Shown here: positions 1-64,000 of the stretch, in pieces
Layout of the letters: each line of letters begins with the position of its first letter
Position numbering within the stretch: position 1 is the first letter of the stretch
DNA from: Ruegeria atlantica
GTDB lineage: Bacteria; Pseudomonadota; Alphaproteobacteria; Rhodobacterales; Rhodobacteraceae
DNA: 64,000 nt
Direction of reading: 5' to 3'
NCBI RefSeq assembly: GCF_013032505.1
Contig: NZ_WQCG01000006.1
Span: forward strand, 62,001-126,000
Program-made: the position numbers and the translations under genes
The notes under the pieces: model-generated
What the model saw: the letters and a program-made list of their open reading frames with translations, nothing else
Database searches by the model: none
Told to the model about the DNA's origin: nothing

Positions 1-189
1 TTGCTCGACAACTCCACCCGCCGCGAGGAACCGAAGGTGGTGGGCCAATGTCGAAGGCGCGATTCCTGTGCGATTTTGAATTTCTCCGACGGTCAGGCCC
101 GCTTCACCAGCCCTGACCAGGGTCTTCAGAACCTTTAGCCGCGCTTCAGAGCCCATGGCCGAAAATCCTGCTGCAGCTGTTTCCCACAT
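1..189 (-). CDS. ArsR-family winged-helix transcriptional regulator (partial, N-terminal 63 residues)
   Basis: The gene runs off the left edge of the window; only its first 63 codons are visible. The translated part is a typical ArsR/SmtB winged helix: an N-terminal helix with GSEARLKVLKTL, then LTVGEIQNRTG and a recognition helix around IAPSTLAHHLRFL. The ATG at 187-189 is preceded on the minus strand by a good ribosome site (GGAGAAA). No cysteine occurs in the visible part, so a metal or thiol sensor cannot be judged. A perfect palindrome sits 15 bases upstream. The gene diverges from tauR. Its position beside sulfonate genes makes a sulfur-related role possible, but that is inference; the family call is secure. 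Confidence 0.8.
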   Translation of the reverse strand, partial: MWETAAAGFSAMGSEARLKVLKTLVRAGEAGLTVGEIQNRTGIAPSTLAHHLRFLAAGGVVEQ

Positions 190-204
190 CTGCTTTCTCC
201 ATTA

Positions 205-220
205 AACTAGATTTCTAGTT
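205..220. promoter_or_regulatory. Palindromic operator candidate for the ArsR-type regulator
   Basis: AACTAGA and TCTAGTT form perfect 7-bp arms around a 2-bp centre. The surroundings are AT-rich, in contrast to the neighbouring genes. ArsR-type repressors commonly bind 12-16 bp AT-rich dyads overlapping their own promoter, and this one lies just upstream of the ribosome site of the partial ArsR gene. Binding is inferred. Confidence 0.55.
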
Positions 221-278
221 ATTTAGGTTAGTCGTTCTTTTTAGTCAACTGCCTTGTTCACGAATTCTCGAAACGAAA

Positions 279-318
279 TTAAGTCCAGATTGCCCTCACC
301 TTAAGTCCACCCTATAAG
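279..318 (+). promoter_or_regulatory. tauR promoter with two TauR-box-like direct repeats
   Basis: TTAAGTCCAG (279-288) and TTAAGTCCAC (301-310) are direct repeats spaced by 12 bases. On the other strand they read CTGGACTTAA and GTGGACTTAA, matching the CTGGACYTAA direct repeats reported for TauR of Rhodobacter capsulatus (from memory of the literature). TTGCCC (290-295) and TATAAG (313-318), 17 bases apart, form a plausible -35/-10 pair for tauR. One repeat falls between these boxes and the other just upstream, which suits autoregulation. Transcription would begin at or next to the ATG at 324. Confidence 0.65.
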
Positions 319-323
319 GCGCT

Positions 324-1784
324 ATGGGAATATCGGTCGACACATTCTTTCTGGAACTGAACGGACAAGGCACGCTGCAGGCGCAGATCCAGCAGATGAT
401 TGCCGAAGGCATCCTGTCTGGCAGGTTCCATGTTGGCGAAAAGCTGCCCTCGTCGCGAAAACTGGCGGCGCATCTGGGTGTTAGCCGGATTACGGTAACA
501 CTGGCCTACACGGAACTGCTGGCTAATGACTACCTTACGGCCAAAGGCCGGTCGGGGTATTTCGTGTCGCAAAACGCGCCCGTACCCCCGAAATATTCGC
601 CCGTTCAGAAGCGCGATGAAAACGTCGACTGGAGCGCGGCGCTTGCGCGCAGATTCTCGGATGGGGACGTGCTTCCAAAGCCCAGCAACTGGCGCGAATA
701 CAAGTACCCGTTCATCTATGGTCAGGCAGATCGGAAACTGTTCGACCATGCAAACTGGCGTCTCTGTGCGGTTCGGGCACTGGGTCATAAAGATTTTGCC
801 TCACTGACCGGGGACTACATGGATCAGGATGATCCGCTGCTGATCGAATTCATCGCCCGTCACACGTTGCCACGACGTGGAATCGCTGCCCGCCCCGAAG
901 AGATCCTGATCACAATGGGCGCGCAAAACGCGCTCTGGCTGGCCTCACGCATTCTTTTGAACCGCAACCGCACAGCTGTGATTGAAGACCCCTGTTACTA
1001 TGCGCTGCGGGATCTGTTGAATCACTCCGATTGCAAGGTGTCGCCGCTGGCCGTCGACAGCGACGGTCTGACCCCGGATGCGCTACCTGACGAAACAGAC
1101 GTAATTTTCACCACCCCCAGCCATCAAAGCCCGACAACGGCAACCATGCCCGTTGAACGCCGCTACGAGCTGCTGAAACGCGCCCGTGAACTGGATGCTA
1201 TGGTGGTCGAGGACGATTACGAGTTTGAAATGGCCTTTCTGGGATCCCCTTCACCGGCCCTCAAGTCGATGGATCGCGACGGGCGGGTGATTTACGTGGG
1301 CAGCTTCTCAAAGTCATTGTTTCCCGGATTGCGCCTTGGCTACATTGTCGGGTCCGAGCCCTTTATCCGCGAAGCCCGCGCCCTGCGTTCCTTGGTGTTG
1401 CGCCATCCGCCGGGTCATATCCAGCGCACTGCGGCCTATTTTCTGTCGTTGGGCCATTACGACGCTCAGATTCGGCGTATGTCCAAAACCCTGGCGCGGC
1501 GGCGCGAAGCGTTGGATACAGCTGTCGAACAGTACGGGCTTACAGTTGCCGGGCGCGGAATCATGGGCGGCTCGTCACTTTGGATGTCCGCGCCTGAGCG
1601 GGTGGACACAACCAAACTTGCCCAAAAGCTGCAAAGCCAGGGCGTGCATATCGAGCCAGGCGCTCCGTTCTTCAACGGACCGCACCGGCCGCGCAATTTT
1701 TATCGCCTTGGATACTCGTCCATCGGCCGGGATCGTATCGCGCCCGGTGTGAAATTGATCGCGGATGCCATTCGGTCAGCCTAA
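324..1784 (+). CDS. tauR: MocR/GntR-type taurine-responsive regulator TauR
   Basis: This 486-residue protein has the MocR layout. Residues about 15-75 are a GntR winged helix (EKLPSSRKLAAHLGVSRITV), and residues about 120-480 are a fold-type I aminotransferase-like domain. The PLP lysine is Lys330 in GSFSKSLFPGLRLGY. MocR proteins use PLP plus an amino compound as effector, and TauR activates taurine genes in Rhodobacterales. The gene is read towards xsc and pta with a 124-base gap, the usual TauR setting. No clear ribosome site precedes the ATG; the promoter would give a nearly leaderless mRNA. It could be another MocR regulator, but the operator-like repeats and neighbours favour TauR. Confidence 0.85.
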   Translation: MGISVDTFFLELNGQGTLQAQIQQMIAEGILSGRFHVGEKLPSSRKLAAHLGVSRITVTLAYTELLANDYLTAKGRSGYFVSQNAPVPPKYSPVQKRDENVDWSAALARRFSDGDVLPKPSNWREYKYPFIYGQADRKLFDHANWRLCAVRALGHKDFASLTGDYMDQDDPLLIEFIARHTLPRRGIAARPEEILITMGAQNALWLASRILLNRNRTAVIEDPCYYALRDLLNHSDCKVSPLAVDSDGLTPDALPDETDVIFTTPSHQSPTTATMPVERRYELLKRARELDAMVVEDDYEFEMAFLGSPSPALKSMDRDGRVIYVGSFSKSLFPGLRLGYIVGSEPFIREARALRSLVLRHPPGHIQRTAAYFLSLGHYDAQIRRMSKTLARRREALDTAVEQYGLTVAGRGIMGGSSLWMSAPERVDTTKLAQKLQSQGVHIEPGAPFFNGPHRPRNFYRLGYSSIGRDRIAPGVKLIADAIRSA

Positions 1785-1791
1785 CACGCCT

Positions 1792-1824
1792 CTGGACATA
1801 TCCCGGTTAACGTTCTGGCCCTAA
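1792..1824 (+). promoter_or_regulatory. Direct repeats resembling TauR boxes upstream of xsc
   Basis: CTGGACATAT (1792-1801) and CTGGCCCTAA (1815-1824) are two imperfect copies of CTGGACYTAA in the same orientation, 23 bases apart start to start, nearly the spacing seen upstream of tauR. They lie 85-117 bases before the xsc start codon, a suitable place for an activator site. Binding is inferred. Confidence 0.5.
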
Positions 1825-1908
1825 CGCCGCTTCGCCCCATGCGCCAAAACCGTATCAAAGGCGGGTGCTGTGCCCGAACCTTTCTTCAATTGTGCGGAGA
1901 ACACTCAG

Positions 1909-3687
1909 ATGAAAATGACCACTGAAGAGGCCTTTGTTAAGGTTCTGCAAATGCACGGTATCGAACATGCGTTCGGTATCATCGGTTCGGCCATGATGCC
2001 GATTTCGGACCTGTTCCCGAAGGCGGGAATCAATTTCTGGGACTGCGCCCACGAAGGCTCTGGCGGCATGATGGCTGACGGTTACACCCGCGCCACCGGC
2101 AAAATGTCGATGATGATCGCGCAAAACGGCCCCGGCATCACCAACTTTGTGACCGCTGTGAAAACCGCATACTGGAACCACACTCCGGTTCTGCTGGTCA
2201 CTCCGCAGGCGGCCAACAAGACCATCGGTCAGGGCGGCTTCCAGGAGATGGAGCAGATGCGTATGTTCGCAGACTGCGTTGCCTACCAGGAAGAAGTCCG
2301 TGATCCGTCGCGCGTTGCCGAAGTTCTGAACCGCGTGATCATGAACGCCAAGCGCGCCAGCGCACCAGCTCAGCTGAACATCCCGCGTGACATGTGGACC
2401 CAGGTTGTCGACATCGAACTGCCCAAGATCGTTGAATTCGAACGTCCTTCCGGCGGCGAAGATGCAGTTGCTGCGGCGGCTGAGATGCTGTCGAACGCAA
2501 AGAACCCTGTCATCCTGAACGGCGCCGGCGTTGTTCTGGCCGAAGGTGGTATCGAAGCGTCGAAAGCTCTGGCCGAGCGTCTGGACGCACCGGTCTGCGT
2601 TGGCTACCAGCACAACGACGCCTTCCCCGGTTCGCACCCGCTGTTTGCTGGCCCACTTGGCTATAACGGCTCGAAAGCCGGTATGGAACTGATCTCGGAA
2701 GCGGACGTTGTTCTGGCTCTGGGCACCCGTCTGAACCCGTTCTCGACCCTGCCCGGCTATGGCATCAACTACTGGCCCGCAAATGCGAAGATCATTCAGG
2801 TCGACATCAACCCTGACCGCATCGGCCTGACCAAAGATGTCAGCGTCGGCATCATTGGCGACGCCGCCAAAGTTGCCAACGGCATCCTGTCCCGCCTGAG
2901 CGATACCGCAGGTGACGAAGGCCGTCAGGAGCGTAAGGACCGCATCGCCCAGAAGAAATCTGCATGGGCGCAGGAACTGACCTCGATGACTCACGAGGAC
3001 GACGATCCAGGCACCACCTGGAACGAGCGTGCACGTGCAGCCAAGCCTGACTGGATGAGCCCCCGCATGGCATGGCGCGCAATTCAGGCCGCACTGCCGA
3101 AAGAGGCGATCATCTCGTCCGACATCGGCAACAACTGCGCCATCGGCAACGCGTACCCGTCCTTCGAAGAGGGCCGCAAGTACCTGGCACCTGGCCTGTT
3201 CGGCCCCTGTGGTTACGGTCTGCCTGCCATCGTTGGCGCGAAAATCGGCCAGCCGGAGGTTCCGGTTGTTGGTTTCGCAGGTGACGGCGCATTTGGTATC
3301 GCCGTGAACGAACTGACCGCAATTGGCCGTTCGGAATGGCCTGCTGTGACCCAGATCGTCTTCCGCAACTACCAGTGGGGTGCCGAAAAGCGTAACTCGA
3401 CTCTGTGGTTCGACGACAACTTTGTTGGCACCGAGCTGGACACTCAGGTTTCCTATGCTGGTATCGCCAAAGCATGTGGCCTGAAAGGCGTGGTTGCACG
3501 CACGCAGGACGAGCTGACCGCGGCGCTGAACCAGGCGATCGAGGACCAGAAGAACGGCACCACCACGTTGATCGAAGCTCTGATCAACCAGGAACTGGGT
3601 GAGCCCTTCCGTCGTGACGCCATGAAGAAGCCTGTCGCCGTTGCCGGCGTTTCTGACGCAGACATGACGCCTCAGGCCGGAGCATAA
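1909..3687 (+). CDS. xsc: Sulfoacetaldehyde acetyltransferase
   Basis: Xsc is a thiamine-diphosphate enzyme that converts sulfoacetaldehyde and phosphate to acetyl phosphate and sulfite in the cytoplasm. It is the key step of taurine, isethionate and sulfoacetate breakdown. The 592-residue protein has the N-terminal ThDP pyrimidine domain (GIIGSAMMPISD, glutamate in HEGSGGMMADGY), a central domain, and the C-terminal ThDP/Mg motif GDGAFGIAVNE. The ATG at 1909 is chosen over an in-frame GTG at 1870 because GGAGA lies 8 bases upstream and the family begins MKMTTEEAF. pta follows after 4 bases, so acetyl phosphate is passed on directly. TauR-like repeats lie upstream. Confidence 0.97.
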   Translation: MKMTTEEAFVKVLQMHGIEHAFGIIGSAMMPISDLFPKAGINFWDCAHEGSGGMMADGYTRATGKMSMMIAQNGPGITNFVTAVKTAYWNHTPVLLVTPQAANKTIGQGGFQEMEQMRMFADCVAYQEEVRDPSRVAEVLNRVIMNAKRASAPAQLNIPRDMWTQVVDIELPKIVEFERPSGGEDAVAAAAEMLSNAKNPVILNGAGVVLAEGGIEASKALAERLDAPVCVGYQHNDAFPGSHPLFAGPLGYNGSKAGMELISEADVVLALGTRLNPFSTLPGYGINYWPANAKIIQVDINPDRIGLTKDVSVGIIGDAAKVANGILSRLSDTAGDEGRQERKDRIAQKKSAWAQELTSMTHEDDDPGTTWNERARAAKPDWMSPRMAWRAIQAALPKEAIISSDIGNNCAIGNAYPSFEEGRKYLAPGLFGPCGYGLPAIVGAKIGQPEVPVVGFAGDGAFGIAVNELTAIGRSEWPAVTQIVFRNYQWGAEKRNSTLWFDDNFVGTELDTQVSYAGIAKACGLKGVVARTQDELTAALNQAIEDQKNGTTTLIEALINQELGEPFRRDAMKKPVAVAGVSDADMTPQAGA

Positions 3688-3691
3688 GCGC

Positions 3692-4705
3692 GTGAAGCCA
3701 CTGCGCACAATTCTCGGAGCTGCCAGCAGCTCCGACAAGATCATCGCCCTTGCTGAGGGCGATGATCCACGTGTTGTTGAAGGTGCTTTGAAAGCCCGCA
3801 AGGAAGGTGTCGCGCGCATCATTCTGGTCGGTGACAAAGCCAAAGTAACTGCCCTGCTGGCCGAACAGGCTGGTCAGGATGTCGACGGCATCGAAATTCA
3901 CGATCCGTCCGGCTCTCCCCACGCAGAAGCGTTTGCAGCTGAACTTTATGAGCGGCGCAAGCACAAAGGCATGACGCCTGAAAAGGCAGCCGAAGAAGTC
4001 AAACACCGCCTGAACTATGCGGCGATGCTGGTTCACACCGGTATTGCCGACGGAACCGTCGGCGGGGCTGTTGAAACCACATCGGCCACTGTGCGCGCCG
4101 CATTGCAGATCATCGGCAAAGCGCCTGACGCGGCCATGGTTTCCAGCTTCTTTCTGATGCTCTATTGCCGCGATCATCACACTGTCCGTGGTGCCCACAT
4201 TTTTGCCGATTGCGGCCTGGTCGTTGACCCGAACGAACAGGAACTTGCCGAAATCGCTCGCGCGTCCGCCGCATCCTACAAGGCCCTTACCGCCGAGACG
4301 CCCCGCGTTGCGATGCTGTCCTTTTCAACGGGCGGCAGCGCCAATCACCCGAAGGTCACGAAAGTCAGCGAGGCCACACGGATCGCAAAAGCTGCCGATC
4401 CCGATTTACTGATCGACGGTGAATTGCAATTCGACGCCGCATTCGTCCCCGAGGTGGCCGCGAAGAAAGCAAAAGAGTCACCTTTGCGGGGCGAAGCGAA
4501 TGTCTTTGTGTTTCCTAACCTCGACGCGGGCAATCTTGGCTACAAGATCGCTCAGCGTATTGGTGGTGCCGAGGCAATAGGCCCGGTTCTGCAGGGGCTG
4601 GCGAAACCGGCCAATGACCTTTCTCGCGGATGTTCCGCCGAAGATGTTCTGCACATGATCGCGGTAACCGCAGTGCAGGCTGATCACAACCAAACCAAGT
4701 CATAG
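3692..4705 (+). CDS. pta: Phosphate acetyltransferase
   Basis: Pta converts acetyl phosphate and CoA to acetyl-CoA and phosphate, taking the product of Xsc into central metabolism. The 337-residue protein is the short form holding only the catalytic PTA_PTB domain, without the N-terminal regulatory domains of E. coli Pta. Visible family segments include IALAEGDDPRVVEGA near the start, NYAAMLVHTG, and LSFSTGGSA. The start is GTG, with GGAG about 9 bases upstream inside the end of xsc. The 4-base spacing to xsc indicates co-transcription. Pairing with xsc is the standard arrangement in sulfonate-degrading bacteria. Confidence 0.95.
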   Translation: MKPLRTILGAASSSDKIIALAEGDDPRVVEGALKARKEGVARIILVGDKAKVTALLAEQAGQDVDGIEIHDPSGSPHAEAFAAELYERRKHKGMTPEKAAEEVKHRLNYAAMLVHTGIADGTVGGAVETTSATVRAALQIIGKAPDAAMVSSFFLMLYCRDHHTVRGAHIFADCGLVVDPNEQELAEIARASAASYKALTAETPRVAMLSFSTGGSANHPKVTKVSEATRIAKAADPDLLIDGELQFDAAFVPEVAAKKAKESPLRGEANVFVFPNLDAGNLGYKIAQRIGGAEAIGPVLQGLAKPANDLSRGCSAEDVLHMIAVTAVQADHNQTKS

Positions 4706-4750
4706 GGATAACAATCCAAGCAAAGCGCTGGTCCATAGTCCATCTTGCTT

Positions 4751-5839
4751 ATGCCAGGCAACCGAACCGAAAATGACGCGAAAGACAAAAGAAAGAACGT
4801 CGGACAGATGCTGGCTAAACCAAAAATGCGCAACCCATTGGACGTCGTCTCGGCTGAGACGATCCGAACCCTTTTTCCGGGCATAGCGGTTTCGATCATC
4901 GTAGCTGTGACGGCGCAATTCCTGGCGGATCACTACGCGACGCCAGCTATGCTGTTGGCGTTGCTGCTGGGTATCGCAGTCGGGTTTCTGGCCGAAGAGG
5001 GCAAGGCTGTGGCAGGCATTGCTTTCACATCAAAGACCCTGCTCAGGGTTGGTGTCGCCCTGCTGGGTGTTCGTGTTTCTATGGTACTGATGATAGGCCT
5101 TGGACCCCAGCTGATTGCTCTTGTCATCGGCGGGCTGATCGCGACCATCCTGTTCGGTTTTCTTGTCGCGCCGCTGTTTGGTCACAAGTGGCGCTTCGCC
5201 CTTTTGACTGCTGGATCGGTTGCAATCTGCGGTGCATCGGCCGCCATGGCGATCAGCGCTATTCTTCCACGCGACGAACGATCCGAAGAAAGGCTTATCT
5301 TCACGGTTCTGGGCGTCACGGTTTTGTCGACCATCGCAATGATCGTGTACCCGATCATCGTCAACCGGCTTGGTCTTAACCCGCTTGAGGCTGGTGTGTT
5401 CCTTGGTGGAACCATTCACGATGTTGCTCAGGTCGTCGGGGCCGGGTTCTCAATCTCTGATGCCGCCGGTGAAACCGCCACGCTGGTCAAACTCATTCGG
5501 GTGGCGATGCTTGCTCCGATCGTACTGATTGCGTCCATCATGATTCGCAATTTCGCGGAACTGCCCAAAAACGGGAAACGCCCACCGATCCTGCCCGGTT
5601 TCGTCATCGCGTTTCTCATTCTGGCCGGCCTCAACTCGGCGGGGTTCATTCCCGTGCAGGTTGGTGAATTTCTGGGTCAATTTTCGCGCTGGCTGTTGCT
5701 AACCGCGATCGCTGCGGTTGGTATGAAGACCAATCTCAGGCAAATTCTTTCGGTCGGCGGCGCTGCAATCGCTCTGATCGTGCTCGAAACTGTGTTCATC
5801 GCAGGACTAATCCTCGCAGGGATAAAAATATTGTCCTGA
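4751..5839 (+). CDS. YeiH/UPF0324-family membrane protein, putative sulfate/sulfite exporter
   Basis: This polytopic inner-membrane protein of about 362 residues shows some ten hydrophobic segments and belongs to UPF0324 (YeiH; conserved hypothetical protein 698). The family turns up repeatedly in sulfonate-degradation clusters and is annotated as a putative sulfate exporter, though transport is poorly documented. Here it lies between pta and soeA, so export of sulfate or sulfite made from the sulfonate is the natural inference. The start is uncertain: ATG 4751 has a weak ribosome site. ATG 4808 would remove a charged, hydrophilic extension of 19 residues and has a purine run upstream. Confidence 0.8.
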   Translation: MPGNRTENDAKDKRKNVGQMLAKPKMRNPLDVVSAETIRTLFPGIAVSIIVAVTAQFLADHYATPAMLLALLLGIAVGFLAEEGKAVAGIAFTSKTLLRVGVALLGVRVSMVLMIGLGPQLIALVIGGLIATILFGFLVAPLFGHKWRFALLTAGSVAICGASAAMAISAILPRDERSEERLIFTVLGVTVLSTIAMIVYPIIVNRLGLNPLEAGVFLGGTIHDVAQVVGAGFSISDAAGETATLVKLIRVAMLAPIVLIASIMIRNFAELPKNGKRPPILPGFVIAFLILAGLNSAGFIPVQVGEFLGQFSRWLLLTAIAAVGMKTNLRQILSVGGAAIALIVLETVFIAGLILAGIKILS

Positions 5840-5863
5840 CAAAAGCTCAACCAGGGAGGCCAG

Positions 5864-8683
5864 ATGACATTCCAGCAACCCCAAATCGAAACATCGCCCG
5901 AGGTATCGGACGAGGTTCGTAAAACGACGTGCTACATGTGCGCCTGCCGCTGCGGGATCAATGTGCACATGAAAGATGGCAAGGTTGCCTATATCGAAGG
6001 CAACCGCGATCACCCGGTGAACAAGGGCGTTTTGTGCGCCAAGGGATCAGCAGGGATCATGCAGGTCAATGCTCCGTCACGCCTACGAGCGCCGCTGAAA
6101 CGCGTCGGTCCGCGTGGCTCGGGCCAGTTCGAAGAAATCAGTTGGGACGAGGCGTTGGACATCGCCGTTGGCTGGCTCAAGCCGGTCCGCGAGGACAACC
6201 CCGAGAGACTGGCGTTTTTCACTGGCCGGGACCAAAGCCAAAGCTTTACCAGCTTCTGGGCGCAAAACTTTGGCACTTGTAACTATGCGGCGCATGGTGG
6301 CTTCTGTTCCGTGAACATGGCGGCGGGCGGCATCTACACGATGGGCGGCGCCTTCTGGGAGTTCGGACAGCCGGATTGGGATCACACCAAGCTGTTCATG
6401 CTGTTCGGTGTGGCCGAAGACCACGACAGCAACCCGATCAAGATGGGCATCGGTAAGATCAAGGCACGTGGCGCACGGGTTATCGGCGTCAACCCCATCC
6501 GTTCCGGCTATAACGCCGTTGCTGATGACTGGGTCGGGATCACTCCCGGCACCGACGGCCTATTCATCCTGTCAATGATCCACGTGCTGATGAAAGCTGG
6601 CAAGATCGATCTGGATTATCTCAGCCGCTATACCAACGCGCCGGTTCTGATTGATGCCTCGGAGGGTCCGACCAAGGGTCTGTTCTTACGCGATGAAGAC
6701 GGCAAGCCGTTGGTTGTCGACCGTAACTCGGGCGAGTTGACGGCGTTCGACAAACCGGGCGTCCGCCCTGACCTGTCAGCGACCTACGAGAAAGACGGCG
6801 TCACACACCGCCCCGTTTTCCACCTGATGGCCGAGCGCTACCTCAGCGACGAGTACGCGCCCGAGGCCGTGGCCGAGCAGTGCGGCATCCCCGCCACCCG
6901 CATCCGTGCCATCGCGGGAGAACTGGCCCGTGTTGCCTTTGACGAAGCGTTCGAGCTGGATCGCGAATGGACTGATTTCCGCGGCGAAAAGCACACCAAG
7001 ATGATCGGCCGCCCTGTGGCGATGCACTCCATGCGCGGTGTTTCGGCCCACGCCAACGGTTTCCAGACCTGCCGCGCGCTGCACGTGCTGCAGATCATCC
7101 TCGGCACGGTCGAGGTTCCGGGCGGCTTCCGTTTTAAACCTCCCTATCCCAAGCCGGTCGAGGCGCACCCGAAACCTCACTGCAAGGTGACCCCGAACAC
7201 GCCGCTGGACGGCCCGCATCTGGGTTTTGTTCAAGGACCGGATGATCTGGCGCTGAAAGCAGACGGCAGCCCGGCGCGGATCGACAAGGCGTTCACCTGG
7301 GAAAACCCGATGTCCAGCCACGGACTGATGCATATGGTGATCTCGAACGCCCATGCGGGCGATCCCTATAAGATCGACACGCTTTTCATGTATATGGCCA
7401 ACATGTCCTGGAACTCGACCATGAACACCAAGGGTGTCATGGAGATGCTGACGGACAAGGATGAGAACGGCGACTATGTGATCCCGCGCATCATCTATTC
7501 CGATGCTTATTCGTCGGAAATGGTTGCCTATGCCGACCTGATCCTACCCGATACCACGTATCTTGAGCGTCACGATTGTATCTCGCTTCTCGATCGCCCG
7601 ATCTGCGAAGCGGATGCAGCAGCCGACGCAATCCGCTGGCCGGTGATTGAACCCGACCGGAATGTCAAAGGCTTCCAGTCGGCGTTGATCGAACTGGCCA
7701 ATCGCCTAAGCCTGCCGGGCTTCACCAACGAAGACGGCTCCGCCAAATGGGTGGATTACGCCGACTACATCGTCAATCACGAGCGTAAGCCCGGCATCGG
7801 TCCGCTGGCCGGTTTCCGCGGCAAGAATGGCGACAAGGAAGGCCGTGGCGAGGTCAACCCTGATCAGTTGAACCGTTATATCGAAAACGGCGGTTTTTAC
7901 GTGGCACACATCCCGGAAGGGGCGGATTACTACAAGCCATGGAACACAGCCTATCAGGATTGGGCGGTCGGCATGGGCATCTATGACAGCCCGCAGCCAT
8001 ATCTATTCCAACTGTATTCCGAACCGATGCGTAAATTCCAACTCGCCGCCGAGGGCCATGGAGAGCGTCAGCCGCCCGAGCACCTGCGCGAGCGGATCAA
8101 GGAAACCCTGGACCCGATGCCCATCTGGTACGAAACCGACCAGACCGGGAACGAAGGTTTCACAGTCAATGCTCTGACACAGCGCCCCATGGCGATGTAT
8201 CACAGCTGGGGTACTCAGAACGCGTGGCTACGTCAGCTGCACGGCCGCAACCCGCTCTACGTCCCGACCAAGCTGATGCGCGAGCATGGGCTGCAGGATG
8301 GCGACTGGGCAAAAGTGACTTCTCCGCATGGTGAGATCACGGTGCCGGTCATGGAAATGGCGGCGCTGAACGAAAACACTGTCTGGACGTGGAATGCGAT
8401 CGGCAAACGCAAAGGTGCCTGGGCTTTGCAGGACGACGCGCCCGAAGCCACCAAAGGCTTCTTGCTCAACCATTTGATCCACGAGTTGTTGCCGCCTAAA
8501 GGTGACGGCCTGCGGTGGGCGAATTCCGATCCGATCACCGGTCAGGCCGCATGGTTCGACCTCAAAGTGAAGATCGAAAAAGCAGACGCACCTACGGATG
8601 CACAAAGCCAGCCGGAATTCCCACCGATCGAATCTCCGGTCGGAACTGGACCAAAAGACTTAGCATGGAAGGTGGGCAAATGA
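5864..8683 (+). CDS. soeA: SoeA, molybdopterin subunit of cytoplasmic sulfite dehydrogenase
   Basis: This 939-residue protein of the CISM/DMSO-reductase family is the predicted catalytic subunit oxidising sulfite to sulfate, with electrons passed to SoeB. The N-terminal [4Fe-4S] site is C23-x2-C26-x3-C30-x27-C58, followed by the molybdopterin core and a C-terminal molydopterin-dinucleotide-binding domain. No Tat signal precedes the cluster, as expected for cytoplasmic SoeA. GGGAGG lies upstream of the ATG. Linkage to soeB, soeC and xsc supports SoeA rather than a formate, thiosulfate or DMSO enzyme, which cannot be excluded from sequence alone. Confidence 0.88.
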   Translation: MTFQQPQIETSPEVSDEVRKTTCYMCACRCGINVHMKDGKVAYIEGNRDHPVNKGVLCAKGSAGIMQVNAPSRLRAPLKRVGPRGSGQFEEISWDEALDIAVGWLKPVREDNPERLAFFTGRDQSQSFTSFWAQNFGTCNYAAHGGFCSVNMAAGGIYTMGGAFWEFGQPDWDHTKLFMLFGVAEDHDSNPIKMGIGKIKARGARVIGVNPIRSGYNAVADDWVGITPGTDGLFILSMIHVLMKAGKIDLDYLSRYTNAPVLIDASEGPTKGLFLRDEDGKPLVVDRNSGELTAFDKPGVRPDLSATYEKDGVTHRPVFHLMAERYLSDEYAPEAVAEQCGIPATRIRAIAGELARVAFDEAFELDREWTDFRGEKHTKMIGRPVAMHSMRGVSAHANGFQTCRALHVLQIILGTVEVPGGFRFKPPYPKPVEAHPKPHCKVTPNTPLDGPHLGFVQGPDDLALKADGSPARIDKAFTWENPMSSHGLMHMVISNAHAGDPYKIDTLFMYMANMSWNSTMNTKGVMEMLTDKDENGDYVIPRIIYSDAYSSEMVAYADLILPDTTYLERHDCISLLDRPICEADAAADAIRWPVIEPDRNVKGFQSALIELANRLSLPGFTNEDGSAKWVDYADYIVNHERKPGIGPLAGFRGKNGDKEGRGEVNPDQLNRYIENGGFYVAHIPEGADYYKPWNTAYQDWAVGMGIYDSPQPYLFQLYSEPMRKFQLAAEGHGERQPPEHLRERIKETLDPMPIWYETDQTGNEGFTVNALTQRPMAMYHSWGTQNAWLRQLHGRNPLYVPTKLMREHGLQDGDWAKVTSPHGEITVPVMEMAALNENTVWTWNAIGKRKGAWALQDDAPEATKGFLLNHLIHELLPPKGDGLRWANSDPITGQAAWFDLKVKIEKADAPTDAQSQPEFPPIESPVGTGPKDLAWKVGK

Positions 8684-8694
8684 TCCGATCCACA

Positions 8695-8737
8695 CTTCAT
8701 CTGGCTAAAAATATCTCGGGGTCCGGGGCAGCACCCC
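8695..8737. repeat. Rhodobacteraceae-type intergenic repeat, copy 1
   Basis: Just after the soeA stop the sequence runs CTTCATCTGGC, then TAAAAATATCTC, then GGGGTCCGGGGCAGCACCCC. Similar blocks lie after soeC (10396-10459, reverse orientation) and after the thiolase gene (33731-33755). The shared core is CTTC-x-TCT followed by an A-rich AAATA-like stretch and a G-rich block. All three directly follow stop codons. Confidence 0.55.
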
Positions 8738-8774
8738 AACCCGCCCTCACCACAAACGCGGAGGCAAGGTAATC

Positions 8775-9524
8775 ATGACCCAGCTCCCCACATCCACTGA
8801 TCGCAAGATGGGTCTGGTCATCGACCTGGACACTTGCGTTGGCTGTCACGCCTGCGTCATCTCATGCAAAGGTTGGAACACCGAAAACTACGGCGCGCCA
8901 CTCTCGGATCAGGACGCGTACGGGGCCAACCCGTCGGGCACCTTCCTGAACCGCGTGCACTCTTACGAGGTGCAGCCGGCCGAAGGTCACGCCCAGCTGA
9001 TCCACTTCCCCAAATCCTGCCTGCATTGCGAGGACGCACCATGCGTCACCGTCTGCCCTACAGGCGCTAGCTACAAGCGGGTCGAGGATGGCATCGTTCT
9101 GGTCAATGAGAGCGACTGCATCGGCTGTGGCCTCTGCGCGTGGTCCTGCCCCTATGGCGCGCGGGAACTGGATCAGGCCGAAGGGGTGATGAAGAAATGC
9201 ACCCTTTGTGTAGACCGTATCTACAACGAGAACCTTCCCGAAGTAGACCGTGTTCCGTCCTGTGTTCGCACCTGCCCCGCCGGGGCACGTCACTTTGGCG
9301 ACCTGGGAGACCCGGACAGCGATGTCAGCAAGCTGGTCGCAGAACGCGGGGGCATGGACCTGATGCCTGAAATGGGCACCAAACCCGTCAACAAATACCT
9401 GCCACCACGGCCCAAGGATAAGGTCGAAGACCAAATCGACATCCTGGCTCCGCTGCTGGCACCGGTCGCTGAAGAACCCAAAGGGTTCCTTAGCTGGCTG
9501 GACAAGACCTTGGAGAAGCTCTGA
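8775..9524 (+). CDS. soeB: SoeB, iron-sulfur electron-transfer subunit of sulfite dehydrogenase
   Basis: This 249-residue DmsB/PsrB/NrfC-type ferredoxin subunit carries four cysteine clusters suited to four [4Fe-4S] centres: DLDTCVGCHACVISCK, CLHCEDAPCVTVCP, DCIGCGLCAWSCP with KKCTLC, and PSCVRTCPAGAR. It carries electrons from SoeA to the membrane subunit SoeC. It has no signal peptide, which agrees with a cytoplasmic complex. The ATG is preceded by AAGG. The 91-base gap from soeA contains the intergenic repeat. The soeC start overlaps the stop codon by one base, so B and C are translationally coupled. Confidence 0.9.
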   Translation: MTQLPTSTDRKMGLVIDLDTCVGCHACVISCKGWNTENYGAPLSDQDAYGANPSGTFLNRVHSYEVQPAEGHAQLIHFPKSCLHCEDAPCVTVCPTGASYKRVEDGIVLVNESDCIGCGLCAWSCPYGARELDQAEGVMKKCTLCVDRIYNENLPEVDRVPSCVRTCPAGARHFGDLGDPDSDVSKLVAERGGMDLMPEMGTKPVNKYLPPRPKDKVEDQIDILAPLLAPVAEEPKGFLSWLDKTLEKL

Positions 9525-10396
9525 TGCATCCAGCACCCTCTGTTATTATCTTCACCACCCTGTCGGGTCTTGGCTTTGGCCTGCTGTTCTTTCTGGGTCT
9601 TGGGCTGCCGGATGTGTCCGGATGGGTGGCATTTGTCTTTTTTGCCATCGCATACGCCCTGGCCGTAGGTGGTCTGATGGCTTCCACCTTCCACCTCGGA
9701 CACCCAGAACGGGCCTGGAAGGCGTTCACGCAATGGAAAACAAGCTGGCTCAGCCGTGAAGGCTGGTGTGCCGTCATCGCCCTGATTGTCATGGGGCTTT
9801 ATGCGATTGGCGTTATCTTTCTGGGCCAACGCTGGAGCCTTCTTGGCTGGATCGGCGCCCTGTTTTCTCTGGCAACCGTGTTCACAACGTCGATGATCTA
9901 CACGCAGCTCAAAACTATTCCCCGCTGGAACATGAACCTGACTCCGGCCATGTTCCTCAGCTTCAGCCTTGCGGGCGGTGCCCTCCTGGCCGGACAAGTC
10001 CGAATAGCGCTGCCGCTGCTGCTGATCGCGGCGTTGGTGCAGATCCTGTATTGGAAAAAGGGCGATAAAGCGCTGGAGGAGTCCGGCACCAATCTGGGCA
10101 CAGCCACCGGACTGGGCGACAGAGGTGCAGTACGTGCGTTTGAACCTCCTCATACTGGCACCAACTATCTGCTACGCGAATTCGTTCACGTCGTTGGCCG
10201 CAAGCATGCCGAAAAGCTGCGCATCATCTCGTTTGTGTTGGCGTTTGTCCTGCCGGTTGTCCTGCTGCTGCTACCATTCGGCCACTTCATTGCGCTGTTG
10301 GCCGTGGTATCGCACCTTGCAGGCGTTGCCACATCGCGCTGGCTGTTCTTCGCACAAGCCGAACACGTGGTCGGACTGTATTACGGAAAACGATAG
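9524..10396 (+). CDS. soeC: SoeC, membrane anchor subunit of sulfite dehydrogenase (DmsC family)
   Basis: This 290-residue polytopic membrane protein of the DmsC family shows about eight hydrophobic segments spread over the whole length. It would anchor SoeAB to the cytoplasmic face of the inner membrane and pass electrons to the quinone pool. The start ATG shares one base with the soeB stop (TGATG). The family is weakly conserved in sequence, so the call leans on topology and on the soeAB context. It is the last gene of the sulfonate cluster and is followed by an intergenic repeat and a strong terminator facing dapA. Confidence 0.87.
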   Translation: MHPAPSVIIFTTLSGLGFGLLFFLGLGLPDVSGWVAFVFFAIAYALAVGGLMASTFHLGHPERAWKAFTQWKTSWLSREGWCAVIALIVMGLYAIGVIFLGQRWSLLGWIGALFSLATVFTTSMIYTQLKTIPRWNMNLTPAMFLSFSLAGGALLAGQVRIALPLLLIAALVQILYWKKGDKALEESGTNLGTATGLGDRGAVRAFEPPHTGTNYLLREFVHVVGRKHAEKLRIISFVLAFVLPVVLLLLPFGHFIALLAVVSHLAGVATSRWLFFAQAEHVVGLYYGKR

Positions 10397-10459
10397 GGGG
10401 CTCTGCCCCTGTCGCGGCAAGCTGCGACTCCCCCTGGGATGTTTTGGGCCAGAGGAAGT
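10396..10459. repeat. Rhodobacteraceae-type intergenic repeat, copy 2
   Basis: It starts at the last base of the soeC stop codon with GGGGGCTCTGCCCC and ends with GGGATGTTTTGGGCCAGAGG. It is the reverse orientation of the 8695-8737 element, with a GC-rich insertion in the middle that forms a CGCGGCAAGCTGCG hairpin. Confidence 0.5.
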
Positions 10460-10472
10460 CTGGATCAGGCAC

Positions 10473-10510
10473 AAAAAAAGGCGGCTCTCGAGGTTCGAGG
10501 CCGCCTTTTG
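10473..10510. terminator. Bidirectional rho-independent terminator between soeC and dapA
   Basis: GGCGGC (10480-10485) pairs with GCCGCC (10500-10505), extended by CTCGA/TCGAG with a one-base bulge. Seven A precede the stem and four T follow it, so it can work for both convergent genes. Confidence 0.85.
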
Positions 10511-10526
10511 TTATTTTGAATTCGTC

Positions 10527-11399
10527 TTAGATCAGGCCTGCATGTTCCATCGCCGCGTCGATCGCGGATTTGGTACTGCTTTCCAGCCCGGATAAGGGCG
10601 AGCGGACCTCTTCGCTGCAACGGCCCAATTTGCTGAGCGCGTATTTTGCACCCACGAGGCCGGGCTCGATAAAGATCGCTTCGTGCAGCGGCATCAGGCG
10701 GTCCTGATACTCCAACGCTTTGGCGTAGTCGCCGTTCAGCGTGGCCTGCTGGAATTCAGCACACAGTCTGGGCGCGACATTGGCCGTGACTGAGATGCAG
10801 CCAACACCACCGTGGGCGTTGAACCCTAGCGCAGTCGCGTCCTCGCCAGACAACTGACAGAAGTCCGGGCCGCAGGAGGCACGCTGCTGGCTGACACGTG
10901 CCAGATCGCCGGTCGCGTCCTTTACACCAACAATACGCGGCAATTTCGCCAGTTCGCCCATGGTTTCGGGCGTCATGTCGATGATCGATCGACCGGGAAT
11001 ATTGTAGATGATGATCGGAATATCCGCGCAATCATGCAGCGCGCGGAAATGCATCAGCAGGCCCTTTTGCGTGGGCTTGTTATAATAAGGCGTCACGACC
11101 AGAGCAGCGTCGGCACCTACCTTCTGCGCGAATCGCACGAACCGAATGGCCTCAACGGTGTTGTTTGACCCTGCACCTGCAATAACGGGAACGCGACCAG
11201 CCGTGGTTTTGACAACCTCTTCGACAACGGTCTCGTGCTCTTCGTGGCTCAGCGTTGGGCTTTCTCCGGTGGTGCCGACGGGAACCAACCCGGTGGAACC
11301 TTCCTGAATCTGCCATTCCACCAAGTGTTTGAGCGTCTTCAGGTCCAACTCGCCGTTTTCGAACGGGGTGACGAGGGCTGGCATAGAGCCTTTGAACAT
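10527..11399 (-). CDS. dapA: 4-hydroxy-tetrahydrodipicolinate synthase
   Basis: DapA condenses pyruvate with aspartate semialdehyde, the first committed step of lysine and meso-diaminopimelate synthesis, in the cytoplasm. The 290-residue protein has the (beta/alpha)8 aldolase features: [10 protein letters not shown] near residue 41, VVTPYYNKP near 101, Tyr132 in IIYNIPGR and the Schiff-base Lys160 in VGVKDATG. These correspond to Tyr133 and Lys161 of E. coli. The ATG follows AAGGAG at ideal spacing. It stands alone, diverging from the transglycosylase gene and converging on soeC across a terminator. Confidence 0.95.
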
Positions 11400-11532
11400 G
11401 ACACGCTCCTTAGGTGCAGTTTGTATTTTTTACGCCTCGGTTTGCCAGAATTCTGACGTTCTTGAGTTGAACCCGGCGACGCAAGCTTTATCCTGAATGG
11501 CTGTATCCTTGGTTGGTTGGGGAATGCAAGGG

Positions 11533-13497
11533 ATGACACGCTTTCTGGCGTTTTTGACGGTCGTGATTCTGATTTCGGGCACACATGTTCGGGCCGATGC
11601 CGCGGGTGATCTGCGGGCCGGTATGAATGAAATGCGCAAGGGGGATTGGAACGAAGCCCTGCGTGTGTCAGGTGCGCGCGGTTCGGTTTCCAGGGACATC
11701 ATAGTCTGGCACTGGCTACGCCAAGGGTTTGGCAGCTCGGGCGATGTTTTGGTGTTTTTGGATCGTCGTCCAGATTGGCCCGGTTTGGCCTGGCTAAGGC
11801 GCAAAAGTGAGCCCGCCTTCACCGGCGCAGATCCGGACCGTGTCCTTTCGTTCTATGCCGAACAACCACCGCAATCCGCAGAAGGTGCTTTAAACTATGC
11901 GGTTGCATTGAAGGCAAAAGGGCGGCCGGGCGACGCCGAGGCCGATATCGTCACCGCGTGGCGGACGATGCCGATGGGCGCGGGTCTGCAAAAGGACTAT
12001 CTCGAAAACTTTGGCAAATTGCTGAAACCCCATCACGCTGCGCGTCTGGATCGGATGCTGTGGGACAATCACCTTGTCAGCGCCGGTCAGATGCTTCCTT
12101 TGGTCAGCACCGATCAACGAAAACTGGCAGAGGCGCGGATCAGCCTTCAGAAACGGCAACCCGGCGTAGACACCAAAGTGGCGGCAGTCCCGAAATCGCT
12201 GCTCGACTCTCCGGGGCTGGCCTTCGACAGGTTCGTCTGGCGCGATAAGAAAGAACTGGACGACAGCGCGATTGATCTCATGCTGGCACGCTCAACCGGT
12301 CCTGATGCGTTGGGTGAACCTGACAAATGGGCAGAAGGCCGTCGCCGGTTAGCCCGGCTTGAGATGCGGAATGGGGACCAGAACCGCGCCTACCAGATTG
12401 CCGCCAATCATCATATGACGCCTGAAATGGGTTATGGATATGCGGATTTGGAGTGGCTATCCGGGTTTCTGGCCCTGCGAAAGCTGAACGACCCGGCCAC
12501 AGCGGTCCGGCATTTCCAAAATTTCTCGGAAGCGGTGAAATCGCCGATCTCGAAGGGGCGCGGCGGGTATTGGCTGGGTCGCGCCTATGCGGCGCAAGGG
12601 GATGCCGAAAAGGCCTATGAAGCCTATGCGATGGGTGCGGATTACCAGACCTCGTTCTACGGACTACTGGCGGCAGAGCAAATCGGGCGTCCTTTCGATA
12701 GTGAACTGTCTAACCCCCGTCGCGCGCCACACTGGAAACAGGCTGAGTTTTCTGATTCCAGCGTATTGGAAGCAGGGCTTTTGTTGTTAAAGGCAGATGA
12801 AGACAACCTGGCCGAGCGTTTCCTGACCCATTTGGTTGAAGGGCTGGACCCGGTTCAGGCAAATCAGTTGGGTGATCTGGTAATCGAGTTGAAGCAGCCT
12901 CATCTTGCCGTGATGATCGCCAAACGTGCGGCAACGGTCGGCTTGGTTCTACCGGCCGCATATTACCCTGTACACCCGGTCGCCGACATGGGGTTGCCCA
13001 TGGCCAAGGAAATGACGCTTGCCATTGCCCGGCGGGAGAGCGAGTTCGATCCGGTTGTGATCAGCGGTGCCGGCGCGCGCGGGCTGATGCAGGTTATGCC
13101 TGCTACTGCCAAGCTGGTGGCAAAAGAACTGGGAATCCTCAGTGGTCATAAGACGATCAAGTTGACCTCGGATTGGCAATACAACGCGAAGCTGGGTGCG
13201 AACTACCTGTCCAGTCTGGCTGCAGATTTTAACGGAAACATCGTGATGATGGCCGCAGGATATAACGCGGGTCCACGTCGGCCGATTTCGTGGATGGATC
13301 GCTATGGCGATCCGCGCGCAGGCGAAATCGATGTCGTCGACTGGATTGAGACGATCCCGTTCAGCGAGACCCGCAACTACGTTATGCGGGTGGCAGAAAG
13401 CCTGCCCGTCTATCGCGCCCGGCTTGGCCAACCTGCCCTGCCAATTCCGTTTTCGCAGGAACTGGTCGGATCAACTCTGGCGTCTTTCGCGCCATAG
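11533..13497 (+). CDS. Soluble lytic murein transglycosylase (Slt70-like)
   Basis: This periplasmic enzyme cleaves peptidoglycan to 1,6-anhydromuropeptides. The start at 11533 gives a 654-residue protein with an N-terminal signal peptide (MTRFLAFLTVVILISGTHVRA). A long alpha-helical superhelical region follows, and the C-terminal SLT domain begins near residue 480. The catalytic glutamate is E502 in AIARRESEF, followed by GARGLMQVMPATA and AAGYNAGP. In-frame ATGs at 11497 and 11524 are alternatives but would push the signal peptide inward. The 3' end overlaps the end of the convergent EamA gene by 27 bases. Confidence 0.92.
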   Translation: MTRFLAFLTVVILISGTHVRADAAGDLRAGMNEMRKGDWNEALRVSGARGSVSRDIIVWHWLRQGFGSSGDVLVFLDRRPDWPGLAWLRRKSEPAFTGADPDRVLSFYAEQPPQSAEGALNYAVALKAKGRPGDAEADIVTAWRTMPMGAGLQKDYLENFGKLLKPHHAARLDRMLWDNHLVSAGQMLPLVSTDQRKLAEARISLQKRQPGVDTKVAAVPKSLLDSPGLAFDRFVWRDKKELDDSAIDLMLARSTGPDALGEPDKWAEGRRRLARLEMRNGDQNRAYQIAANHHMTPEMGYGYADLEWLSGFLALRKLNDPATAVRHFQNFSEAVKSPISKGRGGYWLGRAYAAQGDAEKAYEAYAMGADYQTSFYGLLAAEQIGRPFDSELSNPRRAPHWKQAEFSDSSVLEAGLLLLKADEDNLAERFLTHLVEGLDPVQANQLGDLVIELKQPHLAVMIAKRAATVGLVLPAAYYPVHPVADMGLPMAKEMTLAIARRESEFDPVVISGAGARGLMQVMPATAKLVAKELGILSGHKTIKLTSDWQYNAKLGANYLSSLAADFNGNIVMMAAGYNAGPRRPISWMDRYGDPRAGEIDVVDWIETIPFSETRNYVMRVAESLPVYRARLGQPALPIPFSQELVGSTLASFAP

Positions 13498-14340
13498 GGT
13501 GAACAACCCGGCGGCGACAACCAGCGCTGCGCCTATGACCACTTCGGGGCGCAGCGTTTCGCCAAAGATCGAGATCCCCAGAATCGCGCTCCAGACGAGA
13601 TGGAAATATGCGAAGGGTTGCACTGCGCTAGCCTCTGCCATTTCATAGCACTTGATTAGCAACCAGTGCCCCAGAACGCCGCTCACGCATAACAACGCCA
13701 TCCAGACCCAATCCGTTTGGACCATAGGCTCCCAGAACCACATCCCGACCAGGGTCATGACAACGGCACCGCTGACACCTGTCCAGAAAAAGCTGGTGGC
13801 TGAACTGTCACGGCGCGAAACATACCGGGTCAGCAGACCATAGATCGCAAACATCAGGGCAGAAATCAGTGGAACAACAGCCCAAGGATTAAACACCCCC
13901 ACACCGGGCTGCAGAATGATAAGAACGCCGATGCACCCAACGCCGATCGCGGCCCAGCGCCTCCAGCCAACCTGTTCGCCCAGAACCGGCCCACTGAGTG
14001 CGGCGACCAGCAACGGATAGCAGATAAACACTGCCATCGCATCGATCAGACCCAGAACCGTGAAGCTGAACACCGCAACGCAAATTTCGGCCGCCAGCAG
14101 CACGCCTCGAAATACCTGCAGCTTTAGCTGACTTGTTTGCGTGGTGGCCTTCAATCCGCCGGGCGCGCGTGCGGCCAAAGCGATGACAAAGGCGGCAAAG
14201 AACCAATACCGGATCATCACGACCATGTAGGTGTTGTAGGTTCCTGCCAGATGGCGCGAGATACCGTCCTGCAGTGCAAAGACGATGGTCGCCCCGATCA
14301 TCAACGCAATCCCGGCGCGCGTATTGTTCTGCTGCGTCAC
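13471..14340 (-). CDS. DMT-superfamily (EamA) transporter
   Basis: This 289-residue inner-membrane protein has two EamA repeats of about five helices each. It resembles the S-adenosylmethionine/permease-type EamA exporters common in Rhodobacteraceae; the substrate is unknown. The chosen start is GTG at 14340, which overlaps the stop of mnmD in a GTGA arrangement. The long upstream extension of the open frame lies wholly inside mnmD and is hydrophilic, so it is discarded. It is translationally coupled to mnmD, although no functional link is obvious. It converges with the transglycosylase gene. Confidence 0.85.
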   Translation of the reverse strand: MTQQNNTRAGIALMIGATIVFALQDGISRHLAGTYNTYMVVMIRYWFFAAFVIALAARAPGGLKATTQTSQLKLQVFRGVLLAAEICVAVFSFTVLGLIDAMAVFICYPLLVAALSGPVLGEQVGWRRWAAIGVGCIGVLIILQPGVGVFNPWAVVPLISALMFAIYGLLTRYVSRRDSSATSFFWTGVSGAVVMTLVGMWFWEPMVQTDWVWMALLCVSGVLGHWLLIKCYEMAEASAVQPFAYFHLVWSAILGISIFGETLRPEVVIGAALVVAAGLFTLWRERRQS

Positions 14341-15002
14341 GATTTGATCGCCCGTGTCATGTGGCGCTTGCGGCCATAACCTTGCGAGCGGGTGACGGTG
14401 AACCCAGCATCCACAAGCCCCCGCCGCACGAATCCGGCGGCGGTGTATGTCGCCGCCGTACCACCAGCGACCGTGTGGTCGGCTACCTGTTGCATTAGAT
14501 CTGCATTCCATAGTTCCGGATTCTTGGCCGGAGAGAACCCATCTAAAAACCACGCATCAGCAGCACCGTCCCATGCTTGCAGGGTTTGGCGCGCATCGCC
14601 TTCAACAACCTCAAGCCGCAAGGTACCCAGATCGCACGTGCCACCCTGCCAATGCGCTAGAAAACGTTCCGACCACGGCGCAACAGAAGGGAATGCAGTA
14701 TGAGCGCGGGACATGTCGGCGGGCTCCATCGGGTAGGCTTCGAAACTGGTAAAAGTCAGAGGCGTCGTTTGGCCTGATCGTTCCCATTCGGACCAGACGG
14801 TCAGCATGTTCAGCCCGGTCCCAAAGCCAAGTTCGGCGATGTGAAATCCCGACGCGAAGCGCGCGGGCAGGTCATTGCCAGCCAGAAACACGTGACGCGT
14901 CTCTTCCAGCCCGTTCTGCAACGAATAATACGGGTCGTCGAAACGATCCGAGACGGGGATCTGATCCTCAGTCCATGTCAGTTCGGCGCGCTGGTCTGCC
15001 AT
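14337..15002 (-). CDS. mnmD: tRNA 5-methylaminomethyl-2-thiouridine methyltransferase, stand-alone (MnmD)
   Basis: This 221-residue SAM-dependent methyltransferase corresponds to the MnmC(m) half of E. coli MnmC. It methylates aminomethyl uridine at the wobble position of certain tRNAs in the last step of mnm5s2U synthesis. The SAM motif is AELGFGTGLN, and the family signature WFLDGFSPAKNPELW lies near residue 150. Unlike E. coli, the oxidoreductase half is not fused; a candidate lies immediately upstream, divergent, at 15058. The 4-base overlap with the EamA gene suggests a shared transcript. Confidence 0.88.
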   Translation of the reverse strand: MADQRAELTWTEDQIPVSDRFDDPYYSLQNGLEETRHVFLAGNDLPARFASGFHIAELGFGTGLNMLTVWSEWERSGQTTPLTFTSFEAYPMEPADMSRAHTAFPSVAPWSERFLAHWQGGTCDLGTLRLEVVEGDARQTLQAWDGAADAWFLDGFSPAKNPELWNADLMQQVADHTVAGGTAATYTAAGFVRRGLVDAGFTVTRSQGYGRKRHMTRAIKS

Positions 15003-15057
15003 CGGGGAATCCTGTAGCTAAGCGGCGCGACACTGAACAAGGTAAAGGGGAATGGCA

Positions 15058-16092
15058 ATGGTCGATGTGACGGTGCGCGGTGCAGGAATTTTCGGCCTGT
15101 CTATCGCCTGGACCTGCGCGCGGCGTGGCGCAAAGGTGCAGATCGTCGACCCTTTTGGTCCCGGAGCCGGATCCAGCGGCGGTCTGGTTGGCGCTCTGGC
15201 ACCGCATGTGCCTGAAAACTGGAATGCCAAGAAGGCGTTTCAGTTCGACAGCCTGATCATGGCCGAACCATTCTGGAAACAGGTCGAGGCCACAGGCGGC
15301 GTCTCACCCGGATATGCGCGGTTGGGACGGTTGCAACCTATCATCGACACCCGAACGCTGGAACTTGCCCATGCGCGCGCCATCACAGCAGCGGAACTGT
15401 GGCAAGCCCGCGCCGAATGGAACGTTGTTGAAACAGCCGCAATCGGTTCATGGTGCCCACCCAGCCCTACGGGCTTTGTCATCCATGATACCCTCAGCGC
15501 ACGCATGCATCCCCGCCGGGCCTGTGCTGCATTGGTTGCCGCACTGGCGGTGATGGGGGTCGAGGTCGTGGCAGACGCACCGGACCGCGGGCAGGTTGTC
15601 CATGCCACCGGCCTTGCCGGCCTGCAGGAACTGACCGAAGCTTATGGCAAAACCGTTGGCAACGGCGTCAAGGGGCAAGCCGCATTGCTGCGGTTTGATG
15701 CAGGAGAGGTTCCGCAGCTATTTGCGGACGCGATCCACTTCGTGCCGCATGCGGATGGGACATTGGCGATCGGTTCTACGTCCGAGCGTGAATATAACGA
15801 CCCGACCAGCACAGATGCAGCCCTGGACGACGTTTTGGACCGGGCGATGCGAGCTGTTCCTGTCCTGCATGGCGCCGAAGTCATAGAACGTTGGGCGGGC
15901 GTTCGGCCCCGCGGCAAAAGCCGCGCTCCGATGCTGGGCGCGCACCCTCTTCACAAAGGGCATTTCATCGCCAATGGTGGCTTCAAAATCGGTTTTGGCA
16001 TGGCACCGAAAGTGGCCGAGGTCATGGCGAGTCTTATTCTTGAAGATCAGGATACAATCCCGAGCGATTTTCGGCCCGAGGCCTCACTCTGA
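15058..16092 (+). CDS. FAD-dependent oxidoreductase, MnmC(o)-like
   Basis: This 344-residue DAO-family protein has the N-terminal FAD dinucleotide motif GAGIFGLSIAW and the C-terminal GGFKIGFGMAPK segment typical of D-amino-acid oxidase-like folds. It resembles the oxidoreductase half of MnmC, which removes the carboxymethyl group from cmnm5U, and it diverges from mnmD across a gap of only 55 bases. The ATG at 15058 is preferred over 15052 because AAGGGG sits 7 bases before it. The tRNA role is inferred from the neighbour; a small-amine oxidase is the alternative. The 3' end overlaps the next gene by 9 bases. Confidence 0.75.
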   Translation: MVDVTVRGAGIFGLSIAWTCARRGAKVQIVDPFGPGAGSSGGLVGALAPHVPENWNAKKAFQFDSLIMAEPFWKQVEATGGVSPGYARLGRLQPIIDTRTLELAHARAITAAELWQARAEWNVVETAAIGSWCPPSPTGFVIHDTLSARMHPRRACAALVAALAVMGVEVVADAPDRGQVVHATGLAGLQELTEAYGKTVGNGVKGQAALLRFDAGEVPQLFADAIHFVPHADGTLAIGSTSEREYNDPTSTDAALDDVLDRAMRAVPVLHGAEVIERWAGVRPRGKSRAPMLGAHPLHKGHFIANGGFKIGFGMAPKVAEVMASLILEDQDTIPSDFRPEASL

Positions 16093-16884
16093 TCGCGGAA
16101 CAGCTTCGGCGGACATGCATTGCCGCCCATCTGGCCCGCGCACCCACATCGCATGGCCGTTCCGGCACAGTATTGCCGTCTCAAAATGCATCACCGGCGA
16201 CGAAGCGCGAAACGAAAACTCGGCCAAAGAACCCATTAGTTCTTCGGCAAATAGCATCAAGAGTTGTGCCAGTAATGGGCCGTGAACAACTAAACCGTCA
16301 TACCCCTCGACATCACGTGCGTAATCCAGATCATAGTGGATACGATGCCCATTGAAGGTCAGCGCTGAGTATCGAAAAAGCAATGTACTGTTGAATTTAA
16401 TCTCGCGACGGTCGGTTTCATCGGTGCGTGCCACAGGCGGTTTGGCTTGGATATCCGTGTCCGATGGGTCCTGCCGATAAACCAGATCCTGCCATTCGCT
16501 CAGACACAATTGACCGTCCTGAGAAATGTCGTGCCGCAAGGTGACAAACCCCAACGGACCGGTCCGGCCAACTTTTGTCGTCGCGCTTTGGCACACAGAC
16601 TGGCGCGTGGCTTTTGCGCCCGCGACCAACGGCATGTGAAATTGCAGACGGCCGCCAGCCCACATTCTGCGCGGCAGGCCCATATCTGGGATCAGACTGT
16701 CACCAACCTTTGGGTGCCCGTCTCGTCCTAAGGCAGCAGGCGGTTGCGGCGACCAGAAATACAGTTGGTGAAAGAATGGCGGCAGGTGATCGCCCGCTTC
16801 GAATTTCTTATGGGAGCCAAGCGCTACCAATAGCGCAGAGGCTCGGGCCGGGTCCATCACATCGGTCTGTATTTCGTCAGTCAT
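16084..16884 (-). CDS. MaoC/HTD2-type hydroxyacyl-thioester dehydratase (itaconyl/mesaconyl-CoA hydratase-like)
   Basis: This 266-residue double hot-dog protein is related to the FAS1-like dehydratase (HTD2) group, which includes mesaconyl-C4-CoA and itaconyl-CoA hydratases. The N-terminal half contains LPPFFHQLYFWSP and LPRRMWAGGRLQFH. The C-terminal half has the hydratase 2 pattern around NGHRIHYDLDYARDVEGYDGLVVHGPL, with the catalytic Asp and His. Such enzymes hydrate or dehydrate an acyl-CoA in the cytoplasm. No other acyl-CoA gene is adjacent, so the exact substrate is open. The ribosome site upstream of the ATG is weak. Confidence 0.72.
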   Translation of the reverse strand: MTDEIQTDVMDPARASALLVALGSHKKFEAGDHLPPFFHQLYFWSPQPPAALGRDGHPKVGDSLIPDMGLPRRMWAGGRLQFHMPLVAGAKATRQSVCQSATTKVGRTGPLGFVTLRHDISQDGQLCLSEWQDLVYRQDPSDTDIQAKPPVARTDETDRREIKFNSTLLFRYSALTFNGHRIHYDLDYARDVEGYDGLVVHGPLLAQLLMLFAEELMGSLAEFSFRASSPVMHFETAILCRNGHAMWVRGPDGRQCMSAEAVPRSE

Positions 16885-16933
16885 GGCGGCAGACTATGCA
16901 GACGGACCAGACCCGGCAAGCAGCCTCTCGATC

Positions 16934-17476
16934 TTAGAACCCAGCCTCAGCACGCAGTTTCTGCATGAGTGTCCGCAAAGAACTTTCGTAACGGTCGCTC
17001 AGCAATTTGCCGTGCTCGTCAAACTCGTTCGAACTGCTGGCGAGATGAATCTCTGGCCCCTGCAGGATGCGCGGTTGGAAGGGAACCATATAGCCGCGCA
17101 GAACCATCTGCGCCCGCTCGCCACCCGCACGCCCTGCGGCGGCGGACATCACGGCAACCGGCTTGTCGGCCCATGGGCGACCGTCGGTTCGACTGACCCA
17201 GTCCAAAGCGTTTTTCAGAACTCCCGACGGGCCTTTGTTGTATTCCGGGGTCGAAATGATCACTGCATCAGCCTGCGCGATCTGATCGGACAAGGTTTGC
17301 ACTGCGGCAGGAATGCCCTCGCCATCCTCAAGATCACCATCGTAAAGCGGCAGGTTCAGATCGGCTTCGATATGTGTCCCCGGCTCGAACAGCCGGGCCG
17401 CTTCGCGCAGCAATTTGCGGTTGGTCGCGCTTTGGCGCAATGAGCCGGACAGGCTCAGAAGGATCGGGTCAGACAT
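16934..17476 (-). CDS. NADPH-dependent FMN reductase family protein
   Basis: This 180-residue flavodoxin-like protein begins MSDPILLSLSGSLRQSATNR, the phosphate-binding loop of the NAD(P)H:FMN/quinone reductase family (YieF/ChrR type). The STPEYNKGPSGVLKNALDW segment is the second flavin-contact signature. The family reduces FMN, quinones or chromate in the cytoplasm; the physiological substrate here is unknown. The ATG at 17476 has GGAG 8 bases upstream and removes an artefactual 19-residue extension. It stands between the dehydratase and an OmpA-type gene with no clear operon partner. Confidence 0.85.
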   Translation of the reverse strand: MSDPILLSLSGSLRQSATNRKLLREAARLFEPGTHIEADLNLPLYDGDLEDGEGIPAAVQTLSDQIAQADAVIISTPEYNKGPSGVLKNALDWVSRTDGRPWADKPVAVMSAAAGRAGGERAQMVLRGYMVPFQPRILQGPEIHLASSSNEFDEHGKLLSDRYESSLRTLMQKLRAEAGF

Positions 17477-17560
17477 TGGGAAACTCCGGTTCAGGTGTTT
17501 CCCAATAGCTAGCGTAACTTTCGCGTGCACCAAAGACCGGATGACGCGCAGTCAATGTGC

Positions 17561-17587
17561 GAAAAATGGGCACCCGAAAGTGCCCAT
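17561..17587 (-). terminator. Rho-independent terminator of the ompA-type gene
   Basis: ATGGGCAC (17566-17573) pairs perfectly with GTGCCCAT (17580-17587) around a CCGAAA loop. Five A at 17561-17565 give the T run on the minus strand, four bases past the stop codon of the OmpA-type lipoprotein. Confidence 0.8.
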
Positions 17588-17591
17588 GTCG

Positions 17592-18263
17592 TTAAGTGTT
17601 TCCGTTGGGGATGATCTCGATATCAACCCGGCGGTTCTGCGCCTTCCCTTCGGGCGTCAGGTTCGACGCAATGGGGCGGTTTTCGCCCTGACCGATGGTT
17701 GAGATACGTGCACCGCTTACGCCATTTGCCTGAAGAATATCCGCGACAGACCGCGCACGGCGTTCGGACAGGCCCTGATTATACGCAGCATCGCCGTCAC
17801 TGTCGGTATTGCCGATGACCTGCACGTTCGAGTTGGGGTAGTTCACCAAATTCTGCCCCACCCGGACCAGATCGGCCCTTAATGCCGGACGCACGGTCGA
17901 ACTGTCGGTGTCGAAGGTGATATCATTCGGTACGGTCACAATAAGCCGGTCGCCCGCGTTGGTAACGATGATGCCTTGGTTGGCAAGTTGCTGACGCAGT
18001 TCCGCTGCTTGTTTATCCAGTTGGTTGCCTATCAGGCCGCCTCCTGCTGCACCGATTGCTCCGCCGGCCACGGCCCCCAAAAGTGGATCAGATCCATTGG
18101 CAATAGCGCCGACACCTGCACCAATCAGACCGCCAAGGATCGCGCCCTGCTTCGTGTTTTGGTTCGGGTCTGAGGGCAAGTTCAGCGTACCGGGGTCCGT
18201 ACAGGCGCCCAAAAACAGGGCCGAACACAGCCCAGCGGCAAGAACACTCTTGGAAATCGTCAT
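17592..18263 (-). CDS. OmpA-family outer-membrane lipoprotein with glycine zipper
   Basis: The 223-residue precursor has a lipoprotein signal with lipobox LGAC (Cys near residue 21). A glycine-zipper stretch follows at about 40-80 (GGLIGAGVGAIANG, AGGAIGAAGGG), then a C-terminal OmpA domain. That domain shows GNTDSDGDAAYNQGLSERRA and IGQGENRP, which bind diaminopimelate in peptidoglycan. It probably tethers the outer membrane to the cell wall, like Pal-type or YiaD proteins. AGAAGG precedes the ATG. A 7-bp hairpin lies in the leader and a clear terminator lies immediately after the stop, so it is a single-gene transcript. Confidence 0.9.
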   Translation of the reverse strand: MTISKSVLAAGLCSALFLGACTDPGTLNLPSDPNQNTKQGAILGGLIGAGVGAIANGSDPLLGAVAGGAIGAAGGGLIGNQLDKQAAELRQQLANQGIIVTNAGDRLIVTVPNDITFDTDSSTVRPALRADLVRVGQNLVNYPNSNVQVIGNTDSDGDAAYNQGLSERRARSVADILQANGVSGARISTIGQGENRPIASNLTPEGKAQNRRVDIEIIPNGNT

Positions 18264-18282
18264 GAATTCACCTTCTGCTCTG

Positions 18283-18301
18283 GGGTCCGTTCACCGGACC
18301 C
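18283..18301 (-). other. Hairpin in the leader of the OmpA-type gene
   Basis: GGGTCCG (18283-18289) and CGGACCC (18295-18301) form a perfect 7-bp stem with a 5-base loop, about 20 bases upstream of the start codon and just ahead of the ribosome site. It has no T tract on the minus strand, so it is more likely a leader stability or translation element than a terminator. Confidence 0.4.
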
Positions 18302-18371
18302 GCTTTGTTTGGCGCAGTATATCGCGTCACCTCAACATAGGCTCAAGCAACAATCGGGTGAAGTCGGCAAA

Positions 18372-19061
18372 TTACCGCCGTTCGGCAGGATCCCATTGGT
18401 TTTGATCCTGCCAGATCGCCCGCAGGGGCTCTCCTTGTCCGCAGAAATGATCGTCTGTCAGCTCGCAGGCCCAAATGCGATCTGTGCGAAAATGGCGAAA
18501 CCCATTCCTCATCTCGCACCACGCTGCAAGCATCGTGCATTCGATGTGATAGATCAGGGCAACAGGCCTGACGATCCGTTCCGTCCGTTCGCCTTCGGCA
18601 CTCACATAGGTGATGCGAATTTTGCGTTCTGCGCGAATGGCCTCGCGATAGTTCACGACGGGCACGCACCCTTTGGCAGGATCATCCATCGGTGCGCCCC
18701 ATGGGGCGACCTGCAGCCAATCCGCAGGCGCGCGCAAAGCGTCGATCTTGCGACATACCCGGTCCGCCGCCTGTTGCAGGGTACTGTCCCCCGTGCGCGC
18801 CAGCATCGACAGACCAACCCACAGTGCCTCGACCTCTTCCGAATCGAAATTCAAAGGAGGCAGGTCGTACCCACGCCGCATCAGATACCCCACGCCAGCC
18901 TCACCCTCGATCGGGGTGCGTTGCGCCTGCAACGCTGCAATGTCGCGATAGACGGTGCGCGCAGACACTTCCAGTTTTTCTGCAAGCGCCTCAGCCGTCA
19001 CAGGCATTTCGGCCGAACGCAGGATCTGGATGATTTCAAAAAGGCGGGTCGAGCGGCGCAT
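18372..19061 (-). CDS. YafY-type HTH/WYL-domain transcriptional regulator
   Basis: This 229-residue protein starts with a DeoR-like HTH_11 domain (MRRSTRLFEIIQIL, ARTVYRDIAALQ). It continues with a WYL domain of the YafY group (residues about 140-215, containing YHIECTMLAAWCEMR). The usual third domain is short or absent. Such proteins bind DNA and sense small ligands through the WYL fold. The ATG at 19061 is chosen with GAGAAC upstream; an in-frame ATG at 19088 is possible. The gene diverges from a 61-residue ORF, and a dyad lies in the shared promoter. This suggests control of that ORF and of itself. Confidence 0.85.
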   Translation of the reverse strand: MRRSTRLFEIIQILRSAEMPVTAEALAEKLEVSARTVYRDIAALQAQRTPIEGEAGVGYLMRRGYDLPPLNFDSEEVEALWVGLSMLARTGDSTLQQAADRVCRKIDALRAPADWLQVAPWGAPMDDPAKGCVPVVNYREAIRAERKIRITYVSAEGERTERIVRPVALIYHIECTMLAAWCEMRNGFRHFRTDRIWACELTDDHFCGQGEPLRAIWQDQNQWDPAERR

Positions 19062-19102
19062 AAAGTTCTCCGGGCGGTCTGCTGACATCCTAGCACACCC
19101 CA

Positions 19103-19120
19103 CTGACAGGGTGGTGTCAG
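19103..19120. promoter_or_regulatory. Dyad operator candidate between the WYL regulator and the small ORF
   Basis: CTGACA (19103-19108) and TGTCAG (19115-19120) are perfect inverted arms around GGGTGG. A further CTGACA-like half (GCTGACATC) occurs at 19081-19089. The dyad lies 45 bases before the small ORF start. A WYL-type regulator site is the likely meaning. Confidence 0.5.
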
Positions 19121-19164
19121 GAGTGATCTGCGATCTTTGGGAAACGAACCAAAGGAGGTCGACC

Positions 19165-19350
19165 ATGCCATACCTCGACAATCACGTGATGATGACATTG
19201 AAACTGGACCGCTGGGCACAGGATCACACCTTGCGCGCCTTCGAGATTGAACGCGAAATCATGGCCGCCCGTCAGCCCTGCGCGCCCCGCAAACGGACCA
19301 GACGGTTTTCACTGGGCAACCTCAAGATTCTGTGGACGAGCACGGCCTGA
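19165..19350 (+). CDS. Small 61-residue protein of unknown function
   Basis: This is a short basic protein (MPYLDNHVMMTLKLDRWAQD at its start, ending in a cluster of Arg/Lys and then FSLGNLKILWTSTA). It has a near-perfect AAAGGAGG ribosome site 7 bases before the ATG, which argues strongly that it is translated. It has no signal peptide, transmembrane segment or recognisable domain. It diverges from a YafY-type WYL regulator with a dyad between them, so it is probably the regulator's target. It ends two bases before the convergent RluA gene. I do not recognise a family. Confidence 0.65.
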   Translation: MPYLDNHVMMTLKLDRWAQDHTLRAFEIEREIMAARQPCAPRKRTRRFSLGNLKILWTSTA

Positions 19351-19352
19351 GG

Positions 19353-20000
19353 TCAAAAATCAGCCGGGGCGCGGAATTTCATCGAAACTCCGCCCTCGGG
19401 GTTTTTCAGGCGCAATTCCTCAGAGTGCAGCATCAGACGCGGGAAATCGCGCGCAGGTCCGTCGGCGTAGAACGGATCGCCCAGAATGGGATGACCCAAT
19501 GCTTGCATATGAACGCGCAACTGATGCGATCTGCCCGTTTTAGGGAACAACCGGACGCGCGTCGTCTCGCCCTCGTACTTTACAAATCGCCAGTCAGTGA
19601 CAGCAGGCTTGCCAGTCTCATGACAGACCATCTGAAGCGGTCGGTTTGGCCAATCTACAATCAACGGTAGATCAACGGTTCCGGTCTTTTGCTCGATCCG
19701 ACCCCAAACGCGCGCAACATAAGTTTTTCGGGTCTGGCGTTTCTCGAATTGCATGCTCAGATGGCGCTGTGCGTGCGGCGACTGGGCAAACACCATGACA
19801 CCTGACGTATCCCGATCCAGCCGGTGCACTAACAAAGCCTGCGGAAAAGCCGCCTGTACACGGGTCAGCAGGCAATCGGCCAGATGCGCACCACGTCCCG
19901 GTACTGACAACAGACCCGAGGGCTTATTGACGACGATAAGCTGCACATCTTCATGCAGCACATCCAAAGGCGTTTTCGGGGGATTATAGGTTTCGCTCAT
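19353..20000 (-). CDS. RluA-family pseudouridine synthase
   Basis: This 215-residue enzyme isomerises uridine to pseudouridine in rRNA or tRNA. The catalytic aspartate lies in VHRLDRDTSGVMVFA, and the family motif GRSHQLRVHMQALGHPILGD lies in the C-terminal half. It has no N-terminal S4 domain, so it is closer to RluA (23S U746/tRNA U32) than to RluC or RluD, but the target cannot be fixed here. The ATG at 20000 (MSETYNPPKTPLDVLHED) is chosen; a longer frame upstream is discarded because it overlaps the divergent SnoaL-like gene. Confidence 0.88.
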   Translation of the reverse strand: MSETYNPPKTPLDVLHEDVQLIVVNKPSGLLSVPGRGAHLADCLLTRVQAAFPQALLVHRLDRDTSGVMVFAQSPHAQRHLSMQFEKRQTRKTYVARVWGRIEQKTGTVDLPLIVDWPNRPLQMVCHETGKPAVTDWRFVKYEGETTRVRLFPKTGRSHQLRVHMQALGHPILGDPFYADGPARDFPRLMLHSEELRLKNPEGGVSMKFRAPADF

Positions 20001-20097
20001 GCGCGCCTGCCTAACGCACGGATTTGGTTCCCGCAACGTCGGGCTTGCCTGAACGAAACGGTTCAGCAAATCTCGGACCCAAAGCGGAGGAGAACCC

Positions 20098-20508
20098 ATG
20101 CACCCCACAATCGCGCGCATGCAAGACGTTGTCGCCAAGGGCGATGAAAGCCTGATCCACGAATTGCTGGCCGAAGACGTACAGTTTTCGCCGCCCACCT
20201 ACTACAGCACCTGGACCGGGCGCGAGCCGGTGGCGGCCGTTCTGGGCCATGTGGGACAGGTGTTTTCCGATTTTCGCTATCGCCGGATCATGGGTGAAGG
20301 CAAAGACTGGGCGCTGGAGTTTCAGTGCAAGGTCGGAGATTTAGATGCGGTTGGCGTCGACCTGATCACTCTGAATGACGACGGTCTGATCCAGAACTTC
20401 GAAGTTGTCATGCGGCCCTACAAAACCATTGGTGCCCTACGCGAGGCCATGATGGCCCGTGTGATGACAGACCCCAGATTCCTCGAATACAAAAACGCGC
20501 TCAGTTGA
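20098..20508 (+). CDS. SnoaL/NTF2-like protein
   Basis: This 136-residue protein has the cone-shaped NTF2/SnoaL fold pattern: an N-terminal helix pair (MQDVVAKGDESLIHELLAED), then YYSTWTGREPVAAVLGHV and a strand-rich second half with VGVDLITLNDDGLIQNFEV. Members are small enzymes or ligand-binding proteins; no substrate can be named. GGAGGAG lies upstream of the ATG. The next gene starts three bases after its stop, so the two are co-transcribed. The 97-base region upstream contains a small dyad CTGAAC/GTTCAG (20049-20066) that may be an operator. Confidence 0.78.
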   Translation: MHPTIARMQDVVAKGDESLIHELLAEDVQFSPPTYYSTWTGREPVAAVLGHVGQVFSDFRYRRIMGEGKDWALEFQCKVGDLDAVGVDLITLNDDGLIQNFEVVMRPYKTIGALREAMMARVMTDPRFLEYKNALS

Positions 20509-20510
20509 AC

Positions 20511-21221
20511 ATGCCCAGCCGGATTGCCGCGGATCAGATCTTGCGCGTGCCGCTGCTGCCGGTTCTGGCAGCCCAGGCGGTTTCCGTGCGCCGAAACGCG
20601 CAACAACTTCCAGAACCCTCGGGCCCTCGACAAGGGCGCGAAGGGCGCGGCCCCCGGTTGCGGTTGCTAATCGCAGGCGATAGCTCGGCAGCCGGCGTTG
20701 GTGCTGGCCGACAACAACAGGCGCTTTCGGGATTTTTGGTTCAACAATTGGCACGCCACTACAGCGTGGAATGGCAACTTGAAGCAACGACAGGCCATAC
20801 AACACAGGATACGCTGGACCGACTGAACCGACTTGAAGGCCGTTTTGATGCTGCCGTGACAGCCTTGGGTGTAAACGACGTCACGCGTGGTGTTTCCCGG
20901 CAAAGGTTCACAGCTTTACAGATCCAACTGCTGAACCATCTGACGGACAATCTGGGTGTGCGCCGCATCGTCTTGACTGCGGTACCGCAAATGAACCGAT
21001 TTCCGGCATTGCCTCAGCCACTCGCGTGGGTGCTGGGCCGTCAGGCTGCCCGGCTGGATCAGGGATTACAAACCGCCGCGTCGGCATTCGCGCAAGCCCG
21101 CCACCTGCCGTTGGAGTTTCCGGATGACCCGGCGCTTGCTGCTCCGGACGGATATCACCCAAGCCCGAAAGCCTATCGCTTGTGGGCGGAGGCCGCCGCC
21201 GACCTGCTGCGTCAGCTCTGA
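20511..21221 (+). CDS. SGNH/GDSL-family hydrolase
   Basis: This 236-residue esterase/lipase-like protein has the SGNH blocks in order: block I IAGDSSAAGVG with the nucleophilic Ser (about residue 60), block III ALGVNDVTRGV, and block V APDGYHPSPKAY with the Asp and His. No signal peptide is evident, so it probably acts in the cytoplasm on an unknown ester. The ATG at 20511 lies 2 bases past the SnoaL gene stop; a TTG at 20505 overlapping that stop is an alternative. The 3' end overlaps the convergent rarD by 10 bases. Confidence 0.87.
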   Translation: MPSRIAADQILRVPLLPVLAAQAVSVRRNAQQLPEPSGPRQGREGRGPRLRLLIAGDSSAAGVGAGRQQQALSGFLVQQLARHYSVEWQLEATTGHTTQDTLDRLNRLEGRFDAAVTALGVNDVTRGVSRQRFTALQIQLLNHLTDNLGVRRIVLTAVPQMNRFPALPQPLAWVLGRQAARLDQGLQTAASAFAQARHLPLEFPDDPALAAPDGYHPSPKAYRLWAEAAADLLRQL

Positions 21222-22120
21222 GCCCGCATCTGACGGATCATCGGGATCGTGTAAACCACCAGCGCCGCCCAGATCAGCGGAAAGGCGATCATGCGCCCCC
21301 GGTCGATCTGTTCGCCAAACACGGTGATAGCGGTGATGAAGATCATCGTCGGAGCGATATATTGCAGGATCCCCATTGTGGACAGCCGAACCAGTTTCGC
21401 CCCGTTGGCATAGACCAGCAAAGGAACAGCCGTGACGATACCAGCGCAAGCAAGCAGCATGGTGTCCCCGGCGGCAGCGCCGAAGTGACCAGTTCCTTTT
21501 GCCCCCAACCAGGTGATGTAAACCAAGGCGGGGATCAACAGGATCAGGACCTCAAGCAGAAATCCCTGATTGGGACCTATGGGCAACGAGCGTTTGAAGA
21601 ACGCGTAAAACCCCCAACTAACGGTCAGGGCAAGCGCAGCCCATGGAAGCCGTCCGGCTTCGACAACCAACACCAAAACGCCCAATGCGGCCAAACCAAC
21701 CGCCACCATCTGCGTGCGGTTCAAAGGCTCGCGCAGCAGGACCGCACCCAGCGCAATGCTGAACAATGGGTTGATATAGTAACCCAGCGCTGCGTCCAGC
21801 GCATTGCCGCTGGCTATGGCCCACACGTAAATGGCCCAGTTCACCGAGATCAAAGCCGCAGTCAGGCAGGCCATACCCAGCATTTTCGGATTCTGTAGCG
21901 CAGCTTTCAGATCCTTGGTCCGCCCCAGCGCCACCAGCAACAGCCCGGCCACAGGAACCGACCAAACAATCCGGTGGGCCACGATCTCAACTGGTCCGAT
22001 ATGCGCCAGAGCTTTCATGTAAAGCGGCAAGAAACCCCAAAGTGTGTAAGCGGTAACTGCAAGGGCAAGACCCTTTGGCGTGTCCTCATTCTGGGGTGAC
22101 GTCGCGGCTTTCGCCATCAT
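21212..22120 (-). CDS. rarD: RarD-type EamA transporter
   Basis: This 302-residue inner-membrane protein of the DMT superfamily has about ten transmembrane helices and the RarD signature region (YTLWGFLPLYMKAL, AHRIVWSVPVAG, WAIASGNALDAALGYYINPL). RarD was named for chloramphenicol sensitivity, but the transported compound is unknown. The start ATG at 22120 is followed by a charged tail (MMAKAATSPQNEDTPKG) before the first helix. It is transcribed alone, separated from the upstream catabolic operon by that operon's terminator. Confidence 0.87.
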   Translation of the reverse strand: MMAKAATSPQNEDTPKGLALAVTAYTLWGFLPLYMKALAHIGPVEIVAHRIVWSVPVAGLLLVALGRTKDLKAALQNPKMLGMACLTAALISVNWAIYVWAIASGNALDAALGYYINPLFSIALGAVLLREPLNRTQMVAVGLAALGVLVLVVEAGRLPWAALALTVSWGFYAFFKRSLPIGPNQGFLLEVLILLIPALVYITWLGAKGTGHFGAAAGDTMLLACAGIVTAVPLLVYANGAKLVRLSTMGILQYIAPTMIFITAITVFGEQIDRGRMIAFPLIWAALVVYTIPMIRQMRAQS

Positions 22121-22219
22121 GGAACTCCGGCTGATACCGTTTTTCTATAAGGTTGTTCCGGAGGGTTTGAAAACTATGAAAACCGTGAACACTCACATCA
22201 ACAAAATTGATACGTTCAC

Positions 22220-22242
22220 AAAAAAAGGGCGCCGAAGCGCCC
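22220..22242 (-). terminator. Terminator of the nine-gene catabolic operon
   Basis: GGGCGC (22227-22232), CGAA and GCGCCC (22237-22242) give on the minus strand a GC-rich stem closed by a UUCG-type loop. The A run at 22220-22226 becomes seven T. It lies about 20 bases past the stop of the last operon gene. Confidence 0.88.
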
Positions 22243-22262
22243 CTCTTTCCGTTCATAGGGTT

Positions 22263-24716
22263 TTATACTTTGACGCGCTCTGATTTTGGATCGTACATCG
22301 GCTTGAGTGATGCTTCGGCTTTCACCTTCACACCACACACGTCGATCTCATAGGCCGAAGCCAGAACGTCGGCTGCCTTTTCGCCTTCGCAAGGCACGTA
22401 ACCCAGACCGATTGCGCCGCCCAACGTGTGGCCATAGTTGCCCGAGGAGAGGTATCCCACATACTCGCCATCACGAATGATCGGCTCATTGTGGAACAGC
22501 AGCGGTTCCGGGTCGGTCAGTTTGAACTGGACAAGGCGGTTGTGCGGTCCACTTTCCTTGCGCGCAATCACCGCTTCGCGACCGATAAAGTCGCTGCCCT
22601 TATCGACCTTGACCGCAAACCCAAGCCCTGCATCGACGACGTGGTCCTCGCAGGTGATGTCATGGCCGAAGTGGCGGAAACCTTTTTCGATCCGGGCACT
22701 GTCCATCATGTGCATGCCGCACAGTTTCAATCCCATGTCCTGCCCGGCCTCGTGCAGGGTTTCGAACACATGTCCCGCCATGTCCGACGAGACATAGATT
22801 TCCCAACCCAGCTCACCGACATAAGTAACCCGATGGGCGCGGGCCAGGCCCATGCCGATCTCGATTTCCTGTGCGGTGCCAAAAGGGTTGGTCGCGTTGG
22901 TGAAATCGTTCGGTGAGACCTTTTCAAGCAAGGTGCGCGCATTTGGGCCCATGATGGCCAGAACGCCCTCGCCCGCCGTGACATCGGTGATGACGACATT
23001 GAAGTTGCCCGCATTGCGCTGCATCCACGTCTGATCCGCCAGACGGGTCGCGGCCGGGGTCACCACCAGATAGGCAGTCTCAGTCAGGCGCGTGACCGTT
23101 ACATCCGCCTCGATCCCGCCTGAGCGGTTGAGGAATTGTGTGTAAACGATCTTGCCGTTCGGCACCGAGTAGTCGCCGCCGCCGACATAGTTCATGAACG
23201 CCTCGGCATCGGGGCCTTCGACACGGATTTTGCCGAAAGATGACATGTCGTACATACCGACATTTTCGCGAACAGCCTTGTGTTCAGCCGCCGAGTTCTC
23301 GAACCAGTTCTGGCGCTTCCAGCTGTACTGGTATTCCCGCTCCTGCCCTTCATTCGCGAACCAGTTGGCACGTTCCCAGCCCGCCAGTTCGCCCATGACC
23401 GCGCCCTGTTCCAACAGGTGATGATGGAACGGCGTCCGGCGCACGCCACGCGCGGTGGCCTTTTGGCGATAGGGGAAGTGGTCGGCGTACAGCAGACCCA
23501 GCGTCTCTTTCGAACGCTCAAACAAATACTGTTTGTTGCCCTGGAACGGTTGCATCCGACCGATGTCCACGTCGCCCAGATCGAACGGTTTTTCACCACT
23601 GTCCATCCATTCGGCCAGCGCCATACCAGCACCGCCAGCGGACTGAATACCGATCGAGTTGAAACCCGCTGCGATCCAGACGTTGTCCATCTCAGGCGCA
23701 AGACCCAAATGATAGGCATCATCAGGGGTAAACGATTCCGGTCCATTGAAGAAGGTGTGGATGCCAGCCTCGGCTAACATAGGCATACGTTCACACGCGG
23801 CTTCGAGGATTGGCTCGAAATGGTCGAAATCCTCGGGCAGTTGGTCGAACTCAAACGTGTCGGGGATGCCGTTCATCGCCCACGGCTTGGCGTTCGGTTC
23901 AAATGCACCCAACAGAATCTTGCCAGCATCTTCTTTGTAATATGCGCACTCATCCGGAACTCGCAGAACCGGCAATTGGGTCAAGCCGTCGATGCCTTCT
24001 GTGACAATGTAGAAGTGTTCGCACGCGTGCAACGGAACGTTGACGCCAGCCATCTTGCCGACCTCATGCCCCCACATACCCGCGCAATTCACGACCATGT
24101 CACATTCGATATGGCCCGAGGCGCTGCCGTCATCCGCGACCCAGTCAACACCGCTCACCTTGCGGCCCTGTTTGACGATGTCGGTGACCTTCACGCGTTC
24201 CTTGACGATACCGCCACGTTGTCGGGCCCCTTTTGCCAGCGCCAATGCAATGTTGGCCGGATCACCCTGACCGTCCAGCGGCAGGTAAACAGCACCCGTC
24301 ACACCTTGTAGGTTGATGTGCGGATACAGTTCCTGAATGCGCTCATTTTCGATTTCTTCGACCTCGACACCAAAGGCCCGTGCCATGGCCGCCTGACGGT
24401 AGAGCTCTTCTTTGCGCTCTTCAGTCAACGCAACAGTGATCGACCCACAACGCTTAAATCCCGTTGCCACACCGGTTTCTTCCTCAAGCGAGCCATAAAG
24501 CTCCTGACTGTACTTCGCCAGTTTGGTCATGTTCGCCGTTGCGCGCAGCTGCGCGATCAAGCCCGCCGCGTGCCAGGTGGTACCGCTGGTCAGTTGCTTA
24601 CGTTCCAGCAGCACTACGTCTTTCCAGCCCTTTTTGGTCAGGTGGTACGCCACCGAACATCCGATGACTCCGCCACCGATGATGACAACACGGGCCTTAG
24701 TAGGAAGATCAGCCAT
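22263..24716 (-). CDS. Dimethylglycine/sarcosine dehydrogenase-like FAD-GcvT fusion (paralogue 1)
   Basis: This 817-residue two-domain protein matches mitochondrial and bacterial dimethylglycine dehydrogenases. Residues about 1-400 are a DAO-type FAD domain (VVIIGGGVIGCSVAYHL) with His49 in GTTWHAAGL, the position that carries covalent FAD in DMGDH. Residues about 430-810 are a GcvT/aminomethyltransferase domain that would pass the released methyl group to tetrahydrofolate. The ATG at 24716 is preferred over 24722 because GGA is 9 rather than 3 bases away. It is the last gene of the operon, 88 bases after the GlxA-type regulator and followed by a terminator. The exact N-methyl substrate is unproven. 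Confidence 0.85.
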   Translation of the reverse strand: MADLPTKARVVIIGGGVIGCSVAYHLTKKGWKDVVLLERKQLTSGTTWHAAGLIAQLRATANMTKLAKYSQELYGSLEEETGVATGFKRCGSITVALTEERKEELYRQAAMARAFGVEVEEIENERIQELYPHINLQGVTGAVYLPLDGQGDPANIALALAKGARQRGGIVKERVKVTDIVKQGRKVSGVDWVADDGSASGHIECDMVVNCAGMWGHEVGKMAGVNVPLHACEHFYIVTEGIDGLTQLPVLRVPDECAYYKEDAGKILLGAFEPNAKPWAMNGIPDTFEFDQLPEDFDHFEPILEAACERMPMLAEAGIHTFFNGPESFTPDDAYHLGLAPEMDNVWIAAGFNSIGIQSAGGAGMALAEWMDSGEKPFDLGDVDIGRMQPFQGNKQYLFERSKETLGLLYADHFPYRQKATARGVRRTPFHHHLLEQGAVMGELAGWERANWFANEGQEREYQYSWKRQNWFENSAAEHKAVRENVGMYDMSSFGKIRVEGPDAEAFMNYVGGGDYSVPNGKIVYTQFLNRSGGIEADVTVTRLTETAYLVVTPAATRLADQTWMQRNAGNFNVVITDVTAGEGVLAIMGPNARTLLEKVSPNDFTNATNPFGTAQEIEIGMGLARAHRVTYVGELGWEIYVSSDMAGHVFETLHEAGQDMGLKLCGMHMMDSARIEKGFRHFGHDITCEDHVVDAGLGFAVKVDKGSDFIGREAVIARKESGPHNRLVQFKLTDPEPLLFHNEPIIRDGEYVGYLSSGNYGHTLGGAIGLGYVPCEGEKAADVLASAYEIDVCGVKVKAEASLKPMYDPKSERVKV

Positions 24717-24804
24717 TCTCATGATTCCGCTTTATGAGTTTCCAGCCAAAATACACGGAAGAGCGACGCAGAATGCACGAAAAACGTCAGCGCATTTGCA
24801 AAAA

Positions 24805-25779
24805 TCAACCATGTTTAACTTGCCGCTTTTCGCGTCTCAACACGAAGGGCGTCACCCCAAAAAAGCTTTTGTAGACCGACGAAAACCCGTTGGGAAACCC
24901 GCAGGCCAGTCCGATTTCGCGCACGCTCATCGTAGTGTTCAGCAGGAGGTTATTGGCCTTGGCCAGCCTCATCTCGCGGTAAAAGCCGTTTGGTGTGGTT
25001 CCGAAATAGTTCTTGAACTTCCGCTCCAGAGAACGGTTCGAAAGCTTTAGTGCTTCGACGATTTCCCGTATCGGCAGCGGGTCTTCGATATTGGCCTGCA
25101 TCACCTTGATGCACTGATCCAGCTTGGCGTCACCGGTTGCCGTGGTTTTTGAACCAGAAAAGGGCTGAAGCGAGGAAAAGTCCCGGATGTTCTCGTGCAG
25201 CATAATATCGGCCACGGTCATTCTGGTTGGCCCAGATATGTGGCGCCCGATCACCGCCAGCGCGACATCGGTTGTCGCCTCCATCCCGGCGCAGGTCACA
25301 ACGGCGCCCTGTTCCGTTGCAATCGACAGTTTGGCTTCGAATTGAGCGCGGCGTTCGCGCAGAAAGGACGCGTTTTCCCAATGGGTCGACATATCCTCGG
25401 TCCCCTGCTCGTCAATATAGCGGCTTGCCGCCTCGGACAGTAGAAAGACCTGCGCGCCGCGGTACGTGTAGTCGGATACGACGCGCCCCATAGAGAGGTC
25501 CGGATGATCAGGGTCGGAATTGCCGATGACAAAAAGATAGTCCGCGTTGGGCTGGGGCGGAATGCACTCGGTCTGGATCGTCGCTTCGCTGCTGCTGGTA
25601 ATCGGACCACCCTTATGCGAGCGATAGGTGTAGGTGAACGGAGGGTTTGGGCAAACGCGGTTCGCCAGTCGCAGTACCTCAACCAAAGACGCCAGTTCCA
25701 GCAGCACAAAGCCTGGCGCTACGACAATGTCGAAATGCCGCTGAGCCGTAACAACCGGGATGTTGGACGTCGATGGCAT
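24805..25779 (-). CDS. GlxA/GbdR-type AraC-family regulator with DJ-1/PfpI-like domain
   Basis: This 324-residue protein has an N-terminal class I glutamine amidotransferase-like (DJ-1/PfpI) sensor domain (residues about 10-195, with VTCAGMEATTDVALAVIGRH). Its C-terminal AraC HTH pair spans about 225-315 (PLPIREIVEALKLSNRSLERKF and MSVREIGLACGFPNGFSSVYK). Relatives include GbdR and CdhR, which govern glycine betaine and carnitine catabolism. Its place among dimethylglycine-type genes supports such a role. ATG 25779 follows AAGGAAAG, 10 bases after the methyltransferase gene, so it is an internal cistron of the operon. Confidence 0.88.
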   Translation of the reverse strand: MPSTSNIPVVTAQRHFDIVVAPGFVLLELASLVEVLRLANRVCPNPPFTYTYRSHKGGPITSSSEATIQTECIPPQPNADYLFVIGNSDPDHPDLSMGRVVSDYTYRGAQVFLLSEAASRYIDEQGTEDMSTHWENASFLRERRAQFEAKLSIATEQGAVVTCAGMEATTDVALAVIGRHISGPTRMTVADIMLHENIRDFSSLQPFSGSKTTATGDAKLDQCIKVMQANIEDPLPIREIVEALKLSNRSLERKFKNYFGTTPNGFYREMRLAKANNLLLNTTMSVREIGLACGFPNGFSSVYKSFFGVTPFVLRREKRQVKHG

Positions 25780-25789
25780 CACTTTCCTT

Positions 25790-26683
25790 TCAGACAATCT
25801 GGTGCCCGGCGGACCGCAAGCGGCCGGCAAGAACCTCGATGTGGTCCGGACCGACTTCGCAGCATCCACCAACAATCGTTGCCCCTTGTTCTACCCATCC
25901 CATGGCGTGACCGGCGTATTCATCGGGCCCCAGATCGTGGCGTTGTTCCAAAGCATCCACTGTTGGGGCGTCCTTCAGGAATTCCTGGGTAATTCCAGTA
26001 AACCCATTGGCATAAGCCCCAAATGGCCGGCCTAGCGTGGCTATGACCTCAAGCGCAGCATGAATGGCCTCGGGGCGCGAACAGTTGATCAGAACCGCAT
26101 CAGGAGAGAATTGCTCAACAAGGGGCGCAATATCTCCAAGCGGTTCTCCAGAGCGCAGGCGCGATCCATCATCGTCCATGACCGACAGAGCCAGCCAGAC
26201 CGGCTTGCCCGCATCCTTCGTGCCACGCAAAGCCCCTTCGGCCTCTTGCACCGAGGACACGGTTTCGATCAGGAAAAGGTCAACGTCATTGGCCATAAGG
26301 TTAACCAACTCGGCAAATTTTTTCGCGGCGTCTTCCACGTCGGGTTTCAGATCGGGACGATAAGACGCCAGCAAAGGGCCCAGCGCGCCAGCGATGCGAC
26401 CGGAACTGTCCCCTCGCGCCCGGTTCGCCTGAGTAACCGCAGCATGGATCAGCTCGGGCAGTTGGCCTTCCATACCCAGGCGCTCCAACCGAGAACGATG
26501 GACCGCGTAAGTATTGGTCGTGGCAACCGTTGCGCCACGGCGGAAATATTCGGCGTGGACCTCTTGCACCAATTCGGGATGGTCGATCATTACGCGCGTC
26601 GACCACAGCGGAGTGGGTTTGTCCCCACTGCGTTTGACCAGTTCTTGCCCAATCGAGCCATCCAGAAGCGTTATTTCTGCCAT
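25790..26683 (-). CDS. Zinc-dependent homocysteine S-methyltransferase family protein (BHMT/MmuM-like)
   Basis: This 297-residue (beta/alpha)8 barrel has the family start LLDGSIGQELVKRSGD and the three zinc ligands Cys201 (INCSRPE), Cys274 and Cys275 (GGCCEVGP). The family moves a methyl group from betaine, S-methylmethionine or DMSP-type sulfonium compounds to homocysteine, giving methionine. With two DMGDH-like enzymes in the same operon, removal of the first methyl of a betaine to give a dimethyl compound is an attractive role. Methyl donors other than betaine remain possible. The gene is 12 bases after the MDR gene and 10 before the regulator. Confidence 0.85.
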   Translation of the reverse strand: MAEITLLDGSIGQELVKRSGDKPTPLWSTRVMIDHPELVQEVHAEYFRRGATVATTNTYAVHRSRLERLGMEGQLPELIHAAVTQANRARGDSSGRIAGALGPLLASYRPDLKPDVEDAAKKFAELVNLMANDVDLFLIETVSSVQEAEGALRGTKDAGKPVWLALSVMDDDGSRLRSGEPLGDIAPLVEQFSPDAVLINCSRPEAIHAALEVIATLGRPFGAYANGFTGITQEFLKDAPTVDALEQRHDLGPDEYAGHAMGWVEQGATIVGGCCEVGPDHIEVLAGRLRSAGHQIV

Positions 26684-26695
26684 TTGCCAACCTTC

Positions 26696-27748
26696 CTACG
26701 GAATCAGAACGAGTTTTCCCGGCAGCGCTTTGGACTGGAAGTCCTCTTGCGCTCTGGCGATGTCTCTTAGTGGATAGGTCTTGGAAACCAAAGGCCTGAT
26801 GCGGCCCGCGTTCATCATCTCGACAAGGCGGCCAAATACATCGAATGCCTGATGCGTGCAGCCATGAATGGTAATGTCGCGAAGGTAAATCTCGCGCAGG
26901 TCGGCCTGGACGATTGGTCCTGCGATTGCGCCGGAAACAGCATAGTGCCCGCCGGGTTTAAGCGCCAGAACCAGATCCGGCCATGCCGGGCCTCCGACCA
27001 CGTCGATCACGACGTCGAAGATATCTTTGGGCAATGGTGCTTTGCGATCAAAGGTATCAATGGCACCTTGCGCCTTGACCACCTCGGCCTTGGCTGCAGT
27101 CGTTACGCCCCAAACCGTCGCTCCGCGCAGTGCTGCCAGCTGTACAGCGGCAAGACCCACGCCGCCCGAAGCGCCGGTGATCAGCACCTTATGGCCTGCA
27201 GTCACACCTGAGCGGGTCAACAGGTTCTCGGCTGTGCCAAATGCACAAGGGATTGCAGCAATTTCGACGTCCGACAATGGGGAGGCTGTGACGTCATAAA
27301 GATCACTTGCCTCAACCAGACAGTATTGCGCAAAGGCCCCATCGATTTCAGACCCCAGCGCGATGAACCCCGTCGGGTTGCCTGGCCGTGGACGCGGTAG
27401 ATTTATCGGACAGGTCACGCGTTGCCCGGCTGTGAACCCGGTATCGGGACCGGCCACTTCGACGTAACCGCACAGGTCACCACCCTGAATTCGAGGGAAA
27501 GACAGCGCTCCACCCCAGCCGCCGGCGTCGACATCCTGATCGACATCATCCGTGGCACCGGTGACGTCCGAAGAATACCAACCGACCCGTGTATTGATGT
27601 CAGTGTTGTTAACGCCCGCGGCCGCGACCCGAACCAGCACCTGACCCTGGCCGGGTGTTGGGACCGGCATATCCTCGCGCCACTCCAGCGCTTCGGGGCC
27701 GCCATGACGGGTCAAGTAAACGCCAGACATGATCTCAGGAACAGCCAT
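26696..27748 (-). CDS. MDR-superfamily NAD(P)H-dependent oxidoreductase (quinone reductase-like)
   Basis: This 350-residue medium-chain dehydrogenase/reductase has the GroES-like domain (MPVPTPGQGQVLVRV, AAGVNNTDINTR) and the Rossmann motif GASGGVGLAAVQLA. The catalytic and structural zinc cysteines are not evident, so the quinone oxidoreductase-like branch is likelier than alcohol dehydrogenase. The ATG at 27748 has AAGGGG 5 bases upstream and lies 10 bases after the cupin stop; longer starts would overlap that gene. Its step in the pathway is unknown: perhaps reduction or oxidation of a carbon-chain intermediate of the substrate. Confidence 0.83.
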   Translation of the reverse strand: MAVPEIMSGVYLTRHGGPEALEWREDMPVPTPGQGQVLVRVAAAGVNNTDINTRVGWYSSDVTGATDDVDQDVDAGGWGGALSFPRIQGGDLCGYVEVAGPDTGFTAGQRVTCPINLPRPRPGNPTGFIALGSEIDGAFAQYCLVEASDLYDVTASPLSDVEIAAIPCAFGTAENLLTRSGVTAGHKVLITGASGGVGLAAVQLAALRGATVWGVTTAAKAEVVKAQGAIDTFDRKAPLPKDIFDVVIDVVGGPAWPDLVLALKPGGHYAVSGAIAGPIVQADLREIYLRDITIHGCTHQAFDVFGRLVEMMNAGRIRPLVSKTYPLRDIARAQEDFQSKALPGKLVLIP

Positions 27749-27758
27749 CAGCGCCCCT

Positions 27759-28235
27759 TCACTGCTGATCATCCGGATGAGCGGGAACCGGGCCCATCGG
27801 TACGATGTCATAGCGTGCATTCAACTCGGCCATCTTCGCCTCATCCGCGAAGTCTGCCTCGTCCATCGCCGCCAGTTCGGCAAGAAATCCGTCGAACCCC
27901 GAGGGCTGAAAGATCATAAGCATTCTGCCAGGCGCACCATCGGCCACGCGGCAGGCATGAGGCACACCGGGCGGCACATGCATGGTTGTACCCGGGGGGC
28001 ACCGATGCCAGTCACCATCAACATAGAAATCTACTGAACCTTCCAGAAAATAGAAGGTTTCGGCATGGTTGTCATGGCGATGAAGGCCAAGCGCGAAGCT
28101 GGCCTTCAGATTGTCTTCCATAAGCGTGTATGCGCCATCCGTGTCCTGACCGGAAACCTTCACAAAGGTGTGGTCGTTTTCCCAGTCATAGTTGGGACCC
28201 TCACCGGGTCCCAGTTTGGCGTATCGTTTGCTCAT
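27759..28235 (-). CDS. Cupin-domain protein
   Basis: This 158-residue single-domain cupin has motif 1 LHRHDNHAETFYFLEG (two His and a Glu as metal ligands) and motif 2 PPGVPHACR (third His). A metal-dependent dioxygenase, isomerase or lyase is possible; DMSP lyases are also small cupins, but the required extra Tyr and His residues cannot be checked without alignment. It begins LGPGEGPNYDWENDHTFVKV, which I do not recognise as a named family. It is packed between DMGDH-like gene 2 and the MDR gene (18 and 10 bases), so it probably acts in the same pathway. Confidence 0.82.
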   Translation of the reverse strand: MSKRYAKLGPGEGPNYDWENDHTFVKVSGQDTDGAYTLMEDNLKASFALGLHRHDNHAETFYFLEGSVDFYVDGDWHRCPPGTTMHVPPGVPHACRVADGAPGRMLMIFQPSGFDGFLAELAAMDEADFADEAKMAELNARYDIVPMGPVPAHPDDQQ

Positions 28236-28253
28236 GGCAGTCTCCGTGAGAAG

Positions 28254-30704
28254 TTAAGCGCGCAACCGCTCGTTCTCGGGATCCCAAAGCGGCTGATCCT
28301 GCTCTACCACAGCGCGGCACTTTTGGCCGTAGATTTCGACCTCAAGCTCAGTGCCGGGGTTGGCAAGCTCGGCCTTGATCATGCCCAGCGCTATGGATTT
28401 GCCAACGCGGTATCCCCATGCGCCTGACGTGGTCTCGCCCACGATCTGATCGCCCTGCCAGATGCAGGACATATACGGCGCGTCGCAATCGCCCGCATCC
28501 ACGGTCAGCGTGACAAACGACTTCTTCACGCCCTGCTGCTTTTCGTTCAGGATCGCAGCCTTGCCCGGGAAGTCCTGCGGCTTGTCCAGCTTGACGAACC
28601 GCCCAAGACCGCCTTCCAACAGCGAGTAGTCGGTCGACAGATCGCCCTTCCAGGCACGGTAACCCTTTTCGATCCGCAGCGAGTTCAGAGCGTACATCCC
28701 GAACGGCGTGGCACCGGCATCGATGATCGCGTCATAGATCGCGGGCATATGCTCGTTCAGAGCGTGGACTTCCCATCCCAGCTCACCCGCGAAGGAGACG
28801 CGGATCAGATAGGCGGGCTGGCCTGCAACAGTTGCAGACTGATGAGTCAGCCACCCCGAGGTCAGATCCGCATCCGTCATAGTCGACAGTATCTCGCGCG
28901 ACTTCGGACCAGTGACGATCAATGTATCCCGTGTCGTGGTAACGTCTTCAATCGAAACACTCGCAGGCATTGCGTTCATCAGGATGTCCCGATCATGCCA
29001 CTGTGCAGTTGCGGCGGTGATCATGATGAACTCATCCTCACCTATACGGATACAGGACATCTCGGTCAGTATGCGACCACGGTCATCAGAGATATAGATG
29101 AGGTTCATCCGGCCGACCTTTGGCAACCCACCGGTTGCGAGGCCGCGCAGCGCCTCAGCGGCGCCCTCTCCCTTGACCATGAAGCGCGAGAAGCCTGGCA
29201 GATCCAGCACTCCACAACCATCCCGCACGGCCTCGCATTCCTCTTGGATCCGCTGCTCCCACGGGCCGGACCGACCCCAGGTATGGGTGGCATCAAGCGA
29301 TGTGTCATCGCCCGGCTTCGCGAACCAGTTAGCCCGCTCCCATCCGTTATAGGCACCCATCACGCCGCCCAGCGCCTTGACCTTGTCATGCACCGGCGAC
29401 AGTTTCTTGTCGCGCGCTGCTGGCCATTCGTGATGGGGGAAGTGCATGGCGTATTCGTTGCCATAAACCTCCAGACCTTTTTGGTTGCAGTAGTCCTGAT
29501 CTGTGTAGTCGGTGTAGCGGCGCGGATCGACGGCCCACATATCCCACTCGGTCGCGCCATCGACGATCCATTCGGCCAGCACCTTACCTGCACCACCGCC
29601 CTGAGCGATGCCAAAGGTGAATGTGTGTGCCTCGAACGCGTTTTTCACACCGGGCATTGGGCCGATCAGCGGCAGCCCGTCCGGCGCATAGGGGATCGGG
29701 CCGTTGATCACACGGCCAACGCCGGAGGTCGCCATCAACGGCACCCGCTCCATCGCGTCAGTGACGATGTCCTCGATGCGGTCCAGATCGTCATTCCACA
29801 GCTGGAACGAGAAATCCTCGGGCATTGCATCGTCTTCGGTCATCCAGTGGCCCTTGCAGTTGGGCTCATAAGGACCAAGGTTAAAGCCGTTCTTTTCCTG
29901 CCGCAGGTAGTACGAGATATCCACATCGCGCAGCAACGGCAGCTTCTTGCCTCCGTTCGCTTTGGACCATTCCTCGACTTCAGGCACTTCGTCTGTCAGC
30001 AGGTACTGGTGGCTCATGACCATTGCGGGAACGGTACGACCGCCGAAGGGCTTGAACCACTCCCCCACGCGCTGTGCGTAGTAGCCGGCCGCGTTCACGA
30101 CGTAATCACAATCGATGTCACCCTTGTCAGTGTGGACAGTCCAGGTACCGTCGTCGTGCTGGGTGACGCCGGTCGCCGGGCAGAAGCGGATGATCTTCTG
30201 ACCCATGTCACGGGCACCCTTGGCCAACGCCTGTGTCAGCTGCGCCGGATCAATGTCGCCATCTGTCGGGTCGTACAGTACGCCTTCAAGATCGTGCGTT
30301 TCTAGGAATGGATAGCGCTCTTTAGCTTCTTCCGGTGTCCACATCTCCATCGGGATGCCCTGGTAGCGTCCCATCGCCATCGCGTGTTCGAACTCCTGCA
30401 TCCGCTCTTTGCTGTGCGCCAAACGGATTGAGCCCGAAACATGGTAGTTCATCGGGTAGTCAACCTCTTCGCCCAAACGCGAATACAGCTCGGTCGAGTA
30501 CCGCTGCATATTCATGATCGCCCATGAATTCGAGAACGTCGGAACGTTACCCGCCGCGTGCCAGGTCGAGCCTGCCGTCAGTTCGTTCTTTTCCAGCAGA
30601 ACACAATCAGTCCAGCCTTTCTTGGCCAGATGGTACAGCGAGGAAGCCCCCACCACACCGCCACCGATTACAACCACGCGGGCTTTTGTCGGAAAATCGC
30701 TCAT
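28254..30704 (-). CDS. Dimethylglycine/sarcosine dehydrogenase-like FAD-GcvT fusion (paralogue 2)
   Basis: This 816-residue protein has the same two-domain design as the gene at 22263: an FAD domain (VVVIGGGVVGASSLYHL, His49 in GSTWHAAGN) and a C-terminal GcvT domain (residues about 430-810). The two copies share the first 50 residues closely but diverge further on, which points to related but different substrates, for example dimethyl versus monomethyl amines. AAGGATC precedes the ATG. It lies 15 bases after the Gfa-like gene, which could deal with formaldehyde released when tetrahydrofolate is limiting. Confidence 0.85.
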   Translation of the reverse strand: MSDFPTKARVVVIGGGVVGASSLYHLAKKGWTDCVLLEKNELTAGSTWHAAGNVPTFSNSWAIMNMQRYSTELYSRLGEEVDYPMNYHVSGSIRLAHSKERMQEFEHAMAMGRYQGIPMEMWTPEEAKERYPFLETHDLEGVLYDPTDGDIDPAQLTQALAKGARDMGQKIIRFCPATGVTQHDDGTWTVHTDKGDIDCDYVVNAAGYYAQRVGEWFKPFGGRTVPAMVMSHQYLLTDEVPEVEEWSKANGGKKLPLLRDVDISYYLRQEKNGFNLGPYEPNCKGHWMTEDDAMPEDFSFQLWNDDLDRIEDIVTDAMERVPLMATSGVGRVINGPIPYAPDGLPLIGPMPGVKNAFEAHTFTFGIAQGGGAGKVLAEWIVDGATEWDMWAVDPRRYTDYTDQDYCNQKGLEVYGNEYAMHFPHHEWPAARDKKLSPVHDKVKALGGVMGAYNGWERANWFAKPGDDTSLDATHTWGRSGPWEQRIQEECEAVRDGCGVLDLPGFSRFMVKGEGAAEALRGLATGGLPKVGRMNLIYISDDRGRILTEMSCIRIGEDEFIMITAATAQWHDRDILMNAMPASVSIEDVTTTRDTLIVTGPKSREILSTMTDADLTSGWLTHQSATVAGQPAYLIRVSFAGELGWEVHALNEHMPAIYDAIIDAGATPFGMYALNSLRIEKGYRAWKGDLSTDYSLLEGGLGRFVKLDKPQDFPGKAAILNEKQQGVKKSFVTLTVDAGDCDAPYMSCIWQGDQIVGETTSGAWGYRVGKSIALGMIKAELANPGTELEVEIYGQKCRAVVEQDQPLWDPENERLRA

Positions 30705-30719
30705 TGGTATTGATCCTTG

Positions 30720-31100
30720 TTACTGTGCCCGTTGGGGCAGATCGTCCGTGATGTCGTAGTAATCGCCCTTGTCGGCGACAAAGATATGCTTCGAGAGCGT
30801 TAGACCCGTGGGCTCGCTGAGCGCACCCATGGAAATTGAAATCGTGTCCTCGTCATTGTGCTGCCAAAAGAGGAACGAACCGCATGACCGGCAGAACCCG
30901 CGGCGGGCGGTGTCCGAGGCGCGGAACCAAGTCAGCGTATCGCTTGCGGTGAAGCTCAGGTTGTCCTGATGCGTCCAGGTCGAAGACCAGATATGGCCGG
31001 ACTGTTTTCGGCACTGGCCACAGTGGCAGGCCGAAGGCGGCGACAACTCTCCGTCAATCGTGAACGCGACTGCGCCGCAGAGGCAAGAACCTTTGTGCAT
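30720..31100 (-). CDS. GFA family protein (glutathione-dependent formaldehyde-activating-like)
   Basis: This 126-residue Zn protein of the Gfa/CENP-V family has MHKGSCLCGAVAF, CHCGQCRKQSGHIW and CRSCGSFLFW, giving the seven cysteines that bind two zinc ions. Family members were proposed to speed formation of S-hydroxymethylglutathione, though many have unknown roles. In this operon a link to formaldehyde from oxidative demethylation is a sensible inference. The ATG at 31100 is 4 bases after the LysE stop; the longer frame upstream lies inside lysE and is discarded. Confidence 0.87.
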   Translation of the reverse strand: MHKGSCLCGAVAFTIDGELSPPSACHCGQCRKQSGHIWSSTWTHQDNLSFTASDTLTWFRASDTARRGFCRSCGSFLFWQHNDEDTISISMGALSEPTGLTLSKHIFVADKGDYYDITDDLPQRAQ

Positions 31101-31104
31101 CTGA

Positions 31105-31728
31105 TTACCCCCTAGCTGCGGGCGTGGAGCTGGCACCCAGCAAAACGCCATAGATGATGAAACAGGCGGCCATGACACGACGCACCCAAGTGTTGAAAAC
31201 CGCTCCAAGCGCAGCCTTGCCCATCAGCGCGCCCAACACGGTGAACCCGGTGTAGCTAAGCGTGGTGATGATCAGCGCCGTAGGCATGATGACGACCATC
31301 TGCTGCCAGATCGGAACATCAGGCTGCACAAACTGGGAAAAAGCGGCGAGGTAACCTGCTACGCTTTTAGGATTGATCGTAGCGACCGCCAGTGCGTGCA
31401 GATACACATGGCGCGCGGGTCGCTCACTTGCCGGGGCCGGGCGCGTGGCATTCATCCAGCCGCGAACCCCAACCCAGATCAGGAACCCTGCCCCTACCAG
31501 TTTGGCGATAAAAAACCCGGTTGGGGATGCTGCGATCAGCGCGGTCACACCCAGCGCTGACAGGACAAGAAACGTGCTGGCCTGCGTTAGAATCGCCAGC
31601 ACTCCCAGCATCGCTTTCGGAAACGGCAGGCTCATCCCGTTGGAAATGCAATTGACCGCGTTCGGCCCCGGAGTGGTGACGAACACCACCCAAAACAGCG
31701 CGAATATGGTCCAGGCTTCAAAGCTCAT
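31105..31728 (-). CDS. LysE/RhtB-family transporter
   Basis: This 207-residue inner-membrane protein has about six hydrophobic helices and the LysE/RhtB signature FVTTPGPNAVNCISNG near the N-terminus. Members export amino acids or their derivatives. Its start codon shares one base with the stop of the XRE-cupin regulator (translation coupling), and it is 4 bases from the Gfa-like gene. Export of an excess or toxic amino-acid intermediate of the pathway is the likely role, but import cannot be excluded. Confidence 0.9.
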   Translation of the reverse strand: MSFEAWTIFALFWVVFVTTPGPNAVNCISNGMSLPFPKAMLGVLAILTQASTFLVLSALGVTALIAASPTGFFIAKLVGAGFLIWVGVRGWMNATRPAPASERPARHVYLHALAVATINPKSVAGYLAAFSQFVQPDVPIWQQMVVIMPTALIITTLSYTGFTVLGALMGKAALGAVFNTWVRRVMAACFIIYGVLLGASSTPAARG

Positions 31729-32297
31729 CAGTACACCGGCGGAGCGATAACCCAGATGGCCACTGCGGGCTCATCATAGGGGTTCGACCATTGATAGGGT
31801 TCATGTTTGATCCGAAAGCTGTCGCCGGGGCCAACCGAAAACTGGCGCCCACTGATCGTCAGTTCCAACCGCCCTGACACGATGTACCCTACCTCCTGCG
31901 TTGGTCGGTTGGCCGGAGTTTGCATTTTCGATCGGGGCTTGAACGTGGAATGCACCATTTCGAAATCATCGGTCAGATCGGGCGACAGCAGTTCTTCGAT
32001 CAACCCTTCCTCACCGGACCCCATCGGGCGGCGCGTTCCGGCGCGCACCACATACCCCTGCTCATCTGCCGGAGCGGAAGAATGCGCGAACAGCATCGAC
32101 ATCGGCACGCCCAGACATTCGGCAATCTGGCGCAGGTCGGAAATTGAGGGGTCGGACTTGTCGCGCTCGACTTGGCTAAGCCAACCAACAGAACGACCCA
32201 GACGTGCAGCGATCTCGGTCAGCGTCAACCCACGCGCCTTTCGCAGAGCCCGAAGATCGGCTCCGAGTGTGGCGCTGTGCGGGGCTTGGCTGTTCAC
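31728..32297 (-). CDS. XRE-family regulator with C-terminal cupin sensor domain
   Basis: This 189-residue protein has an N-terminal XRE helix-turn-helix (residues about 10-68: ADLRALRKARGLTLTEIAAR, GWLSQVERDKSDPSISDL). A cupin_2 sensor domain follows (about 110-185, with MQTPANRPTQEVGYIVSG and GPGDSFRIKHEPYQWSN). Such proteins (for example PuuR) repress amine or amino-acid catabolic genes and release DNA on ligand binding. It is the first gene of a nine-gene run, and two tandem palindromes lie in its upstream region, so autoregulated control of the whole operon is likely. Confidence 0.9.
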   Translation of the reverse strand: MNSQAPHSATLGADLRALRKARGLTLTEIAARLGRSVGWLSQVERDKSDPSISDLRQIAECLGVPMSMLFAHSSAPADEQGYVVRAGTRRPMGSGEEGLIEELLSPDLTDDFEMVHSTFKPRSKMQTPANRPTQEVGYIVSGRLELTISGRQFSVGPGDSFRIKHEPYQWSNPYDEPAVAIWVIAPPVY

Positions 32298-32315
32298 TGA
32301 ACGCTCCGGGGCTTG

Positions 32316-32379
32316 GTGAAATTTTATCCTCGTTTTTCACGATGCGCTGATTCCGTGAAAAAACCAAGATATTTTTCAC
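32316..32379. promoter_or_regulatory. Two tandem 25-bp palindromic operators with 39-bp period
   Basis: Site A (32316-32340) starts GTGAAATTTT and ends TTTTTCAC. Site B (32355-32379) starts GTGAAAAAAC and ends TTTTTCAC. Both are exactly 25 bp with a 7-bp unconserved centre, and their starts are 39 bp apart. They fill the gap between the XRE-cupin gene (minus) and the DUF1294 gene (plus). The end of A and the start of B also form 9-bp inverted arms. They are the best candidates for binding by the XRE-cupin regulator. Confidence 0.7.
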
Positions 32380-32414
32380 TTGGACGCAAAACATTGTTTG
32401 GGTATCCGTCCACC

Positions 32415-32696
32415 ATGTGGATTATGGTGATTTACTTGTGGACCATCAACGCGCTGACTTTGCTGGCCTTTGGCTGGGATAAACTGCAGGCAAGGCGGCG
32501 AAAAAAGCGTACTCCTGAACGAAACCTATTGTGGTTAGCGGCGCTGGGCGGCAGTCCAGGCGCATTGCTGGGTCGTTGGATATTCAGACACAAAACCCGC
32601 AAGCGCCTGTTTTCATACTACATCTTCGGGATATTCGGCATTCAAGCTGTGCTGGCCTATCTTCTAACTGTCATTGAATTACCCAGCCTGGCGTAG
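32415..32696 (+). CDS. DUF1294 membrane protein
   Basis: This 93-residue protein of the DUF1294 family has a first hydrophobic helix (MWIMVIYLWTINALTLLAF), the basic loop GWDKLQARRRKKRTPERNLL, then LAALGGSPGALLG and a final helix. Function is unknown. The ATG at 32415 starts directly before the first helix; an in-frame ATG at 32424 is also possible, and the frame further upstream lies in the operator region. It diverges from the XRE-cupin gene, so the tandem palindromes could also affect its transcription. Confidence 0.82.
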   Translation: MWIMVIYLWTINALTLLAFGWDKLQARRRKKRTPERNLLWLAALGGSPGALLGRWIFRHKTRKRLFSYYIFGIFGIQAVLAYLLTVIELPSLA

Positions 32697-32808
32697 CGTA
32701 GTAAAACCAACGGAGAATTGACACTAACCAACCGGCAAACTGTCTGCTACAGTCCAATGCTATCTGAATATGAATATTCTTACGCATTCGCAAAGGGTTG
32801 GATGACAA

Positions 32809-33198
32809 ATGGACAACGGCATCGGTTTCTTCGACATAGTCTGGTCAATCTTCTGGCTGTTCCTGATGGTGGCCTGGTTCTGGGTGATGATTTCGGTTGT
32901 GGCCGATGTCTTCCGATCCAAGGACCTAAGTGGCGGTGGAAAGGCAGTCTGGATTGCCTTTGTCATCCTGATTCCTTGGATGGGTGTTCTGGCCTACCTG
33001 ATTGTCCGCGGCGACAAAATGCACCAGCACAATGCCGAAGCCATGAGCCAGATCGAACAGGCGCAAAAGGACTATATCCGCTCAGTCGCGACCGTGTCTG
33101 CCGCGGATGAGCTGGAACGGCTTGCAACGCTCAAGGAAAAAGGCGTTCTGACGGACGAGGAATTTGCCGCGCAGAAAGCCAAGCTTCTGAACACCTGA
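32809..33198 (+). CDS. PLDc_N and SHOCT domain membrane protein
   Basis: This 129-residue protein has two transmembrane helices (residues about 8-33 and 45-66) separated by a short polar loop with DVFRSKDLSGGGKAVW, the PLDc_N (phospholipase D nuclease N-terminal) pattern. A C-terminal SHOCT motif follows (ADELERLATLKEKGVLTDEEFAAQKAKLL), a short helical hairpin found at many bacterial C-termini. No catalytic residues are present. The role is unknown, possibly membrane-stress related. It is preceded by an AT-rich promoter-like stretch and followed by a hairpin. Confidence 0.82.
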   Translation: MDNGIGFFDIVWSIFWLFLMVAWFWVMISVVADVFRSKDLSGGGKAVWIAFVILIPWMGVLAYLIVRGDKMHQHNAEAMSQIEQAQKDYIRSVATVSAADELERLATLKEKGVLTDEEFAAQKAKLLNT

Positions 33199-33221
33199 TC
33201 GTTGACATCATGAGATAGACG

Positions 33222-33246
33222 AGGCCGGGGGTTACGCCCTCGGCCT
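33222..33246. terminator. Hairpin between convergent genes, probable terminator
   Basis: AGGCCG (33222-33227) pairs with CGGCCT (33241-33246) and continues with a G-U pair and GGG/CCC around TTACG. The T tracts are short, so termination strength is uncertain. It lies between the PLDc_N gene and the fRMsr gene stop codons. Confidence 0.5.
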
Positions 33247-33249
33247 TGG

Positions 33250-33702
33250 CTATTTGGCGAATACGCTGGACAGAATTTTGCCCAGTTGGTTTGCGTCTTG
33301 TTCATTGAATGCATCGGGTTGGTCGCTGTCGATATCGAACACAGCAATGACGTCACCGGCGGCATTGAGCACGGGTAGCACCAATTCGGACCGGGTCGAA
33401 GACGCGCAGGCGATATGGCCCGGAAATGCTTCCACATCCGGCACCAATTGTACCATTCCCGTTCGGGCCGCAGCGCCACAGACACCGCGGTCGAACGGGA
33501 TAACCAGACAACCGTGCCCACCCTGATAAGGTCCGATCTTCAAAAGCCCGGGCTCAGTGACACGGTAGAAACCTGTCCAGTCAAACCGATCATCGGAATG
33601 GTGCACCTCGCACGCAATTGTAGCCATCAGAGCCACGCTGTCAGTTTCGCCTTCGGTCAGGGCGGTGATGGTTTTGGCAAGTGTGTCGTAATCGGCTGTC
33701 AT
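33250..33702 (-). CDS. msrC: Free methionine-(R)-sulfoxide reductase (GAF-domain)
   Basis: This 150-residue GAF-domain protein reduces free Met-R-sulfoxide with thioredoxin. The three catalytic/recycling cysteines are Cys65, Cys75 and Cys99 (HGCLVIPF, RGVCGAAA, GHIACASS). Their spacing of 10 and 24 residues is the same as in E. coli YebR (Cys84, Cys94, Cys118). The usual CD after HIA is CA here. The ATG at 33702 is chosen on family length; the ribosome site is not strong. It lies 53 bases after the thiolase gene on the same strand, with an intergenic repeat between them. Confidence 0.9.
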   Translation of the reverse strand: MTADYDTLAKTITALTEGETDSVALMATIACEVHHSDDRFDWTGFYRVTEPGLLKIGPYQGGHGCLVIPFDRGVCGAAARTGMVQLVPDVEAFPGHIACASSTRSELVLPVLNAAGDVIAVFDIDSDQPDAFNEQDANQLGKILSSVFAK

Positions 33703-33730
33703 GTCGGAACTCGTGGCAGGGGTCTGCGCC

Positions 33731-33755
33731 GGAGTATTTGGAAAAAGAGGAAGCG
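33731..33755. repeat. Rhodobacteraceae-type intergenic repeat, copy 3
   Basis: GGAGTATTTGGAAAAAGAGG followed by AAGCG abuts the thiolase stop codon. On the minus strand it reads CTTCCTCTTTTTCC then AAATACTCCGG, matching the start of the 8695-8737 element. The G-rich part is reduced here. Confidence 0.45.
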
Positions 33756-34928
33756 TCAAACGCGTTCGATGGCTATCGCCGTGCCTTCGCCGCCGCCGAT
33801 GCAGATGGCCGCAACGCCGCGTTTCAGGTTTCGCTTTTCCAACGCATTCAGCAGCGTGACCATGATCCGCGCCCCTGACGCACCGATCGGGTGGCCCAGA
33901 GCGCAGGCCCCACCATTCACATTGACCATATCGCGGGGCAAGCCCATCTCGTGCATGAAGGCCATCGGCACGACGGCAAACGCTTCGTTGACCTCCCACA
34001 AGTCAACATCTTCTTTCGACCAACCGATATTGGTCAGCAACTTTTGCGCGGCCGGAACTGGCGCGGTCGTAAACAGCCCTGGTGCCTGCGCGTGGCTGGC
34101 GTGGCCGACAATACGCGCGCGGACGCTCAGGCCCTGCACCTTTGCCGCGTCCTCCGATGCCAGCACCAACGCGGCAGCACCATCTGAAATCGAAGAAGAG
34201 TTTGCAGCCGTGACGGTACCATCCTTTCGAAAGGCTGGCTTGAGCGTTGGGATTTTTTCGGGCCGCGCGGAAAGCGGCTGCTCATCCGCGGACTGGGTGA
34301 CTTCGCCCTTGCGAGTGCGGACCGAGACGGGCGTGATTTCATCCGCAAATGCACCATTTTCCTGTGCGGCCAGTGCATTCGACAAAGAACGCAGCGCGTA
34401 TTCATCCTGCGCCTCGCGCGTGAACTGATAGGCCTCGGCGCAGTCTTCAGCGAATGTGCCCATCAGGCGACCTTTGTCATAGGCGTCCTCGAGCCCGTCC
34501 AGAAACATATGATCCATTGCCTGCGCATGACCCAACCGCGCGCCCTCGCGCATTTTGGGCAGAAGGTATGGCGCGTTCGTCATACTCTCCATCCCGCCTG
34601 CGATCATTGTGTCCGCGTGCCCCAATGCAATCTGATCGTAGGCCATCATGGCCGCTTTCATACCCGAGCCGCACATTTTGTTGAGCGTCGTGGCAGGAAC
34701 GTCTTCGCCCAGCCCTGCTGCGAAACCGGCCTGGCGAGCGGGTGCCTGGCCCTGCCCGGCAGGCAAGACGCACCCCATCAGAACTTCGTCAACGGTCTCT
34801 GTCCCTGCACCCTGTAGCGCGGCCTTGATCGCAACACCGCCCAGATCGGCTGCTGTCACTGTATCGAACATCCCCTGAAACCCACCCATCGGGGTCCGTG
34901 CTGCGCCAGCGATAACGACGTGTTTCAT
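33756..34928 (-). CDS. Acetyl-CoA C-acetyltransferase (thiolase)
   Basis: This 390-residue thiolase condenses two acetyl-CoA to acetoacetyl-CoA or performs the reverse. The nucleophile Cys86 lies in NKMCGSGMKA, the catalytic His in NGGACALGHPIGASGAR, and the second Cys in AAICIGGGEGTA. The biosynthetic (PhaA/AtoB) type is likely by length, but a beta-oxidation thiolase is not excluded. The ATG at 34928 follows GGAGGAGC; a 51-residue upstream extension is rejected because it overlaps the divergent STAS gene. It is not beside phaB or other PHB genes here. Confidence 0.93.
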   Translation of the reverse strand: MKHVVIAGAARTPMGGFQGMFDTVTAADLGGVAIKAALQGAGTETVDEVLMGCVLPAGQGQAPARQAGFAAGLGEDVPATTLNKMCGSGMKAAMMAYDQIALGHADTMIAGGMESMTNAPYLLPKMREGARLGHAQAMDHMFLDGLEDAYDKGRLMGTFAEDCAEAYQFTREAQDEYALRSLSNALAAQENGAFADEITPVSVRTRKGEVTQSADEQPLSARPEKIPTLKPAFRKDGTVTAANSSSISDGAAALVLASEDAAKVQGLSVRARIVGHASHAQAPGLFTTAPVPAAQKLLTNIGWSKEDVDLWEVNEAFAVVPMAFMHEMGLPRDMVNVNGGACALGHPIGASGARIMVTLLNALEKRNLKRGVAAICIGGGEGTAIAIERV

Positions 34929-35030
34929 TTGGATGCTCCTCCGTTTTTCTACTGGGATGGATACCGAATGGTAAGAATTCCCGTCTAGCGTATTTCTACG
35001 AGTAATTTTTAGTTTAGAGAGCCCGCGCGC

Positions 35031-35369
35031 ATGGCCCTGACCAGTAAAACAACAGACACAACGCAGATCATAACGGTGCATTCTGACCGTATCGATGCCG
35101 CAATGGCCATTCAGTTCAAGGAAGACATGCGCAATGAGGCCGACGGTGGCGCGCCGCGCGTCGTCCTGGACCTGACGGGGGTCGAATTTATCGATTCAAG
35201 CGGCCTTGGGGCCATCGTTGCTTCAATGAAACAACTGGGCAGCGACCGCAGGCTGGATCTGGCAGGGCTACACCCTTTTGTCGAAAAGGTATTTCGGCTA
35301 ACCCGTATGGATACGGTTTTCAATCTTTACCAGACTCTGGACGACGCCATTGCACGGTCGGCGGAATGA
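35031..35369 (+). CDS. STAS-domain anti-sigma factor antagonist (RsbV/SpoIIAA-like)
   Basis: This 112-residue single STAS domain has the phosphorylation-site motif EFIDSSGLGA (Ser56/Ser57). The unphosphorylated form would bind the anti-sigma kinase and free its partner. The next gene, 22 bases on, encodes the matching HATPase, so the two form a partner-switching pair. No sigma factor or PP2C phosphatase lies nearby, so the controlled target must be elsewhere. It diverges from the thiolase gene over about 100 bases. Confidence 0.9.
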   Translation: MALTSKTTDTTQIITVHSDRIDAAMAIQFKEDMRNEADGGAPRVVLDLTGVEFIDSSGLGAIVASMKQLGSDRRLDLAGLHPFVEKVFRLTRMDTVFNLYQTLDDAIARSAE

Positions 35370-35391
35370 AGTCACGGATTGAATAGGTGCG

Positions 35392-35859
35392 ATGTCCATG
35401 GGGAACGGGAACTGCTTGGATCTGAGCTTTGCTGCCACCGAAACCGAAGCCAGTGCAGGCATCGCCCAGCTTAGCAAAGGACTTGAGGTGCAGGGCCTAC
35501 CTTCACACAAGGCGAGCGACGTGAAAATTGCGCTGGCCGAGGCGATCAACAATGTGATCGAGCATGCCTATGCGGGCGTCACTCCGGCCAAGGTCAGGGT
35601 GCATTGTCGGTTACATCAAAACTGGCTGGACATTCTGATCTCTGACACAGGGAATCCGTTGCCCGGCTTTCGCGTGCCGGATGGTGTGCCTGCGCCTTTG
35701 GGTTCTACGCTCGATGAGTTACCCGAAGGCGGGTTTGGCTGGTTCCTGATCCATGAACTGACCAGCGACATTCGCTATGAGCATCGCAATGGCTGCAACT
35801 GGTTGTCGCTGCGGTTTGACTTCCCAAACCCCTCCGCCGGACCCAAAAAGGCCACATAA
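35392..35859 (+). CDS. HATPase_c anti-sigma regulatory factor (RsbW-like serine kinase)
   Basis: This 155-residue GHKL ATPase has the N box ALAEAINNVIEHAY, the G1 box ISDTGNPLP and the G2 region GGFGWFLIHEL, as in RsbW/SpoIIAB. It would phosphorylate the STAS protein encoded just upstream and hold a sigma factor or other output. The start at 35392 is ATG with a second in-frame ATG at 35398. The pair is an operon. Output and trigger are unknown from this window. Confidence 0.9.
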   Translation: MSMGNGNCLDLSFAATETEASAGIAQLSKGLEVQGLPSHKASDVKIALAEAINNVIEHAYAGVTPAKVRVHCRLHQNWLDILISDTGNPLPGFRVPDGVPAPLGSTLDELPEGGFGWFLIHELTSDIRYEHRNGCNWLSLRFDFPNPSAGPKKAT

Positions 35860-35928
35860 AGGCCCCGATCGCACCATCGGCGCGCCGCAAACAAAGGGCA
35901 AACAGATATCTGTAGCTCAGATAGCTTC

Positions 35929-35975
35929 CCTCGGCGCCTAGTGTCACAGCCCCCACCCAGTGAACGGCGCCGAGG
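35929..35975 (+). other. Long-arm stem-loop upstream of gamma-glutamyltransferase
   Basis: CCTCGGCGCC (35929-35938) and GGCGCCGAGG (35966-35975) are perfect 10-bp arms enclosing a 27-base loop with C-rich and GTGTCAC/CAGTGAAC segments. It lies in the 196-base gap between the RsbW-like gene and ggt. There is no T tract. It may be a leader RNA structure, an operator or a processing signal; I do not recognise a known riboswitch. Confidence 0.45.
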
Positions 35976-36055
35976 ATCTCCCTTCCCGCTGATGTGACTA
36001 GACAATCCCTGACCGCGCTTTACGTTCGGCGTGTTCAAAAGGGGAAGGCAAAGCT

Positions 36056-37633
36056 ATGCGGGATTTTCACACTCCAGGTCGGTCCGAAGTTCTGGCAACC
36101 GAGGGAATGTGCGCCACATCGCATCCTCTGGCGGCGCAGGTTGCCGTAAATATCCTGCAGCAAGGCGGCAATGCCATGGACGCTGCCATCGCAGGCGCTG
36201 TGCTGCTGGGCATTTGCGAGCCGCAGATGACAGGCATCGGTGGCGATTGCTTTGTTCTATTCAACCGTGCAGGTGAAGATCAGATACGCGCTCTGAACGG
36301 GTCCGGACGCGCACCGGCGGCGGTCAATGCGGACAAGTTGCGAGCCGAGGGGCTGGATACAGTGCCGTTGAATACACCCGATGCGGTGACCATTCCCGGT
36401 GCGATTGATGCCTTTTGCCATCTGGCAGAAACCGAGGGCAGGCTTGGGCTGGATGAGATACTGGCACCTGCCATTCACTATGCAGAGGCCGGTGTCCCGG
36501 TCGCACCCCGGGTCGCCTATGATTGGAAAACGGGGGCTGACACGCTGCAGGGGGCTGCACGCAAGCATTACCTGACTGACGGCAAAGCGCCAAATGTAGG
36601 CCAGAACTTTCGCGCGCCGGGGCAGGCCGAAGTCCTGCGCCAGATTGCACGCAATGGCCGTGATGCCTTTTATTCCGGTGAAATTGCGCAGGACATGATC
36701 GACGCCCTGACGGCATTGGGCGGAGTTCACACGGCCCAGGATTTTCTGGCCACGCAATGCACAGACACCCGGCCCGTAAGCGGAAGCTACAAGGGCATTG
36801 ATCTGGTCGAACATCCGCCAAACGGACAGGGTGCGACGGCGATCCTGCTTCTGAATATCCTGAAGAACTTTGACCTGGCGGGCCTTGATCCGTTTGGCCC
36901 CGAACTCATACATCTTGAGGCCGAGGCTTCGAAACTCGCCTATGACGCGCGCAATCGGTTCATTGCGGATCCAGATCACACAACCCACGCTGAACGGTTC
37001 CTTGACCAGACGGTGGCCGATAAGCTGGCTGCGTTGATTGACCCCAAGCGCGCCATGCCAGCGGCAGCCCCGTTAACCGAGGCCATTCACAAAGACACAG
37101 TCTATATCACGGTTGTTGACCGGGATCGGATGGCGGTTTCGCTGATCTATTCCATATTTCACAGCTTCGGGTCCGGTATCGCATCAGAAAAATATGGGAT
37201 TTTGCTGCAGAACCGAGGCTCTGGTTTCAACCTGCAGGCTGATCATCCAAACGAATTTGGCCCGGGCAAGCGCCCAATGCACACGATCATTCCCGGAATG
37301 CTTAAACAGGATGGCCGGGTACTAATGCCGTTTGGCGTGATGGGCGGAGCTTTTCAACCAACTGGCCACGCACGCCTATTGTCCAACCTCACCGATCATG
37401 GATTGGGTCTTCAGGCCAGCATCGACGCCCCGCGCGCCTTCGCGGATGGCGGCGTTTTGAAACTTGAGCGCGGAATTTCGCCTAACACATCTCAACAATT
37501 GCGCGAATTAGGACACAACGTTCAGGTTCCAGAAACGCCCCTTGGCGGCGCGCAAGCTATCCGAATCCGCACAGACGGCGTTCTAGAGGGCGCAAGCGAC
37601 CCCAGAAAAGACGGTTGTGCATTAGGTTACTGA
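36056..37633 (+). CDS. Gamma-glutamyltransferase family protein
   Basis: This 525-residue Ntn-hydrolase precursor has the autocleavage/nucleophile Thr348 in KDTVYITVVD. The C-terminal small subunit contains the substrate-binding part PMHTIIPGML and FGVMGGAFQPTGH. The N-terminal part starts EGMCATSHPLAAQVAVNILQ. There is no signal peptide, unlike the periplasmic E. coli enzyme, so it fits the cytoplasmic YwrD-like group, which includes enzymes acting on gamma-glutamyl compounds or cephalosporin-like amides. The ATG is preceded by AAAGGGGAAGG. It is a single gene, with a 10-bp-arm stem-loop upstream. Confidence 0.9.
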   Translation: MRDFHTPGRSEVLATEGMCATSHPLAAQVAVNILQQGGNAMDAAIAGAVLLGICEPQMTGIGGDCFVLFNRAGEDQIRALNGSGRAPAAVNADKLRAEGLDTVPLNTPDAVTIPGAIDAFCHLAETEGRLGLDEILAPAIHYAEAGVPVAPRVAYDWKTGADTLQGAARKHYLTDGKAPNVGQNFRAPGQAEVLRQIARNGRDAFYSGEIAQDMIDALTALGGVHTAQDFLATQCTDTRPVSGSYKGIDLVEHPPNGQGATAILLLNILKNFDLAGLDPFGPELIHLEAEASKLAYDARNRFIADPDHTTHAERFLDQTVADKLAALIDPKRAMPAAAPLTEAIHKDTVYITVVDRDRMAVSLIYSIFHSFGSGIASEKYGILLQNRGSGFNLQADHPNEFGPGKRPMHTIIPGMLKQDGRVLMPFGVMGGAFQPTGHARLLSNLTDHGLGLQASIDAPRAFADGGVLKLERGISPNTSQQLRELGHNVQVPETPLGGAQAIRIRTDGVLEGASDPRKDGCALGY

Positions 37634-37667
37634 CCACCGGGGCGGGCGAATTGGCGCACCAAATTTC

Positions 37668-37994
37668 TTAGTTCAAATTAAAGTGCAGCGGGTACGCGCC
37701 ATTCTCGAAAGGACCGAACATGTCAGGAATATCAGGATGCTCAACCGGTTCCCCGGATTGGTCCGCAACCAGATTTTGTTCTGAAACATAAGCCACATAG
37801 AAGGATTGATCGTTTTCTGCGAGCAGATGATAAAACGGTTGATCCTTGATGGGGCGGCTGTCCTCGGGAATGGCCTGATACCACTCTTCCGTATTGGAAA
37901 ATTCCGGGTCCACGTCAAAAATCACCCCTCGGAAGGGATGCTTTTTATGGCGGACCACCTGTCCCAGGCGGTACTTGGCATTTGTCTTCAGCAT
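37668..37994 (-). CDS. hspQ: Heat shock protein HspQ
   Basis: This 108-residue protein contains the YccV-like (hemimethylated DNA-binding) domain: YRLGQVVRHKKHPFRGVIFDVDPEF, split around residue 20, then DQPFYHLLAENDQSFYVAYVSEQNLV. HspQ is a small stress protein that acts as a Lon specificity factor and affects DnaA stability in E. coli. The ATG at 37994 is chosen, with GGGGGCTG upstream; the longer frame covers the divergent promoter. It is alone on its strand between ggt and an AEC transporter. Confidence 0.92.
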   Translation of the reverse strand: MLKTNAKYRLGQVVRHKKHPFRGVIFDVDPEFSNTEEWYQAIPEDSRPIKDQPFYHLLAENDQSFYVAYVSEQNLVADQSGEPVEHPDIPDMFGPFENGAYPLHFNLN

Positions 37995-38074
37995 TTTTTC
38001 AGCCCCCAGAGATCTTACTACCTCTTTCCGCGCCGAAATGCCAATCATTGATCGGAAATTAAAGGAAACAGTCT

Positions 38075-38956
38075 GTGAACATCTTACTGACAGTGTTCGA
38101 AATTGTTGCACCGGTCTTCCTGCTGGCGGGCATCGGATTTACATGGGTCAAACTGGGTTTTGAGTATCGTTTGGAGTTTGTAACGCGCCTTGCCGTGACG
38201 CTTGCTGTGCCCAGCCTGATCTTTGTTGCGCTGATGCAGACAGAGATTCCGGCAGGAGAGTTGACGCGTTTCACGCTGGCCGCAGTTGCGGGTCATGTTG
38301 GGCTGGCCCTAGCATTTGGCGTTTTCGTTCGGCTTTCTGGCCTGGACCGCCGTACCTATCTTTCGCCGCTAATTTTCGGAAACACTGGCAATCTGGGCCT
38401 GCCGCTATGCATTTTTGCGTTTGGTCAGGCTGGTTTGGGATTTGCAGTCATTTTCCTGGCCATCACCGCTTTGTTTTCCTTCACCTATGGCATCTACCTT
38501 GTCGCTGGGCAGGGTGCATTCGGTAAAGCTGCGCGTGAACCCATGGTCTGGGCAACCCTGCTTGGGGCCTTGTTTTTGTGGCAGGATTGGGAAACGCCTT
38601 TGTTCCTGACCAACACGCTAGAGTTGCTGGGCCAGATGGCAGTCCCGATGATGCTGATAACAGTAGGTGTCGCGATCGCAAGGCTGACAACCCGCAAATT
38701 GGGTCAGGCGATCTGGCTATCAGGCCTAAAACTGCTTGTCTGCTTTGGGCTGGGCTGGGCAATCGCGCGCGTCTTTGATCTGGATTCCATCGCCTTCGGA
38801 GTACTGGTTTTGCAGATGTGTACCCCGGTCGCAGTGACATCCTACCTTCTGGCCGAGCGATTTGACGCAGATTCAGACGCTGTTGCCGGGATGGTCATGG
38901 TGTCAACGGTGCTGTCCGTGGGCGCTTTGCCCTTAATTCTAGCGATTGTTCTATAA
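38075..38956 (+). CDS. AEC-family transporter (auxin efflux carrier-like)
   Basis: This 293-residue inner-membrane protein has about ten transmembrane helices in the 5+5 AEC arrangement, with the conserved FGNTGNLGLPLC in helix 4 and MCTPVAVTSYLLA near the end. Bacterial AEC proteins carry malate, malonate or other organic acids or amino acids; the substrate is not predictable. The start is GTG with AAAGGAAA upstream. No operon partner is obvious. Confidence 0.9.
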   Translation: MNILLTVFEIVAPVFLLAGIGFTWVKLGFEYRLEFVTRLAVTLAVPSLIFVALMQTEIPAGELTRFTLAAVAGHVGLALAFGVFVRLSGLDRRTYLSPLIFGNTGNLGLPLCIFAFGQAGLGFAVIFLAITALFSFTYGIYLVAGQGAFGKAAREPMVWATLLGALFLWQDWETPLFLTNTLELLGQMAVPMMLITVGVAIARLTTRKLGQAIWLSGLKLLVCFGLGWAIARVFDLDSIAFGVLVLQMCTPVAVTSYLLAERFDADSDAVAGMVMVSTVLSVGALPLILAIVL

Positions 38957-39016
38957 CGATTGTGATTTCCTAAACTCTCAATCTGCGCTAGAATAAAGAA
39001 AAAAGGCACGAGGCAC

Positions 39017-39598
39017 ATGAGCAGAATTTTCTTCGTACTCCTTGGGGTGCTGCTTTTGGCATCCTGTGGTGGCGGGTCCAAACAGCCACCGAGCAGACTG
39101 AACGATGCGTGCAGCATTGCGCGCGAACGGCCCGACTTTATCAAGGCGTTTAAAAGCACCGAGCGGAAATGGGGCGTCCCGATTCACGTCCAAATGGCGA
39201 CGATCTATCAGGAAAGCCGCTATAAGCACGATGCACGCACGCCCCACCAATACGTTCTGGGCGTTATCCCGATGGGCCGTCAGAGCAGCGCCTATGGCTT
39301 CAGCCAGGCATTGGACGGCACGTGGGATGAATACCGCAAGGAAACCGGCAAGCGCCGCGCCAAACGGGACCGCATTCGCGATGCGTCAGATTTCATCGGC
39401 TGGTATATGAACAAAACCCATCAGCGGAACGGCATTCACCCCAGTGATACACGCAACCAGTATCTGGCCTATCACGAGGGACACAGTGGTTTTGCCCGCG
39501 GCAGCTATAACAGCAAATCCTGGCTGTTGAACGTCGCCAATGATGTGGATGCACGCGCCAAGCTCTATCAGGCGCAGCTGGCGAACTGCCGCTACTGA
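39017..39598 (+). CDS. Lipoprotein with lytic transglycosylase (SLT) fold
   Basis: The 193-residue precursor has a lipoprotein signal (lipobox LASC, Cys17). The SLT-like domain is short, with the candidate catalytic Glu66 in MATIYQESRYKHD, then YGFSQALDGTWDEYRK and YLAYHEGHSGFARGSY. It resembles an EmtA/MltE-like membrane-bound transglycosylase that would trim peptidoglycan from the outer-membrane side. It stands alone and its transcript ends at a hairpin shared with the end of lolA. Confidence 0.85.
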   Translation: MSRIFFVLLGVLLLASCGGGSKQPPSRLNDACSIARERPDFIKAFKSTERKWGVPIHVQMATIYQESRYKHDARTPHQYVLGVIPMGRQSSAYGFSQALDGTWDEYRKETGKRRAKRDRIRDASDFIGWYMNKTHQRNGIHPSDTRNQYLAYHEGHSGFARGSYNSKSWLLNVANDVDARAKLYQAQLANCRY

Positions 39599-39605
39599 CA
39601 AGATT

Positions 39606-39630
39606 GCGGGTCAGCGATTGCCTGACCCGC
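39606..39630 (+). terminator. Terminator of the SLT lipoprotein gene overlapping the lolA 3' end
   Basis: GCGGGTCAG (39606-39614) pairs perfectly with CTGACCCGC (39622-39630), loop CGATTGC, followed by TTCTATTTG. The stem includes the stop and last codons of the convergent lolA gene, so the coding tail doubles as a terminator arm. Confidence 0.7.
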
Positions 39631-40207
39631 TTCTATTTGATCTTGAAAACAGATCGTTGCTGAGATTTCCACCGGTATTCAACTGGCCCAGCAGAACGGT
39701 CGTCTGACTGCCAGCGTTATCGTGAATAACCCATTTGCGCAGCTCAATCGGGTCCCCTGTGAACATCAGCTCAATCCGGCCCGATTCAGGGTTTTTTGGG
39801 TCCCGAGCCGTGACAACGGTAGCCGTTCCATCAAAGTCGTGGGCGACCACCATATTCGCCTGCCCCAAGTTGACGTTGCGCGCCAGCACCAGCGACAAGG
39901 GCGTGCGTTTCAACGGATACTGTTCGGGGGGTTGGTTAGATTTCGGATCAAATATCTGAACCGTACCGGCGCGTGCCAGTACTACGGCGCTGTTGGGTGG
40001 GTCGTATTCAAACCGCATTTTCCCGGGCCGTTCCATCCACAGCTTTCCGGTGCTCAACGAGCCGTCATCATTAACTTGCGTGAACGTGGTCTCAACGGTT
40101 TTGAGGCCGTTCAGGTAGTTTGAGATTTGGGACAACGGCAGCTTATCAGCCGCCCAGGCCGCAGGCGCGGCGAGTGTCAAAGCAAGGGCAAAGGCAATCT
40201 GTTTCAT
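39611..40207 (-). CDS. lolA: Outer-membrane lipoprotein carrier protein LolA
   Basis: This 198-residue periplasmic chaperone carries lipoproteins from the LolCDE complex to LolB at the outer membrane. It has a signal peptide (MKQIAFALALTLAAPAAWA) and the conserved segments TTFTQVNDDGSLSTGKLWM and RPGKMRFEYDPP. The C-terminal tail is Ser/Asn/Arg-rich. It lies 40 bases after ftsK on the same strand, the usual ftsK-lolA pairing of alphaproteobacteria. Confidence 0.93.
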   Translation of the reverse strand: MKQIAFALALTLAAPAAWAADKLPLSQISNYLNGLKTVETTFTQVNDDGSLSTGKLWMERPGKMRFEYDPPNSAVVLARAGTVQIFDPKSNQPPEQYPLKRTPLSLVLARNVNLGQANMVVAHDFDGTATVVTARDPKNPESGRIELMFTGDPIELRKWVIHDNAGSQTTVLLGQLNTGGNLSNDLFSRSNRSGSGNR

Positions 40208-40247
40208 AACTCCTCAGATAAGCGCTCTGCCCTTGTTATTAAATATC

Positions 40248-43145
40248 CTATTGCTCAGGGACGAGGATTTCGCGTTTCCCGACATGATTTGCCGACGAAA
40301 CAACGCCTTCATCTTCCATTTGCTCAACAAGCCGCGCAGCTTTGTTGTAACCAATGGCAAGTTTCCGCTGAATGTACGAGGTCGAGCATTTGCGATCCTT
40401 GATCACAATCGCCACCGCCTGATCGTACAGCGCGTCTTCGCCGTTGGTGTTGCCCCCCGTGTTCAGGCCCAGAACCGCATCGATATTGTCGGCCTTTTCC
40501 TCAGCCGGGCCATCGACCACTCCGCTCATGTAATCCGGGGGACCGAACTGTTTCAGGTGGTTGACGATTTCCTCGACCTCTTCGTCCGAGACAAACGGCC
40601 CGTGGCAACGGGTAATCTTGGCGCCACCGGCCATATACAGCATGTCGCCCTGCCCCAGCAGTTGCTCGGCGCCCATCTCGCCAAGAATTGTGCGGCTGTC
40701 GACTTTCGACGTCACCTGGAACGAAATCCGGGTCGGGAAGTTCGCCTTGATCGTACCGGTGATGACGTCAACCGACGGACGCTGCGTGGCCATGATCAGG
40801 TGAATACCCGAGGCCCGCGCCATCTGCGCCAGACGCTGGATGCAAGCCTCGATCTCTTTGCCGGCAACCATCATCAGGTCAGCCATCTCATCAACGATGA
40901 CGACGATATAGGGCATCGCTTCGGGCGCGAACTCTTCCGTCTCGAACGTTGGCTCGCCGGTTTCATCGTCGAACCCGGTCTGCACTGTGCGGCTGAACAT
41001 CTCGCCCTTGGCCAACGCGTCCTTAACGCGGCCGTTGTAGCCCGCGATGTTGCGGACGCCCATCTTGGACATCTTGCGATAACGGTCCTCCATCTCACCC
41101 ACGACCCACTTCAGGGCGACAACCGCTTTTTTCGGGTCGGTCACAACGGGCGAAAGCAGATGCGGAATGCCATCATAGACAGACAGTTCCAGCATCTTGG
41201 GGTCGATCATGATCAGGCGACATTCATCCGGCGTCAGCTTATAAAGCAGCGACAGGATCATGGTGTTGATTGCCACCGACTTACCGGACCCAGTGGTCCC
41301 TGCGATCAGCAGGTGAGGCATTTTGGCCAGGTTCGCCACGACGGATTCGCCACCGATATCTTTGCCTAGGGCCAGCGGCAACGCGTGGTTCCCATCGCCA
41401 AAGTCCCGGCTTGCAAGGATTTCACGCAGCACCACCATCTCGCGGTTTTCATTGGGCAATTCGATCCCGATCACCGAGCGTCCCGGAAGAGTCGAAACGC
41501 GAGCCGACAGCGCCGACATCGAACGTGCGATATCGTCGGCCAGACCGATCACGCGGCTGGCCTTCAGGCCCGGAGCGGGCTCCAGTTCGTACATGGTAAC
41601 AACCGGACCAGGGCGAACGCTGACGATCTCACCCTTGACGCCATAGTCATCCAGAACGTTTTCCAGCATGCGTGCGTTTTCTTCCAATGCCTCATCGCTG
41701 AGGTGGTGGCGCTGAATGCTAGCGGGGTTGGACAACAAGCTAAGCGGTGGCAGCTCAAAGTCCGAATGACGGTCTTCGAAGGACAACGCGGGTTGCGCTT
41801 CGGCCTGCGCGCGGCGCGAAGGTGCCGGCGTGCGGCGCACAGGCTGCGCCACGACGGGCTTGCGCGGTTCGGCCACTGGAATTTTCATCGCAGGACGCGG
41901 AACCTGTTCCGGCCCGGGTGTATCTTCAAATACGGCCTCATCCTCAAATGCGGGCTCGGGCGCAAAGTCCTGATGTAAAGGTTCTTGCCGCCACTCGGGT
42001 TCCGGCTCTGCTGTCAGCATCGGCTCGGGTGGCAGTCCGTCCAAGGTCATCGGCGGCTCGGGCGGAAGCTCTTCCCCGCCTCTGGCGTTCAGGATCAGCG
42101 GGTCCGGCCCCCGGCCACGCCCTTTGGTCAAAGGTAGGGTTGGATCGTGTTCAGGTGCCATCTCACCGGTGGCCACCTTACGGCTGCGCACGGCTGCGGA
42201 AATCTTGGACTTGATGCGATCTTCACCAGGCATTTCATCAAATCCGGCAACCGGGTCTCGGTCGACCAGTTCCGGCTCCGGCATCGGATCCGGACGGCGG
42301 ATCAAGCTGGGCATCCGTGCCAGAAGGCCTGGTTTGGCGGGCTCGGGTTCTTCGAAATCCGGCTCTTCGAACATCGGATCGGCATAGGCCATATCATCGT
42401 CAAACACGGACTCGGCGGCCTCGGCGCGGGCGGCTTTACGCTCGTCCCACTGCGCCCGGCGATCGCGGGCGGCCTGCGCGGTGACCGATGCACTGCGACC
42501 CAAGAGATTCATCAGCATATCATAGGACATCACGAGACCCAGCAGGAAGGCGCGCAGACCCTTGCGCACATCGGCCTTTGTGAACCCAAGAACAAATGTC
42601 CCTAATGCCAACATGCCAGCAGCCATCGCCAGCGACATCAGTTTGACCATGAAATGTGACGAAATCGGCAGCAGTGTCAGCAATGCACCCATTACGGTAT
42701 CACCAAACAAGCCCCCCAGACCAAAGCTGTGGGTCGTGCGCCATGCCTCACCCGGCACCAAAGTCGCGGCATAAACGGAAACGATGGCAATCCAGATCGG
42801 AGCAAAGATAAGGCAGGCCACTGCGCGTTCCTCACCGAAATGCCCGGCAAAGCGAATGCCCCAGCCAATCAGCACCAACGCGATGCTCCAACTGCCCCAT
42901 CCGACGATCATGAACAGCGGCGCAGCGATCGACGCCCCGATCCGCCCCATCCAATTCTGCACCGGCGCGTCTGTCGACACCATCCAGTTCGGATCATCCG
43001 GCGTGTAGGACCAGATCATCGCGGCTGAAGCCAGCCCTAGCAGGATCAGAGCGATCCCGATCAGTTCCTTGCTGCGCCGTTCGATGGCGGCCTGAGTCGT
43101 GCTGTCCAGCAATGGATCGCGGTTGCGCGCATTATATGATGCCAT
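40248..43145 (-). CDS. ftsK: DNA translocase FtsK
   Basis: This 965-residue protein couples chromosome dimer resolution to division. It has an N-terminal domain with four transmembrane helices (residues about 30-195) and a Pro/Glu-rich linker (about 240-440). The RecA-type motor follows, with Walker [16 protein letters not shown] near 612 and Walker [14 protein letters not shown] near 750. The C-terminal gamma winged helix (from about 895, [17 protein letters not shown]) reads KOPS sequences. The ATG at 43145 follows GAGGG; a GTG at 43163 overlapping the aminotransferase stop is less likely. Confidence 0.96.
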
Positions 43146-43159
43146 TTTGCCCTCGTACC

Positions 43160-44341
43160 TCACGAATAGATGCAGTCGCGGAGCGTAATCAGCCCCTGCC
43201 GCAACTCTGTTTTTGGGGCCACCATTGCGACCCGGATAAATTGTTCGCCCGGGTTTTGCCCCGGATCACCTTGAGAAAGATATGCACCAGGCAGAACCCG
43301 AACACCGGTTTCCTGCCACAGCCTTAGTGCGGTTTCCTCGCCATTTTCGACTGGCAGCCACAGGAAAAAACCGGCTTCGGGTGGCATATAGCCCTGGATG
43401 CCGGCGAAGACTTCGTCCGCGATAGTGTACTTTTCCTGATACAACGCGCGGTTTTCGACGACATGCGCCTCATCCGCCCAAACCTTGGCAGCAGCAGCCT
43501 GCAATGGCAGTGGCAAAGGTGCACCTGCATAGTTGCGCAACTGCTTGACCCGCTTGATCGTTTCAGGACCGCCTGCAATCAGGCCTGAGCGCAGACCCGC
43601 TAGATTTGACCGCTTGGAAAGAGAGTTGAACAAGGTGATCCGTTCCGGATCCGCTCCAAGTTCCTGCGCCACAGTCAGAACACCTGTTGGTGCCGCGTCG
43701 CGGTATATCTCTGAATAACATTCGTCCGCAAAGATGCGGAAATCATAGGTCTCGGCCAGTTGGATAAGTTCGACCCAATATTCGCGCGAGGCGACCGCGC
43801 CCTGAGGGTTTGCAGGCGAACAGATATAGGCCGCAACAGTACGGTTCAGCACATCCTTGGGCAGGCTGGCATAGTCCGGCAAGTGACCGGTGGCGGCTGT
43901 TGCAGGCACAAAAACCGGCTCGGCCCGCACCGACAGAGAGGCTACCATGTAAACCTGATAGAACGGGTTCGGGCACAGAATGGCAGGCTTTTCGCCATTC
44001 TTCTGCTCGGGACACAGTGCCATCGCCGCGTTGTACAGGCCTTCACGTGTGCCGTTCAACGCCATCACATTGGTGTCGGGGTCCATCGAAACGCCATAGC
44101 GGCGATCAATCCAGCCGGTAATCGCCGAGCGCAATTCGGGCGAGCCTTCATTGGGCGGGTATCCCTGAAACCCGGCCGCGTTTTCTGTGATCACATCGGT
44201 GACCCATGACGGGAAATCATGCATAGGCGCGCCGATGGTCATGTGAATCACTTCACCACCCGGCTGGTGGTGATCCAACAGGGTGCGCAGACGCGGGAAT
44301 GCATATTCCGGTAGGTCCGAAAACCGTTCGGGGAAATTCAT
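43160..44341 (-). CDS. dapC: Class I/II aminotransferase, probable N-succinyldiaminopimelate aminotransferase
   Basis: This 393-residue fold-type I PLP enzyme has the Schiff-base lysine in [16 protein letters not shown], with [12 protein letters not shown] near residue 80 and [13 protein letters not shown]. The SLSKRSN motif and total length match the DapC group, which converts N-succinyl-2-amino-6-ketopimelate in the lysine/diaminopimelate route. Another acyl-amino-acid aminotransferase cannot be excluded. It lies 14 bases before ftsK on the same strand, so it is probably co-transcribed with ftsK-lolA. Confidence 0.85.
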
Positions 44342-44449
44342 AACTACTGCCTCAATACCGGGATCATTTCGCCCCGTTTTACAGACAGGTTACAGGTCGC
44401 ACCCGGTTTCGTCCAGACAAAGAGGTGGCGAATCAGGGGATTGTGGCAT

Positions 44450-45778
44450 TCAGGCCAACGCCATCTCAGCCGCTGATCCCAGCCTTAGCAAGGCTTCTTC
44501 TGACCCCGGATATCCCATTATCATCACGCCACACCCGGAAGCTCCGGTCGGCAGCGTCAGCGCAGCCAGCCCCATCAGATTCCCGATACGTGTGTTGCGA
44601 AGAGCCAGCAGGTTTTCCGTGACATAGTATTCATGGTCATTCATCAACCGATCCAGATTCGGCGGCAGAATGGGCGCTGTGGGCGCAAGCACCGCGGCAA
44701 AACCCGATGTTGCCGCATCCCATGCAGCCCTACAGGCTTTTAGCCTGGACCAGGCAGCGATGTAATCGGCACCCGTCGCGTTTCGACCCGACCGAAACCG
44801 TTCCAGAATCTCGGGATACATGGCATCGGGATTGGCTTCGATCACATCGCGCCACAACCCATAGGCCTCGGTCGTGTACAGAATGCCGGACAGCGCCATC
44901 GCTTCCTTCAATTCGGGGACGTCCAGCGATACGATCTCGGCACCGGCCTCGGTGAGTTTTTCCAACGCCTCTTCAAACGCCTTGCGCGGCTCATCCCGCA
45001 AATCGTCTTGCGCCACAGTCTGAAGATTGGCAAAGCGACGACCTTTGAGGCTGGCGCCGCGAAGATCCGGTGGAGAGCGCCCCTCCAGCAAAGCCAGCAT
45101 TTGGGCTGCGTCTTCGACCGAGCGCGCCAGCGGACCAACTGTATCAAACCGCAGGCACAGGGGCACTGTACCTTCAAGGCTGACCCGTCCGGCGGTGGTT
45201 TTCAGGCCGACCAGATTGTTCCAGGCCGCGGGGATGCGCACCGATCCCCCCGTGTCCGAACCGATCCCACAGGCGGCAAGACCCCAGGCCACCGATGCAG
45301 CCGCACCCGAAGAAGAGCCGCCAGAAACCGCCTCTACGTCGTCGATGCTTGGAGGCGTCCCGGTAACCGGATTCAGGCCGAGGCCTGAGAACGCAAGCTC
45401 GCTCATATGCGTCTTACCCAGACAGACCGTGCCCATCGCCGTGGCGTTTTGTACAACGACAGCGTCCGCCTCAGGCACGCGGCCCTTAAGCAAGGCCGAG
45501 CCGGCCTCGGTCGCCGTTCCGGCGGTGTCGAACAGGTCTTTCCAGCTGATCGGCACACCGTCAAGCAAGGACCGCCGCAGGCCCAAATTAGCGCGCTCCT
45601 GCGCCGCCCGCGCTTCAGCCCGCGCACGATCATGAGTAACGCGGGCATAGATTCTTTCCATATGCGGGTGCGCATCGATGGCAGCCAGATAGGTCTCGGT
45701 CAATTCAACCGGATCGATCTGCCCCATACCGATACCCCGGCCCAGATCACACGCCGTCATAGTCAGCCAGTCCTGCAT
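44450..45778 (-). CDS. Amidase signature family protein
   Basis: This 442-residue AS-family hydrolase has the Ser-cisSer-Lys triad: Lys in SWKDLFDT, the serine pair in SGGSSSGAAAS and SDTGGSVRIPA. It is not next to gatB or gatC and lacks the typical GatA C-terminal sequence, so a stand-alone amidase, possibly for small amides, is likelier than the tRNA amidotransferase subunit. The ATG at 45778 follows AAGGGGGCG. The gene starts 54 bases from the divergent ubiH-like gene and ends 108 bases before the aminotransferase gene. Confidence 0.9.
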   Translation of the reverse strand: MQDWLTMTACDLGRGIGMGQIDPVELTETYLAAIDAHPHMERIYARVTHDRARAEARAAQERANLGLRRSLLDGVPISWKDLFDTAGTATEAGSALLKGRVPEADAVVVQNATAMGTVCLGKTHMSELAFSGLGLNPVTGTPPSIDDVEAVSGGSSSGAAASVAWGLAACGIGSDTGGSVRIPAAWNNLVGLKTTAGRVSLEGTVPLCLRFDTVGPLARSVEDAAQMLALLEGRSPPDLRGASLKGRRFANLQTVAQDDLRDEPRKAFEEALEKLTEAGAEIVSLDVPELKEAMALSGILYTTEAYGLWRDVIEANPDAMYPEILERFRSGRNATGADYIAAWSRLKACRAAWDAATSGFAAVLAPTAPILPPNLDRLMNDHEYYVTENLLALRNTRIGNLMGLAALTLPTGASGCGVMIMGYPGSEEALLRLGSAAEMALA

Positions 45779-45832
45779 CCACGCCCCCTTATGGAAAAAT
45801 CGCCTTGAGGGACGGTAGCGACAGGACCGCAC

Positions 45833-47095
45833 ATGGACAATCCCGAAAGGGCGCGCATATTGCAGGTCATGGAACATAGCTCGGATATCCTGATCGTTGG
45901 CGGCGGCCTAAACGGCCCGGCCCTTGCCTTGGCGCTGGCTCAGACGGGTCATTCCGTCACCGTCGTCGACGCCTTGGCCGAAACAGCCCGAAAAAACGCG
46001 GCCTTTGACGGGCGCGCCTATGCGTTGGCGCTGGCCTCGCGGCGGCTTTTGGATGCGATCGGTGTTTGGGACAGGGTAGCGGAACATGCCCAGCCGATGC
46101 TTGAAATCAAGGTCACCGATGGCCATTCCGGAGTTGGCCCTTCGCCGTTTTTCCTGCATTTCGACCATACCGAGATCGAAGAAGGCCCAATGGGTTACAT
46201 GGTCGAAGATCGCCACCTGCGCCGCGCCTTTCTGGATGCCATGGCCGAGCAGGACAGCATCACACAGATCAGCGGCAAAACCGTTGTCGCGCAGGCGTCT
46301 GATGATACCGGCGTAACGCTGATGCTGGATGATAGCACAACCCTGACCGGGGGATTTCTGGTGGGCTGCGACGGACGCCGCAGTGGCACAGCCACGCGCG
46401 CCGGAATCAAGCGCACAGGTTGGGACTATGGGCAAACAGCGCTGGTCTGTGCCATCGAGCATGACCTGCCCCATAACGGTATCGCGCATCAGTTCTTCAT
46501 GCCGCCGGGGCCTTTGGCAATTCTACCGCTGACCGGTAACCGCAGTTCGATCGTATGGAGCGAACGCTCTGAGATGGCCAAACGCATCAACGCCATGCCC
46601 GAGGCGGATTATCTGCAGGTATTGCGCCCGCGCTTTGGTGATTTTCTGGGTGACATCCGCCTTCAGGGCGACCGATTCACCTATCCGCTAAACCTGACCA
46701 TCGCCAATTCCTTTATCGGTGACCGCCTGGCTTTGGTCGGGGACGCCGCCCACGGCATGCATCCAATTGCAGGTCAGGGCTTGAACGCAGGTCTTCGCGA
46801 CGTGGGTGCATTGGCGGAAGTTCTGACACTGGCCAGACGACGTGGCGAAGATATCGGTTCGATATTGGTTTTGGAACGTTACCAGGAATGGCGTCGGTTC
46901 GACACTGCGGCGCTTGCCATGGCGACAGATGTGTTCAACAAGCTGTTTTCCAACGACAACCCCATTCTGCGCTTCGGGCGCGACATCGGGATGGAGATCG
47001 TCGGCTCGGTCCCCGGACTACGTCGCGGCTTTGTACGTGAGGCCGCCGGGCTGACCGGAGATCTGCCGAAACTTCTGCAAGGGCGCGCGATTTAA
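45833..47095 (+). CDS. UbiH/UbiF-family FAD-dependent hydroxylase
   Basis: This 420-residue flavoprotein monooxygenase has [18 protein letters not shown] (FAD ADP motif), [16 protein letters not shown] and [16 protein letters not shown] (second FAD motif). The group hydroxylates the ubiquinone ring; which ring position cannot be told. The start may be ATG 45833 (AGGA upstream) or 45869 ([12 protein letters not shown]); the shorter form matches the family N-terminus better, the longer has the better ribosome site. It overlaps the end of the Trm112 gene by 4 bases. Confidence 0.87.
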
Positions 47096-47277
47096 TCCAG
47101 CTCGCGCGCTTCATCCACCAGCATAACCGGGATACCGTTGCGGATTGGAAAGGCCAGGTTGGCAGCCTTGGACACCAATTCCTGCTTTTCGGCATCATAG
47201 TGCAGCGTGGTGTGTGTCTGCGGGCAAATCAGCGCCTCAAGCATGTGGCGGTCAAAAGGGTGTTCGGCTTCGGTCAT
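47092..47277 (-). CDS. Trm112-family protein
   Basis: This 61-residue protein is of the Trm112/YcaR family: [21 protein letters not shown], then [19 protein letters not shown]. In bacteria it is often an activator or zinc-ribbon partner of methyltransferases; here only one cysteine remains of the usual set (ICPQT), so metal binding is doubtful. Its ATG overlaps the LON-domain gene stop by 4 bases (ATGA), so it is translationally coupled to that gene. Confidence 0.9.
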
Positions 47278-47915
47278 TGCAGTTTTTCCTCGCTCGATCC
47301 GCCGCGCATGGCGAATTCAATCAAAGTCACCAATGTCTCGCGGCGCGTACGAAGGCAAGGTGCTTCAAGCAGAGCCTGTTTTTCTTCGGGATCGAAATCC
47401 AGCAGCATCGACAGTGAATTCACCAACAACTCATCATCGGCGTCTTTTAAGGTTTCCCAATCGGTCGACAGCTGGCGCGACGAAAAAAACCGTTCAAGCA
47501 GATTCAAAAACCGTGAGCGATCGAACGCGTTGTCCGCTTCGGCCTTGCCAAGATCGCGGTCGAACCCGTCCCATGAAACAGCACAACGGCGATAAGGCGT
47601 AAACGCATCCAGCTCGGACTTGATCCGAAATCGCGAGATGCCGGACAGAGTAATCAGGTAGCGACCATCTTCGGTTTCAGAAAACTGTGTCACACGTCCG
47701 GCACAACCGATTTGGTGCAGCTTGCTTTCGTTGGACTGACAGGGGTTCGGCTGGGCCATGCCAATCAGGCGTTCAGGCGTTTTAAGCGCGTCGTCCAGCA
47801 TTTGCAGATAACGCGGCTCAAAAATATGCAGCGGCAAGCGAGACCGGGGCAGCAACAGCGCCCCGGGCAATGGGAAAACGGATATCGTCTCCGGCAGATC
47901 AGCGGGATGCATCAT
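47274..47915 (-). CDS. LON peptidase substrate-binding (N) domain protein
   Basis: This 213-residue protein matches the N-terminal domain of Lon alone ([26 protein letters not shown]). It lacks the AAA+ and protease domains. Such stand-alone proteins are widespread in alphaproteobacteria; their role, perhaps binding unfolded proteins, is not known. It lies 27 bases after the thioredoxin-TPR gene and overlaps Trm112, so the three form an operon. Confidence 0.92.
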
Positions 47916-47942
47916 ATATCCGAGTGTAGCTCTGATCGGGAT

Positions 47943-48860
47943 TTAGGCAAATATCATCGAACTGAGTTTGCGCCGCCCGTTCAGAACAATCGGATCATTG
48001 GGCTTGAGCGCGTCGAAAATTGTGAAAAGCTGCGCCTTGGCCGCGCCATCATTCCACTCACGGTCGCGGCGGAACAACTCCAGCAATTGCGCGACCGCTT
48101 CTTCTACCTCGCCATTGGCATGCAGCGCCTGTGCAAGGTCGAACCGGGCCTGATAGTTGTCCGCATCCGCCTCAACCGCCGCTTTCAGTTCACCCACGGG
48201 ACCAGCATCGGCAGCCTGTTTCGCCAGCTCCAGCTGGGCATGGGCAGCCTCAACCTCGGCCGAGGTCGAAATCTCGGCCGGTGCGCCGTTCAGGATAGCC
48301 TCGGCCTGCTCCAGATCACCGGCTGCAATATGGGCACGAACCAGGCCGCCATAGGCTGCAGCGTGGTTCGGGTCTTCCCCCAAAATGGCGGAAAAGGTCT
48401 GCGCGGCATCGACGGCTGCACCTTCGGCCAGCATTTCTTCAGCGGCCAGAACTGCGTCATCCAACTGACCGCCGGGGCTTTCACCACCTGCGGCCTCAAT
48501 CACCCGGTCCACAAACGCCTTGATCTCGGACCCCGGCACGGCCCCCTGAAACCCATCGACCGGCTGCCCCTTGAAGAAGGCGTAGACGGTCGGGACCGAC
48601 TGGATTCGCATTTGCGAGGCAATCATCTGCGCCTCGTCCACATTGATCTTGACCATCTTTACCGCCCCTTTGGCGGCGGTCACGGCTTCCTCCAGCAACG
48701 GCCCAAGCGTTTTGCACGGACCGCACCAGGGGGCCCAGAAATCCACGATGACCGGGGTTTCCTGTGAGGCCTCAACGACATCGGCCATAAAGGTGGCCTC
48801 GGATCCGTCCTTGATCAGATCTGTGGTGTCAGGTCCGGCTGCGGCGTTCAGAAGGTCCAT
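47943..48860 (-). CDS. Thioredoxin-fold TPR protein (CnoX/YbbN-like co-chaperone)
   Basis: This 305-residue protein has an N-terminal thioredoxin domain with the intact redox site WAPWCGPCK (Cys46, Cys49), followed by about 190 residues of Ala-rich TPR-like helices. The size and design match CnoX/YbbN, which holds oxidation-sensitive clients and passes them to GroEL and DnaK. E. coli YbbN has lost the CXXC redox pair, whereas the full pair here could be active as in other bacteria. The ATG at 48860 is preferred to a GTG at 48869. Confidence 0.9.
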   Translation of the reverse strand: MDLLNAAAGPDTTDLIKDGSEATFMADVVEASQETPVIVDFWAPWCGPCKTLGPLLEEAVTAAKGAVKMVKINVDEAQMIASQMRIQSVPTVYAFFKGQPVDGFQGAVPGSEIKAFVDRVIEAAGGESPGGQLDDAVLAAEEMLAEGAAVDAAQTFSAILGEDPNHAAAYGGLVRAHIAAGDLEQAEAILNGAPAEISTSAEVEAAHAQLELAKQAADAGPVGELKAAVEADADNYQARFDLAQALHANGEVEEAVAQLLELFRRDREWNDGAAKAQLFTIFDALKPNDPIVLNGRRKLSSMIFA

Positions 48861-48936
48861 GGCGTTCACTCTTTCGTTCGAATTTGGCCCCTATATGCAA
48901 CTGCGAGGGACAGAAACCAAGGGGAGAGTTGCAGAG

Positions 48937-49725
48937 TCAAAGGTCGAATGTCGCAAAGACCGGTGCGTGGTCACTGGGTTTTTCCCACCCACGCGCATCA
49001 CGCAGAACGCGGCTTGAGTGGCCCGCGTTGGAAATATCCGGCGTGGCCCAGACATGATCCAGACGCCGACCCTTATCCGCCGCGTCCCAATCGCGGGCGC
49101 GGTAGGACCACCAACTGTACAGTTGCCCTTCGGGGATATCCTGACGGGTGATGTCAATCCAGCCGCCTGCGTCCTGCGTTTCGGCCAGCGCCTCAACCTC
49201 GATCGGCGTGTGTGAGACAACCTTGAGAAGTTGCTTATGCGACCAGACGTCGTCCTCGCGCGGTGCGATGTTCAGATCGCCAACCAGAATGGACTTTTCG
49301 GGCTTTTCGGCATGGAACCAATCGCGCATATCCGTGAGGTAGTCGAGCTTCTGCCCGAACTTCTCGTTCTTTTCACGGTCCGGGATGTCGCCACCGGCGG
49401 GGACATAGAAATTGTGAATGGTGACACCATTTTCCAATCGCCCCGCAATGTGGCGCGCGTGCCCGAGCCCCGCGAAATCCTTATCGCCGACCTCTTCCAT
49501 CGGCAGGCGCGACAGGATGGCGACGCCGTTGTACCCCTTCTGGCCCCTTGCAACCATGTGGGTGTATCCCAGTTCTGCAAACCCTTCGGTCGGGATTTTC
49601 TCGACCGGCGACTTGCACTCCTGCAAACACAGGACATCCGGGGCCTCTTCCTGCAGCAATTTCAGCACGATAGGCTCGCGCAGGCGGACCGAGTTGATGT
49701 TCCAGGTGGCAAGGGTGAAAGGCAT
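48937..49725 (-). CDS. xthA: Exodeoxyribonuclease III (AP endonuclease)
   Basis: This 262-residue EEP-fold nuclease repairs abasic and blocked 3' ends. Visible motifs are TLATWNINSVR near the N-terminus, Glu36 in CLQECK, ILVGDLNIAPREDDVW in the middle, and SDHAPVFATFDL at the end, with the catalytic Asp and His. The ATG at 49725 follows GAGGAAT; longer frames upstream cross a low-GC intergenic stretch and are rejected. It is transcribed alone. Confidence 0.95.
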   Translation of the reverse strand: MPFTLATWNINSVRLREPIVLKLLQEEAPDVLCLQECKSPVEKIPTEGFAELGYTHMVARGQKGYNGVAILSRLPMEEVGDKDFAGLGHARHIAGRLENGVTIHNFYVPAGGDIPDREKNEKFGQKLDYLTDMRDWFHAEKPEKSILVGDLNIAPREDDVWSHKQLLKVVSHTPIEVEALAETQDAGGWIDITRQDIPEGQLYSWWSYRARDWDAADKGRRLDHVWATPDISNAGHSSRVLRDARGWEKPSDHAPVFATFDL

Positions 49726-49807
49726 GGGGGATTCCTCTGTCGCGGGTTGGGCGGAGGTTAGCGTGGTCGGAGAGGATGGGCCATCGGAAATACAATGTAT
49801 GAGCGAC

Positions 49808-50185
49808 CTAATTAGGTGGCTCATAGTCATATATTCCCCCACCGACTGCCATTTCAGGGTCTTCAGAGAACTCGTCAATGAAGAATTCATGTTCAAGCAG
49901 CATGCCAAGCAACACCGGGTCAAATGCGGCTATTTCTTCTTGGGTCAGAACTGGAAGAATTGACAGGCGTTCGACCAGTTGACTGATTGGTTGCCATTCA
50001 TCTTGGCCTTCGATGTCCCCTCTGCGTATCGCTGCGTTCATCAATGCAGTGTTAAGTCGCGAATCCGAGATTTTCGCATGATGAATTGCTTGTTCTTTGG
50101 AATTTGCAATTACCGCTTCGAAAACCCGAAACGTTGTCTCCGTACTTAGATTGAGACGCTTACTTTCAACTACCCACCATGACAT
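49808..50185 (-). CDS. Hypothetical protein, low-GC orphan
   Basis: This 125-residue acidic protein starts MSWWVVESKRLNLSTETTFR, has a helix-rich middle (SRLNTALMNAAIRRGD) and ends in an acidic EFSEDPEMAVGGGIYDYEPP tail. It has no signal peptide or membrane segment. I do not recognise a family. Its base composition is visibly richer in A+T than all neighbours, and the flanks are also AT-rich, suggesting recent transfer. A perfect palindrome ACCTAATTAGGT (49806-49817) overlaps its last codons. The ribosome site is modest; alternative starts upstream exist in the frame. Confidence 0.55.
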   Translation of the reverse strand: MSWWVVESKRLNLSTETTFRVFEAVIANSKEQAIHHAKISDSRLNTALMNAAIRRGDIEGQDEWQPISQLVERLSILPVLTQEEIAAFDPVLLGMLLEHEFFIDEFSEDPEMAVGGGIYDYEPPN

Positions 50186-50345
50186 CCCGTTTTCCAGAGC
50201 CGGGAGTGGCTTCGTACTTGTTCCCGCCAAAAGCTATCACCCCTTCAACTTAAACATGAGCCTTAATCAAACGACACACTCTCAGCTAGCATCAAAACCG
50301 TCAAGAATGGATGCTCCAAGAGTCGTAGAAGTTCGCTTGGGGGAC

Positions 50346-50372
50346 AAAAAAAGCCGGGCCATAAGGCCCGGC
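50346..50372 (-). terminator. Terminator downstream of the response regulator gene
   Basis: GCCGGGCC (50353-50360), ATAA loop, GGCCCGGC (50365-50372), with seven A at 50346-50352 giving the T tract on the minus strand. It lies about 100 bases after the response regulator stop. A second small hairpin AACCCG/CGGGTT (50398-50417) precedes it in that gap. Confidence 0.85.
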
Positions 50373-50476
50373 AGTCCAACAGGGAGGTGCATGTCATAAC
50401 CCGGACATGCGCGGGTTGGGAGTAATCTAATTACACATCCAGAGTATCACTTTGATCCACGTCAATCCACCCGGAG

Positions 50477-51163
50477 TTACGAAACCAAGCGATATCCGCC
50501 CGATTCTGTGACCAAAAGGCGCGCGTTCGATGGGTCGGGTTCGATCTTTTGGCGCAAACGATAGATGTGGGTTTCAAGCGTATGTGTGGTGACACCAGCG
50601 TTATAGCCCCAGACCTCGTGCAGCAGCACATCGCGGGCAACCACACCATCTGCCGAGCGATACAGGAACTTGAGAATGTTGGTCTCTTTCTCGGTCAGAC
50701 GGATCTTGCGATCCTCTTCGGTGATCAACATCTTCATCGCAGGCTTGAAGGTATACGGCCCCAGCACAAAGACCGCGTCCTCTGATTGCTCATGCTGACG
50801 CAGCTGTGCGCGGATACGAGCCAGCAGGACCGGGAATTTAAACGGCTTAGAGACATAATCATTAGCGCCTGCGTCCAGACCAAGAATGGTATCCGCGTCG
50901 CTGTCATGGCCTGTCAGCATCAGGATCGGGCTTTTGACGCCTTGTTTGCGCATCAGGCGGCACAGCTCACGACCGTCGGTGTCCGGCAGACCAACGTCCA
51001 GAATGACCAGGTCATAAATAGCCTCGCGTGCGCGCTCCATCGCGGATTGACCGTCATGGGCTTCGAACACGTCGAAGTCCTCGGTCATCACAAGTTGCTC
51101 GCTGAGCGCCTCGCGCAGGTCTTCATCGTCATCCACCAGCAGGATTTTCTTGAGCTGAGCCAT
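50477..51163 (-). CDS. OmpR/PhoB-family response regulator
   Basis: This 228-residue protein has an N-terminal receiver domain (KKILLVDDDEDLREAL, phosphoacceptor Asp56 in VILDVGLPDTDG, LTGHDSDADTILG, Lys in YVSKPFK). A winged-helix DNA-binding domain follows (residues about 130-225, TTHTLETHIYRLRQKIE and ESGGYRLV). No histidine kinase lies alongside, so it is an orphan in this window. The ATG at 51163 follows AGGAGG. The regulon is unknown. It diverges from ribA over about 160 bases, which hold the promoters of both. Confidence 0.92.
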   Translation of the reverse strand: MAQLKKILLVDDDEDLREALSEQLVMTEDFDVFEAHDGQSAMERAREAIYDLVILDVGLPDTDGRELCRLMRKQGVKSPILMLTGHDSDADTILGLDAGANDYVSKPFKFPVLLARIRAQLRQHEQSEDAVFVLGPYTFKPAMKMLITEEDRKIRLTEKETNILKFLYRSADGVVARDVLLHEVWGYNAGVTTHTLETHIYRLRQKIEPDPSNARLLVTESGGYRLVS

Positions 51164-51324
51164 GTCCGGTCCTCCTAAGCCTTTTCCACCATTTGCGTGC
51201 GGAAGATGCAATCAACAAGATTTACTGCAATGGTCTCACGCCCTCGTGTCTGACGCAGAGGAATTGTTTCACTTTTCCATCCATTCGGGTTAGACGAAGG
51301 CCAACACGTTATAGGGTAACACAG

Positions 51325-52419
51325 ATGAGTCTTATCCCCGATATCTCGGAATTGCTGGCGCGGGCACGTGCGGACTTGCGGATGGGCGTTCCGGTTGTTT
51401 TGACCGATGACAGCGGGTTCAGCGTCATAGCGATTGCGTCTGAGACATTGAGCGCCCAGCGGCTGGCAGATTTGCGAAACTTCGAAGGTCAGCCTGTTGT
51501 CGCAGTCACCGTAAGACGCGCTGAAACGCTTAAAGCACGCGCCTATGATGGCGATCTTGCACGGGTGATTATCCCGCCGGACACCGACCTCGCTTGGGTA
51601 CAGGCGGTTGCTGACCCCTCAGATGATCTGAATACCCCCATGAAAGGTCCGTTGATGTCCGAGCGTCAGGGCAATGCCAACCTGCATCGCATTGCCATCG
51701 CATTGACGAAATCCGCGCGCCTTTTGCCTGCTGCTGTGGTTGTTCCCATCGAGGACGGTCACACTTTCGCAGCGACACACGGGCTGACTTGTATCGACCA
51801 CACCCGCGCCGCGCCGCATCTGGCGGACCGCAGCGCGCTGCACGCCATTGCCGCCGCACGCCTACCGATGGAAGTGTCCGAGGCCGGTCGCCTGCATGTT
51901 TTCCGCCCTGAAGATGGCGGAGAAGAACATTACGCCGTGGAAATAGGCCGTCCGGACCGAAGCAAGCCAGTTTTGGCCCGGTTGCATTCGGCCTGTTTCA
52001 CTGGCGATCTGATGGGCAGCTTGAAATGCGATTGCGGGCCGCAGCTGCGTGGGGCGCTTGCCCAAATGGGGTCCGAGGGCGCGGGCGTGTTGCTGTACCT
52101 CAATCAGGAAGGACGCGGCATCGGCCTTGCCAACAAAATGCGGGCTTATTTCCTTCAGGATCAGGGCTTTGACACGGTCGAGGCAAATCACCGCCTGGGA
52201 TTCGAAGATGATGAACGTGATTTTCGACTGGGCTCGGACATCCTGAAAGAGCTTGGTTTTTCCTCGGTCCGCTTGCTGACGAACAACCCGGCGAAAATCG
52301 CGATGATGGAAAAGACGGGCATCGCGGTGACCGAAAGGGTCCCCCTGAAAGTGGGTGAAACCGCTCATAACCGAGGATATCTGGCGACCAAAGCCGCGAA
52401 ATCAGGCCATCTGCTGTGA
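51325..52419 (+). CDS. ribA: GTP cyclohydrolase II with N-terminal extension domain
   Basis: RibA opens GTP at the first step of riboflavin synthesis. The 364-residue protein has a C-terminal catalytic domain (residues about 160-360) with zinc cysteines in LHSACFTGDLMGSLKCDCG, NQEGRGIGLANKMRAY and the KVGETAHNRGYLATK tail. The first about 160 residues (LARARADLRMGVPVVLTDD) have the look of a degenerate DHBP synthase (RibB) domain lacking its acidic active-site pattern. ATG 51325 follows AGGG. The stop overlaps the next gene by 4 bases. Confidence 0.9.
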   Translation: MSLIPDISELLARARADLRMGVPVVLTDDSGFSVIAIASETLSAQRLADLRNFEGQPVVAVTVRRAETLKARAYDGDLARVIIPPDTDLAWVQAVADPSDDLNTPMKGPLMSERQGNANLHRIAIALTKSARLLPAAVVVPIEDGHTFAATHGLTCIDHTRAAPHLADRSALHAIAAARLPMEVSEAGRLHVFRPEDGGEEHYAVEIGRPDRSKPVLARLHSACFTGDLMGSLKCDCGPQLRGALAQMGSEGAGVLLYLNQEGRGIGLANKMRAYFLQDQGFDTVEANHRLGFEDDERDFRLGSDILKELGFSSVRLLTNNPAKIAMMEKTGIAVTERVPLKVGETAHNRGYLATKAAKSGHLL

Positions 52420-52916
52420 CGCCAGACGATTTAGTTCTGACGCCACGCGGCCTGCGTTTTGCCGGGCGCCTTTTTCCATGCTCGATTGGTAAAGGCGGCC
52501 TGACGCGTGATAAGCGCGAAGGCGACGGGGCAACGCCAATCGGTGTGCACAGTATTGTCGGCATGCTATTTCGGCCTGACAGGCTGGCTGCACCCAGCTC
52601 CTGGGCTATTCCCATCGGCCCAGGCGATCTATGGTCGGATGACAGCGAAGACAGTCGATACAATCAGTTGGTCAGCGCGCCCTATGGGCACAGCCACGAA
52701 AAGCTGCGGCGCGCGGATCCGTTGTATGATCTTGTTCTGATAACCGACTGGAACTGGCCTAACTCTGTAGCGGGTCGCGGGTCCGCCATTTTCCTCCACC
52801 AGTGGAGACGCCCCGGCTATCCGACCGAAGGCTGCGTCGCGTTTCGCCGCGACCATCTGCATTGGATCGCGCGCAGGGTCTCCCCCGGTTCGCGTTTGAT
52901 TATCCCGCAGGCTTGA
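52416..52916 (+). CDS. YkuD-type L,D-transpeptidase family protein
   Basis: This 166-residue protein has the YkuD active site: His128 in FLHQWRRPGYPTEGCVAF and the nucleophile Cys140, with the family GDGATPIGVHSI segment near residue 40. Such enzymes form 3-3 crosslinks or attach lipoproteins to peptidoglycan. No signal peptide is visible at the N-terminus (MTPDDLVLTPRGLRFAG), so its location is unclear; it may be exported otherwise or work on cytoplasmic peptides. It starts with GTG overlapping the ribA stop (GTGA) and overlaps the end of the convergent yggS by 17 bases. Confidence 0.85.
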   Translation: MTPDDLVLTPRGLRFAGRLFPCSIGKGGLTRDKREGDGATPIGVHSIVGMLFRPDRLAAPSSWAIPIGPGDLWSDDSEDSRYNQLVSAPYGHSHEKLRRADPLYDLVLITDWNWPNSVAGRGSAIFLHQWRRPGYPTEGCVAFRRDHLHWIARRVSPGSRLIIPQA

Positions 52917-53559
52917 CCCGCTCGCCAAAGATGGCGGACCCCACGCGAACATGGGTGGCACCCAATGCGATCGCCTGTTCGAAATCACTGCTCATCCCCA
53001 TCGACAAGCCCTGCAACCCATTGCGCTTGGCGATTTTAGCCAGCAACGCAAAATGCAACGAAGGTTCTTCTTCAACCGGCGGGATTGCCATCAACCCCTG
53101 AACCGGCAAGTCCAGATCCCGACACTCGGCGATGAAGGCATCTGCATCAACCGGCATGATCCCCGCTTTCTGCTCTTCTTCTCCGGTGTTGACCTGGATG
53201 AAAACATCCGGGCAGTGGCCAAGCTCTTGCGCCAACCGCGCAAGTGTTTTGGCCAGCTTGGGCCGATCCACAGAATGAATCGCGTCAAACAGCTCCATCG
53301 CCTGCCGGGCCTTGTTGGTTTGCAGCGGCCCGATCAAATGCAGGTCAACCCCTTCGAACTGCACCTTAAAGTCCGGCCACTTGCCAGCCGCTTCCTGCAC
53401 ACGGTTTTCTCCGAAACAACGGTGGCCCTCGCTCAGCACAGCCTCAACACGCTCATTCGGTTGCACCTTTGAAACCGCGATCAGTTTTGTCGACCCTGGA
53501 AGCCGTCCAGCAGCGGATTCGGCCTTGATAATGCGGGCAGTGATGTCGTGCAGCGACAT
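52900..53559 (-). CDS. YggS-family PLP homeostasis protein
   Basis: This 219-residue PLP-binding protein (PLPBP/YggS/PROSC) keeps vitamin B6 and amino-acid pools in balance without known catalysis. The PLP lysine is Lys31 in LIAVSKVQP, with HCFGENRVQEAAGKW, GPLQTNKARQAMELFD and LSMGMSSDFEQAI as in the family. It is transcribed alone, ending in an overlap with the L,D-transpeptidase gene. Confidence 0.94.
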   Translation of the reverse strand: MSLHDITARIIKAESAAGRLPGSTKLIAVSKVQPNERVEAVLSEGHRCFGENRVQEAAGKWPDFKVQFEGVDLHLIGPLQTNKARQAMELFDAIHSVDRPKLAKTLARLAQELGHCPDVFIQVNTGEEEQKAGIMPVDADAFIAECRDLDLPVQGLMAIPPVEEEPSLHFALLAKIAKRNGLQGLSMGMSSDFEQAIALGATHVRVGSAIFGERVKPAG

Positions 53560-53615
53560 GGAATTCCTCTCTCTCTCTGCTTTGAGGGCAGAAAAACACC
53601 AAGTCCGCGCAAAAG

Positions 53616-53641
53616 AAAAGGGCAGGTCCGAAGACCTGCCC
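53616..53641. terminator. Terminator after the porin gene
   Basis: GGGCAGGTC (53620-53628), CGAA loop, GACCTGCCC (53633-53641) form a perfect 9-bp stem. A-rich bases before the stem give CTTTTC on the minus strand. It lies between the porin stop and the yggS start. Confidence 0.85.
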
Positions 53642-53665
53642 TTAAACTTTGTGGTTCAGATCAAC

Positions 53666-54691
53666 TTAGAAGTTGAACTGAGCACCGAAGTCAGCACGTA
53701 CTTGGCTGTCGCCGTCGCCACGCTTCTGTTGGCCCAGACCACCGCGCAGCGATGCGCCGCCGCCCAGGTCGTACTTAACGCCGATACCATACTGCTGCAG
53801 GTCGTCATCCGCCGAACCGTCACCGTAAGCGGCGGTCAGAGTGGTTGCCGCGCCCAGGTTATAGGCCAGCGACAGACCGTATGCGGTGCCGTTGCGATCG
53901 TCGTTTACAACGTCATCGTCAGCTACGAACAGTGTACCCGAGAAGTCACCGAATTCTGCGCCCAGGGTCAGAACGGTCAGCGACTGCTTTTCGCTGCTGC
54001 TGTTCACGTTCGCCTTGGTCTGACCATAGGCCAGTGCAGCGGTGATGTTGTTGAAGTTGTAGGTTACGCTGATATCCCAACGGTCTGCATCCTGAGGCAC
54101 GCTATCAAATGCGATGGTTGCCTGGTCGTAGGACGCGCCGAAAGCGAAGTCGCCAACTGCGTACTGGAAGAACACAGCGTTCGAACCCGAACCGGTCGAC
54201 GAGTAAGCCAGGAAGCTATAGTCAACGCCCGAGTACTGGCCGATGAAGCTTTCCAGACCAGGCTCGTTACCGTAGTAGTTTGCCAGGTTGTCGAACGAAC
54301 CAGCAACGTTGCCGGCGTCAACACGCAGACCACCGTAGATGACCGAGAAACGTGCGCCGTTCAGGCCAGCCGAGCCGGCTTCGCCGTTGCCGGCATTTTC
54401 GTCAGCCTGCAGACGAACACGAGCCGAGAACTCAACGCCGCCATCGGTTTCTGCGGTGCCGTCGATGTTCAGACGGAAGCGCGAGACCAGGATGGTGTTG
54501 TCGGTGTCGACGGTCGCGGTGCCATCAGCGACGATGTCGCCGTTTGCATCTGTGGTGAAGTTGTTAACAGTACCGGTACGGTCTTCAAGGTAGCCAATAC
54601 CAAAACGACCGTAGCCGCTGAATTTAACGTCGGCCGCTGCAACGCTTGCGGTTGCAATCAGAGCGGTCGATGCGAAGAGAACTTTTTTCAT
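53666..54691 (-). CDS. Rhodobacter-type outer-membrane porin
   Basis: This 341-residue porin precursor has a signal peptide (MKKVLFASTALIATASVAA), alternating beta-strand sequence throughout and a terminal FNF ending in Phe, as required for outer-membrane insertion. The mature start DVKFSGYGRFGIGY matches the Rhodobacter capsulatus/Roseobacter porin family, which forms general diffusion pores. GAGGGAA precedes the ATG. The gene has its own terminator and an unusually long upstream gap, so it is transcribed alone and probably strongly. Confidence 0.93.
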   Translation of the reverse strand: MKKVLFASTALIATASVAAADVKFSGYGRFGIGYLEDRTGTVNNFTTDANGDIVADGTATVDTDNTILVSRFRLNIDGTAETDGGVEFSARVRLQADENAGNGEAGSAGLNGARFSVIYGGLRVDAGNVAGSFDNLANYYGNEPGLESFIGQYSGVDYSFLAYSSTGSGSNAVFFQYAVGDFAFGASYDQATIAFDSVPQDADRWDISVTYNFNNITAALAYGQTKANVNSSSEKQSLTVLTLGAEFGDFSGTLFVADDDVVNDDRNGTAYGLSLAYNLGAATTLTAAYGDGSADDDLQQYGIGVKYDLGGGASLRGGLGQQKRGDGDSQVRADFGAQFNF

Positions 54692-54973
54692 CTTGTTTCC
54701 CTCGGTTTCAAAGTTTTTCTACTCGACATATGCCTCAGCACATGTCTCAGCACGGGAACCGTTTCGCTCGGATTACCCCCAAAGCGCAAGCTTGCCTTAA
54801 ATGTGATGGCCGCATTGACCCCAAATTGGTGCAAGGATGCCACAGTCGATATTTGGGGGCTAAACTGCTGCCCACACTGACATGTGTAATAAGAATAGGG
54901 TTGTTGCTGAACTGGACCTTGTCTAGGAGTAACACCTAACAAAGTAGACCAAGTGGAACAGGACCAGTCGACA
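54692..54973. promoter_or_regulatory. 282-base non-coding region upstream of the porin gene
   Basis: This divergent gap holds the porin leader and the promoter of the DUF3576 gene. A tandem CTCAGCAC (two copies with a 12-base period, 54731-54753) lies near the porin start, and AT-rich stretches with TGTGTAATAAGAATAGG lie further up. No hairpin with arms over 6 bp was found. Porin leaders are common small-RNA targets, but no pairing was tested. Confidence 0.4.
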
Positions 54974-55462
54974 ATGCGCCCGCAGACGATTTTCGGTTTG
55001 ATCTTAATGACTGCTGCCGTGTCGGCCTGCGGACAGAATCAAAGTACAGCTCCGAATCCCGCATTACTGTATACGGATAGCACGCGCACAGAAGAACGAG
55101 AGCTGAACGATCCGAACCGCACATCTATCTGGGATGTGTTCGATCGCGGCAATGCCGAACAGATCGTCAATGTGAATCGGTATCTGTGGGCCGCCTCGCT
55201 GGATGTTCTGAATTTCCTGCCAATTCAGGAAGTCGACCCATTTACCGGCGTGATCGTAACAGGTTACGGCACACCGCCGGGTGGCGGACGCTCTTACCGC
55301 GCAACCGTACATATTAGCGATCCGGCCCTTGCCGCGCGCTCGCTGTCAGTTGCGCTGCAGAGCAGCGGTGGCTCTCCAGTCAGCGCTGCAACGGCGCGGG
55401 CGGTCGAGGATGCGATCCTAAACCGCGCACGTCAGTTGCGCATTGCGGACAACAAACTCTAG
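54974..55462 (+). CDS. DUF3576 lipoprotein
   Basis: This 162-residue putative lipoprotein has a signal sequence ending in VSACGQ. The conserved DUF3576 part (residues about 40-155) contains SIWDVFDRGN, VNVNRYLWAASLDVLNFLP and GYGTPPGGGRSYRATVHI. Function is unknown; it regularly precedes leuS in alphaproteobacteria and is probably an outer-membrane or periplasmic envelope protein. ATG 54974 has AGGA 10 bases upstream; a GTG at 54953 would add a charged segment before the signal. It is followed by a terminator, so it is not in one transcript with leuS. Confidence 0.88.
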   Translation: MRPQTIFGLILMTAAVSACGQNQSTAPNPALLYTDSTRTEERELNDPNRTSIWDVFDRGNAEQIVNVNRYLWAASLDVLNFLPIQEVDPFTGVIVTGYGTPPGGGRSYRATVHISDPALAARSLSVALQSSGGSPVSAATARAVEDAILNRARQLRIADNKL

Positions 55463-55489
55463 CCACCCGCTAAAAATCGCAATATTACC

Positions 55490-55514
55490 ACGCCGGGTTC
55501 ACGCCCGGCGTTTT
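55490..55514 (+). terminator. Terminator after the DUF3576 gene
   Basis: CGCCGGG (55491-55497) and CCCGGCG (55504-55510) with outer A-T pair, TTCACG loop and TTTT following. It separates the DUF3576 transcript from leuS. Confidence 0.8.
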
Positions 55515-55534
55515 CATTCACGAAGGACCGCACA

Positions 55535-58087
55535 ATGTCGCGCTACTCGGCCACCGAAATCGAAGCAAAATGGCAAGAGGCCTGGGACAAGGCCGGGATC
55601 TTCACCGCCAACCACAAGGCGGACAAGCCGAAATACTATGTGCTTGAGATGTTCCCCTATCCGTCTGGCCGCATCCATATGGGACATGTGCGCAACTATA
55701 CGATGGGTGATGTCATTGCTCGGCACAAGCTGGCAACCGGCCATAACGTGCTGCACCCGATGGGCTGGGATGCCTTTGGGATGCCAGCAGAAAACGCTGC
55801 TATGGCCATTGGCGGACACCCCAAAGACTGGACGTACAGCAATATCGCCGACATGCGCGGACAGATGAAGCCGTTGGGTCTGTCCATTGACTGGTCCCGC
55901 GAATTCGCCACCTGTGACCCTGAATATTATGGCCAACAGCAGGCTTTGTTCCTGGATATGCTCGATGCCGGATTGGTTTATCGCAAAAACGCTGTGGTGA
56001 ACTGGGACCCGGTCGACATGACCGTTCTGGCAAATGAACAGGTAGAAAACGGCCGCGGCTGGCGCTCGGGCGCGTTGGTTGAGCGCCGCGAGCTGACCCA
56101 GTGGTTCTTTAAGATCTCCGACTATTCCGAGGAATTGCTCGACGCGCTGGATACGCTGGACAATTGGCCAGCCAAAGTGCGTCTGATGCAGGAAAACTGG
56201 ATCGGAAAATCACGTGGTCTGCAATTCGGGTTCGAACGCACCGATGGCGACGAGCCGATCACCGTCTATACGACACGCCCCGATACACTGTTGGGCGCGT
56301 CCTTTGTCGGCATTTCGCCAGATCATCCGATTGCCAAGAAACTTGAGGCCGAAAACCCGGAAGTTGCTGAATTCGTTTCCGAATGCCGCAAGGGAGGAAC
56401 CACGGAAGAGGCCATCGAGACCGCCGAAAAGCTGGGTTATGACACTGGCATCAAGGTCAAACACCCGCTGGACCCGAACTGGGAACTGCCGGTCTGGATC
56501 GCAAATTTCATCCTGATGGATTACGGCACCGGCGCGATCTTTGCCTGCCCGGCGCATGATCAGCGCGACCTCGACTTTTGCCGCAAATACGGCCTGCCGG
56601 TGGTCGATACCTTCTTTGCCCTGGATGATGACACACCAGTCGACAAGATCGCCTTTGTACCGCCCAAAACTGAAAAAGTCCGCTGGGTGAACCATTTTGC
56701 TGGTCTGACAGAGGCCACAGGTGACGAGGCGATCAATGCCACCGTCGATTTCGCTGAAAAGGCCGGTTGGGGCGAAGGCGTTACCAAATTCCGCCTGCGC
56801 GACTGGGGCTTGAGCCGCCAGCGCTACTGGGGTTGCCCGATTCCCGTCGTGCACTGCGAAAAATGCGGGACGGTGCCCGAGAAGAAAGAGAACCTGCCGA
56901 TTCAATTGCCCTATGACGATGGCAACGGCAAACCCATCGACTTCTCGATCCCCGGCAACCCACTGGACCGCCATCCCAATTGGCGGGATACCCCATGTCC
57001 GTCGTGCGGCGCGCCTGCCAAGCGCGAAACCGACACGATGGACACATTCGTCGATTCGTCCTGGTATTTTGCGCGTTTCACTGCGCCGCATGCCGAAACG
57101 CCCACTAATCTGGCTGAAGCTGAATACTGGATGAACGTCGACCAGTATATCGGCGGAATTGAGCACGCGATTCTGCACTTGCTTTATTCGCGATTCTTCG
57201 CTCGTGCGATGAACATCACCGGCCATTTGCCGAAAAAAGCCATTGAGCCGTTCAATGCGCTGTTCACCCAAGGCATGGTGACACATGAGATCTACCAGAC
57301 CCGCGATGCCAATGGCCGTCCGGTCTATCACCTGCCCGAAGATGTGACCGACGGCAAACTGGCTGACGGCACCGAGGTCGAGATCATCCCCTCGGCAAAG
57401 ATGTCGAAGTCCAAGAAAAACGTCGTGGATCCAGTCAGCATCATTTCGGCCTTCGGCGCGGATACTGCGCGCTGGTTCGTATTGTCCGATTCGCCGCCCG
57501 AACGGGACGTAGAATGGACAGCTTCAGGGGCCGAGGCTGCATTCAAGCACCTTAGCCGTGTGCATCGAATCGCATCGGAAATCGCCGAATCCAACGTTCC
57601 GGCCAATGCCGAGGATGAAACCCTCCTGCGCGAGATGCACAAAGCCATCCAGGACGTCACAGGCGGGGTCGAATCGTTCGGCTTCAACGCCTCGATTGCC
57701 AAGCTCTATGCGTTCACCAACACACTGGCCAAATCCAAGGCAGGCACCGCAGCCAAGCGCGAAGCCGCCAAAACACTGGCACAGCTGATGTCGCCGATGA
57801 CCCCGCACCTGTCCGAGGAACTTTGGCTGCTGCTGGGTGGCGAAGGACTGGTTGCCACGGCACCATGGCCGGTTGCGGACGAAGCCATGCTGGTTGACGA
57901 CACCGTCACCCTGCCGATCCAGATTAACGGCAAGCGCCGTGCGGAAATCAGCGTGGGCAAGGACATGCCCAAGGACGAGGTTGAAAAAATCGCGCTGAGC
58001 ACCGAAGCTGTGCAAAAGGCGCTGGATGGCGCTGCACCCAAGAAAGTGATCGTTGTACCGGGCCGGATTGTGAATGTCGTCGTTTAA
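55535..58087 (+). CDS. leuS: Leucyl-tRNA synthetase
   Basis: This 850-residue class I synthetase charges tRNA-Leu in the cytoplasm. The HIGH motif is HMGH (residues 48-51) in [11 protein letters not shown], and KMSKS lies at 622-626 ([10 protein letters not shown]). The CP1 editing domain lies between, from about 225 to 420. The length is typical of bacterial LeuRS. It opens the leuS-lptE-holA operon, overlapping lptE by 14 bases. Confidence 0.97.
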
Positions 58088-58565
58088 TCGCAGAACCTTG
58101 TTGTTAATGCCGCTGGCGCTTGCCGCTTGCGGTTTTGAACCCGTGTACGCTCCGGGAGGTTCTGGCTCGGCTCTTTTCGGTCGGGTGGAAGTGTCCGCGC
58201 CCAGCACAGTCGGCAGCTTTCTTCTGGTCGAAGATCTGGAGCAAAAGCTTGGCCGCAGCGCGACGTCCGGCAGTGAGTACAGTCTGGATGTATCCGTCGT
58301 GACTCAGACCGTGGCGGCGTCGATCACCACCACGAACGAAACCAACCGTCTTACCATCAACGGAACGGCCAGTTATTCGCTTCGGTCGAATGCGACTGGG
58401 CAAGTAGTTGCTTCGGGTACAGTGACGGACTTCGTGGGGTATTCAGCCGCTGGTTCCACCGTGTCCACCTTGGCTGATGAGCGGGATGCTACGCAACGCC
58501 TGATGGTGATTCTGTCTGATCAGATCATCAGCCGCCTTTACGCCGCACCAGGCCTGTCCACATGA
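58074..58565 (+). CDS. lptE: LPS-assembly lipoprotein LptE
   Basis: This 163-residue putative lipoprotein has a twin-arginine-like basic start ([20 protein letters not shown]) ending in the LAAC lipobox. The body is beta-rich, and the family phrase [11 protein letters not shown] follows the cysteine. LptE plugs LptD at the outer membrane. Its ATG lies inside the last codons of leuS, and its end overlaps holA by 4 bases, the standard alphaproteobacterial arrangement. Confidence 0.9.
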
Positions 58566-59590
58566 AGCTAAACCCGCGCGAGGCCGAGGGGTACTTCTCG
58601 AAACCCGACGCGGACAAGACCGGGCTGTTGATCTACGGTGCGGATGCAATGCGGGTGGCACTGAAGCGTCAGCAGGTTCTGGCGGCGCTTCTGGGAGCCA
58701 ATGCCGAAGAAGAGATGCGGCTGACCCGCCTGCCTGGAAGCGATCTGCGAAGCGATCCGGCCTTGTTGCTGGATGCGGTCAAAGCGGTCGGGTTCTTTCC
58801 CGGTCCTCGCGCTGTGTTCGTCGAAGACACAACCGACGCGGCAGCCCCCGCAATCCTTGGGGCACTGGAAGATTGGACGCCCGGGGACGCCCAGATCATC
58901 GTCACCGCCGGACAGCTAAAGGCCAGTTCTAAAATCCGCAAAGCGTTCGAAGCACACCGCTCGGCCTATGCAGTCGGCATCTATGACGACCCTCCATCGC
59001 GGGCTGAGGTAGAACGAGTTCTGTCTGAGGCCGGTTTGAGGAAAATTCCCAACGATTCGATGTCAGCTATTGCCGAGCTGGCATCGGGCATCAGCCCCGG
59101 TGACTTTGCACAAACGATTGAAAAACTGTCGCTTTACAAGCGCGGCGACAGTTCCGATTTGACCATAGAAGACGTCGAAGCCTGCGCGCCCCGCTCGACC
59201 GAGGCAGCACTGGACGATGTCCTGAACGTGGTTGCCGAAGGCCGTGCCGGTGAAATAGGCCCGTTGATTCGTCGGCTGCAATCGCAGGGAACCAATGCGG
59301 TCAGCCTGTGCATCGGTGCGACGCGGCATTTCCGCACCTTATATGCGTGTGCATCCGACCCGGGCGGAGCAGCGCAGGGCATCGGCAAGCTGCGCCCCCC
59401 GGTTTATGGAAAGCGTCGCGACCGCATTTTGCGCCAAGCTCAGGGGTGGGGTGCGCAAAAATTGCAGACCGCATTGACCGTTCTCACTGATACGGACCTT
59501 TCGCTGCGTTCTGCGGGGCAAACGGCACCGGCCATGGCGTTGGTCGAACGCGCCATGATCCGTTTGGCAATGCTGGCGCGCACCCGCTAA
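58562..59590 (+). CDS. holA: DNA polymerase III delta subunit
   Basis: This 342-residue delta subunit opens the beta clamp in the clamp loader. It begins with the family's GLLIYGADAMRVALKRQQ region, with a AAA+-like lid in the middle (ISPGDFAQTIEKLSLYK) and a C-terminal helical collar domain. The start overlaps the lptE stop (ATGA). The stop overlaps the end of the convergent flavoprotein gene by 4 bases. Confidence 0.93.
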   Translation: MKLNPREAEGYFSKPDADKTGLLIYGADAMRVALKRQQVLAALLGANAEEEMRLTRLPGSDLRSDPALLLDAVKAVGFFPGPRAVFVEDTTDAAAPAILGALEDWTPGDAQIIVTAGQLKASSKIRKAFEAHRSAYAVGIYDDPPSRAEVERVLSEAGLRKIPNDSMSAIAELASGISPGDFAQTIEKLSLYKRGDSSDLTIEDVEACAPRSTEAALDDVLNVVAEGRAGEIGPLIRRLQSQGTNAVSLCIGATRHFRTLYACASDPGGAAQGIGKLRPPVYGKRRDRILRQAQGWGAQKLQTALTVLTDTDLSLRSAGQTAPAMALVERAMIRLAMLARTR

Positions 59591-60771
59591 TTGCTTTGAT
59601 CCAGCCAATCGGCAGCCGCGCGCCCGGCCCAGCGGCCGGTCGCCAGGCAGGCCGTCAGCAGATAGCCCCCGGTCGGGGCCTCCCAATCCAGCATTTCACC
59701 CGCGCAGAACACTCCGGGACGTTTTGTCAGCATGAGCCCTTCATTAAATGCGCCGCTTTGTATGCCCCCGGCCGTAGAAATAGCCTCATCCATCGGGCGC
59801 AAACCCGCACCGTAGATTGGCAGTTGCTTCAGCGCATTTGCCTCTTGTCCCTTCGGCAATGCACAGCGTTTTGACATCTCATGAAACAGGGCGATCTTTT
59901 GCGGCTGCAGTTTAAGCGACTTTTTCAACCACTGCGAAACGGTGGTTTTCGAGCTCTTTGCCGCCAGTCGGTCCTGCAGAGTCGTTGCCGTGACATCAGG
60001 CACAAGATCGACAAAAAGGTCCGCCCCTGCACGCAGGGCCGGGGTCAGCGAATATAATCCACCGCCCTCCAGCCCGGTTGCGGAAATAACAGCCTCGCCG
60101 CGACTTTCGAACTCTCCCGCCATCCACTGCACCGATTTCAAAGCCGCGCCGAAATGCGGCTGCATATGAGGGCTCCAGTCGACGGAAATGGCCGAGTTTG
60201 CAGGTGCAAATTGTGCGAGGGGCACGCCATTATCTTGCAGCACATCCGCCCAGACGCCGTCTGAGCCCAACCGTGACCAGCTTGCCCCGCCCATCGCCAG
60301 AACCGTCACATCGGGGCTCAGGCTTTGCCTGCCTTCGTCCGTATCGAAAACGGATTGGGCACCGTCCCAACCGACCCAGCGCCAGCGTGTTCTGACCTGC
60401 ACACCCGCATCTGCAAGCCGCGCCAACCACGCCCGCAACAGCGGAGAGGCTTTCATCGACACTGGAAACACCCGCCCGGTCGAGCCTGTGAACAGTTCTT
60501 GCCCCAGCCCCCGCGCCCATGTTTGCACCTCTGAGGCATCGAATTCGGCAATCATTGGTCGTAACCAGTCGGCGGCCGCACCATAGGACTTCAGCAAAGT
60601 CTCAAACGGCTCGTCCTTGGTCAGGTTCAGCCCGGATTTCCCGGCCATCAGGAATTTCCGCGCTACCGAAGGTTTGGCATCTGCCACCACAACGGAATGC
60701 CCAGCTTTGGCCAGTTCTTCAGCTGCTATCAGGCCTGCGGGTCCTCCGCCGATCACCAGTGCCTGTGCCAT
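59587..60771 (-). CDS. TIGR03862/HI0933-type flavoprotein
   Basis: This 394-residue protein begins with the FAD ADP-binding motif ALVIGGGPAGLIAAEELAKAGHSVVV. The HI0933-family signatures follow, including GKSGLNLTKDEP, GGASWSRLGSDG and GEMLDWEAPTGGYLLTACLATG near the end. Reported relatives are uncharacterised NAD(P)/FAD-dependent oxidoreductases (YhiN-like). The ATG at 60771 with GGGCAGGG upstream removes a long false extension that lies across the HNH gene. Catalytic activity is unknown. Confidence 0.9.
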   Translation of the reverse strand: MAQALVIGGGPAGLIAAEELAKAGHSVVVADAKPSVARKFLMAGKSGLNLTKDEPFETLLKSYGAAADWLRPMIAEFDASEVQTWARGLGQELFTGSTGRVFPVSMKASPLLRAWLARLADAGVQVRTRWRWVGWDGAQSVFDTDEGRQSLSPDVTVLAMGGASWSRLGSDGVWADVLQDNGVPLAQFAPANSAISVDWSPHMQPHFGAALKSVQWMAGEFESRGEAVISATGLEGGGLYSLTPALRAGADLFVDLVPDVTATTLQDRLAAKSSKTTVSQWLKKSLKLQPQKIALFHEMSKRCALPKGQEANALKQLPIYGAGLRPMDEAISTAGGIQSGAFNEGLMLTKRPGVFCAGEMLDWEAPTGGYLLTACLATGRWAGRAAADWLDQSN

Positions 60772-60819
60772 CCCTGCCCTCTTGCCTTTCGCGCCACGCG
60801 GCGCAACCTTACCTGTGTG

Positions 60820-61116
60820 ATGACGAACAGCGATCCGATCTGCCCGCTCTGCCGCCGTCCGATCCCGGATGGGGGCGGAAGCCTGCACCATCTGATCCCA
60901 AAACTCAAAGGGGGCAAGGGCGGACCCACCGTCCTGCTGCACCAGATCTGCCATAAAGAGGTGCACGCGACCCTGACAGAGGCTGAATTGGCTCGTGAAT
61001 TCAACACTGTGGAGGCACTGCGCGCCCACCCTCGGCTGGAAAAATTCCTGAATTGGGTCCGCAAACGCCCGCCCGGGTTTCGGTCGAAGGTTCCGGGCAA
61101 GCGGCGCGGGCGTTGA
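60820..61116 (+). CDS. Small HNH-endonuclease-like protein
   Basis: This 98-residue protein has a CPLC zinc-binding knuckle at residues about 8-11 (ICPLCRRPIPDGGG), the HH of the HNH core in SLHHLIPKLKGGKGG, and LLHQICHKEVHATL with Cys/His. The C-terminal part is basic. It is like the short HNH proteins of unknown role that are common in Rhodobacteraceae; a nuclease or zinc DNA-binding function is inferred. It diverges from the flavoprotein gene and directly abuts the VOC gene stop codon. Confidence 0.8.
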   Translation: MTNSDPICPLCRRPIPDGGGSLHHLIPKLKGGKGGPTVLLHQICHKEVHATLTEAELAREFNTVEALRAHPRLEKFLNWVRKRPPGFRSKVPGKRRGR

Positions 61117-61854
61117 TCAGCCGGGATTAACCGGGTCGCCAAACGCGTCCCGCGTCGGCGCGGCAAGCCCCTGAAACTCCAAACCGCGATAATCGGGCAC
61201 ATTGGCGAACCTGACGCCTTCGACGTGTTGGAACTCCAACGTTGTGTAGGGGCGTTTCCATAGCCATTCGCGGTTTTCCACTGCCCACAAGTCAGCGTGT
61301 GGCGGAACATCGTCGGTAAACGCGTAAAAATGCAGATCAAAGCCGTATTGATCAATGTCTTGCACCGAAAGCAAACGCATACCGTTGGCGCGGCAAAATG
61401 CATCCTCTGCTGCTATATTTCCGGTTCGCAGGGTGATCTGGCCGATACAAGCCTGCGCAAACGGATCGCTCGGATCTGCTGCGTTTGGGGGCCGGTTGCC
61501 TTCGAAATCATGCTGAAGCAGTTCGATTACAAATCCTTCGGAGTCTTTGAGATGGCACATATACCCGATGTCCAGAAACTGCTTCGGGACCGAAACCTCT
61601 ATTCCCTTTTCACGCAGGAATGCTGCGGCCAGATCGACATCCGGTACGGTTATGCCGATTTTCCAATAGCGTTGGCCTGTGTCATGGGTGTAGCCCCCGC
61701 CGCCGGGCATCAGCAACAAATCGGCGTCTTGCCCGGGATAACCCATGCGCAGGCACACACCCTGGTCCCGAACTGACATACCAAGGACATTCGAATAGAA
61801 ATCACTCAACTTTTCGGGATCAGCGACGCGCAGTCGCAAACCAGATAGCCTCAT
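61117..61854 (-). CDS. VOC-superfamily protein (two-domain extradiol dioxygenase-like)
   Basis: This 245-residue protein has two vicinal-oxygen-chelate repeats (residues about 1-120 and 125-240; MRLSGLRLRVADPEKLSDFY at the start). It resembles catechol 2,3-dioxygenase/glyoxalase-like proteins, but metal ligands were not fully mapped, so activity is open. The ATG at 61854 overlaps the stop of the enoyl-CoA hydratase gene (ATGA). It forms an operon with that gene and the SDR gene, which suggests a shared acyl-CoA-linked pathway. Confidence 0.83.
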   Translation of the reverse strand: MRLSGLRLRVADPEKLSDFYSNVLGMSVRDQGVCLRMGYPGQDADLLLMPGGGGYTHDTGQRYWKIGITVPDVDLAAAFLREKGIEVSVPKQFLDIGYMCHLKDSEGFVIELLQHDFEGNRPPNAADPSDPFAQACIGQITLRTGNIAAEDAFCRANGMRLLSVQDIDQYGFDLHFYAFTDDVPPHADLWAVENREWLWKRPYTTLEFQHVEGVRFANVPDYRGLEFQGLAAPTRDAFGDPVNPG

Positions 61855-62459
61855 GCGCACAGCCCGGCGATTCCTGCCGCGATCCTTGGATCGGCGGCGA
61901 CGCTGTCAGCGACCAGCTCGCGCGCAGTTTGCATAAGTTTGTCCGGTGCCACCACCCGATCCACCAGGCCAAAGGCATAGGCCTCATCGGCGGTGATCTT
62001 TTGCCCGGCCATCAGGACCAACTTGGTGCGTGACGGCCCTATCAGCGCCGACATGCGCACAGGATCGGACGGTTGCGGCAGAAAGCCCAGCTTCATCACA
62101 GGGTAAAAAAACTTGGCGGACGGGACCGCAATTCGAATGTCACATGCGAGCACCATCCCGTTCGCGCCGCCGGCCAAAGTGCCATTCAAAGCGGCAACGG
62201 TCAGGCATGGCAGGGCAGCGATCGCACCCGACAAACGCTCCCATACGTCCGAGGTTGCAAGCCCGGCGCGCGCCTCGGCCAGATCGGCCCCGGCGCTGAA
62301 CACGCTGCCCGCTCCGGTCAGGATAAACGCGCGCGCCTCGGTAGCGGCTTCGGCAATCTCGGCCAATTCGGTCAACATCGCCCCGGTCAACGCGTTAGCT
62401 TTGCCGGGGTTGTTTAGGGTGACGATCCACAACCCGTCTTCTTTGTTCAGTTCGATCAC
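61851..62459 (-). CDS. Enoyl-CoA hydratase/isomerase family protein
   Basis: This 202-residue crotonase-fold protein is shorter than the usual 255-270 residues. It has the N-terminal part (WIVTLNNPGKANALT), the oxyanion hole region AFILTGAGSVFSAGADL and LNGTLAGGANGMVLACDIRIA. The C-terminal helices that complete the trimer interface are cut short. It could be an active crotonase variant. It overlaps the SDR gene stop and the VOC gene start by 4 bases each. Confidence 0.85.
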   Translation of the reverse strand: MIELNKEDGLWIVTLNNPGKANALTGAMLTELAEIAEAATEARAFILTGAGSVFSAGADLAEARAGLATSDVWERLSGAIAALPCLTVAALNGTLAGGANGMVLACDIRIAVPSAKFFYPVMKLGFLPQPSDPVRMSALIGPSRTKLVLMAGQKITADEAYAFGLVDRVVAPDKLMQTARELVADSVAADPRIAAGIAGLCA

Positions 62460-63199
62460 GTCAACCCAACCCTTTGTCGAATATCTTCGCGCCGCAGCGA
62501 GATTTCGGAGCCCAAAAATTCATCGGCATCCTCCGTGCACATCCACAGCAGCGCCTTGGCTGGCCAATCGGCAGGAATATGATCGCTCCAGTCCAACTGG
62601 CTGACGGCGTTGATACCGCTTGTCTTGATGACCCGCTGCATATCCGTCGCCACGGTGCCCGGGGACAGACCCATGGCGCGGATTCCGTGCAACGATTCCT
62701 CAAGATGGAGGCATTCCGTCAGCATTTTTGCACCGGCCTTGGAGGCACAATAGTGGCTCCATGCCTCGACCGGGTTCGAGGCCGCGCCTGATGATACGGT
62801 CAGCACGGTGCCCCCGCCTGCTGCGCGCATGATGGGCAGGGCTGCGCGCATTCCGTAGAACACACCCTTGAGGTTTATGTCGATCGCCTTGTCCCAGGCC
62901 GCGACATCCGCATTTGAGAGATGGAAGATCGGGTCAATGACACCAGCATTCCCAATCAGAACATCCAAACCACCAAAGCGGTCGACGCAATCAGCAACGG
63001 CCTGTTCGACCTGCGCAAAATCACTGACGTCACATTCCAGTGCGATTGCGTTTTCGCCCAGCGCAGATGCCAATGCGGCGATCTGATCGCGGCTACGCGC
63101 GACCAGCGCCACGTTTGCACCTGCTGCGGCAAAAAGGCGCCCTGCCTCTGCTCCGATGCCGCGGCTTGCCCCGGTTATCAGTACGGTTTTCCCCTGCAT
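62456..63199 (-). CDS. Short-chain dehydrogenase/reductase
   Basis: This 247-residue classical SDR has the cofactor motif TGASRGIG, NAG in VLIGNAGVID, and the catalytic YxxxK in YCASKAG, preceded by a Ser (VSSGAAS). It oxidises or reduces a hydroxy/keto compound with NAD(P); the likely context is a beta-hydroxyacyl intermediate with the next enoyl-CoA hydratase gene. GGAGGTATAGGAACC lies upstream of the ATG at 63199. It leads the SDR-ECH-VOC operon. Confidence 0.9.
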   Translation of the reverse strand: MQGKTVLITGASRGIGAEAGRLFAAAGANVALVARSRDQIAALASALGENAIALECDVSDFAQVEQAVADCVDRFGGLDVLIGNAGVIDPIFHLSNADVAAWDKAIDINLKGVFYGMRAALPIMRAAGGGTVLTVSSGAASNPVEAWSHYCASKAGAKMLTECLHLEESLHGIRAMGLSPGTVATDMQRVIKTSGINAVSQLDWSDHIPADWPAKALLWMCTEDADEFLGSEISLRREDIRQRVGLT

Positions 63200-63337
63200 T
63201 TGGTTCCTATACCTCCAACGGTTTGAATTTGTGTGAATGCTTACCGCGCGAAGGGGGAAAGGGTCCAGCCCTTGCCCCTTGACGCCCGACGTCACAAGCA
63301 CGACGATGCCGGCAAAATTATCTAGAAGGGTACTGTA

Positions 63338-64000
63338 ATGTCCGTTTTCCTTCGCCGCAGTTGCGGTGCTGTATTGGCTTATGCCGTTATCACACAAGGC
63401 GCACTTGCCGACCTGACTTCGCAGGATGTCTGGAATGACTGGAAAACCTATCTGGGTCAGATGGGTTATACCGTTTCAGGCGACGAATCCGTTGCTGGAA
63501 ATGTCACAACGATTGCCAACATGGCCATGTTGATGGACTTGCCGGAAGAAGAGGCAGCTTTTCAGATGGTCATTCCAGAAATGACCCTGACTGAAAACGG
63601 CGACGGTACAGTCAGTATTGGTTTCCCCGAGAATTTCCCGATGACCATATCCGGAGAGGGGGAAGGCGAAAAGTTTTCGGTCAATATCGATTATTCTCAG
63701 AGCGGGATGACCATGGTCGTTTCGGGCTCTAAGGATGAGATGACTTACGATTATTCCGCCGACGCTCTGGGGATCAAGCTGGACGATGTTACCGTGGACG
63801 GCGAAACGATGCCCGCTGAAGCGCTGGCCCTTAACCTGAGCATGACTGAGCTTGCGGGCAGCTCGCTGATGAAAATCGGCGAAAACCGTGACATCGATCA
63901 GAAGTTCACCGCGGGCGGTATGACCTATGATATGGCATTCAAGGACCCGGACACTGGCGATGCGGCCAAGATTGACGGTTCGATGAGCCAGCTGGCGTTT
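63338..64000 (+). CDS. DUF2125 domain protein (partial, cut by the window edge)
   Basis: 221 codons are visible before the right edge. The precursor starts with a signal peptide (MSVFLRRSCGAVLAYAVITQ, cleavage near GALA/DLTS), then an acidic beta-rich domain (VWNDWKTYLGQMGYTVSG, EMTLTENGDGTVSIGFPENF) matching DUF2125. These are periplasmic proteins of unknown function found in alphaproteobacteria. AGAAGGG precedes the ATG. The gene diverges from the SDR gene over 138 bases, and no stop codon is reached in the window. Confidence 0.8.
   Translation, partial: MSVFLRRSCGAVLAYAVITQGALADLTSQDVWNDWKTYLGQMGYTVSGDESVAGNVTTIANMAMLMDLPEEEAAFQMVIPEMTLTENGDGTVSIGFPENFPMTISGEGEGEKFSVNIDYSQSGMTMVVSGSKDEMTYDYSADALGIKLDDVTVDGETMPAEALALNLSMTELAGSSLMKIGENRDIDQKFTAGGMTYDMAFKDPDTGDAAKIDGSMSQLAF

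Follow-up and report, generated by a model that had tools for sequence, protein, structure and literature searches.

The questions raised by this locus are which substrate a run of nine genes in Ruegeria atlantica serves and whether such a cluster has been described before. The run spans positions 22263 to 32297 of a stretch of 64,000 nucleotides, here called the window. Taken as a whole, it is best explained as the roseobacter glycine betaine demethylation cluster, an assignment that we hold to be quite probable. Glycine betaine is an abundant marine osmolyte, and its demethylation in roseobacters is tied to methionine synthesis (PMC12478193). A preceding reading of the DNA, made without database searches (the sequence-only reading), had implied a methylated amine or betaine route. 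This was right, with glycine betaine as the best-supported substrate.

Composition of the nine-gene run

All nine genes are located on the minus strand, so that reading begins at 32297 and ends at 22263. Given the starts listed below, the gaps in reading order are -1, 4, 15, 18, 10, 12, 10 and 88 bases. The nine-gene run in one direction and the domains given by the sequence-only reading were borne out by coordinates, strand and Pfam matches. Its gaps of 4-18 and 88 bases hold for all junctions except that of the XRE and LysE genes, which is a one-base overlap. A scan for promoters and terminators returned 7 and 12 sites, respectively, whereas shuffled sequences gave 6.5 and 16.8 on average; this is no excess and within the shuffle spread. 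No Rfam match at gathering threshold was found between positions 15000 and 40000.

The run starts with a regulator composed of an XRE HTH and a cupin domain (31728..32297, GTG start; HTH_31 and Cupin_2 above cut-offs), which scored 58.2 bits with the PuuR model (cut-off 211). It is followed by a LysE/RhtB-type amino-acid exporter (31105..31728; PF01810, 64 bits), for which all six NCBIfam models listed stayed below cut-off, and by a short GFA-domain protein (30720..31100; PF04828, 76.2 bits). The latter was the sole basis for the formaldehyde handling proposed earlier, a claim that is wrong or unproven, as the protein reached 23.2 bits with the formaldehyde-activating model of S-(hydroxymethyl)glutathione synthase (TIGR02820, cut-off 234.55). 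The first of two DMGDH-GcvT genes, here named DM2, is located at 28254..30704. A small cupin protein (27759..28235; Cupin_2) and a zinc-type medium-chain dehydrogenase/reductase (MDR; 26696..27748; ADH_N and ADH_zinc_N), both optional, separate it from the gene of a homocysteine S-methyltransferase family protein, here named MMU (25790..26683; S-methyl_trans, PF02574, 203.4 bits). An optional AraC-type, GbdR-like regulator (24805..25779; HTH_18) had GbdR (NF052371) as its best match, with 128.1 bits against a cut-off of 480. The second DMGDH-GcvT gene, DM1 (22263..24716), closes the run. On the same strand, 142 bases further downstream, a RarD/EamA transporter gene (21212..22120; TIGR00688, 194.2 bits, cut-off 130.15) is of uncertain membership.

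DM1 and DM2 each carry DAO, FAO_M, GCV_T and GCV_T_C in one chain, which is the architecture of the DMGDH/SARDH family. Common to both is the motif WHAAG (W50-H51-A52-A53-G54), which aligns with mammalian DMGDH and which we take to carry the flavin-linked histidine. The best PDB match of DM2 was mammalian DMGDH (574 bits), and DM1 matched DMGDH with 481 bits and dimethylglycine oxidase with 418 bits. The phylogeny of the two paralogues, suggested as a check by the sequence-only reading, placed each in its own 14-row clade with a support of 100/100, other paralogues of the R. atlantica genome lying on long branches in this tree. Since the clades are separate and the two proteins are only 32.5% identical, they form two distinct orthologous groups, and a recent tandem duplication was rejected.

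Conservation and described counterparts

Relatives were gathered by MMU. Among 587 confirmed named matches, the 80 best-scoring, mostly Ruegeria at the top, gave 80 named loci, of which 14 shorter ones were set aside, leaving 66 full-length loci. For a second set, 40 of 105 further family genomes with a match, mostly those with better scores, supplied 40 loci; both sets share some genomes. DM1, DM2 and MMU were grouped on the same strand in 63 of the 66 full-length named loci and in 28 of the 40 further loci, and the grouping of these three genes therefore exceeds chance. Within the 66 loci, DM2 was present in 64, DM1 in 63, the XRE-cupin regulator in 62 and the GFA-domain gene in 58. LysE and the AraC-type regulator were each found in 46, the MDR in 40 and the small cupin gene in 14. 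RarD was a frequent neighbour (32/66). Genes picked around seven loci by a rough heuristic included many spurious frames and served for inspection only.

An S-methyl_trans gene flanked by two DMGDH-GcvT genes on the same strand, the layout of the roseobacter glycine betaine cluster (DMGDH - homocysteine methyltransferase - SARDH), was found in the window and in relatives. Two described clusters resemble the run. In Roseobacter litoralis, RLO149_c039090-c039110 are adjacent genes for SARDH, a protein with a homocysteine methyltransferase domain, and DMGDH (PMC3141670). The species grows on glycine betaine, and the cluster was assigned to glycine betaine catabolism. The passages concerned name these three genes, whereas regulators, LysE, Gfa-like protein, MDR and cupin are not discussed there. 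For R. pomeroyi DSS-3, SPO3396 and SPO3400 are given as sarcosine dehydrogenase and dimethylglycine dehydrogenase and are assigned to glycine betaine catabolism (PMC4744692), and SPO3398 and SPO3402 as homocysteine S-methyltransferase and LysE (PMC4809877). The names at 3396, 3398, 3400 and 3402 fit the order of DM1, MMU, DM2 and LysE in the window. The order of DM1, MMU and DM2 was also found in a strain labelled R. pomeroyi SZCCDBG043, where the genes run DM1-GlxA-MMU-MDR-DM2-Gfa and both cupin and LysE genes are missing from the series. For both DSS-3 and R. litoralis, the match is one of gene order and names, not of sequence. The main text of PMC12478193 names none of SPO3396, SPO3398 and SPO3400.

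The sequence-only reading knew of no matching textbook cluster and had named a match to a described cluster with a known substrate as grounds against itself. On this point it is overturned, because the clusters of R. litoralis and R. pomeroyi are such matches by order and names. The cluster is already known, and there is nothing new in the cluster itself.

The homocysteine S-methyltransferase and the first demethylation

In MMU the residues C201, C274 and C275 were invariant in 22 sequences and are presumably the conserved zinc cysteines of the homocysteine S-methyltransferase superfamily. With these three cysteines on a matching barrel fold, MMU belongs to this superfamily. Comparison of the MMU model with solved structures ranked E. 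coli MmuM at the top (Z 32.3, 31% identity), tied with T. maritima MetH (Z 32.1) and followed by BHMT (Z 30.7), and it does not tell MmuM from MetH as the closest. However, MMU stayed below the cut-offs of both the MmuM model (NF007020, 141.9 bits, cut-off 215) and the BHMT model (NF005718, 65.9 bits, cut-off 338). The genome also encodes a separate MtgE/Bmt-type protein (598.3 bits with NF005718, over the cut-off of 338), to which MMU is only 27% identical.

The operon could be a complete route, with MMU as a new class of betaine-homocysteine methyltransferase for the first demethylation and DM2 and DM1 for the other two, so that three methyl groups meet three enzymes. Such a class was proposed for R. 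litoralis (PMC3141670), and the superfamily member MtgE/Bmt of P. inhibens converts betaine or DMSP to methionine in vitro (PMC12366255). The distribution of the genes is consistent with it as well. We counted MMU (E 1e-20) and DM2 (E 1e-250 or better) in 198 family genomes, with one row per genome, the weaker second MMU rows of genomes G004 and G033 dropped, and genes cut by contig ends possibly missed. Both genes were present in 87 genomes, MMU only in 19, DM2 only in 34 and neither in 58 (odds ratio 7.8, p 6e-11, shared ancestry not corrected). In 63 of the 87 genomes with both, MMU followed DM2 in the same orientation within 8 kb, at a gap of -1 to 1622 bases. Nevertheless, we regard the complete route as unlikely. 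The mtgC and mtgD mutants of R. pomeroyi failed to grow on glycine betaine, also when methionine was supplied (PMC12478193), despite the presence of SPO3398 in DSS-3 (PMC4809877). Because of these mutants, the transfer of methyl groups to homocysteine, named by the sequence-only reading, is doubtful as a main catabolic step. Furthermore, 34 of the 121 family genomes with DM2 lack MMU at E 1e-20 (conversely, 19 of the 106 with MMU lack DM2), and methionine would be expected to accumulate one for one. On MMU, the class proposed in 2011 and the genetics of 2025, in which MtgBCD does the first step, point in different directions.

DMGDH-GcvT proteins serve several betaines, and 14 further ones were found in the 15 stretches of the genome examined, so the cluster might serve stachydrine, carnitine, homarine, trigonelline or DMSP instead of glycine betaine. 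We consider this very improbable. The genes stand in the same order as in the clusters that were assigned to glycine betaine, and none of the nine window proteins has a Rieske domain according to Pfam, whereas Rieske oxygenase genes adjoin other DMGDH genes of the genome (C1:1425590 and C1:1426587 on one strand, C28:8400 and C28:10438 on opposite strands). Of homarine, stachydrine, carnitine and DMSP, the one searched for by name in the literature was homarine, which gave no matching cluster, and the matching literature pointed to glycine betaine. All four were set aside on the basis of these literature matches and of the Rieske and DMGDH neighbours elsewhere in the genome.

The R. atlantica genome holds counterparts of MtgBCDE, encoded outside the window cluster. 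The MtgBCDE system of R. pomeroyi and the split methionine synthase of P. inhibens likewise tie glycine betaine demethylation to methionine synthesis (PMC12478193, PMC5764234). We found 12 MtgB-family proteins and one B12-binding_2 protein, whose best NCBIfam model was MtgC (198.6 bits, below the cut-off of 370). Since 184 of the 198 family genomes have an MtgC match at E 1e-60, this search hardly discriminates. As a possible replacement of MMU, a gene of the MttB/MtgB family was present in 4 of 20 MMU-less loci (from 20 of the 34 MMU-less genomes with DM2). In the sets gathered by MMU, such a gene was present in 3 of the 40 family loci and in 1 of the 80 named ones. These numbers are few, with 8 of the 12 MTTB proteins used as queries and differing E limits (1e-8 and 1e-20).

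Proposed pathway and the placement of MMU

For the glycine betaine demethylation cluster we propose that glycine betaine is converted to dimethylglycine mainly by the cobalamin-dependent MtgBCD encoded elsewhere, as has been demonstrated by genetics in R. pomeroyi. Judged by their domains and by the published predictions for the counterparts in R. pomeroyi and R. litoralis, DM2, in the SPO3400 position, would be the likely dimethylglycine dehydrogenase forming sarcosine, and DM1, in the SPO3396 position, the likely sarcosine dehydrogenase forming glycine. On the same basis, the one-carbon unit set free would be taken up by tetrahydrofolate in their GcvT halves. As a side route, MMU, in the SPO3398 position, may methylate homocysteine to methionine, the donor most likely being glycine betaine or a related osmolyte. 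A pathway intermediate would be sensed by the XRE-cupin and GbdR-like regulators, and LysE may export surplus amino acid. GCV_T matches were also found in frames of about 1000 aa elsewhere in the genome (C31:173041 and C1:487765), presumably the size of the sarcosine oxidase alpha subunit, and the demethylation steps may therefore be shared with other enzymes of the genome.

Earlier work bears on these assignments. In R. pomeroyi the proteins for the predicted dimethylglycine and sarcosine steps rise on N-osmolytes (PMC12478193). A counter-assignment in roseobacters including R. pomeroyi predicts Bhmt1, DgcA and SoxBDAG for the same steps (PMC7574528). The two Roseobacter species can grow with glycine betaine but not with added dimethylglycine, and the authors suggested that the DMGDHs of these species may be restricted to dimethylglycine that arises within the cell (PMC3141670). 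A 2026 study of trimethylamine regulation (PMC13390433) deals with the AraC-type regulator of another cluster, its available passages being silent on the present one, and a SAR11 sulfur paper (PMC5069961) is background only. Our literature search found neither an assay for any enzyme of the cluster nor an experiment that tested its conserved homocysteine methyltransferase.

MMU may be a separable side module, because a few loci hold it with Gfa-like and LysE genes only. In seven loci (L050, L053, L070, L073, L076, L134 and L158) MMU was accompanied by one or two Gfa-like genes, with no intact DM1 or DM2 in the stretch. In L053 and L134 LysE was present beside them as well. Tentatively, and with rather low confidence, MMU, the short GFA-domain protein and LysE could be read as a cobalamin-independent module making methionine from glycine betaine or another methylated osmolyte and exporting the surplus. 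If so, methionine synthesis would continue in cells whose shared MtgC/MtgD machinery is occupied with demethylation. Against a separable module, MMU was found with none of the nine genes at 45% identity in five loci (L052, L060, L064, L066 and L069), and the export of methionine is a guess. Two short DM1-like fragments remain beside the LysE-Gfa-MMU genes of L053, and in L134 RarD stands after the LysE-Gfa-MMU genes, just as it follows the nine genes in the window.

Arrangement and published counterparts of the cluster

The nine genes are located on the minus strand from position 32297 to 22263. These are, in order: XRE-cupin, LysE, a short GFA-domain protein, DM2 (28254–30704), a small cupin, MDR, MMU (25790–26683), an AraC-type regulator and DM1 (22263–24716). 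DM1 and DM2 are DMGDH-GcvT proteins and MMU is a homocysteine S-methyltransferase family protein. With the most plausible starts the intergenic gaps were -1, 4, 15, 18, 10, 12, 10 and 88 bases. The nine-gene run was accurately described in the sequence-only reading. A thiolase gene is located upstream of the cluster and a RarD-type transporter gene 142 bases downstream of its DM1 end.

The cluster is real and well conserved. The same reading had named no matching cluster; however, the overall role is already described in close relatives, on the basis of predictions and, in part, of proteomics, in papers on R. litoralis and R. pomeroyi. In R. litoralis, genes for a sarcosine dehydrogenase, a protein with a homocysteine S-methyltransferase domain and a dimethylglycine dehydrogenase are adjacent, the middle one being proposed to represent a new bacterial BHMT class; glycine betaine supports growth and dimethylglycine does not (PMC3141670). 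In Ruegeria pomeroyi, SPO3400 is named dimethylglycine dehydrogenase and SPO3396 sarcosine dehydrogenase (PMC4744692). In a small-RNA study the homocysteine S-methyltransferase is SPO3398 and LysE is SPO3402, and a 217-base antisense RNA (cis78) is listed on SPO3398, the counterpart of 25790–26683 (PMC4809877). These four tags agree with the order DM1-GlxA-MMU-MDR-DM2-Gfa-LysE, and from gene order and names alone we infer that the cluster corresponds to SPO3396–SPO3402 of strain DSS-3. An R. pomeroyi-labelled strain (locus L161) showed the order DM1-GlxA-MMU-MDR-DM2-Gfa, without LysE and the small cupin. Another study assigned the glycine betaine steps of roseobacters to Bhmt1, DgcA and SoxBDAG (PMC7574528), which is a competing or parallel assignment.

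The GFA-domain protein scored far below the cut-off for formaldehyde-activating enzyme, and the formaldehyde handling initially proposed for the cluster is therefore unsupported. For the AraC-type protein the best model was GbdR, the Pseudomonas choline metabolism regulator, at a score well below cut-off, so that a regulator of similar type, not necessarily GbdR itself, is suggested.

Conservation and co-occurrence

Loci were collected by MMU, whose presence in both sets is thus by selection. Named relatives yielded at least 587 confirmed matches; the best 80 were kept, 66 of them full length. Among these 80 the closest relatives by MMU were Ruegeria, and the top match (L089) shared 90% identity in MMU, 98% in DM2 and 97% in DM1. 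The 66 full-length loci, taken from the best 80 of at least 587, contained DM2 (64), DM1 (63), XRE (62), Gfa-like (58), LysE (46), AraC-type (46), MDR (40), RarD (32) and small cupin genes (14), and 63 carried DM1, DM2 and MMU together. The family set comprised 40 loci; of the 105 other genomes matching MMU, 40 were used, mostly the better-scoring ones, and the three genes were found together in 28. It overlaps with the named set, as some contigs are of identical length in the two.

Among the 198 family genomes sampled, MMU was present in 106 (E 1e-20), DM2 in 121 (E 1e-250) and both in 87. The two genes were at most 8 kb apart on the same strand in 63 of these 87; the other 24 included fragmented assemblies. 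DM2 loci without MMU were examined in 20 of 34 such genomes, and DM2 had DM1 next to it in 18 and XRE in 17. XRE-DM2-DM1 therefore represents the steadiest core, with MMU often inserted. An MTTB-family gene (46–49% to the one at C27:25123 of the genome holding the window) was found around DM2 in four of the 20 loci (L194, L198, L203 and L212).

The two DMGDH-GcvT proteins and the demethylation route

DM1 and DM2 share 32.5% identity. The paralogue phylogeny proposed in the sequence-only reading was calculated from 42 proteins: the two window proteins with 13 orthologues apiece, plus 14 others encoded in the genome. DM1 and DM2 each fell into a separate clade of 14 rows with a support of 100/100, and a recent duplication is therefore ruled out. 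The best PDB match of DM2 was mammalian dimethylglycine dehydrogenase (574 bits; bacterial dimethylglycine oxidase 291), while DM1 reached 481 and 418 bits, respectively. The WHAAG motif is kept in both. As no sarcosine dehydrogenase of the DMGDH-GcvT type was among the PDB matches, the assignment of either protein to sarcosine or dimethylglycine follows the published names.

In the most economical reading, the first methyl group would be removed by the cobalamin-dependent system MtgBCD, encoded elsewhere in the genome, and the second and third by DM2 and DM1. Mutation of mtgC or mtgD in R. pomeroyi abolished growth on glycine betaine, even with methionine supplied, and N-osmolytes raised the levels of proteins assigned by prediction to the dimethylglycine and sarcosine steps; SPO3396, SPO3398 and SPO3400 are absent from the main text of that paper (PMC12478193). 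An MtgC-like protein of the genome reached 198.6 bits with an MtgC type, its best NCBIfam model (cut-off 370), and an MtgE/Bmt-type protein scored over its own cut-off. Methionine-free growth of P. inhibens requires three split methionine synthase genes (PMC5764234), and Bmt of this set forms methionine from betaine and DMSP in vitro (PMC12366255).

The genome assembly (5.12 Mb, 32 contigs) contained 28 GCV_T matches, two of them under the family cut-off, 12 MTTB (MtgB family), nine Rieske catalytic domain, two S-methyl_trans and one B12-binding_2 match. A further methylated-compound region of this genome (L169, G000:C27:24000-43999) combined three DMGDH-GcvT genes with two of the MTTB family, at C27:25123 and C27:39150. 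Rieske oxygenase genes adjoin DMGDH-GcvT genes at G000:C28:8400-12891 (opposite strands) and C1:1425590-1429007 (same strand), perhaps for other betaines.

The homocysteine methyltransferase

The interest of the cluster centres on MMU. We found no experimental test of the cluster's homocysteine methyltransferase in the open-access papers searched, which leave out most subscription papers. By curated cut-offs it is classified neither as BHMT (65.9 vs 338 bits) nor as MmuM (141.9 vs 215 bits). It keeps C201, C274 and C275, which were invariant across 22 sequences. The predicted model (mean pLDDT 89.3) was nearest to MmuM (Z 32.3) and MetH (32.1), with BHMT slightly lower (30.7). Identity to the MtgE-type protein of the genome was 27%.

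MMU was lacking in 34 of the 121 genomes with DM2, and 19 of the 106 with MMU had no DM2 match, which argues against MMU as an obligatory step with DM2. In seven loci (L050, L053, L070, L073, L076, L134 and L158) MMU was accompanied by one Gfa-like gene or two, and an intact copy of DM1 or DM2 was absent from the stretch; for L158, a 5 kb contig, this absence means little. DM2 matched elsewhere in the genomes of four of them (G182, G173, G010 and G104). LysE was also present in L053 and L134; the LysE match in L076 was weak. L053 (8766–11223) kept LysE-Gfa-MMU next to a DM1 reduced to two short fragments. L134 (8866–11913) kept the same three genes followed by RarD, with DM1, DM2 and XRE absent. 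These two loci suggest that MMU can persist without the demethylases. LysE-Gfa-MMU is possibly a module with its own purpose, for which methionine export would be a guess. Against a fixed module, however, MMU was found alone in L052, L060, L064, L066 and L069, none of the nine being matched beside it at 45% identity.

Two genomes, G136 and G160 (97 and 96% complete), carried the DM2-MMU pair and had no MtgC match at E 1e-60; they are candidates for MMU-dependent methionine synthesis. A frame upstream in L134 appeared thiolase-like on visual inspection of just its first residues, and a thiolase is upstream in the window as well.
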